Assembly (NCBI GenBank): GCA_017526525.1
Contig: JAFXRG010000040.1
Location: 1-40,916, forward strand
DNA from: Clostridia bacterium
GTDB taxonomy: Bacteria; Bacillota; Clostridia; Christensenellales; Aristaeellaceae
Direction: 5' to 3'
Length of the DNA stretch: 40,916 nucleotides
In this document: piece by piece, positions 1 to 40,916 of the stretch
Layout: every line of letters starts with the position of its first letter
How positions within the stretch are numbered: the stretch's first letter is position 1
Position numbers and translations under genes: made by a program
The notes under the pieces: generated by a model
What the model was told of the DNA's origin: nothing
Seen by the model: only the letters and a program-made list of their open reading frames with translations
Databases searched by the model: none

Positions 1-322
1 CCCTTTAGGTTCGTTGTTTTTTGATATGTTTTGTTGTTCCGGAGAATGCTCCTGATATGTTATCGTTGTTCTGGATAGTATTTATTATCTTATATTATAA
101 TATTTTTCCGTCGGCATCAAGACAATGTTCCAGATTGTCAATTTTTTTTCGTCTGATAACCGGACAAGGGACTGCCGGAGCAGTCCCTTGTTTGGTTCAT
201 AATTATTCTGTTATGCGGCGGCAGGCTCGCCTGCGGCAGGAGCTGTTCCGGATTGTCAGCTTTTCTTTGTTCCTGCTAAACCTGCTTTTTTATGGATTGT
301 TTTTCAGGCAGCTGCAAAAATC
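1..322. other. AT-rich gene-free left edge
   Basis: No convincing gene is visible here. The stretch is much richer in A and T than the rest of the window and holds one strong terminator-like hairpin (165-190), a short GC-rich inverted repeat near 210-232, and four copies of a TGTTCYRGA-like word at 35, 67, 126 and 244. An open frame at 21-341 on the plus strand runs straight through the hairpin, has no clear ribosome binding site and does not resemble a known family, so I do not call it. The stretch is probably the intergenic region downstream of the minus-strand gene ending at 323 and of a gene beyond the left edge. Confidence 0.6.
165..193 (+). terminator. intrinsic terminator-like hairpin
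   Basis: A perfect 11-bp stem (165-175 with 180-190) closes a CGGA loop and is followed on the plus strand by TTTGGTT. It would fit a plus-strand gene ending left of the window. The minus-strand side has no good T run, so it is less likely to end the gene at 323-946. Confidence 0.6.
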
Positions 323-946
323 TTACTGGGCAACATCGTAATCCTGGTGAATCCGTACGATTTCCAGATTTTCATTCAGTTCAATGATCGTGGAGTAGTA
401 ATCGAAGCCGATGCTGGTTTCTTCCTTTTCGGCCTTGATCTTCAGAATCTCTTCCAGGCCGGTCGTTACTACGGCATTTTCCTTTTCCGGATCGGAGTCG
501 TCTTCGTACACCAGATTCTCAGCCACCGGCAGGTGCAGGATCGCGAAGGCGTGCATATACCGCCTGTCGTTGATGGAGCTCTGCACGATCATGTCCTCAT
601 CACCCACGGTAATGAAGTACATTTCCTCGCCTTCCTCGGTGGTGACATGGACGGAGCCGTCCTCTTCCAGCTTGACTTCCTTCACTTTGAACAGATGCCC
701 GCCGGCCAGGAAAACGTCTCCCGCTTCCAGCTTGAGCACATCCTCGATGTCGTAGGCGTCATCCTCATACAGGGTAACGGTGAGGGTCTTGGATACTTCG
801 TCGTACTCGCCGACCGTTGCATTCACCACGATCCCGGCCAGGTGTTCGTAATCCGTATCTTCCATTTCCACGGTTTTTGCGAAAGCCAGGGACACGGAGA
901 ACAGCATGACAACCGCCAGCGTCAGGGATACCAGTTTCTTTTTCAT
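323..946 (-). CDS. small exported protein of unknown function
   Basis: A 207-residue protein that I do not recognise. It starts with a clear Sec signal peptide: a KKK n-region, a hydrophobic stretch to about residue 20 and a likely signal peptidase I cut after SLAFA. The mature part is acidic, with many Asp, Glu and Val residues in short beta-strand-like blocks, and has only the cysteine-free composition of a soluble exported domain. No lipobox, transmembrane anchor or sortase motif is visible, so it should be released or loosely bound to the wall. The start is fixed by an AGGAGG about 10 bases upstream. It lies 144 bp downstream of the aldo/keto reductase gene on the same strand and may have its own promoter. 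Confidence 0.75.
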   Translation of the reverse strand: MKKKLVSLTLAVVMLFSVSLAFAKTVEMEDTDYEHLAGIVVNATVGEYDEVSKTLTVTLYEDDAYDIEDVLKLEAGDVFLAGGHLFKVKEVKLEEDGSVHVTTEEGEEMYFITVGDEDMIVQSSINDRRYMHAFAILHLPVAENLVYEDDSDPEKENAVVTTGLEEILKIKAEKEETSIGFDYYSTIIELNENLEIVRIHQDYDVAQ

Positions 947-1090
947 AAGTCAGTTTCCTCCTAAAACATTTTCTGTTGGGTTCCATGAATATATACGAAG
1001 GAAACCCCGCCCTGGCATCCCGCTGCGTAAAATGTTCACATTCCGTTCACAAAAGCTCCGGCAGGTGAACCTTTCCTGCGCAGGACGGGT

Positions 1091-2053
1091 TCAGCGGCCG
1101 TCCATCCGCCGGAGAAAATCCCGCTGGCATTCTGTCAGGACGGCCTCCCCGGCCTCCCGCAGTGCTTCCACATGCTCCGGCCGGCTGGCGCCGGCCAGCG
1201 GAAAGGTCGGAAAAGGCTGGCTGGTCAGCCAGGCCAGGGCAATACTGCCCACGGACAGATGGGTTTCCTCCTGAACGGTCCGGATTCTTTCCAGGATTTT
1301 GCGGTTTTCCGGGCTGTCGAACTCCCTGCGCAGGTTTTCCGTCAGCGCGGCTTCCCCGGACTTGTCCAGCCGGTTGAAATACCCGTGAGCCTGGGAAGTA
1401 AAGCAGCAGCAGATCATTCCCGTTTCCGCATGCATCTTCCAGGTTTCTTCATCCATGCCCCGGGTCGTTGAATCCAGGAAAAAATGCTGCCGGGCCAGGC
1501 TGAACTGGGGCTGGTTGGCCGCCAGGCGGACCAGTCCGTGGGCTTCTGCATAGGCGTTGGCTTCCCGGATCCGCTCCGGCTTCCAGTTCGAAACGCCCAC
1601 CATGCGGGTGTATCCTTTTTCAACCAGTTCCTGCAGCGTTTCCATAATACCGCCCACCGGCCGCCGTTCATCGTCCCGATGCAGCCAGTAGATCTCCACA
1701 TGATCCGTCTGCAGGTCCTCCAGGCTTTCCGCCATGTCCCCTCGGATTTCCTCCGGGCTCAGCCGGCTGTGATGCAGATCGGTAAAGGGAGGATGACCTC
1801 CCTTTGTGCTCAGGAAAATCCGGTCCCGGTTTCCGCGCTCCGTCATCCAGCGGCCGACGATCTTTTCGCTTTCCCCGTTCCGCGGGGTAACAAAATCGCC
1901 GTATACCCGGGCAGTATCAATGAAGTTTCCGCCGATGGACACATAGGCGTCCATCAGTTCCCGGGCCAGTCCCTCCGGATGTTTTCCTCCGAAATCCGCC
2001 GTTCCGAAACCGATCGCCGACACCCGGTATGTTCCGAAATTCTGTTCTCTCAT
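1091..2053 (-). CDS. aldo/keto reductase
   Basis: A 320-residue NAD(P)H-dependent oxidoreductase of the aldo/keto reductase family, a cytosolic TIM barrel that reduces aldehydes or ketones. The catalytic tetrad is readable: Asp and Tyr in DTARVYGDF, Lys in FLSTKGGHP and His in YWLHRDD. The late SIALAW segment and the cofactor-binding region after it (PLAGASRPEHVEAL) are also present. The start is the ATG at 2053, which overlaps the stop of the upstream hydrolase by four bases (ATGA), indicating translational coupling; a longer in-frame extension to 2206 would run deep into the hydrolase gene. It is the last gene of the run that begins with uxuA. The substrate is unknown; a sugar-derived aldehyde would fit the context. 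Confidence 0.88.
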   Translation of the reverse strand: MREQNFGTYRVSAIGFGTADFGGKHPEGLARELMDAYVSIGGNFIDTARVYGDFVTPRNGESEKIVGRWMTERGNRDRIFLSTKGGHPPFTDLHHSRLSPEEIRGDMAESLEDLQTDHVEIYWLHRDDERRPVGGIMETLQELVEKGYTRMVGVSNWKPERIREANAYAEAHGLVRLAANQPQFSLARQHFFLDSTTRGMDEETWKMHAETGMICCCFTSQAHGYFNRLDKSGEAALTENLRREFDSPENRKILERIRTVQEETHLSVGSIALAWLTSQPFPTFPLAGASRPEHVEALREAGEAVLTECQRDFLRRMDGR

Positions 2054-2817
2054 TTTTTCCCCTCCTCTGTCCCGGGGAGATACCGGAATGCCCATTCCTT
2101 CACCGCTGCCGTAACCTGATCCAGGTGGAAGGCATAGCAGTGATCGTCTCCGGAAATAACCTTCAGCCGGCAGTTCCGGTATCGTTGCGCCGCCTCCATG
2201 CTGCATTTCACCGGAACCGCGTTGTCCTGATCCCCGTGAACAATCAGCACCGGCCCCGCATACCGGTCTTCCGCTTCTTCCACCTGGATGCTCTGCGCCA
2301 CCCGGATATAGCTTCCGTCCAGTTTCCGGTCGCTCCAGGCCAGGTAATCCGGCACGTGTTCCGGATCAAACCGCAGCCCCAGCAGGCTGCCCTTCCGGGC
2401 GTCGGCGGGAATCATGCATGCCGGGGAAAGCGCAATCACACCCCGGATCCGGTCGGATTCCATGGCCGCCGTCAGCATGGCGGTCAGTCCGCCCTGGGAA
2501 TGCCCGCAAAGATACAGGTCCGACGCAAAATCCAGTTTTGCCGCGTAGTCAACCAGGGCCATTGCGTTGGAGATCCACTTGAACAGGGTATGCTTCCGGA
2601 ACTGTCCGCCGCTTTTCCCGTGGCCGTACAGATCCGCCCGAAGCACCGCGGCGCCCGTTTCCGTCAGCGCCCGCGATACCGCCAGCAGGTGCGGTTCCTC
2701 CTTGTAGCCCGTAAAGCCGTGAAGCAGCACCACAACCGGAATCTTTTTACCTTCCGCCTTTTCCGGCAGATCCAGTTCCGCCTGCAGCGGAATTCCGTCA
2801 TCCATGATGGTAAACAT
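2050..2817 (-). CDS. alpha/beta hydrolase (esterase-like)
   Basis: A 255-residue cytosolic serine hydrolase with the alpha/beta fold. It shows an oxyanion-hole HGFTGYKEE segment near residue 34, the nucleophile elbow GHSQGG, an acidic residue in HGDQDNAVP and the catalytic His in GDDHCYAF, so the triad is complete. Length and motif order fit the dienelactone hydrolase/acyl-esterase group often seen with polysaccharide or xenobiotic use. It has no signal peptide. It lies 63 bp after the ROK kinase and overlaps the aldo/keto reductase by four bases, so it is part of the same transcript by inference. The substrate cannot be read from the sequence. Confidence 0.87.
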   Translation of the reverse strand: MFTIMDDGIPLQAELDLPEKAEGKKIPVVVLLHGFTGYKEEPHLLAVSRALTETGAAVLRADLYGHGKSGGQFRKHTLFKWISNAMALVDYAAKLDFASDLYLCGHSQGGLTAMLTAAMESDRIRGVIALSPACMIPADARKGSLLGLRFDPEHVPDYLAWSDRKLDGSYIRVAQSIQVEEAEDRYAGPVLIVHGDQDNAVPVKCSMEAAQRYRNCRLKVISGDDHCYAFHLDQVTAAVKEWAFRYLPGTEEGKK

Positions 2818-2880
2818 ATGCAGTTCCTCCGTTTTTCTTTGCGATGCGCTTTCCCGGTGCCGTTCCGGCTGGTCCCGGGA

Positions 2881-3840
2881 TTACGGAAGTCCCTTGATCA
2901 TCGCCAGGCCGCCGTAAAGGATCGAATCGTCTCCCAGGGCCGCGCATTTCAGTTCCACCGTGGAACGGATCTGCGGCAGGCAGTAGCGGTCCACCTCCGC
3001 CAGGATTTTTTTCAGGAGCAGATCCCCCAGGGCCTCCGTCACGCCGCCGCCGAAGATCACCAGGTCCGGGGAAATCGTATTGATCATGTTGCCGGTGGCC
3101 ACCGCCAGCCAGTGGCAGGCCCGGTCCACTGCTTCCTCCGCCACCTGGTCGCCGGCTTCCAGCGCCCGGACCAGTTTTTTGGAGCGGAAAACCCCCTCCG
3201 CCACCGCATCCGCCATCAGGCTGGTCCGTCCCCGGGCCACCTGCTGGCGGATATAGGCGCTCATGCCCTGCTTGCTGGAAAAAGCCTCGAGACATCCGCG
3301 CTGGCCGCAGTTGCACAGCGGGCCTTCCGGATCCAGGATCATATGGCCGTACTCGGCTGCCTTGAACAGGTGGCCGGTATACAGCTGGCCGTTCAGCACC
3401 AGGCCGCCGCCCATTCCGGTGCCCACAAAGAATCCCACAATATTGCTGTATCCGCGCCCGACGCCGAAGTGATATTCGCCCAGCACGCCCATGTTCACAT
3501 CGTTGCCCACGAAGAACGGCACCCCGAACTGCTTCCGCATGGCGCCGGCGATATCGTAATCCTTCCAGGGCAGGTTCGGGGTAAACAGCACAATCCCGTT
3601 TGCCTGGTCGATGACCCCGGGGGCGCAGGAAGCGATGGCGTTCAGGTCCGCCCGGTCAATGCCGGATTCACGGATCATCTCTTCCGTCACGTCAATGATC
3701 ACTTTTTCCACGTCCGCCGAGGCGCCGTTGCCTTTGGAGCGTTTTTTCAGCCGGTAGATAATCTCATCCTTGCTGTTGAAAATTGCGCCGAGTACTTTTG
3801 TTCCGCCCACGTCCAGGCAGATATTGTACTTTTCGCCCAT
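2881..3840 (-). CDS. ROK family sugar kinase (glucokinase-like)
   Basis: A 319-residue kinase of the ROK family, which phosphorylates glucose or related hexoses and amino sugars. It has the N-terminal phosphate-binding motif DVGGTK near residue 9, the sugar-binding G-x-GMGGG block, and the zinc site CNCGQRGCLEAF preceded by EYGH. The late FGGGV adenosine motif is also intact. The ATG at 3840 is preceded by AAGGAGG at a good distance; an upstream in-frame extension overlaps ppk and is rejected. It has no helix-turn-helix, so it is an enzyme and not a ROK repressor. The gene follows ppk1 by 16 bp. The zinc motif favours ordinary ATP use, but the ppk1 linkage raises the question of polyphosphate as phosphate donor. 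Confidence 0.9.
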   Translation of the reverse strand: MGEKYNICLDVGGTKVLGAIFNSKDEIIYRLKKRSKGNGASADVEKVIIDVTEEMIRESGIDRADLNAIASCAPGVIDQANGIVLFTPNLPWKDYDIAGAMRKQFGVPFFVGNDVNMGVLGEYHFGVGRGYSNIVGFFVGTGMGGGLVLNGQLYTGHLFKAAEYGHMILDPEGPLCNCGQRGCLEAFSSKQGMSAYIRQQVARGRTSLMADAVAEGVFRSKKLVRALEAGDQVAEEAVDRACHWLAVATGNMINTISPDLVIFGGGVTEALGDLLLKKILAEVDRYCLPQIRSTVELKCAALGDDSILYGGLAMIKGLP

Positions 3841-3856
3841 GGTCCAGCCCTCCTTG

Positions 3857-6043
3857 TCAAGATCTGAACAGTTTGTGAAACAAATCCCGGAAGCTTGTGT
3901 GCCTGGTCGTTTCAGGTTCCTCCGGCCGGACTTCCGTCTCCGGTTCCGGTTCCGGTACTTCGGGGGTCTCCTCTTCGGGCTCCGCAAGCGTCACCCGGCG
4001 TTCGCTGAAGGTGCGGTACAGCGCTTCCTGGGAGGAAGTTCCCGCGCCTTCCGGATCCCGGAGATAGCTTCCGTCCGTCTGCATGATCCAGCCTTTTTCC
4101 CGGTCGTTCCGCAGCGCCGTCAGGATTTCGTTCAGCTGTTCGCGGGTATCCGGCGTCACCGCCTCAATAAAGGCTTCCACCCGGCGTTCCAGGTTCCGGT
4201 TCAGCATATCCCCGGAGCCGATAAACAGCCGCTGTTCCTCGCCGTCCCCGAAGCTGTAGATTCGGGAGTGCTCCAGCCACCGGCCGACAACACTTGTTAC
4301 GGTGATGTTCTCCGTCATTCCCGCCACCCCGGGCCGCAGGGAACAGATGCCCCGGATGAACAGCTCCACCCGGACCCCCGCCCGGGAACATTCAATCAGC
4401 TTGTCCATCACCTGCCGGTTGTTGATGGCGTTGGCCTTGATGGAAACGTGTCCCTTTTCCCCCTTGGCCATTTCACGGTCCAGCATTTCCAGCAGGCGGC
4501 TTTCAAAGGAGGCCGGGGCAATCCAGAGATGGCTCACTTCCGGCGGCACCTCTCCCTTTTCCAGGGCTTCAAAGACGGATTCCGCTTCCAGTCCGGCCTC
4601 TTCCCGGGCGGTAATCAGCGACAGGTCCGTATACTGTTCCCCCGTCACCTCGTTATAGTTGCCGGTGCCGATCTGGGTGATCCGCTTCACCAGGCCGCTG
4701 TCGTCCCGGCGGGTGATCACGCACAGCTTGCTGTGCACCTTGTGGTTCGGCAGGCCGTAAATCACCCGGCAGCCAGCATCCTCCAGCATTTCGGAATAAT
4801 CAATATTGTTCTGTTCATCAAACCGGGCCCGCAGTTCCAGCAGGCACAGCACATCCTTGCCCCGGTCGGCGGCATAGGCCAGCGCGGCGGCAATTTTGCT
4901 GCTGCCGGACATGCGGTACAAGGTGATCTTGATGGATTCGACCTCCGGGTTGTCCGCCGCTTCGTAAATCAGGTCCACAAAGGGCATCATGCTCTGGAAC
5001 GGGAAACTCATCAGCAGGTCTTTCCGGTCGATATATTCAAAGAACTCGCCCTTCTTCAGGCCGATATCCCGGGAAGGCTTGCGTTCCGGATAGCGAAAGC
5101 CCGCCGGCCCGCCGATGCAGGAACGGAAGGACAGATCAAAGGGCACGGACTGCGTGAACACGCGGTTTTCCATCACATGGAGCTTTTTGATCAGCAGCGC
5201 CCGGGCCGGATCCGTCAGCTTGCCGAAAATCCGTGCCCGCACCGGCATTTCCCGCTTGCGCTTGCTGAGCATGCCGGACATTTTCTGCCGCAGGTCATCG
5301 TCCTCCTGGATCTCGTCCTTCGTCATGAACACGTCCGCGTTCCGGGTCACATCCACGATGCAGGACTGGATGACGTTTTCCTTTTTCAGCAGCAGCGGCA
5401 GGAAATGCCGCACCAGCTGATCCGTCAGCACGATCTTCTGGCAACCGTTGATCTCAAAAGTCTGGTAGGCCGGAATCCGGTGCAGCGGAATAATGCACAG
5501 CCGCTGATCCGTTCCCCGGCCCAGAAACGCGATAATATGCGTTTCCCCGCTCCACAGGAAAGGCAGGGGCTGGTCCATTCCGATGATTTTCGGAAACAGC
5601 ATATCCCGGATGTCGCCGAAAAGCTTTTTGCTCATCAGCTCGTCCACCTTGCTGATCTTCCGGAAATCCAGCACCTCCACCTTGTTGGCCTGCAGCTCGT
5701 CCCGGATGGATTTCCAGATGGTTTCCATCATGACCTGCTGCTCCCGGACAATGCGCAGCACCTCGTTGATCTGCGTTTCCGGCAGCATCCGGGTCAGGGG
5801 ATCCGGGGTATCCGGGGTCAGGAGGGCCCGGTGCGTCAGGATCCCGATCCGCACCCGGAAAAACTCTTCCAGGTTGGACTGGTAAATCATCAGGAACTTG
5901 AGCCTCTCCAGGAGCGGCACCGTCAGGTCGGCCGCCTCCATCAGGACCCGCCGGTTGAACTCAAGCCAGCTCAGCTCCCGGTTGATATAGATCTTTTCCT
6001 GGGCGGTCTGTTCATTTTCCCTGGTTCTGCTATCCTTCGCCAT
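3857..6043 (-). CDS. ppk1: polyphosphate kinase 1
   Basis: A 728-residue Ppk1, which reversibly moves the terminal phosphate of ATP onto inorganic polyphosphate. The N-terminal domain opens with the typical YINRELSWLEFN and continues with LEEFFRVR. The central catalytic part contains ITLYRMS and the autophosphorylated histidine in KVHSKLCVI (His437, close to His435 of the E. coli enzyme), followed by GTGNYN. The second phospholipase D-like half follows to about residue 675. The last 50 residues are an unusual acidic, proline-rich tail (repeated PEPEPE-like text) ending in a short basic helix, beyond the usual family end. The gene sits between uxuA (20 bp away) and a ROK kinase (16 bp away), so all three are probably cotranscribed. 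Confidence 0.96.
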   Translation of the reverse strand: MAKDSRTRENEQTAQEKIYINRELSWLEFNRRVLMEAADLTVPLLERLKFLMIYQSNLEEFFRVRIGILTHRALLTPDTPDPLTRMLPETQINEVLRIVREQQVMMETIWKSIRDELQANKVEVLDFRKISKVDELMSKKLFGDIRDMLFPKIIGMDQPLPFLWSGETHIIAFLGRGTDQRLCIIPLHRIPAYQTFEINGCQKIVLTDQLVRHFLPLLLKKENVIQSCIVDVTRNADVFMTKDEIQEDDDLRQKMSGMLSKRKREMPVRARIFGKLTDPARALLIKKLHVMENRVFTQSVPFDLSFRSCIGGPAGFRYPERKPSRDIGLKKGEFFEYIDRKDLLMSFPFQSMMPFVDLIYEAADNPEVESIKITLYRMSGSSKIAAALAYAADRGKDVLCLLELRARFDEQNNIDYSEMLEDAGCRVIYGLPNHKVHSKLCVITRRDDSGLVKRITQIGTGNYNEVTGEQYTDLSLITAREEAGLEAESVFEALEKGEVPPEVSHLWIAPASFESRLLEMLDREMAKGEKGHVSIKANAINNRQVMDKLIECSRAGVRVELFIRGICSLRPGVAGMTENITVTSVVGRWLEHSRIYSFGDGEEQRLFIGSGDMLNRNLERRVEAFIEAVTPDTREQLNEILTALRNDREKGWIMQTDGSYLRDPEGAGTSSQEALYRTFSERRVTLAEPEEETPEVPEPEPETEVRPEEPETTRHTSFRDLFHKLFRS

Positions 6044-6063
6044 GATCCGTTCATTCCTTTTTG

Positions 6064-7143
6064 TTATTTTCCGTTCTGTTCCTTTTCAATGGCTTCCCAC
6101 AGGCCGTTCAGGTACGCCGCGCCTAGCGCCCGGTCGTACAGGCCGTAGCCCGGCCGGCCTTCCTCGTCCCAGATCATGCGTCCGTGATCCGGGCGGATAT
6201 AAGTATCCGGGCAGGTTTCGTAAATCGCCTTCATGATCTCATACAGGTCCAGGTCCCCGGTGGAGGACAGGTGCGCCGCCTCCCGGAAATGATGATACCC
6301 GAGGTATTTCACATTCCGCACGTGCATGGCGCCGATCCGGTTCATTTTCCCGAAGTGGCGGATGATGGCCGGGATGTCGTTGTCCGGATTGGAGCCCAGG
6401 GAACCGGTGCACAGGCACAGCGTATTGGCCGGGCTGTCGTGCAGCTTCACCATCCGGTCAAAGTCCTCCTGGCTGTGGGTAATCCGGGGCAGGCCGAAAA
6501 TCGGCCAGGCCGGATCATCCGGGTGGCAGGCCATGCGCACGCCGACCTCCTCGCACACCGGAATCACCGCGTCCAGGAAATATTTGAAATTCTTCCGCAG
6601 GTCCTCCGGGCCGATCTTTTCATACTGCTTCAGGGTTGTCTCCAGCAGGGCCAGCCGTTCCGGTTCCCATCCGGGCAGGGTAAAGCCTTTGCTGCCCTCC
6701 GCGGTTTTCCGGACGATTTCCAGCGGGCCCATTTCACCCAGGTCCTTCTCATCGAAATACAGGCTGTTGCTGCCGTCTTCCGGAATCACCCGGGCCAGAT
6801 CCGTCCGCAGCCAGTCGAAAACCGGCATGAAGTTGTAGATGATCACCCGGACCCCGTGTTTCGCCAGCATCCGGATGGTGCGGATGTAGTTGTCAATATA
6901 TTCTTCCCGGCTGGGAAGCCCCATTTTGATGTCCTCGTGTACATTGACAGACTCGATCACTTCGATTTCCAGCCCGGCGTCGTTCACTTCCCTTTTCAGC
7001 GCAGTGAATTCTTCCTCCGGCCAGTTTACTCCGGCCGGTTTTTCCAGCAGGCCCATCAGCCCCGTCATGCCGGGAATCTGTTTGATGTATTTCAGCGGAA
7101 TCGGATCCGTGGCGCTTCCGTACCAGCGAAAGGTCATTTTCAT
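6064..7143 (-). CDS. uxuA: mannonate dehydratase
   Basis: A 359-residue mannonate dehydratase, which converts D-mannonate to 2-keto-3-deoxygluconate in glucuronate breakdown. The N-terminus (TFRWYG followed by [11 protein letters not shown]) and the later INNF-like, ACHPDDPAW and HVRN motifs match UxuA, and the His and Asp metal ligands are present. The enzyme is cytosolic and needs a divalent metal. The start at 7143 follows a GGGAGG ribosome binding site; a second ATG two codons in is also possible. It is the first gene of a five-gene minus-strand run. No uxaC, uxuB or kdgK gene is visible nearby, so the rest of the pathway must lie elsewhere. A palindrome at 7181-7196 suggests repression. 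Confidence 0.96.
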
Positions 7144-7180
7144 CGGTTTTTCCTCCCTTGGGTCAGATTGTTATGATGAA

Positions 7181-7196
7181 TACAGATTGGTCTGTA
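7181..7196. promoter_or_regulatory. candidate operator upstream of uxuA
   Basis: A perfect inverted repeat, TACAGA-TTGG-TCTGTA, lies 38 bp before the uxuA start and just downstream of a TATATT box at 7204-7209 read on the minus strand. That position, near the predicted transcription start, is typical for a repressor site. The central TTGG resembles part of hexuronate regulator sites, but the match is too short to name a factor. No clear -35 box accompanies the TATATT. Confidence 0.5.
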
Positions 7197-7281
7197 CCCT
7201 CATAATATACCATAGATTTTCCCCGGTTCCTATAACATCGGCCCCGGTTTCGGCAGTTTTTTTCGTCTTTTTCCTTCTTTG

Positions 7282-7310
7282 TTGTGTTTTGGGGCCTTCC
7301 CGTGTATAAT
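7282..7310 (+). promoter_or_regulatory. sigma-A type promoter of the sensor-EAL gene
   Basis: TTGTGT at 7282 and a perfect TATAAT at 7305-7310 are separated by 17 bp. The predicted start near 7317 leaves a leader of about 77 bases before the ATG at 7394, which has the binding site AAAGGGG. Confidence 0.7.
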
Positions 7311-7393
7311 ATCATAAAAACAATCTGATCCAGAGGCGTAAACCGTCAGCATCAGTCATATCCCGTGAAGGAAACCGGAAAGAAAGGGGTTTC

Positions 7394-10300
7394 ATGAACA
7401 CCATTATCCAAAAACCTGTCGGAGTCTGTCTGGCGCAGGCGCATACCTCCCTGAAGACCGATCTGGTCTCCGAGATGGATCGCGCTGCCCGTGAAAAAGG
7501 CTGCGGCATCATTGCTTTCAACAGCTCGCTGGATTATTACTGGTCCCAGAAAGGGGACCATATTACCGCGTGCATTTACCGCCTGATCCGGTTTGACCAG
7601 CTTTCCGCGCTGGTGATCCTGCACGATAACATTTATGACCTCCACCTCATGAACTACCTGATCACCAACGCCCGTCAGCACGGGCTGCCGGTCTTTTACC
7701 TGGGCGGAATCCGGGAGGACTGCATCAGCATTACGGACGATTACGAAATCCCCTATAAAGACCTGGTCCGGCATGTGATCCGGGATCACGGGGTCCGGGA
7801 TATGTTTTATATTGCCGGGCTCCGCAATGAGGACAATTCCGTCCGCCGCCTCAGGTATTTTCGGGAAGTGCTGGAGGAATACGGCATCCCGCTGCCGGAG
7901 GAAAACGTCGCCTACGGCAATTATCTCGATACCATGGCGGCAGATATTGTTCGAAACCTGGCGGAAACCCGGGAGCACCTGCCCCGGGCCATCCTGTGCG
8001 CCAATGACAGCATGGCCGCCGCGGTGTGCGACGAGCTCCAGGGCCGCGGAGTCCGGATTCCGGAGGACGTGATCGTCACCGGTTTTGACGGGACACCCAC
8101 CGCGTATCTCGGCGTTCCACAGCTGACCACCTGCCATTCCAACCCCGAAGGCCTGTCGAAACTGGTTATGGATCTTGTGGACCGCTATTACCGCGGGGAA
8201 GCGCTGGAAAAAAAATACACCCACAGCTACAAAACCCTGCTGATGGAATCCTGCGGCTGCGGACATGTCCATCATCCGCGTTTCAACGCCCTGCGCACCT
8301 TCCGGCAGGCGGAAACCTTTGTCAACCACGAGAACAACCTGTATTACTCCATGGAACAGCTGCTGGAGCTGAAGGAGCCGCTGGATATTTTCCGGAAGCT
8401 TTCCGCCACGCTGCTGCCCGGCTCCGCCCTGTACCTCAACCGGAGCATGATTGAGGCCAATCCGGACGAAGAGTACCACGCAAACCGGATTGAGGATGAA
8501 CTGATCATGATTCCCTACCGGAAGCCGGATCAGCAGCTGATCTTCCGGAAGGTTTACAGCCGGGATATGCCCCTGCCGGAGCCGGTGACCCAGGGAACCC
8601 ATATCCTGAATGTCATTCATTCCGACACGCTGGTGTTCGGATACTATGCCGCCCATACCACGGACCTGGCAGCGGATACCCAGCTGATCAAGCGGCTGTC
8701 CGATGTCCTGAACATGGTTTACTGCATTGTGGAAGCCAGGAACCGGCAGCGGCAGCTGATTGCCCGCTTTGAAAACAATCTGTATCTGGACACCCTGACC
8801 GGCCTTTCCAACCTGAAAGGCCTGACCCGCTGGTTCCATGAGTATATCTCCGATTCGGACAACCACCGGAAATATCTTTCCCTGTCCGTTTATTCCATTC
8901 CGCGCTATTCATGGATTTTCGAAACCCACGGCATGGAGGAGACGGAAAACACGGTCCGGACCGTCGCGGAACTCCTGCGCCAGTCCAATCCGGACGCGCT
9001 GATCATCACCCGGCTCAATGAAGAACAGTTTAGCGTGGCCAGGTGTTCGGAGACGGAAGCGGACATCACCGCCCGGATCGGGCATGCAGAACAGGAGTTC
9101 CTGCAGCACCTTGAAGCCGTCAACGCCCAGGAAGGACGTTCCTTCCATCTGGAGGTCAGCTTCGGAAGCACTCTGCTGAAAACCGGCTGGGAAAGCACCA
9201 CCGTGGAAAACCTGATCCATCTGGCCATCGGCGAAATGTATCTGAACCGGCTGCGGACCGGAACCCATGAGAATCCGGATGCGGAAACAGCCGGCCACAC
9301 CCTGTACAATTCCCTGATCCTGCTGCTGGAAAAGAACCTGATCCGGTATTTCTTCCAGCCCATTGTGGACGCACACACCGGGCAGATTTACGCCTATGAG
9401 GCGCTGATGCGTTCCGGCGGCGGAATCCAGCTGACCCCCATGCAGATCCTGAGTGCCGCCCGGGAATACGGCCGTTTGTATGACGTGGAACAGATCACGC
9501 TTTTCGGGATCATTGACCGGTATGTCCGGGATTACCGCAGTTTCAGCGGCTGCAAGGTTTTTATCAATACGATCCCGGGCCACTTCCTGACGGAAGAGGA
9601 CTGCAGTGAAATCATGGCCCGGTACGGAAGCTATCTGGACTGCTTTGTGCTGGAGCTGACGGAGGATGACCCCACCTCGGACGAGGAGCTGAAGCGCATC
9701 AAAAAGCTCAGCCATCCGGGAAACCAGATGCAGATTGCCGTTGACGATTACGGAACCGGCCACAGCAATATCGTGAACCTGCTCCGCTATGCTCCCCAGA
9801 TTATCAAAATCGACCGAGCACTGATCACGGATATCGACAAGGATACCAATAAACAGCTGTTCGTCCGGAACACCATCGATTTCGCGCATCAGAACAACAT
9901 CCGTGCCCTGGCGGAAGGCGTGGAAACTGCCGATGAGCTTCGGACCGTCATTGAGTTCGGCATCGACCTGATCCAGGGATTCTATACCGGCCGTCCCTCT
10001 CCCCAGCCGGTCCCGGTCATCAATGAAAACGTCCGGAACGAGATTATCCGGATGAAGCTTCAGGCGGTGCAGTACGGCAGCACGCCGCTGACTTACACCA
10101 TGAGCGACGGCGAAAAGGCCGACCTGCTCCAGCTGCGGCTGCAGCAGGTCAACTGCATCCGGATGGGATCCGGAAGCTTTGTCCTGACCGGGGATCCGAA
10201 GCAAAGCGTGGATATGATCCTGCGGGTGGATGATAATTCAGAATGCACCATCACCTTTGACGGCATCAATATCCGCGGTGTCACGGAGCCTACCGTGGTG

Positions 10301-11284
10301 TTCGGCCGCAGCTGCAGGGTCACCCTGATGCTGAAGGGCGAAAACACCCTCCGGAAGGAAGGCATTGTCGTTCCTCCGGATTCCTTCCTGACGGTGCTCG
10401 GCGACGGCAGCCTGCACATTAACAACAACCGCAACTATTCCGCCGGAATCGGCGGAAGATACAACGATCCTTACGGCACCATTGTGCTGGATCTGGACGG
10501 AAAGCTTTCCTTTTCCTCTGCCGGGGACCGGATCTGCTGCATCGGCGGCGGCCGCAGCGCCGGCAGGGGCATCCGTCTGGTTCGGGGAACCTACGATATT
10601 TCCGCCAGCGGAATCAATGTGGTATGCATCGGTTCCTCCCTGGGGGATGCCTCCGTTCATCTGGGTGAAATCAGCCTGTCCGCTCACGGGGAAGGAAATG
10701 AGGTCCTGCTGATCGGCAGCGTATCCGGCAAGGCAAAAATCGTCTCCTCAGGTTCTCTCCGGCTTTCCGCCGCCTGTGAACGGGCCACCGGAATCGGAGC
10801 CATCAGCGGAGATGCGGAGATCTCCTTTGATGGCGGTTCCGCCGTCGTCTCCGTCAGCTGCGACAGCGGAGCTGCCATCGGCACCTTCAGCGGGGAGCAT
10901 ATGACCACCGTCCGGAATACGCTGATCCGTCTCCACGGGGAAGGAAACCAGCTGGCCGGTCTCGGAAGCCTCCTCGGCATCGGAGAAGTCCGGATCGAAA
11001 GCGGGGAAATCTGCGGGGACCTGCTGGCGGCCGAAAAAATGATCCTGGGAAGCGAAGGATCCCGCTGCGTGGTGACCGGCGGAAACCTGAATTTTGCCCG
11101 GGACCGCAGTGCGATGCCAGTCAGTCCCGACGGTACGCCGCTGGTCTTCAGGATGCCGGAGGAAGATCACTTTGAACGCACCTTCCGGGACCGGAAGGAA
11201 ACCTGGACCTACCGGGCGGACCGGAACGCGGAAGGAAAACTGGGGGTATTTGTTCCGGAAGCGGATCCCGGACAACTCCCCTGA
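7394..11284 (+). CDS. sensor-GGDEF(degenerate)-EAL-beta-solenoid fusion protein
   Basis: A 1296-residue protein without signal peptide or membrane segment. Residues 1-290 resemble the ligand-binding half of LacI/GalR regulators but lack the DNA-binding helix-turn-helix; they end in a Cys-rich ESCGCG. Residues 300-455 look like a GAF-like linker. The GGDEF domain (about 460-630) is degenerate, with RLNEEQF (540-546) in the active-site position. The EAL domain (about 640-890) keeps all key residues: EAL at 669-671, Asn725, Glu754, Asp784-Asp785, Lys805, Glu841 and Gln861. It should therefore cleave cyclic di-GMP. Residues about 915-1240 hold beta-strand repeats with an IG-centred motif every 27-31 residues, of a kind usually met in extracellular carbohydrate-binding proteins. 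The sensor-EAL part has relatives by architecture; I know of no described protein with this C-terminus. Confidence 0.88.
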   Translation: MNTIIQKPVGVCLAQAHTSLKTDLVSEMDRAAREKGCGIIAFNSSLDYYWSQKGDHITACIYRLIRFDQLSALVILHDNIYDLHLMNYLITNARQHGLPVFYLGGIREDCISITDDYEIPYKDLVRHVIRDHGVRDMFYIAGLRNEDNSVRRLRYFREVLEEYGIPLPEENVAYGNYLDTMAADIVRNLAETREHLPRAILCANDSMAAAVCDELQGRGVRIPEDVIVTGFDGTPTAYLGVPQLTTCHSNPEGLSKLVMDLVDRYYRGEALEKKYTHSYKTLLMESCGCGHVHHPRFNALRTFRQAETFVNHENNLYYSMEQLLELKEPLDIFRKLSATLLPGSALYLNRSMIEANPDEEYHANRIEDELIMIPYRKPDQQLIFRKVYSRDMPLPEPVTQGTHILNVIHSDTLVFGYYAAHTTDLAADTQLIKRLSDVLNMVYCIVEARNRQRQLIARFENNLYLDTLTGLSNLKGLTRWFHEYISDSDNHRKYLSLSVYSIPRYSWIFETHGMEETENTVRTVAELLRQSNPDALIITRLNEEQFSVARCSETEADITARIGHAEQEFLQHLEAVNAQEGRSFHLEVSFGSTLLKTGWESTTVENLIHLAIGEMYLNRLRTGTHENPDAETAGHTLYNSLILLLEKNLIRYFFQPIVDAHTGQIYAYEALMRSGGGIQLTPMQILSAAREYGRLYDVEQITLFGIIDRYVRDYRSFSGCKVFINTIPGHFLTEEDCSEIMARYGSYLDCFVLELTEDDPTSDEELKRIKKLSHPGNQMQIAVDDYGTGHSNIVNLLRYAPQIIKIDRALITDIDKDTNKQLFVRNTIDFAHQNNIRALAEGVETADELRTVIEFGIDLIQGFYTGRPSPQPVPVINENVRNEIIRMKLQAVQYGSTPLTYTMSDGEKADLLQLRLQQVNCIRMGSGSFVLTGDPKQSVDMILRVDDNSECTITFDGINIRGVTEPTVVFGRSCRVTLMLKGENTLRKEGIVVPPDSFLTVLGDGSLHINNNRNYSAGIGGRYNDPYGTIVLDLDGKLSFSSAGDRICCIGGGRSAGRGIRLVRGTYDISASGINVVCIGSSLGDASVHLGEISLSAHGEGNEVLLIGSVSGKAKIVSSGSLRLSAACERATGIGAISGDAEISFDGGSAVVSVSCDSGAAIGTFSGEHMTTVRNTLIRLHGEGNQLAGLGSLLGIGEVRIESGEICGDLLAAEKMILGSEGSRCVVTGGNLNFARDRSAMPVSPDGTPLVFRMPEEDHFERTFRDRKETWTYRADRNAEGKLGVFVPEADPGQLP
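10442..11010 (+). repeat. protein-level repeat, about 28 residues per unit
   Basis: Within the fusion protein the pattern hydrophobic-IG-small/polar, followed by SGxA and alternating beta-strand residues, recurs with its Ile or Leu at residues 1019, 1050, 1079, 1107, 1134, 1162 and 1190. The spacing is 27-31 residues, which fits one turn of a beta-helix per unit. The copies are diverged at DNA level, so the array is old and not a recent slippage product. Confidence 0.7.
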
Positions 11285-11362
11285 TCCGTCCCCGGCAGGG
11301 CACGCCGGAATCAAATGCAGCACAGCAACCCGGACCATGGATAAAAAGGAGCTCCGTCAGGC

Positions 11363-12517
11363 ATGCAGCTGAATTATTTCTTTTTCTACACGGAAGCCAA
11401 TCTCGTCTGTATCATTATTCTGGGAATTCTCCTGATTCACAGCTGTCTGAACAGCACCCGCCAGGAAAAGCTGATCTGGTATAGCCGGACCCTGGCAACC
11501 CATATTTTGTATTTTCTTTCCGACATCGGATGGGCGGCGGTTCTCAGCGGGAATCTTCCGCGGACCCGATTTCTGGTCGTGCTGTTCAACTTTCTGAACT
11601 ATTTTCTGCTCAGTCTGATTGCCTATGAATGGTTCATGTATACGGCTGCCTCCATCCGGATGAAATCCAGGAACAGCAGCAAATTCAGGATTCTGTGGCT
11701 GCTCCCCATGGTGCTTTCCGTCCTGGCCGTTGTGCTGCTCTTCATCATTTCGCCGGAAACCCTGGTCCGGGGAAGCAACGAACTCACGAACCTGTATTAT
11801 CCGATGATGATTGCCGCGCCGATCATCTACCTGGTGACAGCGCAAAGCCTTTCCCTGAACCGGGCCAGGAGGGCGGAATCAAAGGAGGATGCCCAGCAAT
11901 TCCTGCAGATCGGTCTTTATCCGATATGCATCCTGGGATTCGGCCTGATCCAGACTTTCGCCATGAACGCGCCGCTTTTCTGCTTCGGATGCACCGTCGT
12001 CATGATGATTTTCTACATCCGGAACCTGCAGGTTCTGGTTTCCGTGGATTCTCTCACCCGCCTCAACAATCGCGGGCAGATCAGCCGCTATATGCAGCAG
12101 GTTCGTTTCCGGGAAAACATCCGGTCCTATGCCGTCATGATCGATATTGACAATTTTAAAAAAATCAATGATACCTTCGGCCATGCGGAAGGCGACCGGG
12201 CGCTGATGCTGGTTTCGGATGTCCTGAAGCAGGCCGTGGAAAGAATCCGATCCGCAGTGTTCCTCGGCCGGTACGGCGGGGATGAATTCACAATCTTCCT
12301 CCAGTGTGCGGAAGGGGATGTGCCCCCGGATCAGCTGCTGGCAACCATCCGTGAAATGCTGGAGGAACGGCAGGCAGAAACCGATCTTCCCTATGTGCTG
12401 AAAATCAGTGCCGGTTACGACCTGCTCCGGGACCGGAAGGATACCCTGGCTGCCTGCCTGAACCGGGCGGATGAAAAGCTGTATGAAAATAAGCGGACCG
12501 CCAATGTGGGCCGCTGA
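11363..12517 (+). CDS. membrane diguanylate cyclase (GGDEF)
   Basis: A 384-residue protein with about six hydrophobic segments in residues 1-205 and a C-terminal GGDEF domain. The domain begins at DSLTRLNNRGQ, has the IDIDNFKKINDTFGHAEGD metal and substrate block, and an intact catalytic GRYGGDEF (GGDEF at 305-309). It should condense two GTP to cyclic di-GMP at the inner face of the membrane. The inhibitory I-site is absent: the RxxD expected five residues before GGDEF reads RSAV, so product feedback is probably weak. The start has AAAAGGAG upstream. It follows the sensor-EAL gene by 78 bp on the same strand and may be cotranscribed, pairing a synthase with a hydrolase. The N-terminal sensor type is not recognisable. 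Confidence 0.92.
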   Translation: MQLNYFFFYTEANLVCIIILGILLIHSCLNSTRQEKLIWYSRTLATHILYFLSDIGWAAVLSGNLPRTRFLVVLFNFLNYFLLSLIAYEWFMYTAASIRMKSRNSSKFRILWLLPMVLSVLAVVLLFIISPETLVRGSNELTNLYYPMMIAAPIIYLVTAQSLSLNRARRAESKEDAQQFLQIGLYPICILGFGLIQTFAMNAPLFCFGCTVVMMIFYIRNLQVLVSVDSLTRLNNRGQISRYMQQVRFRENIRSYAVMIDIDNFKKINDTFGHAEGDRALMLVSDVLKQAVERIRSAVFLGRYGGDEFTIFLQCAEGDVPPDQLLATIREMLEERQAETDLPYVLKISAGYDLLRDRKDTLAACLNRADEKLYENKRTANVGR

Positions 12518-12567
12518 AAAAGGCTGCCGGAAAACCCATGTCTCCTTTCCGCCTTAAGGCGCCTGAT

Positions 12568-12596
12568 TTGACCGGAAGCCTTTCCCGTAGTATGAT
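12568..12596 (+). promoter_or_regulatory. promoter of the GlsB-like gene
   Basis: TTGACC at 12568-12573 and TATGAT at 12591-12596 are 17 bp apart. Transcription should begin near 12603, inside the terminator-like hairpin that follows directly. Confidence 0.7.
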
Positions 12597-12642
12597 ATCC
12601 GGGCCGGGAATTTCCTTGATTTCCCGCGCCCGGATGTTTTTT
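12597..12642 (+). terminator. intrinsic terminator after the diguanylate cyclase gene
   Basis: A long stem pairs ATCCGGGC (12597-12604) with GCCCGGAT (12628-12635) and CGGGAA (12605-12610) with TTCCCG (12621-12626), with one bulged C and then six T. It probably ends the upstream c-di-GMP transcript; the GlsB-like gene's own start lies inside it, so that transcript would carry only part of the stem. Confidence 0.75.
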
Positions 12643-12669
12643 CATGTTTTTCAGAAAGGGTGATCAAAA

Positions 12670-12936
12670 ATGCTGTGGCACTGGATTGTCAAAATTGTAC
12701 TCTGGACCCTGGCAGGCTACCTGGGCAGCCGGATCATGAAGGACGGAACGCCCAACGGATGGCTCGGCAACGTCATTCTCGGCTGGATCGGCGGACTCAT
12801 CGGCAACTTTGCCTTCAGCCTCATCGGGCTGGGCTCCAACGGCCTCATCGGGGAAATCCTCGTTTCCGTTGCGGGCGCCTGCCTGGTAATCTGGCTGGTC
12901 CGGAAGTTCAACCTGGGTCGTTGGTTTGATAAATAA
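12670..12936 (+). CDS. GlsB/YeaQ/YmgE family small membrane protein
   Basis: An 88-residue integral membrane protein with three hydrophobic, glycine-rich segments (about 4-20, 33-52 and 58-77). The pattern GYLGSRIM, GWLGNVILGWIGGLIGNF and a final lone strand of basic residues is typical of the GlsB/YeaQ/YmgE (transglycosylase-associated) family. These proteins are linked to general stress and envelope response, but their biochemical role is not established. It has its own promoter at 12568-12596, the ribosome binding site AGAAAGGG, and a strong terminator just after the stop. It is therefore a single-gene transcript inserted in the c-di-GMP block. Confidence 0.9.
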   Translation: MLWHWIVKIVLWTLAGYLGSRIMKDGTPNGWLGNVILGWIGGLIGNFAFSLIGLGSNGLIGEILVSVAGACLVIWLVRKFNLGRWFDK

Positions 12937-12944
12937 ATCATCAC

Positions 12945-12984
12945 GGAGGCAGGGAACATTTCTTCCCTGCCTCCTTCATTTTCC
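12945..12984 (+). terminator. bidirectional terminator between convergent genes
   Basis: A perfect 12-bp stem (12945-12956 with 12963-12974) with a 6-base loop is followed by TTCATTTT. It ends the GlsB-like gene, and on the other strand it lies about 90 bp after the stop of the EAL gene with a weak T-rich tail. Confidence 0.85.
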
Positions 12985-13065
12985 GTCCGGAAGTTTTCAG
13001 CCCTGCCTTCCGCGTCAATGGTGAACCGGGTCGCGGTCTGTTCGTCGTCAAAATCGCTGTAGGTT

Positions 13066-14958
13066 TCATCCCTGCAAATATTTTTCAGCAAAATCCTTCA
13101 TGGGCACAGGCTTTGAAAAATAGTAGCCCTGAAGATAATCGCAGCCGATGTCCGCCATGGCTTCGGCCATTTCCCGGTTTTCAATTCCCTCGGCGGTAAT
13201 GCTGAAACCCATCTGCCGGAACGCCTGTACCAGCGCCGGCAGCAGGGAATCCCGGTCCCGGATGTAGTCCCAGACAATCTTCATATCCAGCTTAATATGG
13301 GAAAAAGAATACTTTTTGACCTGATGCAGGTTTGAAAAGCCGGATCCGTAATCATCCAGCGCCAGCTGAAAGCCGCATTGATGCAGGTCTGCAATTTGTT
13401 TCTCCTGCTTGGAATAATTGATCATGGATTCTTTCGTAATCTCCAGATGAATCTGATCAGCGGAAATTCCGTATTCCTTCAGGATGGAGGAGAAAAGAAC
13501 GGGAAGATGGCTGTGCATGCACTGGATCGGCGAAAGATTCACGTTGATCCAGCGCAGCCCGGAGGAATGCAGGTCATGATCCCGGATAAAGGCACAGACC
13601 TTGCGCAGGACCTGTTCTCCCAGCTGGTTGATGTTTCCGTTTTTTTCGGCGATCGGAATAAACAGGCCCGGGGGAATCATTTTCCCCTCCCCGTCCCGGA
13701 TCCGGGCCAGGGCCTCCGCTGCGGCCGTCTTTCCGGTCCGGCTTTCATTGATCGGCTGCAGGAATACCTCCACCGCGTCGTTCTCAATGGCCTTGTCCAG
13801 CCAGCGTTTGATTTCAATCTGACGGTTGAATTCTTCCAGGGTTTCCGCCGGCATCAGCGTCTGTTCAATGTCCGCGCTTTCGCCTGCCTCGTCAAGCGCA
13901 TAAATCAGCATGTTCACAATCCGGTCCGAGGACAGCGCCCGGGCCGTCAGTCCGATTTCCACGTAAGTGACGTTCAGGTACAGGTCAACACCTTCCGCCT
14001 GCCAGGACTTCTGAAAGCGTTCCGAGATCTCCTTCCGGATTCTGTCCCAGTCGGTTTCATCCGCCCCGGCCAGCGCAAAGTTTCCACCCCGTACATAAAA
14101 TACCAGGCACTGCGGAAACTGCCGAACCAGGTAACTGATGATCAGTCCGAGGCCCTGGTCCATCTGTATTCCGCCGTACATGCTCCGTTTGTCATTGTAA
14201 TTCCGGATCGCAAAGCCGAGGATCCGGTTACCCTTCCGGTGCATCGGATCGTCCAGCCAGTCGGTAAGCGCCCGTGTGTTGAACGCCGGCCCCCGGTCGG
14301 TAATATAGAGGTCCGGATTCTCAAAGGCAAGGAAAATCACAAGAATTGCCAGCAGGCAGAACACGTTCATGACCAGATACTGCGGGAACAGGATCCGTAT
14401 CGTGTTCCCGATGATCAGGATGGCGTGATAACCGAAGGCGCTGATCAGGACGCTTCTGCGAACCTTTTTCCGGTAACGGACCAGCTGGAAAATGCCCAGG
14501 GCCAGGTAAAAGAAGGAACAGGCGGGCAGAATCCAGTACAGGGGGCCCCTGTGATATCCGGCCGCATCCGCCGTATAAACAGCGCCGGTGAACGGACTGG
14601 TTACCACCATGACTTCACAAACCAGGAAAACGGTATAGGACAGCAGCTTGTTCCACGTAAAACCGGATGCTCCGACTTTCGGCAGTTTCATGGTCAGCCG
14701 GAAGAACGCCAGCACCCGGGCAAAAAAAGCAACAAAGAAGGCCATATTCAGCACGGACAGCAACGGGACGGAAAAATCCCGGTAATGATTATCCGCGTAG
14801 GTGGACAGGAGATCCGTAACAATGGCCGCGATATCCGTAATGATCAGTGTCAGGAACGCCTTGTTGATCCGGTTCGGAATCCGGGGCCGGGCAAAATAGA
14901 AAACCAAAAGAACAGAAAGCACCAACAGGCTTGGAATGACAAAATCCATATTCCACAC
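13066..14958 (-). CDS. membrane cyclic di-GMP phosphodiesterase (EAL)
   Basis: A 630-residue protein. About seven hydrophobic segments fill residues 1-215, followed by a degenerate GGDEF domain (RGGNF where GGDEF is expected) and a full EAL domain from about residue 395. The EAL site is complete: EAL at 415-417, Asn in WINVNLS, Glu in LEITKES, Asp535-Asp536 in LDDYGSG, Lys in IKLD, Glu in AEGIEN and Gln in LQGYYFSKP. It should hydrolyse cyclic di-GMP at the membrane, with the GGDEF part perhaps binding GTP as a regulator. The start is a GTG at 14958, chosen because AAGGAAG lies eight bases upstream; an ATG three codons later is too far from it. It diverges from the LacI-type regulator. Confidence 0.92.
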   Translation of the reverse strand: MWNMDFVIPSLLVLSVLLVFYFARPRIPNRINKAFLTLIITDIAAIVTDLLSTYADNHYRDFSVPLLSVLNMAFFVAFFARVLAFFRLTMKLPKVGASGFTWNKLLSYTVFLVCEVMVVTSPFTGAVYTADAAGYHRGPLYWILPACSFFYLALGIFQLVRYRKKVRRSVLISAFGYHAILIIGNTIRILFPQYLVMNVFCLLAILVIFLAFENPDLYITDRGPAFNTRALTDWLDDPMHRKGNRILGFAIRNYNDKRSMYGGIQMDQGLGLIISYLVRQFPQCLVFYVRGGNFALAGADETDWDRIRKEISERFQKSWQAEGVDLYLNVTYVEIGLTARALSSDRIVNMLIYALDEAGESADIEQTLMPAETLEEFNRQIEIKRWLDKAIENDAVEVFLQPINESRTGKTAAAEALARIRDGEGKMIPPGLFIPIAEKNGNINQLGEQVLRKVCAFIRDHDLHSSGLRWINVNLSPIQCMHSHLPVLFSSILKEYGISADQIHLEITKESMINYSKQEKQIADLHQCGFQLALDDYGSGFSNLHQVKKYSFSHIKLDMKIVWDYIRDRDSLLPALVQAFRQMGFSITAEGIENREMAEAMADIGCDYLQGYYFSKPVPMKDFAEKYLQG

Positions 14959-15024
14959 AGCGCTTTCTTCCTTTCAGATTCCTTTTTCTCGTATTCTCGT
15001 ATCCTTGCCAGAACAGGGTCCCTT

Positions 15025-15055
15025 ATATTAACCCATAAAGTCGTCCCTGTGTCAA
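15025..15055 (-). promoter_or_regulatory. weak promoter of the membrane EAL gene
   Basis: Read on the minus strand, TTGACA (15050-15055) and TAATAT (15025-15030) are separated by 19 bp, two more than ideal. The long spacing suggests low basal activity or need for an activator. Confidence 0.45.
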
Positions 15056-15062
15056 GCTTTTC

Positions 15063-15086
15063 GGGAAAACCTGCGGCGGTTTTCCC
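15063..15086. promoter_or_regulatory. inverted repeat between divergent promoters
   Basis: GGGAAAACC (15063-15071) and GGTTTTCCC (15078-15086) form a perfect 9-bp inverted repeat with a 6-base spacer. It lies next to the -35 box of the EAL gene and 70 bp upstream of the LacI-type gene promoter. No T run follows on either strand, so a protein-binding site is more likely than a terminator. Confidence 0.45.
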
Positions 15087-15157
15087 CTTCGAAAACGGAA
15101 GGAAGGGTGCCGTGTTTAAACCCGAAAGCAACGGAAAACACCGGCGGAGGATCGTAT

Positions 15158-15186
15158 TTGACATTCCCCGGGATCTGTGGTAACAT
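15158..15186 (+). promoter_or_regulatory. promoter of the LacI-type regulator gene
   Basis: A perfect TTGACA at 15158-15163 and TAACAT at 15181-15186 are 17 bp apart, 44 bp before the ATG. The site CAGGAGGA precedes the start codon. A GTTTAAAC palindrome at 15114-15121 lies upstream and might be an operator. Confidence 0.75.
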
Positions 15187-15230
15187 CGCGGCATGATCGT
15201 TAATGCTGAATATACAGGAGGACTCTCCCT

Positions 15231-16226
15231 ATGCCGCGCAATAATGACCGCGTCACCCTCCAGGATATTGCCCGGGTGACCGGTTTCACGGTCAATACTG
15301 TTTCCCGTGCCCTGAAAAACAAGGATGATATTTCCAGGGAAACCTGTGAAAAAATACAGAAAGTAGCCCGGGAGATGGGCTACGTCCGGAATTACCTGGC
15401 CAGCTCCCTGCGTTCCGGCTGCACAAAAACCCTCGCAATGATCGCCGGTTCCATGGTAAACCCCTTTTATGCCATCCTGGCGGATCTGATTCAGACGGAA
15501 GCTGCCCGGCTCGGATACAGCCTCATCATCCTGGGCTCCCGGGACGATCCGGATACAGAGCTGAGCGCTGTGGAAATGGCCTTGTCCCGGCAGGTGGACG
15601 GGGTGCTGATCACCCCCTGCTCCTTTGATTCTCCCGCGCTTTCCACCCTGCGTTCTTCCCGGGTTCCCTTCGTTCTGCTCAGCCGCTATCAGGAGGGAAC
15701 GCAGGATGACTGTGTATACTGCGATGATGAAGAAGGCGGCTACCTGGCCGGAAAATACCTGATTGAAAAAGGCCACCGCAAGGTGGCCATGCTGGCTTAT
15801 CATCAGGTGGTTTTCTCCTCCCGCCAGCGCTTTTCCGGTTTCCGGAGGGCCTGCGCCGAAGCCGGCCTGCCGGAAGAGAATGTTTTTTATGCCTGTTCCG
15901 AAAACCCGGAGGAAATCCTGGATCACCTGAAATCCTGGATCCGTCAGGGGGTCACCGGCCTGTTTTCCTTCTGCGACGTGGAAGCCTGGATTACCATTAC
16001 CCTGCTGGAAAAGGCCGGCTATAAAGTGCCGGGGGACCTGACCGTCGTTGGATTTGACAACATCCTGGATTACATCCAGTTCCCCAAGCCGATTTCCTCC
16101 GTGGACTGCCATCTGCAGAAGGAAGCCTGCCTGTCCATCGACCTGATCCGGAAGCGCATTCACGACCCGGATCTGGCGCCTCAGCAGATTCGCATCCCGG
16201 TTTCCTTCATCTGCCGGGAGCCGTAA
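15231..16226 (+). CDS. LacI/GalR family transcriptional regulator
   Basis: A 331-residue DNA-binding regulator. The N-terminal helix-turn-helix is clear (VTLQDIARVTGF followed by NTVSRALKNK, then the hinge helix ending around residue 58). The remainder is the two-lobed sugar-binding domain, with the usual NPFYAILADLIQTEA start, QVDGVLITP and a late TVVGFDN. Ligand and target genes are unknown. It is transcribed away from the membrane EAL gene and has a perfect -35 box, so autoregulation or control of the neighbours is plausible. It ends 17 bp from the convergent GltD-like gene. Its ligand-binding half is related by fold to the N-terminus of the sensor-EAL fusion, but the two are not close copies. 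Confidence 0.94.
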   Translation: MPRNNDRVTLQDIARVTGFTVNTVSRALKNKDDISRETCEKIQKVAREMGYVRNYLASSLRSGCTKTLAMIAGSMVNPFYAILADLIQTEAARLGYSLIILGSRDDPDTELSAVEMALSRQVDGVLITPCSFDSPALSTLRSSRVPFVLLSRYQEGTQDDCVYCDDEEGGYLAGKYLIEKGHRKVAMLAYHQVVFSSRQRFSGFRRACAEAGLPEENVFYACSENPEEILDHLKSWIRQGVTGLFSFCDVEAWITITLLEKAGYKVPGDLTVVGFDNILDYIQFPKPISSVDCHLQKEACLSIDLIRKRIHDPDLAPQQIRIPVSFICREP

Positions 16227-16243
16227 AAAGCACGCCGGCGAAT

Positions 16244-17545
16244 TTACAGCACCTGCTCCGCCTGGGCGGAGGCGTCGGTCATCTTCTCCACCGGAATGTC
16301 CGGATAATCCGTTGTAACCGGAAGCGGCAGGGTCTGCATGTATTCATGCATGGCTTCGGCAACCCGCTTGCTGTTGGCCACGGCTTCCACCACCGTCCGG
16401 GCTCCGCTGGCAGCGTCTCCGGCGGCAAACACCCCCGGCCGGCTGGTATGGCCGTCTTCGTCCACCGTCAGGAGTCCGCTCCGGACGGTATCGATTCCCT
16501 TGGTAGTCGTAACCAGGTTGCTTTCCGCTCCCTGGCTGACCGCCACAATCACGCCGGTGCAGGGATACAGTTTTTCCGTTCCGGGAACCGGACGGATCTT
16601 TCCGTCCCCGTCCGTCTGGCTGTCTGCCAGGACGACCCCGTCCTCCCGGATTTCCACCGTGCATTTGTTATAAATAAAATCCACGCCCTCCAGCTTCGCA
16701 TAGCTGCTTTCATACTGGCTGGCCGTCAGGGTATCGGTCAGGTTGACGCATCGGACAAAACGTGCTCCGTGGCGGATGGCGGTGCGGGCGCAGTCCATGG
16801 CGCTGTTGCCGGTACCGATCACCAGAATCCGCTCTCCCAGCCGGAAAGCTTCCGGACTGGCCAGGTAGTTGATGGCATAGGTTACGTTGCCCAGGCTTTC
16901 TCCCCGGATATTCAGCTTCCGGGGTTTCCACAGGCCGGCGCCTACAAACACGCTCTGATACCCGTCCCGGAAAAGGTCGTCAATGGTGACCGCGCTTCCG
17001 ATATATGTATTGGGCCGGAACCGGATTCCCTTCAGCTCCAGGTGCCGGTAGGCCATATCATCCAGCACCGCGTCCGGCAGGCGGAAATCCGGAATCCCGT
17101 AGCGCAGCACTCCGCCGATCTTGTCCCGGCTGTCAAAAATCGTAATCTGGTACCCCTTGCGGGCCAGAATGATTGCCACCGTCAGTCCCGCCGGTCCGGC
17201 GCCGATCACGGCGGCCTTGCGGCCGTTGGGGGTTGCGGGGCCTTTCACCATCTGATTGGCGTAGGTGGATGAGATATAACTCTCAATGACCGAAAAATGC
17301 ACCGGAGCGTCCTTGATCCCCCGGACGCAGTGTCCCTCGCACTGGTTTTCATGGTTGCACACCAGGGCGCATACCGTGGTCAGCGGGTTGTTTTCAAACA
17401 GCATCCAGCCCGCGTCGTTCAGCCGGCCTTCCTTCAGGAGCCGGATCACCTCGGGAATGTTGGTGTGGATCGGGCAGCCTTGCTGGCAGCGGGGGTTTTT
17501 GCATTGCAGGCAGCGGTTGGCTTCTTCCATCACATGCAGGGCCAT
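16244..17545 (-). CDS. GltD-like NAD(P)-dependent FAD/Fe-S oxidoreductase
   Basis: A 433-residue flavoprotein of the glutamate synthase small subunit type, which passes electrons between NAD(P)H and an iron-sulfur partner. An N-terminal Fe-S domain holds two cysteine clusters (CLQCKNPRCQQGCP and CALVCNHENQCEGHC). It is followed by an FAD-binding VIGAGPAG and an NAD(P)-binding VIGTGNSAMDC, and ends with the GVFAAGD FAD loop. No large GltB subunit is adjacent. The start at 17545 has GGGAGG at nine bases; a longer frame to 17572 has no binding site. It diverges from the [FeFe] hydrogenase, and a role as its electron donor or acceptor is an inference from position. Confidence 0.9.
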   Translation of the reverse strand: MALHVMEEANRCLQCKNPRCQQGCPIHTNIPEVIRLLKEGRLNDAGWMLFENNPLTTVCALVCNHENQCEGHCVRGIKDAPVHFSVIESYISSTYANQMVKGPATPNGRKAAVIGAGPAGLTVAIILARKGYQITIFDSRDKIGGVLRYGIPDFRLPDAVLDDMAYRHLELKGIRFRPNTYIGSAVTIDDLFRDGYQSVFVGAGLWKPRKLNIRGESLGNVTYAINYLASPEAFRLGERILVIGTGNSAMDCARTAIRHGARFVRCVNLTDTLTASQYESSYAKLEGVDFIYNKCTVEIREDGVVLADSQTDGDGKIRPVPGTEKLYPCTGVIVAVSQGAESNLVTTTKGIDTVRSGLLTVDEDGHTSRPGVFAAGDAASGARTVVEAVANSKRVAEAMHEYMQTLPLPVTTDYPDIPVEKMTDASAQAEQVL

Positions 17546-17697
17546 CGGTTCATTCCTCCCCTGCGGAAACATTCTGTTCCGCGATTCTGTTTTATCCGGC
17601 GAGCCGGCTTTCCTTCAGTATACATGAAATGGGCCCGGATGGGAAGAAGATGTCGCGTCTGTATCATACAAATTGATTCCGGACGCCGGATCCGGGA

Positions 17698-17726
17698 TTG
17701 CCGTTCCCGTTTTTTTCGGCTATAAT
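17698..17726 (+). promoter_or_regulatory. promoter of the hydrogenase gene
   Basis: TTGCCG at 17698-17703 and a perfect TATAAT at 17721-17726 are 17 bp apart. The leader to the ATG at 17810 is about 77 bases. Confidence 0.7.
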
Positions 17727-17809
17727 TGACCCAGAGGAATCTGTCCGTCTGGCCTGGTTTCATCAGGAAAACCGAAAAACACATAGAACCCGGAAGGAGC
17801 TCGGAACAA

Positions 17810-19315
17810 ATGATCACAAACGATAAAGGGATTGTTGAACTGAAACATCATATTCTGCGTGAGGTCTGCCGTCTGGCCTGGGACCGTCAGCTGACGGCGG
17901 AAAACTGTGAACGCGTCATGCTGAAAATCATCCCCGGCCCCAAACCGCAATACCGCTGCTGCATCTACAAGGAGCGTGAAATCGTCCGCGGACGGATTCG
18001 CCTGGCCATGGGGCTGAATCCGGATGTCAGCAGTGAATCCCGCAATGTGGTCGCCGTGATTCCCGCCGCCTGTGACGACTGTCCCATCCAGGATTACCTG
18101 ATTACGGATATCTGCCGTTTCTGCCTGGGCAAAGCCTGCCTGAACGCATGCCGTTTCGGCGCCATTACCCCCGGTGATACCCGGATGCGCATTGATCCGG
18201 CCAAATGCCGGTCCTGCGGCATGTGTGCGAAAGCCTGTCCCTACGGCGCCATTGTGCATACGGAGCGTCCCTGCAAAAAAGCGTGTCCGGTAGACGCCAT
18301 TACTTATTCCGAAAACGGAATCTGCGAAATCGACGAAGAAAAATGCGTCCATTGCGGTCACTGCATCCACAGCTGCCCCTTCGGCGCCATCGGCTCCAGG
18401 ATCTACGCAGTGGACATCATCCGGAAAATACAGGAAGGGAAACGGGTTTACGCCATGTGCGCCCCCGCCACGGAAGGCCAGTTCGGAAAGAACATTTCCA
18501 TGGCCTCCATCCGCGCTGCGCTGAAAAAGCTGGGCTTCACCGACATGGTGGAAGTCGGCCTCGGCGGCGACATGACGGCGGCTTACGAAGCGCTTGAATG
18601 GATTGAAGCCAAAAAGGAAGGCCGCAAGATGACCACCTCCTGCTGCCCCGCGTTCATTTCCATGCTGCGGCATCATTTCCCGGAGGAATACCAGAAATAC
18701 AAATCCAACACCGTCAGTCCGATGGTTGCGGTGTCCAGGTATCTCAAGCACCGGGATCCGGATTGTGTGACCGTTTTCATCGGGCCCTGCATTGCCAAAA
18801 AAGGAGAAACGCTCAACGAGTTCATTGCGGACCGCCCGGATTACGCGCTGACCTACGGCGAAATCGTCGCCATGCTGGATTCCCGGGAGATCACCATTGA
18901 GCCTGTGGAGGAATCCTACCAGGAGGCTTCCCTCTATGGCAAACAGTTTGCCGGCAGCGGCGGTGTCGCCGCGGCAGTCCTGCAGGTCATGAAAGAGCTG
19001 GGGGAAGATCCTTCCGATATCCGGCTTCTGCAGTGCTCCGGCGGTTCCGAGTGCAAAAAGGCCATGATGCTGCTGAAGGCCGGAAAGCTTCAGGAGGATT
19101 TTGTGGAAGGCATGATGTGTCCCGGCGGCTGCATCGGCGGTCCTTCCAAGCATCAGGCGGAAACCCAGGTGCTGCGCGACCGGGAGGAACTCCTGGGCCG
19201 GGCAGACCGGCGCGGGATTCTTGAAAACCTGGAGAAATACCCCATGGATCAGTTTTCCATGTTCCGGGACGGACATGTGGATCCTTCCGTCTCCCCCTTC
19301 CGGAAAAAGCCCTGA
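17810..19315 (+). CDS. monomeric [FeFe] hydrogenase, group B-like
   Basis: A 501-residue hydrogenase that interconverts protons, electrons and hydrogen. The N-terminal half has many cysteines that bind [4Fe-4S] clusters: CDDCP, CRFCLGKAC, CRSCGMCAKACP, CKKACP and CVHCGHCIHSCP. The H-cluster motifs follow in order: TSCCP (Cys278 proton-path, Cys279), GPCIAKK (Cys327), and MMCPGGC (Cys437, Cys441). All cluster ligands are therefore present. The third motif ends in GGP instead of the GGG of classical enzymes, and the SGGVAAAV stretch fits the group B monomeric type. No signal peptide is seen, so it is cytosolic. The ATG at 17810 is preceded by GGAAGGAG; an upstream in-frame ATG lacks one. The maturases HydE, HydF and HydG are not in the window. 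Confidence 0.93.
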   Translation: MITNDKGIVELKHHILREVCRLAWDRQLTAENCERVMLKIIPGPKPQYRCCIYKEREIVRGRIRLAMGLNPDVSSESRNVVAVIPAACDDCPIQDYLITDICRFCLGKACLNACRFGAITPGDTRMRIDPAKCRSCGMCAKACPYGAIVHTERPCKKACPVDAITYSENGICEIDEEKCVHCGHCIHSCPFGAIGSRIYAVDIIRKIQEGKRVYAMCAPATEGQFGKNISMASIRAALKKLGFTDMVEVGLGGDMTAAYEALEWIEAKKEGRKMTTSCCPAFISMLRHHFPEEYQKYKSNTVSPMVAVSRYLKHRDPDCVTVFIGPCIAKKGETLNEFIADRPDYALTYGEIVAMLDSREITIEPVEESYQEASLYGKQFAGSGGVAAAVLQVMKELGEDPSDIRLLQCSGGSECKKAMMLLKAGKLQEDFVEGMMCPGGCIGGPSKHQAETQVLRDREELLGRADRRGILENLEKYPMDQFSMFRDGHVDPSVSPFRKKP

Positions 19316-19396
19316 CCGACGGGATCCTCCGGGAATTCAGGCCCGGAAATCGCCGCCCGATCCTCGTAAAACAACTGCTCAAAGGAGATGGCCGCC

Positions 19397-20239
19397 ATGA
19401 TTCTGGGAGGAACCGTTGCCGGCAGCTATTCAACCCCGGAGGAATGGGAAAAACTGCTCGTCCGTTCCCGTTTCAAAGCCGTTACGGCGCCTTTTTCCTG
19501 CCATACGCCCCGCGGGGAAATCGATACTTACCGCGCCGTCTGCGACCGGCATCATGTGGTCATCGCGGAAATCGGCGTATGGAAAAACCTCTTTGATCCG
19601 GATCCCGAAAAGGCCCGGGAAGCCTTCGAATACGCGGTGGGCCAGCTGGCCCTGGCGGATGAAACAGGAATCCCCTGCTGCGTGAATATTGCGGGAACCG
19701 CCTCCTCCCTGGGCTGGGATGCGGCGGATCCCTCCAATTTCACGGAGGAAACCTATGAGCGGATTATCCGTTCCATCCGGGAAATCCTGGACCGTGTTTC
19801 CCCCCGCAGCGCATTTTACTGCCTCGAGCCGATGCCCTGGATGATTCCGGACAGTCCCGAGGTGTATCTGCAGCTGATCCGGGATCTGGACCGGCCGCAG
19901 TTCGCCGCCCATATGGATTTTGTCAATATGCTTAACTGTCCCCGCAGGTTTCTGGCGCCGGAGGAATTTATCGGCCGCTGTTTCGAACTGCTGGGCCCGG
20001 TCATCAAAAGCACCCACATCAAGGATTCGCGGATGCACCCCACCAGGCTGACCGCCGTGCTGGAGGAATGCTCTCCCGGAGACGGCATGCTGGATTTCAG
20101 CCGGATCCTGGCTATCCTGGACCAAAAGCTTTCCAAAGACGCGCCGGTGCTGCTGGAGCATATGAACACTTTTGAAGAATACGACAAAGCCTATCGCTTC
20201 CTGGAGATTGCCGCCTCGGAAGCCGGCATTTCCCTCTGA
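19397..20239 (+). CDS. sugar phosphate isomerase/epimerase-like TIM barrel
   Basis: A 280-residue protein of the xylose isomerase-like TIM-barrel superfamily. Recognisable parts are the early LRxPFSCHTP-like strand, EIGVWKN, a CLEPMPWM strand, HMDFVNM and STHIKDSR, which carry the Glu, Asp and His residues that bind a divalent metal. It has no signal peptide. The ATG at 19397 is preferred because AAAGGAG ends nine bases before it; the ATG at 19388 directly abuts that site. It lies 81 bp after the hydrogenase on the same strand. Its substrate is unknown; epimerisation or isomerisation of a sugar or sugar acid is the family norm. Confidence 0.85.
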   Translation: MILGGTVAGSYSTPEEWEKLLVRSRFKAVTAPFSCHTPRGEIDTYRAVCDRHHVVIAEIGVWKNLFDPDPEKAREAFEYAVGQLALADETGIPCCVNIAGTASSLGWDAADPSNFTEETYERIIRSIREILDRVSPRSAFYCLEPMPWMIPDSPEVYLQLIRDLDRPQFAAHMDFVNMLNCPRRFLAPEEFIGRCFELLGPVIKSTHIKDSRMHPTRLTAVLEECSPGDGMLDFSRILAILDQKLSKDAPVLLEHMNTFEEYDKAYRFLEIAASEAGISL

Positions 20240-20318
20240 CCGGGAAGCCCCGGCCGGACGGCCTCTGCAGAAAAACATGTTTTATACCGATTTTCAGGCA
20301 GGGGGAAGGTATGCCGTC

Positions 20319-20347
20319 TTGACTTTAGCGTGATAAAGTGTTATTTT
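20319..20347 (+). promoter_or_regulatory. promoter of the amino-acid ABC transporter operon
   Basis: TTGACT at 20319-20324 and TATTTT at 20342-20347 are 17 bp apart. A CGCCGG/CCGGCG hairpin (20355-20377) follows in the leader. The binding site GGGAGG lies before the ATG at 20409. Confidence 0.65.
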
Positions 20348-20408
20348 GTTAAAACGCCGGCGGGATTCTTTCCGGCGGATGAATGACATTTCGGGAGGCT
20401 GAATCAAA

Positions 20409-21188
20409 ATGAAGAAAATCATTGCCCTGCTGCTTTGCCTGGTCCTGTTGGCTGTTTCCTCCCTGGCACTGGCGGAAAGCGAAAGCGATAAAGCCTATGT
20501 GACCGGGAAAGGCAAAATTGTCGTCGGTATTACGGATTTTGAACCCATGGATTACAAAAACGAAAACGGCGAATGGATCGGCTTTGACGCGGATCTGGCC
20601 CGCGCCTTCGCGGCGTATCTCGGCGTGGAGATCGAGTTCCAGGAAATTGACTGGGACAACAAGGTGCTGGAGCTGACCGGAAAGAACATTGACTGCGTCT
20701 GGAACGGCATGTCCCTGACGGATGAGGTCAAGGCGGCCATGAGCTGCAGCAAGGCCTACATGAACAACGCCCAGGTTATCGTGGCGCCCGTCGCCAAGGT
20801 GGCGGACTACACCACGGTGGAAAGCCTGTCCTCCCTGGTTTTCGCGGTGGAATCCGGAAGCTCCGGTGAGAGTGTTGTCCGGGATCTCGGCTGCCAGGCC
20901 AACGCGGTGCAGAGTCAGGCTGCCGCGCTGATGGAAGTCGCTTCCGGCACTTCCGACGCCGCGGTAATCGACCTGCTGATGGCCCTTGCCATGGTAGGCG
21001 AAGGCACCGGCTACGAAAACCTTGCCTGCGGCTTCACGCTGCAGGATGATCAGTATGGCGTCGGTTTCCGGCCCGGCTCTGACCTGGCGGAAGAGCTGAA
21101 CACCTTCCTGGCTTCCGCCGCAGCGGACGGCACCCTGAAGAAGATTGCGGATACCTATGGTCTCGGTCTGGCACTGATCGCTGACTGA
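20409..21188 (+). CDS. polar amino-acid ABC transporter substrate-binding protein
   Basis: A 259-residue extracellular solute-binding protein of family 3, which captures a polar amino acid and hands it to the permease. A Sec signal peptide ends at about residue 22 (SLALA). The mature part begins with KIVVGITDFEPMDYKNENG and has the GFDADLARAFAAYLG and DCVWNGMSLT motifs of the family. The cysteine at residue 10 is in the hydrophobic core and not in a lipobox, so no lipid anchor is evident; that is unusual for a Gram-positive binding protein. The permease and ATPase follow on the same strand, separated by a terminator that should make this gene the most expressed of the three. Confidence 0.94.
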   Translation: MKKIIALLLCLVLLAVSSLALAESESDKAYVTGKGKIVVGITDFEPMDYKNENGEWIGFDADLARAFAAYLGVEIEFQEIDWDNKVLELTGKNIDCVWNGMSLTDEVKAAMSCSKAYMNNAQVIVAPVAKVADYTTVESLSSLVFAVESGSSGESVVRDLGCQANAVQSQAAALMEVASGTSDAAVIDLLMALAMVGEGTGYENLACGFTLQDDQYGVGFRPGSDLAEELNTFLASAAADGTLKKIADTYGLGLALIAD

Positions 21189-21204
21189 TTCCTGTCGAAC
21201 CTTG

Positions 21205-21246
21205 CGGCAGGCGGGTTTCCCGCCTGCCGAATGTTTTTTTATTTTT
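21205..21246 (+). terminator. intercistronic terminator after the binding-protein gene
   Basis: A perfect 11-bp stem (21205-21215 with 21219-21229) is followed by AATG and a run of seven T, then ATTTTT. It lies between the binding-protein and permease genes, where partial readthrough would yield excess binding protein. No separate promoter for the permease is apparent. Confidence 0.85.
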
Positions 21247-21262
21247 CTGACCGGAGGCTTTC

Positions 21263-21946
21263 ATGAGTTTTGCAGACCAGCTGCCCATTGTGCTGTCTTC
21301 CCTGAACACCGGATTCCTGCAGACCTTCCGGCTGTTTGTCATCACCCTGGCAGGTGCTCTTCCGCTGGGGCTTTTACTGGCTATGGCGGAAATGTCCCAC
21401 CTTCGGGGGCTGCGGGCAATCATCAAAACCCTCGTCTGGATCGTCCGCGGATCTCCGCTGATGATTCAGCTGCTGATCATCTTCTACTTCCCCGGTCTGG
21501 TTTTCAAAACACCCCTCTGGAGCAGCGGGGAAAGCGGGCGCTTTGCCGCGGCTTCCGTCGCCTTCATTATCAACTACGCCTGTTACTTCTGTGAAATTTT
21601 CCGGGGCGGGATCCAGGGAATTCCCGTCGGACAGGACGAGGCCGGCCTGGTGCTGGGCATGAAGCCCCTGCAGATTTTCTTCCGGGTAAAACTGTTGCAG
21701 GTGGTCAAGGCGATTCTTCCGCCCATGTCCAACGAAATCATCACGCTGATCAAGGACACTTCCCTGGCCCGGATTATCGCCCTGCAGGAAATCATCTGGG
21801 CCGGGCAGTCCTTCCTGAAGGGCAGTCAGGGCATCTCCGGTGCCATCTGGCCCCTGTTCTTCACCGGAATCTACTATCTGGCCGCCACCGGTATCCTGAC
21901 CCTTCTCTTTTCAAGGGCAGAAAAAAAGCTCAGCTATTTCCGCTGA
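21263..21946 (+). CDS. polar amino-acid ABC transporter permease
   Basis: A 227-residue inner-membrane permease of the HisM/GlnP type with five or so hydrophobic segments. The cytoplasmic coupling loop, [17 protein letters not shown], matches the EAA motif that contacts the ATPase, and [15 protein letters not shown] is the typical start of the transmembrane core. It has the site CGGAGG ahead of the ATG. Because only one permease gene is present, it probably works as a homodimer. The ATPase gene begins 19 bp later. Confidence 0.95.
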
Positions 21947-21965
21947 GGGAAAGGAGGAATCCCCT

Positions 21966-22748
21966 GTGGCAATTCTTGAGGTACAGAACATCCGGAAATC
22001 CTTCGGTTCCACGCAGGTGCTGGACGGCATCTCCTTCTCCATGGAAAAAGGTGACGTCCTGTCGGTCATCGGTTCCTCCGGCAGCGGAAAAACCACGCTC
22101 CTGCGCTGCCTGAACTTTCTGGAAAAGCCGGACTCCGGCATCATCCGGGTGAACGGGGAAACCCTGCTGGACGCATCCTCCGGAGCTTCGGAGTCTTCCC
22201 GGAGCATTCGTCTGAAACGCCTGCATTTCGGTCTGGTTTTCCAGTCCTTCAATCTGTTTCCGCAGTACACAGCCCTCCAGAACGTCATGCTGGCCGAAAA
22301 ACTGCTGGCCGGTGAACAGCCGGACTGGAAAAAACGGAAGGCTGAACGGATCCGCGAAATTGAGGAGCACGCTCGGAATCTTCTGGCGGACATGGGGCTG
22401 CAGGACCGGATGAACAATTACCCCCATCAGCTTTCCGGCGGCCAGTGCCAGCGGGTTGCCATTGCCCGGGCCCTGGCGCTGAATCCGGATATCCTCTGCT
22501 TTGACGAGCCCACCTCCGCCCTGGATCCGGAGCTGACCGGCGAGGTGCTCCGTGTGATCCGCGGGCTTGCGGACCGGAGCACCACCATGATTATCGTCAC
22601 CCATGAAATGGCCTTCGCCCGCGATGTGGCCAGCCACGTCCTGTTCATGGACAACGGCGTGATCTGCGAGGAAGGGACCCCGGAGGAAGTCTTCAACCAT
22701 CCGAAGCAGGAACGGACGCGTCAGTTCCTTTCCCATTATTCGGACTGA
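21966..22748 (+). CDS. polar amino-acid ABC transporter ATP-binding protein
   Basis: A 260-residue ATPase that powers uptake with the permease upstream. The Walker [11 protein letters not shown]-loop FQSFNLFPQ, signature LSGGQCQR, Walker [11 protein letters not shown] and switch His in VTHEMAFA are all intact. The signature has Cys where the family more often has Gln-Gln. It starts with GTG at 21966 after AAAGGAGG, and ends shortly before a strong terminator. Its length and the [17 protein letters not shown] tail are typical of the HisP/GlnQ group. Confidence 0.96.
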
Positions 22749-22780
22749 TCCCGGAAAGCGGAAACCGGGTGCATGAATCA

Positions 22781-22818
22781 GGGCCGGCGGACATCTGTCC
22801 GTCGGCCCGGTTTGATTT
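22781..22818 (+). terminator. terminator of the ABC transporter operon
   Basis: A 13-bp stem (22781-22793 with 22796-22808, one G-T pair) is followed by GGTTTGATTTTC. It lies between convergent genes, immediately before the stop of the minus-strand gene at 22819. Confidence 0.85.
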
Positions 22819-24132
22819 TCAGTACCAGATCACATTGCTCAGCGCGCTTTGGGGAACCCAAACCCGGCGCTGGAATTCCCGGTTCACATCGTAAAAGTCC
22901 ACCTGCACGTAGCCATTCTCCCGGCCGTAAAGGTCGATCTCATCCTCCGGGAACAGGATAGCCACCTTGCTCTTCGCGTAGTTTCCTCCCGGCCCGTACC
23001 AGGCGTCCGTGGGGGCAACGGAGGCCTTCCCGATGGGTTTCTGCTTGTCCGGTACCAGGTCCAGGTCCACATCCACCCGTTTCAGGCCGGTCCACACCCG
23101 GTACCGGGCGTTTCCGTAATCAAAGTCCACTTCCACCCACCAGACCCCCGAAGTATAGGCCTTGCCGACTACCGTCACCGTCTGGCCCTGCCATTTCCCC
23201 GAGAAGAAAGTTCCGGGTTCCTCATAGGCGGTGGAAGGGCCCGAACGGCTTGCGATCCGGTCCTTCAGGTATGCCTGGGTGGGCATCGGCCTGGAATCAT
23301 AGGATGTGGGAGGGGGTGTTACGGAAGCATCCGCCGCATAGGCGGGATTGCCGTACTGCACCGGCATGACCTCGGACAGGCACACATCGTTGGGAAATTC
23401 CGTTCCCGGAAAATACGTATACACCCAGATCCGGACACCGGTCACATCGTCGTGGCGGCCCGTCGGGATCTTCTGCCATCCCGTCCGGGCCGGATCATCC
23501 GCCAGCGTGGCATTCACCCGGTCGATGAAATCCTCCCTTCCGGCATAACGGAATTCCAGGGCAATATCCCTTGGGCGGGCATTGATGGAGTACTGATCCC
23601 TGCCCTGGGTGCTGTATGCCCAGAAACCGTTTTTGAACCATACGCCGTCCACGGTCCGGGGAACCGGAAGCGTCAGGTCCAGCCAGCTTTTCGTCAGGGT
23701 GCTCTTCCCTGCGGAGCTGAACTGCCAGCAGGTCGATTCATCGCCGTCCGCGGCCTTTTCCGGGGCCCATTTCAGGCCGTCCGCCCCTGCTTCGATGTAC
23801 CGGCTGGCGGTCACAGACTGAATCCGTACTTTCACCCATTCCGTTTCCCCGGGAATCTTTTCCAGGTACGGATCAATGATTCCCGGATTCCCAGTGCCCG
23901 GTCTCGGGGCGCCGCAGTTGGGGCAGAAGTTGGTGGTGTTTCCGGCCTGGCCGCAGCTGGCGCAGGTCCAGCTTTCATCCGGCCTGGCCATCCCGCAGTT
24001 GGGGCAGAAGTTGGTGGTGTTTCCGGCCTGGCCGCAGTTGGGGCAGGTCCAGGCTGCTCCGTCCGCCGCCGCGGAAATCACCGGGAGCATCATCACCGCA
24101 CACAGAAGAACCGCAAGGAGCCTTTTAAACAC
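22819..24132 (-). CDS. exported protein with two zinc ribbons, glycan-binding and SH3-like domains
   Basis: A 437-residue exported protein. A signal peptide ends near residue 23 (ISAAA). Two zinc ribbons follow directly, each with the pair CPNCG/CASCG and CPNCG joined by the same QAGNTTNF spacer (about residues 28-78). Residues 95-265 resemble a discoidin-like, NADase-type glycan-binding domain (SRYIEAGADGLKW, DGDESTCWQF, RPRDIALEF). Two SH3-like units with RSGPSTAYE and WYGPGGNY fill the C-terminus and may bind the cell wall. There is no anchor, so it may be wall-associated or released. Zinc ribbons outside the cytosol are odd. Combinations of this type are known in Clostridia, but their role is not established. 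Confidence 0.8.
   Translation of the reverse strand: MFKRLLAVLLCAVMMLPVISAAADGAAWTCPNCGQAGNTTNFCPNCGMARPDESWTCASCGQAGNTTNFCPNCGAPRPGTGNPGIIDPYLEKIPGETEWVKVRIQSVTASRYIEAGADGLKWAPEKAADGDESTCWQFSSAGKSTLTKSWLDLTLPVPRTVDGVWFKNGFWAYSTQGRDQYSINARPRDIALEFRYAGREDFIDRVNATLADDPARTGWQKIPTGRHDDVTGVRIWVYTYFPGTEFPNDVCLSEVMPVQYGNPAYAADASVTPPPTSYDSRPMPTQAYLKDRIASRSGPSTAYEEPGTFFSGKWQGQTVTVVGKAYTSGVWWVEVDFDYGNARYRVWTGLKRVDVDLDLVPDKQKPIGKASVAPTDAWYGPGGNYAKSKVAILFPEDEIDLYGRENGYVQVDFYDVNREFQRRVWVPQSALSNVIWY
23913..24051 (-). repeat. tandem repeat coding for the two zinc ribbons
   Basis: A nearly identical 58-base segment occurs at 23913-23970 and 23994-24051, an offset of 81 bases (27 codons). The high identity at synonymous sites points to a recent duplication or gene conversion of the ribbon unit. 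Confidence 0.85.
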
Positions 24133-24238
24133 TGTGAACCCTCCATTTCCTTTATGCGCTGTCCGGTTTTTTTTGCCTCTGACTGTATCTTAACAGATGA
24201 TTCTTTCCCTGGCAACCGCGTTTTCCCGGATTCCGGTC

Positions 24239-24267
24239 TTGACAAAGCTTCCGGGATCCGGTATGAT
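24239..24267 (+). promoter_or_regulatory. promoter of the helD gene
   Basis: A perfect TTGACA at 24239-24244 and TATGAT at 24262-24267 are 17 bp apart. Transcription should start near 24274, giving a leader of about 94 bases. Confidence 0.8.
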
Positions 24268-24301
24268 GCACATCCACACGCTTGCAGGATGAAGAGTCTG
24301 T

Positions 24302-24338
24302 AAGCCTCTGCGAAAAGCAAAAAAGCGGCAGAGGCTTT
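24302..24338 (+). promoter_or_regulatory. leader hairpin of helD
   Basis: AAGCCTCTGC (24302-24311) pairs perfectly with GCAGAGGCTT (24328-24337) around an A-rich 16-base loop, followed by only a short T run. It sits inside the predicted helD leader, 30 bases before the start codon. It may attenuate helD or be a plain RNA-stability hairpin. Confidence 0.55.
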
Positions 24339-24367
24339 ATACTGCTGTGCCAAAGAAAGGATGCAAC

Positions 24368-26590
24368 ATGGAATCAGTCAGACTGCCTGAACACCCGAAT
24401 GCACAGGAAGAATACCTTCATCTCCGCGGGACCCGGGATACCATTGACCGGGAAATCCACGAGGTGGAAGCCCTCACCGGCGCCAAAGCCGGCGAGGTGA
24501 TGGACGTGCAGATGAAAGAGGACCCGGACCAGCAGGAGGAAGTCACCATCCAGCTGTTCCGCTTCCAGCTGGACCGGCTTCGCCAGCTGAGCATGGCCGC
24601 CGGTCAGGCGTACTTCGCCCGGCTGGACTTTATTCCCGCCGGCGGGCGGCCGGAAACCTGGTACCTGGGGCGCTGGGGCGTTCTGGATCCGGCCACCCTG
24701 ACCCCCGTTGTGGTGGACTGGCGCTCCCCGGTGGCCAACCTGTACTACTCCGGGCAGATCGGAAAAATGGACTATGAAGCCCCGGACGGCCGCGTGGAGG
24801 GGGAACTGACCCTGAAGCGGATGCTGACGGTTCGGGACCGGCAGCTGCTCAGTCTTTTTGACAGCGGCATTGTTTCCCAGGAAGCCTATCTTCAGGAAAT
24901 CCTGGGCAGCATTTCCTCCGACCGGCTGCGGGAAATCGTCACCACCATCCAGGCGGAGCAGAATATCGTCATCCGCCATCCCCTGAATGAACACCTGCTG
25001 GTGCAGGGCGCCGCAGGCAGCGGAAAAACCACCATAGCCCTGCACCGGATCGCCTATCTGCTGTATACCTTCCAGAAGACCCTGAAGCCGGAAAACATGA
25101 TGATTCTCGCTCCCAACCCCCTGTTCCTTTCCTATATCTCCCAGGTGCTGCCGGACCTGGGGGTGGAGCGGGTGGTGCAAACCACCTTTGAAGGCTGGTG
25201 CCGGGAAGGCATGGGCAGCCGGATGCCGAAAATCCGTCAGGAAAGCCGGCTGGAAAAGAACCTGTCGCTTTCAGAGGAGGAGCGGGAGAAAAACAGCCGC
25301 CTGGTGCGGCTGAAGGGATCCCTGGAGCTGAAGAAAAAACTGGAGGCTTACCTGGACCGCCTGCAGGGCGAGGTCCTTCCTCCCTCCGGTTTCCGCATGG
25401 CCGGAATCACCCTGATGGACCGGAAGGAAGCGGAAGAGGTTTTCATCCGGGACCTCCGGCATTTCCCGCTGGAGCAGCGGATCGGCGAACTGAAAAAGAT
25501 CATCCGCAAAAGGGTCCGGGATGCCGTTCTTCATCTGAAAGAACAGTACGCCGGCCTGACGGAGCAGCTGGTGGACAAAGCCCGGGCCTCCGCGCCGGAC
25601 AGCCCTGCGCTCCGGCAGAAAATCAGGGATCTGTACGCCACCCGGGACCAGCGTTACCGGGAAATCGATGACCGGGCAGAAAAATACCTGAACGGCTACC
25701 GGGAAAAATTCAACCTGCCGGATCTGGCCGGCATCTGCCGGGCTTTCCTGCAGGAAACCTTTCCGGATCCGCAGGACCAGGCAGGCCTGCTGCCCGAAGA
25801 CAATCTTCTGCGGCAGGAGGATCTGCCGATGATGGTGCTGATCTGCAAAGCGGTTTTCGGCCTGAAAACGAAGCAGATGAAGCATGTTGTCATCGATGAG
25901 TGCCAGGATTTCTCCCCCTTCCAGATCGCCCTGCTGAAGCAGAGCAATCCTGCCGCCACCTTCACGCTGGTGGGGGATCTGTATCAGGGAATCCGTTCGG
26001 ATGAGGGAATCCGGAGCTGGCAGGAATGGACCGGGCCGGTTTTCAGCCATCAGGCCGATCTGAAGCAGCTGACGGTCAGCTACCGGAACACCGTGGAAAT
26101 CATGGAACGGGCTCAGGCGGTTGCCGAAAGATATCCCATTCCCGGCATCTCGGAAACAAAGCCCGTCCTGCGTCACGGGGAGGCGCCGAAAATCCTTTGC
26201 GCGCAAAGCGATCCTGAGCATCTGGCCATGATGGTTTCCCAGATCCGTGCCTGGCAGCGGGAAGGCTTCCACAGCATCGCGCTGATTGAAAAAACGGAAG
26301 CCCGGGCCCGGAAACTGTTCCGGGCCATCAGGGCGGAAACGGGCGCGCGCCTGGTTTCGGAAAAGGATTCGGATTACCGGGGCGGCGTCATCATTCTTCC
26401 GGCCAGCATCGCCAAGGGCATGGAGTTTGACTGCGTTGGCATCTGCGACGCTTCCGCCGAATGCTTCCCGGACAACGAATTCCTCTGCCGGATTCTTTAC
26501 GTGATGATGACCCGTCCGCTGCACCGCCTGTGTATCTGGTATAAAAAAGAGCCCTCGCCGCTGCTGGCGGGGACCCGGGTTTCATCCTGA
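24368..26590 (+). CDS. helD: HelD-type RNA polymerase-associated helicase
   Basis: A 740-residue superfamily 1 ATPase of the HelD type, which frees stalled RNA polymerase from DNA and helps it recycle. The charged N-terminus is expected to form the coiled-coil arm that enters the secondary channel. Helicase motifs follow: Walker A GAAGSGKTT (Lys220), DECQDFSPFQ, VGDLYQGI, the motif with SYRN, GMEFD and the final MTRPLHRL. Motif text is closer to HelD than to UvrD or PcrA, and the WRSPVANLYY segment near residue 120 is characteristic. The ATG at 24368 follows GAAAGGA; an in-frame GTG at 24347 precedes that site. It has its own strong promoter and a leader hairpin. Confidence 0.93.
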   Translation: MESVRLPEHPNAQEEYLHLRGTRDTIDREIHEVEALTGAKAGEVMDVQMKEDPDQQEEVTIQLFRFQLDRLRQLSMAAGQAYFARLDFIPAGGRPETWYLGRWGVLDPATLTPVVVDWRSPVANLYYSGQIGKMDYEAPDGRVEGELTLKRMLTVRDRQLLSLFDSGIVSQEAYLQEILGSISSDRLREIVTTIQAEQNIVIRHPLNEHLLVQGAAGSGKTTIALHRIAYLLYTFQKTLKPENMMILAPNPLFLSYISQVLPDLGVERVVQTTFEGWCREGMGSRMPKIRQESRLEKNLSLSEEEREKNSRLVRLKGSLELKKKLEAYLDRLQGEVLPPSGFRMAGITLMDRKEAEEVFIRDLRHFPLEQRIGELKKIIRKRVRDAVLHLKEQYAGLTEQLVDKARASAPDSPALRQKIRDLYATRDQRYREIDDRAEKYLNGYREKFNLPDLAGICRAFLQETFPDPQDQAGLLPEDNLLRQEDLPMMVLICKAVFGLKTKQMKHVVIDECQDFSPFQIALLKQSNPAATFTLVGDLYQGIRSDEGIRSWQEWTGPVFSHQADLKQLTVSYRNTVEIMERAQAVAERYPIPGISETKPVLRHGEAPKILCAQSDPEHLAMMVSQIRAWQREGFHSIALIEKTEARARKLFRAIRAETGARLVSEKDSDYRGGVIILPASIAKGMEFDCVGICDASAECFPDNEFLCRILYVMMTRPLHRLCIWYKKEPSPLLAGTRVSS

Positions 26591-26625
26591 ACGCAGAGGA
26601 AGATCCTCCCCCGCCTTCCCGGAAA

Positions 26626-27114
26626 TCACACAGGGAAATCAATCCGCTGAACCTGCAGGATCTTTCCGTCCTGCAGCAGCAGTTTGGCCATGGTCACATC
26701 ACCGAAAAACCGGGCTCGTCCGCAGCTTCCCGGGTTCAGCCACAGGCGGCCGTCAATCCGTTCCTCCCGATACATGTGCGTATGTCCGCAGATCACTGCC
26801 TGGATTCCGTCCAGGTTCCGCGGTACGTCATACGGATCGTGGGTCATAAAAAACGATACGCCGGCTATCTCAAAGCGCAGGGAACCCGCCAGGTCCCGGA
26901 GTCCCTCCTGCCACCGGTCATTGTTGCCCCGCACCGCGTAGATGTTCCCGTACAGCCGCAGCTCATCCAGGTCGCTCTCCCGCACAATATCCCCCGCGTG
27001 GAGAATATGCGTGCAATCCTGCAGTTCCGCCACCACTTCCCGCCGCAGCAGGCCGTGGGTATCGGAAATCACCGCTGCCCGGACCGGACCGTTCCCCTCT
27101 GGTTTTTCGCTCAT
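26626..27114 (-). CDS. YfcE/MJ0936-type metallophosphoesterase
   Basis: A 162-residue calcineurin-like phosphoesterase that needs divalent metal. The metal motifs are complete: SDTHG near residue 18, HAGDIV, RGNND, and CGHTHMY with the early MTHD. The small size matches the YfcE group, which hydrolyses model phosphodiesters, with unknown natural substrate. It lies head-to-tail with helD (35 bp) and diverges from rubrerythrin. The start is the ATG at 27114; the upstream AAGGGGTGG is a moderate binding site. Confidence 0.92.
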   Translation of the reverse strand: MSEKPEGNGPVRAAVISDTHGLLRREVVAELQDCTHILHAGDIVRESDLDELRLYGNIYAVRGNNDRWQEGLRDLAGSLRFEIAGVSFFMTHDPYDVPRNLDGIQAVICGHTHMYREERIDGRLWLNPGSCGRARFFGDVTMAKLLLQDGKILQVQRIDFPV

Positions 27115-27152
27115 GCCGGCATCCCACCCCTTTTTCCCGTTTTGCCTCCGCC

Positions 27153-27181
27153 ATTATAATGCATTTTCCCCAGCAAGTCAC
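27153..27181 (-). promoter_or_regulatory. promoter of the metallophosphoesterase gene
   Basis: On the minus strand, GTGACT (27176-27181) and TATAAT (27153-27158) are 17 bp apart. It is back to back with the rubrerythrin promoter. Confidence 0.65.
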
Positions 27182-27199
27182 GGCGCCCCATCATTCTTC

Positions 27200-27228
27200 T
27201 TGACTTGGGGAAGAGGAAAGGATAGTAT
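27200..27228 (+). promoter_or_regulatory. promoter of the rubrerythrin gene
   Basis: TTGACT at 27200-27205 and TAGTAT at 27223-27228 are 17 bp apart, with the binding site AAAGGAGG before the ATG at 27269. No PerR-box-like palindrome is obvious. Confidence 0.7.
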
Positions 27229-27268
27229 ACAGCTAAGCAGAAAAAAGAAATAAAAGGAGGACCCCATC

Positions 27269-27823
27269 ATGGAAAATAACAAGCCGAAAACCCCTTATGC
27301 CGGCACCCGGACGGAAAAGAACCTGGAAGCCGCTTTCGCCGGCGAATCCCAGGCCCGCAACAAGTATACCTACTTTGCCTCCGCCGCAAAAAAGGAAGGC
27401 TATGAACAGATTGCCGCCCTGTTCCTGAAAACCGCCGAAAATGAAAAAGAGCACGCGAAAATGTGGCTGAAGGAACTGAAAGGAATCGGCAGCACCGCTG
27501 AAAACCTGGCCGCAGCCGCGGACGGCGAAAACTATGAATGGACCGACATGTACGAATCTTTTGCCGTGACCGCCGAAGAAGAAGGCTTCCACGACCTGGC
27601 AAAAAAATTCCGCATGGTCGGTGAAATCGAAAAGCACCATGAGGAACGGTACCGGGCCTTGCTGAAAAACGTGGAAATGCAGGAAGTTTTCGCAAAGAGC
27701 GAAGTCAAGGTCTGGGAATGCCGGAACTGCGGTCATATTGTTGTGGGAACAAAAGCCCCGGAGGTCTGCCCGGTCTGTGCCCATCCCCAGAGCTATTTTG
27801 AAATTCACGAAGAAAACTACTGA
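27269..27823 (+). CDS. rbr: rubrerythrin
   Basis: A 184-residue non-haem iron protein that reduces hydrogen peroxide in anaerobes. The first 140 residues form the ferritin-like diiron domain with ligands in [27 protein letters not shown] and [10 protein letters not shown]. The C-terminus is a rubredoxin domain with CRNCGH and CPVCAHP, which passes electrons to the diiron site. The protein is cytosolic. Its own promoter and a strong terminator make it a single-gene unit. It supports an anaerobic lifestyle and could protect the hydrogenase. Confidence 0.96.
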
Positions 27824-27836
27824 TCCCGCATCAGCG

Positions 27837-27869
27837 GAGACGGGGATCCCGGATCCCCGTCTCTTTTTT
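27837..27869 (+). terminator. rubrerythrin terminator
   Basis: A perfect 12-bp stem (27837-27848 with 27852-27863) with a three-base loop is followed by six T. Confidence 0.92.
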
Positions 27870-27903
27870 GTTCCCTTCCGGTGCCTCGTCCTGCCGGGAA
27901 TCA

Positions 27904-27933
27904 TTGACGTCTGTTTCTCCGGTTTGATATACT
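27904..27933 (+). promoter_or_regulatory. promoter of the ParB-HAD gene
   Basis: TTGACG at 27904-27909 and TATACT at 27928-27933 are 18 bp apart. The site GCGGAGG lies before the ATG at 27972. Confidence 0.65.
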
Positions 27934-27971
27934 ATGCAAAAAGTGAACGACGCAGGCGGAGGATCAGTCAT

Positions 27972-28865
27972 ATGGCCGGTACGCAGACACAGTTTCAAAC
28001 ATTTCTGAACGAAGAGCTCGCAAAAACAAAGGGGATCTATTATCCCGTCAAGGCAAACATCCTGCAGCGGGCTGTCATCCGGAAAGCGCACACTTCCAAA
28101 CTTCATCCGAATCCGGATGACGAATTCTGCGATCCCAAAACCGGCCCGAATTACAGCATCATTTCCAGGTACGAATCGGATTATCGCCGGAACGGGGACA
28201 ATATTTCCTCCGGACTCTTCGTCGGGGAAATTTCCGAACCCCTGATGGTGGAAAAAACCAGGCCCAACGGATTCCGGATTCTGAACGGGCACCACCGCTG
28301 GGCCGCCGCCATGCGGGTGGGATACAATCCCATCGGCATCCGGATTGTCAACCTGACCACGGAAGCGGATGTTCATAAAATGCTGAAAAAAACCAACCGC
28401 ACCCGGCGGGTTTCCATGGACCTGGATGAAGTCATCTTTGTTTCCGGCAGGGACAGGCCCATGGAAAAGAGCCTTCGCTTTCCATTCAGCCGCATCTACA
28501 GGGAGCGGATTCGTCTCGGCATTCCGGCGCTTCTGGAATTCCTGGACCGGAAAGGCTTTGACGTCTGGGTATACAGCTCCCGTTATTATTCCGTGGAATA
28601 CCTGCAGAACCTCTTCCGTCACTATCATTGCCAGGTCGCCGGTATCATCACCGGTACAGCCCGGAAATCCTCCGCCAAGGTTATCCGCAGCATGGGAATG
28701 CTGGTGGATAACAAATACAAGTGCACAGTTCACGTGGACAACGAATCCGTGATCTGCACCTTCCGGGATGAGAAGGAGTTCGAAGAAACGACACTCAGCG
28801 GATCCGAAAAAAGCTGGTCCGCGGAAGTGATGGATGCAATAGGAGCGCTGAAAGCCCATGAGTAG
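27972..28865 (+). CDS. ParB-like/HAD-like fusion protein
   Basis: A 297-residue protein with two parts. Residues about 25-135 resemble the ParB/Srx nucleotide-binding fold, with the key NGHHRWAA block at 105-112. Residues about 145-290 resemble a HAD-type phosphatase, with the DLDEV motif (nucleophile Asp150 and acid Asp152), a VYSS motif II, and a VDNES acidic block. The ParB fold binds or cleaves NTP (for example CTP) or DNA in its relatives; the HAD part probably removes phosphate or acts as a degenerate sensor. No helix-turn-helix is present, so it is not a chromosome-partition ParB. Its HAD part is similar to the whole next protein. I do not recognise a described protein with this order of domains. 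Confidence 0.7.
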   Translation: MAGTQTQFQTFLNEELAKTKGIYYPVKANILQRAVIRKAHTSKLHPNPDDEFCDPKTGPNYSIISRYESDYRRNGDNISSGLFVGEISEPLMVEKTRPNGFRILNGHHRWAAAMRVGYNPIGIRIVNLTTEADVHKMLKKTNRTRRVSMDLDEVIFVSGRDRPMEKSLRFPFSRIYRERIRLGIPALLEFLDRKGFDVWVYSSRYYSVEYLQNLFRHYHCQVAGIITGTARKSSAKVIRSMGMLVDNKYKCTVHVDNESVICTFRDEKEFEETTLSGSEKSWSAEVMDAIGALKAHE

Positions 28866-29358
28866 GTTTGACGGCATGAAAATGCGGGTGTCCTTCGATC
28901 TGGACGAAGTGCTTTTTGTTTCTCCGGAAACGCACAAAACGGAGCCCCCGCTTCCCTTTCCCCTTCGGTGTTACTTTAAGGAACGCCTTCGCCTGGGAAC
29001 GCCGGAGCTGATAAACACCCTGCAGAAAATGGGGTATGAAGTCTGGGTCTATACCTCTTCCTTCCGGACGGAACGTTATATCCGCGGGCTGTTCCGCTGC
29101 TACGGAATCCATTTTGACGGCATTATTAACGGTACCCGCCACATGAAAGAGGTCCAGTCGAAGAGCAAAACCGTCCTTCCCCAGAAAATGCCCAGCCGGT
29201 ACCATATTTCCCTGCACATTGACGACGAGGAGGTCATCTGCACCTCCGCCGGCCAGTACGGTTTCCGGGCCTACCAGCTGAATGCCGAGGACGAGCACTG
29301 GAAGGAACGGATTATCCAGCGTGCGGAAGAAATCAAAAAAATCGAACAGTTCAGCTGA
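28858..29358 (+). CDS. HAD-like protein, paralogue of the preceding fusion's C-terminus
   Basis: A 166-residue protein that aligns along its length with the HAD part of the ParB-HAD fusion. Shared features are VSxDLDEV (Asp14 and Asp16), the RLRLG-P-L segment, VWVYTSS, LFR-Y, GIINGT and the final HIDDEEVICT. Asp14 is the expected nucleophile. The start ATG lies inside the end of the previous gene, an eight-base overlap that implies tight translational coupling. The pair most likely arose by tandem duplication and works together, perhaps as a heterodimer. Substrate and role are unknown. Confidence 0.75.
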   Translation: MSRFDGMKMRVSFDLDEVLFVSPETHKTEPPLPFPLRCYFKERLRLGTPELINTLQKMGYEVWVYTSSFRTERYIRGLFRCYGIHFDGIINGTRHMKEVQSKSKTVLPQKMPSRYHISLHIDDEEVICTSAGQYGFRAYQLNAEDEHWKERIIQRAEEIKKIEQFS

Positions 29359-29397
29359 TGCCCTCAGCCGGCCGCTGTTCAGGGAGGAGTCCCTTTC

Positions 29398-30624
29398 ATG
29401 ATCGGTAAAACCACAGTCCTGGTGCTCTTTGTTCTTACCTGGCTTTATTCGCTGACCCTGGATCTTATCCGTCTGCGTTCCGCGGGAAATCCGGTTCCCG
29501 CCAATGTTTCGGACGTCTATGACCGGGAAACCTACCGGAAATGGCGGGCCTATCACGCCGAAAAAACCCGTTTTTCCATCCTTTCCTCTGCCGCCGGCTT
29601 CCTGGTGGACCTGGCGCTGCTGGCCTTCAACGTGTATGCGGCCTTTGCTGGCCTGTTTCCGAAAACGGAATTCATGCAGCTCTTTGCGGTGGTGCTGCTT
29701 TCCTCCCTCACTTCCCTGGTGATGCTGCCCTTCAGCTGGCATGAAACCATGGTGATTGAGCAGAAATACGGCTTCAACAAATCCACCGCCGCCACCTTCT
29801 GGGCGGACCAGGTCAAAAGCCTCCTGATCGGCCTGATCCTGATCACCGCCGTGACCTCCCTGCTGATGACCGTCCATCACGCCCTGGGCGACTGGCTGAT
29901 CTTGGCCTTCGCCTGCCTGATGACGCTGCTGATGCTGTTTATTTCGTTCCTGTATCCTTTTTTCAGCAAAATCTTCAACAAATTCAAGCCCCTGGAGGAC
30001 GGCGAGCTGAAGGACAAGCTCACTGCCCTGCTGGAAAAGAACGGTTATCAGGTCCGCGCCATCCGGATCATGGATGCTTCCCGCCGGACCACCAAGTCCA
30101 ACGCCTATTTTTCCGGGTTCGGAAAAATGAAAACCATCGTGCTGTACGATAACCTGGTGAACGCCATGACGCCGGATGAAATCTGCGCCGTCTTCGCCCA
30201 CGAAATGGGCCACGGGATTCATAAGGACACCCTGAAATCCCAGCTGCTGACCTTCGCACAGATGCTGGTCCTGGCGGTGCTGGCCTGGCTGACCCTCCGG
30301 ACGGCGGATCTGTTTCTTCCCTTCGGGTTCGACGGCATCAACTACGGGTTTGCCGTTGTGCTGATCATGAGCGTGGAATTTGCGTTCATTTCCCCGCTTT
30401 TCTCCCTGCTGGCCGGCTGGATTTCCCGCAGGCATGAATTCCGGGCGGATGCCCAGGCCGTCCGCGAGGGCTACGGAAAGGAACTGATTACCGCCCTGAA
30501 AACCCTGGCCCGCGAAAACTATGCGGACCTGGCCCCCTCGCCCCTGCTGGTGAAGCTGGAATATTCCCATCCGCCCCTCAGCGCACGAATTGATGCCATC
30601 GAAAAAGGCATGAACGCAAAATGA
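29398..30624 (+). CDS. M48A (Ste24-type) membrane zinc protease
   Basis: A 408-residue integral membrane metalloprotease. The N-terminal half has several hydrophobic segments and the M48 N-terminal motif with YGFNKSTA. The zinc site is HEMGH (His268, Glu269, His272) with the third ligand Glu347 in HEFRADAQA. Ste24-type enzymes cleave membrane or CAAX-like substrates in eukaryotes; bacterial members are linked to membrane protein quality control. The ATG at 29398 has GGGAGGAG upstream. It overlaps the next gene by four bases and follows the HAD gene by 39 bp. Confidence 0.93.
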   Translation: MIGKTTVLVLFVLTWLYSLTLDLIRLRSAGNPVPANVSDVYDRETYRKWRAYHAEKTRFSILSSAAGFLVDLALLAFNVYAAFAGLFPKTEFMQLFAVVLLSSLTSLVMLPFSWHETMVIEQKYGFNKSTAATFWADQVKSLLIGLILITAVTSLLMTVHHALGDWLILAFACLMTLLMLFISFLYPFFSKIFNKFKPLEDGELKDKLTALLEKNGYQVRAIRIMDASRRTTKSNAYFSGFGKMKTIVLYDNLVNAMTPDEICAVFAHEMGHGIHKDTLKSQLLTFAQMLVLAVLAWLTLRTADLFLPFGFDGINYGFAVVLIMSVEFAFISPLFSLLAGWISRRHEFRADAQAVREGYGKELITALKTLARENYADLAPSPLLVKLEYSHPPLSARIDAIEKGMNAK

Positions 30625-31103
30625 ACGATCAGAAGCCAAAAATCGGCCACCCGGTGCTCGGGATCCTGCTGGGCATCCTCGGCATTGTCGCAGCGCTGCT
30701 GCTGACGTTCCTGACCGGAATCGTCGGCGGCGGCCTCGCGTTCCTGCTTGGGCTGGCAGCCGTGCTGCTGGGAATGAAAGCCCGGAACGGGAAAGGCCGC
30801 GGCATCGGCGCCATCGCGGCCGGCGCCCTGGCCGTGGTTCTCGCCGTGCTGCTGACCGTCGGTTCCGTTTCCTCCTTCCGGGCTTTGTACACGGAAGCCG
30901 TAACCACCAATACGGCGCCGCTGGTGGCCCGGTACCTGGACAAGCCGTACCTGGGCCTGGCCGGCATGATCCTGAACGCGCCCTCGGAGGCCGATGCCCG
31001 TGAAATGATCCGCCAACTGGATGCCCTGCGGAATTACCGGGACAGCCGGCAGGCCCCGGCCTCCCCGCTTCCGGACGCCGGAACCCCGCAGCCCGGGCAA
31101 TGA
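30621..31103 (+). CDS. small membrane protein (DUF4190-like)
   Basis: A 160-residue protein with two or three hydrophobic segments in residues 8-95, rich in Ala, Gly and Leu, followed by a soluble tail of about 60 residues ending in a Pro-rich stretch. The pattern resembles DUF4190-type proteins, whose function is unknown. Its start ATGA overlaps the stop of the protease gene, so the two are cotranslated. A strong terminator directly follows. Confidence 0.75.
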   Translation: MNDQKPKIGHPVLGILLGILGIVAALLLTFLTGIVGGGLAFLLGLAAVLLGMKARNGKGRGIGAIAAGALAVVLAVLLTVGSVSSFRALYTEAVTTNTAPLVARYLDKPYLGLAGMILNAPSEADAREMIRQLDALRNYRDSRQAPASPLPDAGTPQPGQ

Positions 31104-31107
31104 AAAT

Positions 31108-31138
31108 CCCTCTGCCATACCTTCGGCAGAGGGGTTTT
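31108..31138 (+). terminator. bidirectional terminator
   Basis: CCCTCTGCC (31108-31116) pairs with GGCAGAGGG (31125-31133), followed by GTTTT. The minus-strand side has TTTT as well, so it can end both this operon and the convergent pheA transcript. Confidence 0.85.
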
Positions 31139-31159
31139 CTGCATTTTGGGAGAGTCTTC

Positions 31160-32302
31160 TCAGAGCACCTCGCTGTAGCTTCCCAGGTAGGAAAACTGTT
31201 CCAGCGTCACATCCAGCTCTTCAATCAAGCGGCCAAACGCCGGGGAATAAACGGAGGCGTCGATGTCGAAATAAAACATGAACTCGAAATCCCTTCCCGG
31301 CATGGGACGGCTTTCCAGTTTTGTCAGGTTGATGCCCTGGGCGTTGAACCTTCCCAGCAGCTGGTAAAGGGATCCTGGCCGGTTCGGCAGCACCAGCATC
31401 AGGCTGGTATGATCCGCCCCGGGATAGATTTCCGGTTCCCTGGCAATGCAGATAAAGCGGGTATGGTTGTTGGAGTTGTTCTGGATCTCTGTTTTCAGGA
31501 TCTCCAGGCCGTACAGCCCGGCGCAGGCAGCGGAGGAAATCGCCGCCAGGTCCCTTCGGCCGCTTTCGGCAACCATTTTTGCGGCGGCCGCCGTATTCCG
31601 GCACACGTTCACGTTCCACCCGGGGTTCTGTTCCAGGAACCCTGAGCACTGCTGAATGGCCTGTTCATGGGACCAGATTTCCCGGATTTCCTCCATCCGG
31701 ACGCCGGGGAGCGCCATCAGGGTATGATCAATTTTCACCCGGGCAGACCGGACGATGTAAAACTTCCGGCTGATCATCCGGTCGTATACGCTGTTCACCG
31801 ATCCGGCCAGGCTGTTCTCAATGGGAAGAATGCCGTATTTGCACAGTCCCTTTTCAATGGCGTCAAAAACGTTTTCAAAATCCCGGCAGTACAGAATGGA
31901 AGGGGCCGAAAAAATCTTTTCGCAGGCCTTCTGGGAATAGGCGCCCTCCACGCCCTGGCAGGCCACCACCGCCTTGGGCGGAAACAGCTTCGGCGTGTTT
32001 TCCAGGGCGTCGCGGATCTTCCTTCCCAGGGCGCTTTCCTTCCTTCCGTCCAGCATCTGGCTGGTACGGCTCTGGGCCATCAGGAATCCGAAAAGCGCCC
32101 GGACACCGTTGGCGTTGGCTTCCCCTGCCATTTCGCCCACCCGGTTCAGCAGGTTCCGCTCCCGCTCTGTATCCACAACGGGCAGGTGGTTTTCCCGTTT
32201 GAAGCGCCCGATTTCCCGGGCGATTTCCATTCTTTCGCCGTAAAGGCGGACCAGTTCCCGGTCCACTTCGTCAATTCTTGCGCGGTAATCCTGAATATCC
32301 AT
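31160..32302 (-). CDS. pheA: bifunctional chorismate mutase/prephenate dehydratase
   Basis: A 380-residue P-protein for phenylalanine synthesis. Residues 1-90 are an AroQ-type chorismate mutase (RIDEVDRELVRLYGERM). Residues about 105-285 are prephenate dehydratase, with GVEGAYSQKA, GILPIENSLAGSV and the typical NHTRFICI block. An ACT domain (GSLYQLLGRFNAQGINLTKLESRP) closes the protein and should bind phenylalanine for feedback control. The ATG at 32302 has GGAGG just upstream; an in-frame TTG at 32434 is unsupported. It has its own promoter. Confidence 0.96.
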   Translation of the reverse strand: MDIQDYRARIDEVDRELVRLYGERMEIAREIGRFKRENHLPVVDTERERNLLNRVGEMAGEANANGVRALFGFLMAQSRTSQMLDGRKESALGRKIRDALENTPKLFPPKAVVACQGVEGAYSQKACEKIFSAPSILYCRDFENVFDAIEKGLCKYGILPIENSLAGSVNSVYDRMISRKFYIVRSARVKIDHTLMALPGVRMEEIREIWSHEQAIQQCSGFLEQNPGWNVNVCRNTAAAAKMVAESGRRDLAAISSAACAGLYGLEILKTEIQNNSNNHTRFICIAREPEIYPGADHTSLMLVLPNRPGSLYQLLGRFNAQGINLTKLESRPMPGRDFEFMFYFDIDASVYSPAFGRLIEELDVTLEQFSYLGSYSEVL

Positions 32303-32445
32303 GGATTCCTCCGGTTTCAGTGATTCTGATTCCTGCAGCTTCGGGACAGAAAAAAGCTGTCCGGTTCCTGCCGGTTTTCCGCCCCCGGCGGCTCTCTGTA
32401 CAGGATTGTCGGAAAAGTCCTTACGCTTCCTCAACAGTTTAGCGA

Positions 32446-32474
32446 ATCATAGCATAATCCGGTTTCCTTTGCAA
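32446..32474 (-). promoter_or_regulatory. promoter of pheA
   Basis: On the minus strand, TTGCAA (32469-32474) and TATGAT (32446-32451) are 17 bp apart. The leader is about 140 bases and has no obvious leader peptide or T-box. Confidence 0.7.
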
Positions 32475-32547
32475 CCGCTTTCCCCCGCCCGGATGTTCTT
32501 GAAATGTTTTTTGCCGGATTCCCTGTTCCGGGCTGTTCCCCCCGCGG

Positions 32548-32553
32548 TATAAT
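32548..32553 (+). promoter_or_regulatory. -10 box of the thioesterase gene
   Basis: A perfect TATAAT lies 53 bp before the ATG at 32606, with only a weak GTTCCG at the -35 position. It diverges from the pheA promoter. Confidence 0.5.
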
Positions 32554-32605
32554 AGCCGAAGAAACTCCGGAGGCGGAAACGCCGGTCCGGTTTGGAGGGA
32601 ACGAA

Positions 32606-33028
32606 ATGCCGCAGTTCAGTTCACTGGAGGAAGCCCGCGCCTTTTTTGAGGGAGACCGCTACGCTATGGAAAACGGAATCAGCCTGGAAGAAATCCTGCC
32701 GGACGGAACGGTATGCAGTATGACCCTGACCGGGCATCACCACAATGCGGAAGGCGGCGTCATGGGCGGCGCTGTACTGACCCTGATCGACTTTGCTTTT
32801 GCCACCGCCGCCTGCAATGTACACCGGCCTACCGTGGCCCAGCAGATCAGCATGAACTTCCTGAACGCGTCCAGGGGGCATGTCCTGACCGCAAGATCCG
32901 TCTGCCGCAAGGACGGCAGGACCAGCTGCGTCTATCAGGTGGATATAACAGACGACCTGGGCCGCGATATTGCCCAGGCCGTCGTAACCGGCTTTAAAAT
33001 GCAGCCGCCGTCTTCCCAAAGTCGCTGA
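32606..33028 (+). CDS. PaaI-type hotdog thioesterase
   Basis: A 140-residue hotdog-fold protein that should hydrolyse an acyl- or aryl-CoA thioester. The HHHNAEGGVMGGAVLTLIDFA block contains the expected catalytic Asn-Gly-Gly region and the helix of the fold. Length and motif order fit the PaaI family. The ATG at 32606 has TTTGGAGGG upstream. It is a single gene between pheA and the convergent purB; its substrate is not known. Confidence 0.88.
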   Translation: MPQFSSLEEARAFFEGDRYAMENGISLEEILPDGTVCSMTLTGHHHNAEGGVMGGAVLTLIDFAFATAACNVHRPTVAQQISMNFLNASRGHVLTARSVCRKDGRTSCVYQVDITDDLGRDIAQAVVTGFKMQPPSSQSR

Positions 33029-33070
33029 AGATCGGCCGTGCGTGCCTTTTCTCCGTGTTTGCCTTTCTGA

Positions 33071-34486
33071 TTACAGGTTAATTTCCGCCGTGGTTTCCCG
33101 GATGCCTTCCAGCAAAGGCTGTACCTTGGCCAGGAAACGGGTTACCTGCTCTGCGCAGCGGCCGGTATAGAGTTTCGGATCCAGAACGGATTCCATCTCT
33201 TCCCGGGTCAGGCCGAACTGTTTTTCCGCCGCCAGCCGTGCCAGCAGGTCGCATTCCCGGCCTTCCTTCATTTCCGCGGTGGCTTCCATGGAGCACCGGC
33301 GGATGATTTCATGCAGCTCCTGCCGGTTTCCGCCGCGCTTCACCGCCTCCATCAGCAGGTTCTCCGTAGCCAGGAAAGGCAGGTATTCCCGAATCGTCTT
33401 GTCCACAATCTTTTCATTCACATGCAGTCCGTCCGTCACATTCTGCGTCAGCCGCAGGATCGCATCCGCGCACAGGAATCCTTCCGGAATGGAAATCCGC
33501 CGGTTGGCCGAGTCATCCAGCGTCCGCTCCAGCCACTGCACAGAGGCCGTCAGCGGCGCGTTCAGCGCGTCCGCCATCAGGTAGCGGGACAGGGAGCAGA
33601 TCCGCTCGCAGCGCATGGGGTTCCGCTTGTAAGCCATGGCGGAAGACCCGATCTGGTTTTTCTCAAAAGGCTCCTCCACCTGGCGGTCATGCTGCAGCAG
33701 GCGGATATCGTTCGCCATCCGGCAGGCGCTCTGCGCAATGGAGGACAGCGCGTTCAGGATCCGGCTGTCCGTCTTGCGGGGATAGGTCTGCCCGCTGACA
33801 TCAAAGCATTCGTCAAAGCCGAAGCCTGCCGCCAGCGCCCGGTTCATATCGTCGATTTTGCTTCCGTCCCCGTCAAACAGATCCATGAAGCTGGCTTCGG
33901 TGCCGGTGGTTCCGCGGCATCCCAGGAATTTGATATTCTCAATCGCGAAATCCACTTCCCGCAGGTCCGTCAGGAAATCCTGCATCCAGAGGGTGGCCCG
34001 CTTTCCCACGGTCACCGGCTGGGCCGGCTGGTAATGGGTATATCCCAGGGTAGGCAGGTCCTTGGTTTTCTCCGCAAACCGGGCAAGGTGCGCCAGCACG
34101 GAAAGGATCTCTCCCCGCAGGTAGCGCAGCGCATCCCGGTACAGGATCAGGTCCGCGTTGTCCGTTACATAGCAGCTGGTGGCTCCCAGGTGGATAATCC
34201 CGGCTGCGGAAGGCGCCGCCTTGCCGTAGGCGTACACATGCGCCATGACGTCGTGCCGCACTTCCTTTTCCCGTTGCTGCACGCATGCATAGTCAATGTC
34301 GGTAATATGCGCTTCCAGCTCCCGGACCTGCTCCTCCGTAATCGGAAGGCCCAGCCGGTGCTCCTCCCGGGCCAGCGCCACCCAGAGCTTCCGCCAGGTC
34401 TGGTAGCGGGTGTCCGCGGAAAACAGGTTCAGCATATAATCGGATGCGTAACGGGATGCCAGCGGGGATTCGTAACGGTCTGTCAT
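33071..34486 (-). CDS. purB: adenylosuccinate lyase
   Basis: A 471-residue lyase that acts twice in purine synthesis, releasing fumarate from SAICAR and adenylosuccinate. The signature SSAMAYKRNPMR (near residue 281) and the earlier GATSCYVTDNAD are clear. The length, and the text QTYPRKTD followed by EEPFEKNQIGSSAM, resemble the animal-type ADSL and not the shorter B. subtilis type. The gene follows purA by 18 bp, so the two are cotranscribed and together convert IMP to AMP. Confidence 0.96.
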   Translation of the reverse strand: MTDRYESPLASRYASDYMLNLFSADTRYQTWRKLWVALAREEHRLGLPITEEQVRELEAHITDIDYACVQQREKEVRHDVMAHVYAYGKAAPSAAGIIHLGATSCYVTDNADLILYRDALRYLRGEILSVLAHLARFAEKTKDLPTLGYTHYQPAQPVTVGKRATLWMQDFLTDLREVDFAIENIKFLGCRGTTGTEASFMDLFDGDGSKIDDMNRALAAGFGFDECFDVSGQTYPRKTDSRILNALSSIAQSACRMANDIRLLQHDRQVEEPFEKNQIGSSAMAYKRNPMRCERICSLSRYLMADALNAPLTASVQWLERTLDDSANRRISIPEGFLCADAILRLTQNVTDGLHVNEKIVDKTIREYLPFLATENLLMEAVKRGGNRQELHEIIRRCSMEATAEMKEGRECDLLARLAAEKQFGLTREEMESVLDPKLYTGRCAEQVTRFLAKVQPLLEGIRETTAEINL

Positions 34487-34504
34487 TTCTCTGTTCCTCC
34501 GGTT

Positions 34505-35779
34505 TTATCGTTCAATGATACTGTCGCGTTCCGCGCCGACAGATACGTAGGCAATCGGGCACCCGATTGCTTTTTCTATCAGGTTCACATAGTCCCGGGC
34601 CTCCCGGGGCAGGTCCTCCCAGCGGCGAACTCCCGAAATATCGGTGTTCCAGCCCGGAACCGTTTCAATCACCGGCTCCGCCCGACCCAGGTCCGTGGGG
34701 AACGGGAATTCATCGGTTTCCTTCCCGTCCAGCCGGTACCGGACACAAACCGGAATTTCCTTCAGGGAGCTGAGCACGTCCAGCTTGGTCAGGGCAATTT
34801 TCGTTGCCGCCTGCACTTCCACCCCGTAGCGGGTTGCCACCAGGTCCACCGGGCCCACCCGGCGGGGACGTCCCGTTTTCGCGCCGTATTCCTTTCCGGC
34901 CTCCCGCAGCTTTTCCGCTTCCTCCCCGAACATCTCGCAGACAAAGGGGCCTTCGCCCACGCAGGTGGAATAGGCCTTCACCACACCAATCACGTCCGTC
35001 AGCTTCAGGGAAGGCAGGCCGGAACCGATGGGCGCATAGGCCGCGGTGGTGTTGGAGGAGGTGGTGTAGGGATAGATTCCGTAGTCCAGGTCCCGCAGCG
35101 CCCCCAGCTGGGCTTCCAGCAGCATGCTCCTGCCCTGCTTTTTCGCTTCCTTCAGCAGGGCGCCCGTATCGCACACAAAGGGCCGGATCGGCTCGCAGAA
35201 ATCATGAATCCATGCTTCCAGCCGTTCCATCGTGTACGGTTCGCTGTGGTAAACGCCGGTCAGCGTCAGGTTCTTCCACTCCAGCAGCTCCTTCAGGTGC
35301 GCCCGGAAATGCTCCGGATCCGCCATTTCGCCGGCCAGCACGGTCTTTTTCTGGTACTTGTCGGAATAGAAGGGCGCAATTCCCTGCTTCGTGGAGCCGT
35401 ACATTTTATCCGCCAGGCGCTGTTCCTCCAGCGCGTCCAGGTCCCGGTGCCACGGCAGGAGCAGGGACGCCCGGTTGCTGATTTTCAGGTTTTCCGGCGT
35501 CAGGGAAATTCCTTTTTCCCGGACCTCCAGGATTTCCTTCCACAGGTTTTCCGGATCCAGCGCAACACCGTTTCCCAGGATATTGATCACGCCGTCATGA
35601 AAAATACCGGAAGGCAACAGATGCAGTGCAAAAGTCCCCCGATCGTTAATTACCGTATGCCCGGCGTTTCCGCCGCCCTGGTAACGGATGACATAGTCGT
35701 AAGACGCCGTCAGCAGATCCACAATCCTGCCTTTTCCCTCGTCTCCCCAGTTGATTCCGACAATCGCGCAGGTGTTCAT
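34505..35779 (-). CDS. purA: adenylosuccinate synthase
   Basis: A 424-residue GTP-dependent enzyme that joins IMP and aspartate. The N-terminal phosphate loop reads NWGDEGKGR, with Asn where the family usually has Gln. GGGNAGHT, the DPENLWKE segment, and QLGALRDLDYG later on also fit PurA. The ATG at 35779 has AAGGAGG six bases upstream; a start five codons earlier would include that site. A TATAAT at 35834-35839 suggests a promoter of its own, although pyrG ends only 118 bp upstream on the same strand. Confidence 0.95.
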   Translation of the reverse strand: MNTCAIVGINWGDEGKGRIVDLLTASYDYVIRYQGGGNAGHTVINDRGTFALHLLPSGIFHDGVINILGNGVALDPENLWKEILEVREKGISLTPENLKISNRASLLLPWHRDLDALEEQRLADKMYGSTKQGIAPFYSDKYQKKTVLAGEMADPEHFRAHLKELLEWKNLTLTGVYHSEPYTMERLEAWIHDFCEPIRPFVCDTGALLKEAKKQGRSMLLEAQLGALRDLDYGIYPYTTSSNTTAAYAPIGSGLPSLKLTDVIGVVKAYSTCVGEGPFVCEMFGEEAEKLREAGKEYGAKTGRPRRVGPVDLVATRYGVEVQAATKIALTKLDVLSSLKEIPVCVRYRLDGKETDEFPFPTDLGRAEPVIETVPGWNTDISGVRRWEDLPREARDYVNLIEKAIGCPIAYVSVGAERDSIIER

Positions 35780-35833
35780 ACAGACCTCCTTCATGCCGCG
35801 GTGAGGCTTTCCGCCGAAAAATCACAACGGCTT

Positions 35834-35839
35834 ATTATA
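35834..35839 (-). promoter_or_regulatory. -10 box of the purA-purB operon
   Basis: A perfect TATAAT on the minus strand lies 55 bp before the purA start. No good -35 box is found at 16-18 bp. No PurR-box or purine riboswitch fold is evident. Confidence 0.5.
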
Positions 35840-35896
35840 CACCTTCCGCGATTGGCAATCTACTGCCTGATGTGTTTTTTTTCAGAACGGATTCCT

Positions 35897-37507
35897 TTAT
35901 TTTGCGGTTCCCTGTTTCAGCGCGGCGCCGATGAACCCCAGGAACAGCGGATGCGGCCGGTTCGGCCGGCTCTTGAATTCCGGATGGAACTGTACCCCCA
36001 CAAAGAAGGATTCTCCGGGGATTTCCACCGTTTCCACCAGTCTTCCGTCCGGGGACTGGCCGGACAGGCACAGTCCGGCCTGCTCCAGCGTTTCCCGGTA
36101 TCCGTTGGCAAACTCATACCGGTGGCGGTGGCGTTCGCTGATTTCCGTTTTCCCGTAGCAGCGGGCGATGACCGTACCCTCCTTCAGGATGCAGGGATAT
36201 TTTCCCAGCCGCAGGGTGCCGCCCTTGTCAATTTCATCGTTCTGCCCGGGCATATAGTGGATCACCTGGTGCGGGCTGTTTTCGTCAAATTCATGGGAGT
36301 TGGCTCCCGCCAGGCCTGCCGCGTTCCGCGCAAATTCAATGACGGAAATCTGCATACCCAAACAGATGCCGAAGTACGGAACATGATGCTCCCGGGCATA
36401 CTTCGCGGCCAGGATCATCCCTTCGATGCCCCGGCTGCCAAAACCGCCCGGAACGATGATGCCCTGCAGGGAGAAAAGTTTTTCTTCAATATTCGCCTCC
36501 GTCAGGGTTTCGGAATCGATCCAGTCAATCTCCACCTTCGCGTCCAGGGAGTATCCCGCGTGCCGCAGCGCTTCCGCCACGGAAAGGTAGGCGTCGTGCA
36601 GCTGGACATACTTCCCCACCAGGCCGATTTTGACCTTGTGGTTCTGGTGTTTCACCCGCTCCACCATCTTTTTCCAGTCGGCCAGGTCCGGTTCCGGGGC
36701 GTCCAGCCCCAGCTCCCGGCAGATCACCGCGGACAGGTTTGCTTCCTCCAGCATCAACGGCGCTTCGTACAGGATCGGCAGGGTCAGGTTCTCAATCACG
36801 CAGTCCGGTTTCACATTGCAGAAATGGGAAATTTTGGAAAATATGCTTTCGTCCGTAATCTTCTCATCGGTCCGCAGCACAATGATGTTCGGGGTAATGC
36901 CCATTCCCTGCAGTTCCTTGACGGAATGCTGGGTCGGCTTGGATTTATGCTCTCCGCTGGCCTTCAGGTACGGCACCAGGGTCACATGCACATACAGCGT
37001 GTTTTCCCGTCCGGCCTCCAGGCCCACCTGGCGGATCGCTTCAATAAATGGCTGGCTCTCGATGTCGCCGATGGTGCCGCCGATTTCGGTAATGACAATA
37101 TCCGCGTCCGTCTTTTCCCCGACCCGGTAGATAAAGCGCTTGATTTCATCCGTTACATGGGGAATCGTCTGCACGGTGGATCCCAGGTAGCCTCCCTGGC
37201 GTTCCTTATGCAGCACGTTGGAAAAAACCTTGCCGGTGGTCAGGTTGGAATATTTGTTCAGGTCCTCATCAATAAAGCGTTCATAGTGACCCAGGTCCAG
37301 GTCCGTTTCCGCGCCGTCCTCGGTCACGTAAACCTCCCCGTGCTGATAGGGGCTCATGGTGCCGGGATCCACGTTGATATACGGATCCAGCTTCTGCGCC
37401 GCCACCTTCAGTCCGCGGGCCTTCAGCAGCCGCCCCACGGAGGCCGCCGTAATTCCTTTTCCCAGTCCGGATACCACGCCTCCGGTCACAAAAATATACT
37501 TGGGCAT
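35897..37507 (-). CDS. pyrG: CTP synthase
   Basis: A 536-residue enzyme that makes CTP from UTP, ATP and glutamine. The N-terminal synthetase begins with [16 protein letters not shown] and includes GGTIGDIE. The C-terminal glutaminase has GICLGMQ with the nucleophilic Cys, and the late HPEFKSRP with the His and Glu of the triad. All catalytic parts are present at normal length. It lies 18 bp after dapL; the start follows CAGGAGGAA. Confidence 0.97.
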
Positions 37508-37525
37508 TGTTCCGTTCCTCCTGTT

Positions 37526-38713
37526 TTATAAACCCTGAACCAGGGACTGAATCCGTTCCGCCGCGATGCGGGTCTCCTTCGCGTCCCCGAAGGAGGAAAG
37601 GCGAAAAAACCCTTCGCCGCTGGCGCCGAACCCTTCGCCCGGCGTTCCGATCACCTGGATCCTGTCCAGCATCAGGTCAAAGAAATCCCAGCTCTTCATG
37701 CCCTTCGGGCAGGCCATCCAGATATACGGTGCGTTCTTTCCGCCCCAGTAGCGGATTCCGGCCCGGTCCAGCGCTTCCATCAGCACCCGGGCATTCTGCT
37801 TGTAATACCGGATGTTTTCGTAAATTTGCCGCTGTCCTTTCCCGGTAAACACGGCGATACCGGCCTTCTGCAGGATATAGGAAATGCCGTTGGTTTTCGT
37901 GGTCCGGTTCCGGACCCACATGGCGTTCAGGTTCATCCCGCCCCGCTCCAGCGCTTTCGGAATCACGGTATACCCCAGCCGGGTTCCGGTAAATCCCGCC
38001 GTTTTGGACAGGGAGCAGATTTCGATGGCGCACTTTTCGGCCCCCGGAATTTCAAAAATGCTGTGGGGCAGGTCCCCTTCGATAAACGCCTCGTAAGCGG
38101 CATCAAAAAGAATCACGGCGCCCCGGTCGTTGGCAAAGTCCACCCACTGTTGCAGCTGTTCCCGGTTATAGACCGCCCCGGTGGGATTGTTGGGCGAGCA
38201 CAGGTACAGCAGGTCTGCGTCTGTGTCCTTTCCCGGCAGCGGCAGGAAATCATTTTCCGATCCGGCGCTCAGGAAGGAAACCTTTCGTCCCGCCATGATG
38301 CTGGCATCCACATAGGCCGGGTAGGCCGGCTGGGTCACCAGCGCCGCGGAAGCGGGATCAAACAGGTCCAGGATATCTCCCAGCTCATCGCTGGCCCCGC
38401 TGGAAACGAAGATTTCCTCCGGATCCGGCTGAACCCCGCGGCGGGCGTAATATCCCGCCACGGCAAGGCGGAATTCCGGAATGCCGCACTCCGGGGTATA
38501 TCCATGAAAAGTATCCGCCGCCGCCTGGTCCTCCACCGCGTGATGCAGCGCCTCAATCACCGCGCCGCACAGCGGCCGGGAAACGTCCCCGATGCCCAGC
38601 CGGTAAACCGGCAGGTCCGGATGCTTTGCCCGGTAAGCCGCCACCTGTTTTGAAATGCGGAAAAACAAATAGGAATCCTTCAGATTTGCATAGTTCCGGT
38701 TTGGCGTCAGCAT
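37526..38713 (-). CDS. dapL: LL-diaminopimelate aminotransferase
   Basis: A 395-residue PLP enzyme that makes LL-diaminopimelate directly from tetrahydrodipicolinate, giving lysine and cell-wall precursor. The N-terminus (NRNYANLKDSYLF) and the RLGIGDVSRPLC block are typical of DapL. The PLP-binding lysine is in SLSKTAGFTGTRLGY (Lys237), and SSGASDELGD and NNPTGAVY are present. The ATG at 38713 fits AAAGAGG; an upstream GTG directly abuts that site. It lies between glmS (21 bp) and pyrG (18 bp). Confidence 0.94.
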   Translation of the reverse strand: MLTPNRNYANLKDSYLFFRISKQVAAYRAKHPDLPVYRLGIGDVSRPLCGAVIEALHHAVEDQAAADTFHGYTPECGIPEFRLAVAGYYARRGVQPDPEEIFVSSGASDELGDILDLFDPASAALVTQPAYPAYVDASIMAGRKVSFLSAGSENDFLPLPGKDTDADLLYLCSPNNPTGAVYNREQLQQWVDFANDRGAVILFDAAYEAFIEGDLPHSIFEIPGAEKCAIEICSLSKTAGFTGTRLGYTVIPKALERGGMNLNAMWVRNRTTKTNGISYILQKAGIAVFTGKGQRQIYENIRYYKQNARVLMEALDRAGIRYWGGKNAPYIWMACPKGMKSWDFFDLMLDRIQVIGTPGEGFGASGEGFFRLSSFGDAKETRIAAERIQSLVQGL

Positions 38714-38734
38714 CGGGCCCACCTCTTTCTTTTT

Positions 38735-40603
38735 TTATTCCACGGTAACGCTCTTGGCAAGATTTCTCGGCTTGTCCACGTCAAGCCCCCGGTTGACGCT
38801 GGTGTAATAGGCCAGCAGCTGCAGCGGAATCACTGCCAGAGAAGCCATGAAATGCTCGTCCGTTTTCGGAATGTACACGGTAAAGTTGACGGAATCCTCC
38901 ACGGAGAAATTCCCGTTTGTGGTAATCCCCAGCAGGTACGCTCCCCGGGACTTGCACTCCATCATATTGGACACGGTTTTTTCGTAAAGTTCTTTCTGGG
39001 TCAGCACGCCGATCACCAGCGTATTGTTTTCAATCAGGCTGATGGTGCCGTGCTTCAGTTCTCCCGCCGCGTAGGCTTCCGAATGAATATAGCTGATTTC
39101 CTTCATCTTCAGGCTGCCTTCCAGGCTGATGGCGTAATCCAGGCCCCGCCCGATAAAGAAAATGTCATGCGTATTGGCCATCTTGGAGGAGAACCACTGC
39201 AGCCTTTCCTTCTCCTCCAGGATCCGCGTAATCTTTTCCGGAATCAGCGCCAGCTCCTCCAGCAGGCGTCCTGCTTCCTCCCCGGTCATTTTTCCCCGCA
39301 CGCAGGCCAGGTGAACCGCCAGCACGTCCGCGGCAATCAGCTGGGCGCTGTAGGCCTTGGTGGTGGCAACGGCAATTTCCGGCCCCGCCAGGGTGTAAAG
39401 CACGTGGTCCGATTCCCGGGCAATGGTTGAGCCGATGACATTTACAATGGCCAGCGTCACGGCGCCCCGTTCCTTTGCCACCCGCAGGGCTGCCAGGCTG
39501 TCCGCCGTCTCGCCGGACTGGGAAATCACAATCACCAGCGTGTTGGCGCTCATGGGAATATTCCGGTAGCGGAACTCGGAAGCCAGCTCCACCCGCACGG
39601 GAATTCCGGCCAGATCCTCAATCACATACTGGGCCGCCATCCCCACATGCCAGGCGGAACCGCAGGCAACGATATGAATCTGCTCAAAGGCGCGAATCTG
39701 CTCCTCCGTCAGGCCGGTTTCCGACAGATCGGTCTTTCCGTCCCGGACCATGCTGTTGAGCGTATCCCGCACCGCCGCCGGCTGTTCGTGGATTTCCTTG
39801 AGCATAAAATGCTCAAAACCGCCTTTTTCCGCCGCCGCCGCGTCCCAGGTGATCTCCGTCAGCGGCATTTCCACTTCGTCGCCGTTCAGGTCATAAAACA
39901 GGACCTTGCCGGGAGAGACCCTTGCCACCTGGAGGTTGTCGATATAGTAAACCTGGCGGGTGTATTTCAGGATCGCCGGCACATCGGACGCCAGGTAGGA
40001 CTCCCCGTCCTCCACCCCGATAATCAGGGGAGAATCCTTCCGGGCCGCAAAAACCTCGTCCGGATAATCCTTGAACATCAGCGCCAGCGCATAGCTGCCC
40101 CGGATCCGGACCATGGTCCGGGTAATGGCGTCCACCGGGCCGATTTTGTATTTCTTGTAATAGTAGTCCACCAGCTTCACAGCCACTTCCGTATCCGTGT
40201 CGCTGTAGAAGGCGTAGCCGTGCCGAAGCAGCTTTTCCTTCAGCTCCGTATAGTTTTCGATAATCCCGTTATGCACGCCCACCACGTCGGACTCCACCGC
40301 CCCGCTGCCGGAGCCGGAGCAGTTGCCGCTCACATGCGGATGGGCGTTGACGATGCTCGGATCTCCGTGGGTCGCCCAGCGGGTATGCCCGATGCCGCAG
40401 CATCCGGCCAGCGCCCTGCCCTGATCCGTTTTGTCCGCCAGGTGATACAGCTTTCCGGTGGCCTTGACCACCTCCGCCAGTGCCGTTCCGTTGCGTACTG
40501 CCAGCCCGGCCGAGTCATATCCCCTGTACTCCAGCCGGGAAAGGCTGTCCAGCAGGATGGGCGCCGCCTGGCGCCGCCCGGTAAATCCGACTATTCCGCA
40601 CAT
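38735..40603 (-). CDS. glmS: glutamine-fructose-6-phosphate aminotransferase
   Basis: A 622-residue isomerizing enzyme that makes glucosamine-6-phosphate for peptidoglycan. The mature N-terminus begins at Cys2 (CGIVGF), the glutaminase nucleophile, followed by RLEYRGYDSAG and HTRWATHG. Two SIS domains follow (ISQSGETADS near the first) and the protein ends in the expected KSVTVE. Length is slightly above the usual 600-610, owing to a short extra stretch (GNCSGSGSG) near residue 95. The start has CCGGAGG upstream. It opens the glmS-dapL-pyrG run. Confidence 0.97.
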   Translation of the reverse strand: MCGIVGFTGRRQAAPILLDSLSRLEYRGYDSAGLAVRNGTALAEVVKATGKLYHLADKTDQGRALAGCCGIGHTRWATHGDPSIVNAHPHVSGNCSGSGSGAVESDVVGVHNGIIENYTELKEKLLRHGYAFYSDTDTEVAVKLVDYYYKKYKIGPVDAITRTMVRIRGSYALALMFKDYPDEVFAARKDSPLIIGVEDGESYLASDVPAILKYTRQVYYIDNLQVARVSPGKVLFYDLNGDEVEMPLTEITWDAAAAEKGGFEHFMLKEIHEQPAAVRDTLNSMVRDGKTDLSETGLTEEQIRAFEQIHIVACGSAWHVGMAAQYVIEDLAGIPVRVELASEFRYRNIPMSANTLVIVISQSGETADSLAALRVAKERGAVTLAIVNVIGSTIARESDHVLYTLAGPEIAVATTKAYSAQLIAADVLAVHLACVRGKMTGEEAGRLLEELALIPEKITRILEEKERLQWFSSKMANTHDIFFIGRGLDYAISLEGSLKMKEISYIHSEAYAAGELKHGTISLIENNTLVIGVLTQKELYEKTVSNMMECKSRGAYLLGITTNGNFSVEDSVNFTVYIPKTDEHFMASLAVIPLQLLAYYTSVNRGLDVDKPRNLAKSVTVE

Positions 40604-40644
40604 ATTTTATGATCCTCCGGATTTCAAAGAAGTAGGAGACACGG

Positions 40645-40660
40645 ATGTTATTTGTAACAT
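40645..40660. promoter_or_regulatory. palindrome in the glmS leader
   Basis: ATGTTA and TAACAT, separated by TTTG, form a perfect inverted repeat between the glmS promoter and its start. It could be an operator or a small RNA hairpin. The leader is only about 75 bases, too short for a glmS ribozyme, and none of the ribozyme core is seen. Confidence 0.45.
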
Positions 40661-40684
40661 AACCTCATCGCAATGTCCCGGTGG

Positions 40685-40714
40685 ATTCTATCATTTTGCG
40701 CCCGATAATGTCAA
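40685..40714 (-). promoter_or_regulatory. promoter of glmS
   Basis: On the minus strand, a perfect TTGACA (40709-40714) and TAGAAT (40685-40690) are 18 bp apart. Confidence 0.75.
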
Positions 40715-40752
40715 TACATTATAATACATTAATACATCTGAAACACACAGGA

Positions 40753-40776
40753 ACCGGGCGCCCGAAGGCGCCCGGT
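40753..40776. terminator. hairpin upstream of the glmS promoter
   Basis: A perfect 10-bp GC-rich stem (40753-40762 with 40767-40776) closes a CGAA loop. On the minus strand it is followed by TCCTGTGTGTTTC, a weak T-rich tail. It probably ends a minus-strand gene beyond the right edge. Confidence 0.5.
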
Positions 40777-40916
40777 GTACAGAAACATTAAATGACCACA
40801 ACGAAGGACATTAATATCAAACAAAAACATTATATTTGTATAATTTTCATATTTATAAATTTAAAACAATACTATTTAACAATAAAATACAATAAAAGCT
40901 AACAAATATATTGAGC
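40777..40916. other. AT-rich gene-free right edge
   Basis: No gene, RNA or repeat is recognised here. Base content changes abruptly from the GC-rich glmS region to mostly A and T, with many short TATA-like runs. It may be the intergenic region of the next gene, or the edge of a region with a different base composition. Confidence 0.5.

What the first reader, a model, noticed from the sequence alone, without database searches (positions are those of the whole stretch)
7394..11284. Sensor-EAL enzyme carrying an extracellular-looking beta-solenoid at its C-terminus
Seen: a LacI-type ligand-binding domain without DNA-binding part, a degenerate GGDEF, an EAL domain with all key residues, then about 325 residues of beta-strand repeats, with no signal peptide or membrane segment. 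Known: such repeats (AGIGG and similar) are usual in exported carbohydrate-binding proteins. Inferred: the solenoid may scaffold the enzyme, bind a polymer or ligand, or be a second sensor inside the cell. I know of no described protein with this order.
Basis: partly seen in the sequence, partly recalled or inferred. Interest (0 to 1): 0.75.

Follow-up and report, generated by a model that had tools for sequence, protein, structure and literature searches.

The report
Cyclic-di-GMP phosphodiesterase with beta-solenoid tail
A Clostridia-like bacterium encodes a signalling enzyme, apparently inside the cell, whose tail is a beta-solenoid of a kind better known from exported proteins, and related bacteria have kept that enzyme-plus-tail pair while changing the sensors at the front.

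Summary
It is neither a frameshift nor a one-off: 25 colinear homologues were found in 150 related genomes, one in the same genome. Altogether 52 distinct proteins read here carry EAL followed by solenoid, and all 52 keep the 12 EAL positions tested. N-termini vary: LacI with or without GGDEF, two membrane helices, or nearly bare EAL. Among all 63 EALs of six genomes, the 11 with a solenoid fall in one group of 12; the twelfth lacks it. So the solenoid behaves as an EAL-dedicated domain, apparently gained once. Best reading: a sugar-gated c-di-GMP phosphodiesterase whose solenoid is a scaffold or docking module. Its partner or ligand is unknown; carbohydrate binding is possible but unsupported. 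My paper searches found no description. New variant of a known kind.

The parts
7394..11284 (+). CDS, 1296 aa: LacI-type domain, GAF-like region, degenerate GGDEF, EAL, beta-solenoid
   Evidence: 25 colinear homologues
7383..7389 (+). Shine-Dalgarno-like AAAGGGG before the ATG
   Evidence: read by eye
7412..8263 (+). LacI/PBP-type ligand-binding domain (residues 7-290), no HTH
   Evidence: Pfam; the 50 listed fold matches of the N-terminal model are LacI-family proteins such as CcpA, RbsR, PurR
8288..8785 (+). GAF-like region and long helix (residues about 299-464)
   Evidence: secondary structure of the model; GAF label by topology only, no Pfam hit
8783..9241 (+). degenerate GGDEF domain (residues 464-616, motif NEEQF)
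9326..9997 (+). EAL phosphodiesterase domain (residues 645-868) with E669, N725, E754, D784, D785, K805, E841, Q861
10010..10105 (+). linker and solenoid cap (residues 873-904); I884 and Y901 are 97% conserved in 34 proteins
10106..11113 (+). predicted beta-solenoid (residues about 905-1240); [IL]G[STAG] motif eight times, 27-31 residues apart, from 1019 to 1218
11114..11281 (+). C-terminal tail (residues 1241-1296), low confidence at the very end; short or missing in several homologues

Best explanation
A soluble intracellular c-di-GMP phosphodiesterase. The LacI-type domain, probably as a dimer, binds a small solute, most likely a sugar. The GAF-like region, the long helix and the catalytically dead GGDEF pass this on to the EAL domain, which hydrolyses c-di-GMP. 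The C-terminal solenoid belongs to this EAL lineage; most likely it is a rigid scaffold or docking surface that fixes the enzyme's assembly state, partner or location. Shown: domain composition, retained EAL residues, dead GGDEF motif, absence of export signals in the window protein, conservation of the EAL-solenoid pair and exchange of N-termini. Inferred: catalysis, ligand, signal relay, intracellular location and the scaffold role.
For: Twelve EAL positions invariant in 52 of 52 fused proteins. No GG[DE]EF in 26 of 26 aligned proteins, nor in 41 GGDEF regions, 2 of them gapped at the motif. 47 of 52 match the LacI-type profile; 5 do not, yet keep EAL plus solenoid. In L155 and L156 two membrane helices precede EAL and solenoid, which I take to place both in the cytoplasm. 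Census of 63 EALs (E up to 1e-10) in six genomes: 11 solenoid-bearing EALs in one group of 12, 2 label changes against 10.4 in shuffles, 0 of 500 as low. Solenoid dN/dS 0.09-0.42 over 22 close, non-independent pairs. I884 and Y901 at 97% suggest a defined EAL-solenoid join; conserved positions within the solenoid are mostly glycine and hydrophobic core.
Against: No experiment; the ligand is unknown. The solenoid evolves faster than EAL in 22 of 22 pairs and faster than the LacI-type domain in 20 of 22, so its constraint is moderate, and many dS values are near saturation. L222, of the same EAL group, persists without the solenoid. Domain placement in the model is uncertain (pTM 0.46). The branch uniting solenoid-bearing EALs has moderate support (93/74) on a midpoint-rooted tree. 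No conserved gene neighbour that would name a pathway.
Confidence: 0.55

Rival explanations
1. The solenoid is a second sensor: it binds a carbohydrate polymer or oligosaccharide inside the cell and tunes the EAL domain, as exported relatives bind plant polysaccharides.
For: Homology to an exported-looking solenoid; weak Cthe_2159 matches in 6 of 26 members, best 9.8e-5. Cthe_2159 proteins are described as binding cellulose and polygalacturonic acid (PMC6712302, passages). 9 of 21 record titles name an animal gut site. 47 of 52 have a LacI-type domain. L161 lies beside a GH127 arabinofuranosidase and a PfkB kinase, L046 and L048 beside a phosphodiester glycosidase.
Against: Plant polymers are not expected in the cytoplasm. 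No family-wide conserved polar or aromatic cluster stood out. PF14262 cut-off not met.
Confidence: 0.25
2. The solenoid only stabilises or dimerises the EAL domain and has no ligand or partner.
For: Strict position after EAL in 52 of 52; conserved linker positions.
Against: Over 300 residues is large for a clamp. EAL enzymes in general work without such a tail (general knowledge, not tested), and 52 of 63 EALs in the census lack it, L222 included.
Confidence: 0.2
3. Assembly artefact or frameshift joining two genes, or a decaying fusion.
For: Two isolated solenoid remnants exist (L062, L063) and one homologue lies in two ORFs (L157).
Against: 25 colinear homologues with open frames, purifying selection on the solenoid, 52 distinct proteins with the pair.
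Confidence: 0.01

Closest known systems
Sensor-GGDEF-EAL phosphodiesterases such as DosP (PDB 9cmf) and PA0861 (5xgb)
   Same: GGDEF then EAL behind a sensor; DosP is the top NCBIfam hit (102.5 bits, far below its cut-off of 857) and top PDB fold match, PA0861 ranks fourth
   Different: PAS-type sensors, no LacI-type domain, no solenoid after EAL (partly recalled)
Cthe_2159 family, PF14262 (solved structures 4peu, 4phb)
   Same: Glycine-rich solenoid sequence; sub-threshold Pfam matches
   Different: Below cut-off; the PF14262 proteins read in this genome have signal-like N-termini by eye, whereas this protein has none and is fused to EAL
LacI/GalR family regulators (CcpA, RbsR, PurR)
   Same: Ligand-binding domain in sequence and predicted fold
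   Different: No helix-turn-helix; the output is an EAL domain
YkuI of Bacillus (EAL followed by YkuI_C)
   Same: A regulatory domain placed C-terminal to EAL (recalled); YkuI_C is called probably intracellular in PMC8846402 (passage)
   Different: YkuI_C is a CACHE-like domain, not a solenoid; no YkuI_C match

Membership tests
EAL-type c-di-GMP phosphodiesterase | EAL domain above curated cut-off | tested here: met
   150.5 bits against 31.3
EAL-type c-di-GMP phosphodiesterase | Catalytic and metal-binding residues (list of sites recalled) | tested here: met
   12 positions invariant in 52 of 52
EAL-type c-di-GMP phosphodiesterase | c-di-GMP hydrolysis | not testable with these tools
   needs an enzyme assay
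Diguanylate cyclase | GG[DE]EF active-site motif | tested here: not met
   NEEQF here; 0 of 26 with GG[DE]EF
LacI/GalR transcription factor | LacI helix-turn-helix (PF00356) | tested here: not met
   no hit at E up to 1
LacI/GalR transcription factor | PBP-like ligand-binding domain | tested here: met
   Peripla_BP_3 1.9e-22; fold matches
Cthe_2159 (PF14262) | Score above curated cut-off | tested here: not met
   13.6 and 17.1 bits against 25.8
Cthe_2159 (PF14262) | Beta-helix fold | tested here: inconclusive
   confident beta-solenoid model, but handedness not seen and no direct structural match listed: the 50 PDB rows shown are GGDEF/EAL proteins, viral hits to tail spikes and pectate lyases are weak, E 0.03 or more
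Cthe_2159 (PF14262) | Export signal (recalled as usual for the family) | tested here: not met
   no hydrophobic stretch above threshold in the window protein
YkuI_C | Pfam match C-terminal to EAL | tested here: not met
   not among the hits at E up to 1

The most novel reading that the evidence does not exclude
A new class of c-di-GMP phosphodiesterase in which an intracellular beta-solenoid, captured once from an exported polysaccharide-binding lineage, reads a polymeric intracellular ligand (such as a storage or envelope glycan) and couples it, together with exchangeable small-molecule sensors, to c-di-GMP breakdown.
Probability: 0.18. Interest if true: 0.82.

Novelty: new variant of a known kind. 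Interest (0 to 1): 0.6.

Why it matters
c-di-GMP enzymes usually carry their regulation in front of the catalytic domain (general knowledge). Here a large solenoid sits behind it and has stayed there across several families of the class while the sensors in front were exchanged. That points to an unexplored way of controlling or placing phosphodiesterases, in relatives of rumen and gut bacteria, and to an apparently intracellular use of a fold better known from exported proteins. Natural versions with LacI, with membrane helices, nearly bare, and one without the solenoid give a ready comparison set.

Tried and rejected
Frameshift or misassembly: rejected by colinear homologues. Filing the C-terminus as PF14262: cut-off not met, and profile comparison with a clear PF14262 protein is weak. 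PDB sequence searches with the C-terminus or its profile gave only chance-level hits, best E 0.22 and 0.038. PHROGs: best E 0.1. Plasmid and phage collections: no match at 1e-3. Conserved neighbour: of six window neighbours only one EAL paralogue turned up, near L169; this saw only the fetched flanks, a few kilobases on each side. Hydropathy autocorrelation of the solenoid was not significant (p 0.29); the repeat rests on the spaced motif, its glycines and the model. A first EAL tree (52 fused, 24 other) gave a stem of 2.16 for the fused EALs; the full census showed that this came from missing sister sequences, so I do not use it. The phylum search hit 3 of 398 genomes, all three already known.

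Rows set aside: genomes with only weak profile hits (E above 1e-20) were not counted as family members: one, six, five. Of these I read L106 and L173, both with a signal-like N-terminus; L106 and L174 were not matched by my own profile. Two strong hits (G918, G966) were not fetched. Solenoid hits without EAL: fragments L062 and L063, and weak L173. Alignment A6 uses 34 of the 52 fused proteins, chosen by me for diversity. Three rows of A1 begin at a residue other than Met.
Full report
Named records found with the C-terminal profile are titled Clostridia, Clostridiales or (4 of 21) Lachnospiraceae; 9 of 21 titles name an animal gut site such as omasum, jejunum, rumen or faeces.

Observation. 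The ORF at 7394-11284 (+) encodes 1296 aa without interruption, with a Shine-Dalgarno-like sequence before the ATG. Pfam finds Peripla_BP_3, GGDEF and EAL; PF14262 is only a sub-threshold match. AlphaFold models from 22-sequence alignments show a LacI-type fold, a separate GAF-like region and GGDEF (residues 6-640, mean pLDDT 85), and GAF-like region, GGDEF, EAL and a C-terminal beta-solenoid with one short helix near its start, blocks of ten at pLDDT 83-97 (residues 305-1296, mean 84). The pTM of 0.46 means that the placement of the domains is not known. An [IL]G[STAG] motif occurs eight times between 1019 and 1218 at spacings of 27-31 residues. Its glycines at 1020, 1051, 1080, 1108 and 1163 are invariant in 34 diverse proteins, those at 1135, 1191 and 1219 are 94, 88 and 71% conserved. 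A hydropathy autocorrelation test was not significant (p 0.29).

Export signals. The window protein has no hydrophobic stretch above threshold. Of 25 homologues, 3 have one internal stretch above it (residues 55-74 in L059 and L060, 1190-1209 in L057), which I take for core strands.

Not an accident. The C-terminal 404 residues matched 23 of 150 genomes, the window's own included, and gave 25 further proteins colinear from residue 9 or earlier to at least residue 1232; one is a second copy in the same genome, 53% identical over residues 8-1289. A scan of genome contigs returned 21 loci, four of them Lachnospiraceae proteins of 1524-1579 aa with an insert between the LacI-type and GAF-like regions. 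Profile searches hit 6 of 396 genomes drawn from the order, 33 of 300 from the family, 18 of 391 from the class and 3 of 398 from the phylum, the last three already known; one, six and five genomes of the first three counts have weak hits only. Of the ORFs fetched and read, 51 distinct proteins plus the window protein carry EAL then solenoid; solenoid hits without EAL were two fragments and one weak, exported-looking protein.

One pair, many front ends. Of the 52, 36 match the LacI, GAF-like and GGDEF profiles built from the window family, 5 match LacI and GGDEF, 6 LacI only, 5 none. These profiles are strict: Pfam sees a GGDEF in L162, counted as LacI only; in L158 Pfam sees none. The five are L103 (716 aa, EAL and solenoid behind a short N-terminus), L169 (889 aa), L155 and L156 (two membrane helices, about 1020 aa) and L157, beside which a 708-aa ORF matches residues 22-621, so it may be a split gene. 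In L155 and L156 EAL and solenoid follow the second membrane helix, which I take to place them in the cytoplasm.

EAL phylogeny. I collected the 63 EAL domains (E up to 1e-10) of six genomes; each of the 63 matches has its row in the tree. Eleven bear a solenoid and fall in one group of 12 (support 93/74; 99/96 without L155). The twelfth, L222 (908 aa), has LacI-type, GGDEF-like and EAL parts and stops 20 residues after EAL, with no solenoid remnant downstream. The nearest relatives outside, L225 and L226, have no solenoid and look like membrane sensors by eye. The tree is rooted at the midpoint; the simplest account is one gain and one loss. A first tree with fewer non-fused EALs exaggerated the separation.

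Function. All 12 EAL positions tested are invariant in 52 of 52, so the proteins should be active phosphodiesterases. The GGDEF motif is degenerate (0 of 26 canonical; none in 41 regions, 2 gapped). Solenoid dN/dS is 0.09-0.42 in 22 close, non-independent pairs: purifying, but higher than EAL in 22 of 22 and higher than the LacI-type domain in 20 of 22. Pairwise distances of the domains correlate at 0.84-0.95, as expected for domains inherited together; this does not show interaction. Conserved polar sites in the solenoid are few (E1183 76%, S1081 71%, N984 71%), while linker residues I884 and Y901 are 97% conserved. I therefore prefer a scaffold or docking module tied to the EAL domain over an enzyme or a conserved-ligand sensor, at modest confidence.

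Known relatives. hhalign with a solenoid protein that has a signal-like N-terminus gives 97.5%, E 4.9e-12; with a clear PF14262 protein of the window's genome only 34.8%. The latter finds the solved structures 4peu and 4phb. Cthe_2159 proteins are described as beta-helix proteins that bind cellulose and polygalacturonic acid (PMC6712302, passages). A 2022 review says that PBP-clan domains are prevalent in c-di-GMP enzymes but only SBP_bac_3 has been studied there; the words solenoid and beta-helix do not occur in its text (PMC8846402, passages). Searches joining EAL, GGDEF or c-di-GMP terms with beta-helix, solenoid, LacI, Peripla_BP_3, PBP-like, YkuI or Lachnospiraceae returned either no paper or listings in which I saw no such protein; these papers were not opened, apart from the review.

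Context. Downstream lies a separate protein with an intact GGDEF motif (11363-12517, 78 bases away), upstream a divergent UxuA. Of six window neighbours tested, none accompanies the homologues within the fetched flanks, except one EAL paralogue near L169. Pfam scans of 20 neighbours from 14 loci show no common partner; L046 and L048 share a phosphodiester glycosidase, and L161 lies beside a GH127 arabinofuranosidase and a PfkB kinase.

Verdict. A real and conserved architecture, undescribed as far as my searches reach: a c-di-GMP phosphodiesterase with an EAL-dedicated beta-solenoid that is apparently intracellular. The function of the solenoid is open.

Noticed in passing
window 11363-12517 (+): Protein with an intact GGDEF motif and a membrane-like N-terminal half (by eye), 78 bases downstream of the phosphodiesterase with its own Shine-Dalgarno-like sequence; a possible make-and-break pair, not found beside homologues.
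   Followed up: partly
window 13066-14958 (-): A further EAL protein without solenoid, outside the solenoid group in the tree; the genome has 13 EAL matches.
   Followed up: partly
L222 1076-3799: Member of the solenoid-bearing EAL group that lacks the solenoid and any downstream remnant: a natural loss.
   Followed up: yes
L062 4812-5576 and L063 4967-5347: Isolated solenoid remnants without EAL in two genomes that also have a full-length copy.
   Followed up: partly
L081, L082, L083, L085: Lachnospiraceae homologues carry an insert of about 230-290 residues, acidic and low-complexity by eye, between the LacI-type and GAF-like regions.
   Followed up: no
L157 348-2528 and 2532-4655: EAL-solenoid and LacI-GGDEF-like parts lie in two adjacent ORFs: fission or frameshift, not decided.
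   Followed up: no
L107 1604-6637: 1678-aa protein of the same genome with several Cthe_2159-like stretches and a signal-like N-terminus by eye.
   Followed up: no
L046 8992-9981 and L048 8950-9948: A phosphodiester glycosidase (NAGPA) gene next to two of the homologues.
   Followed up: no
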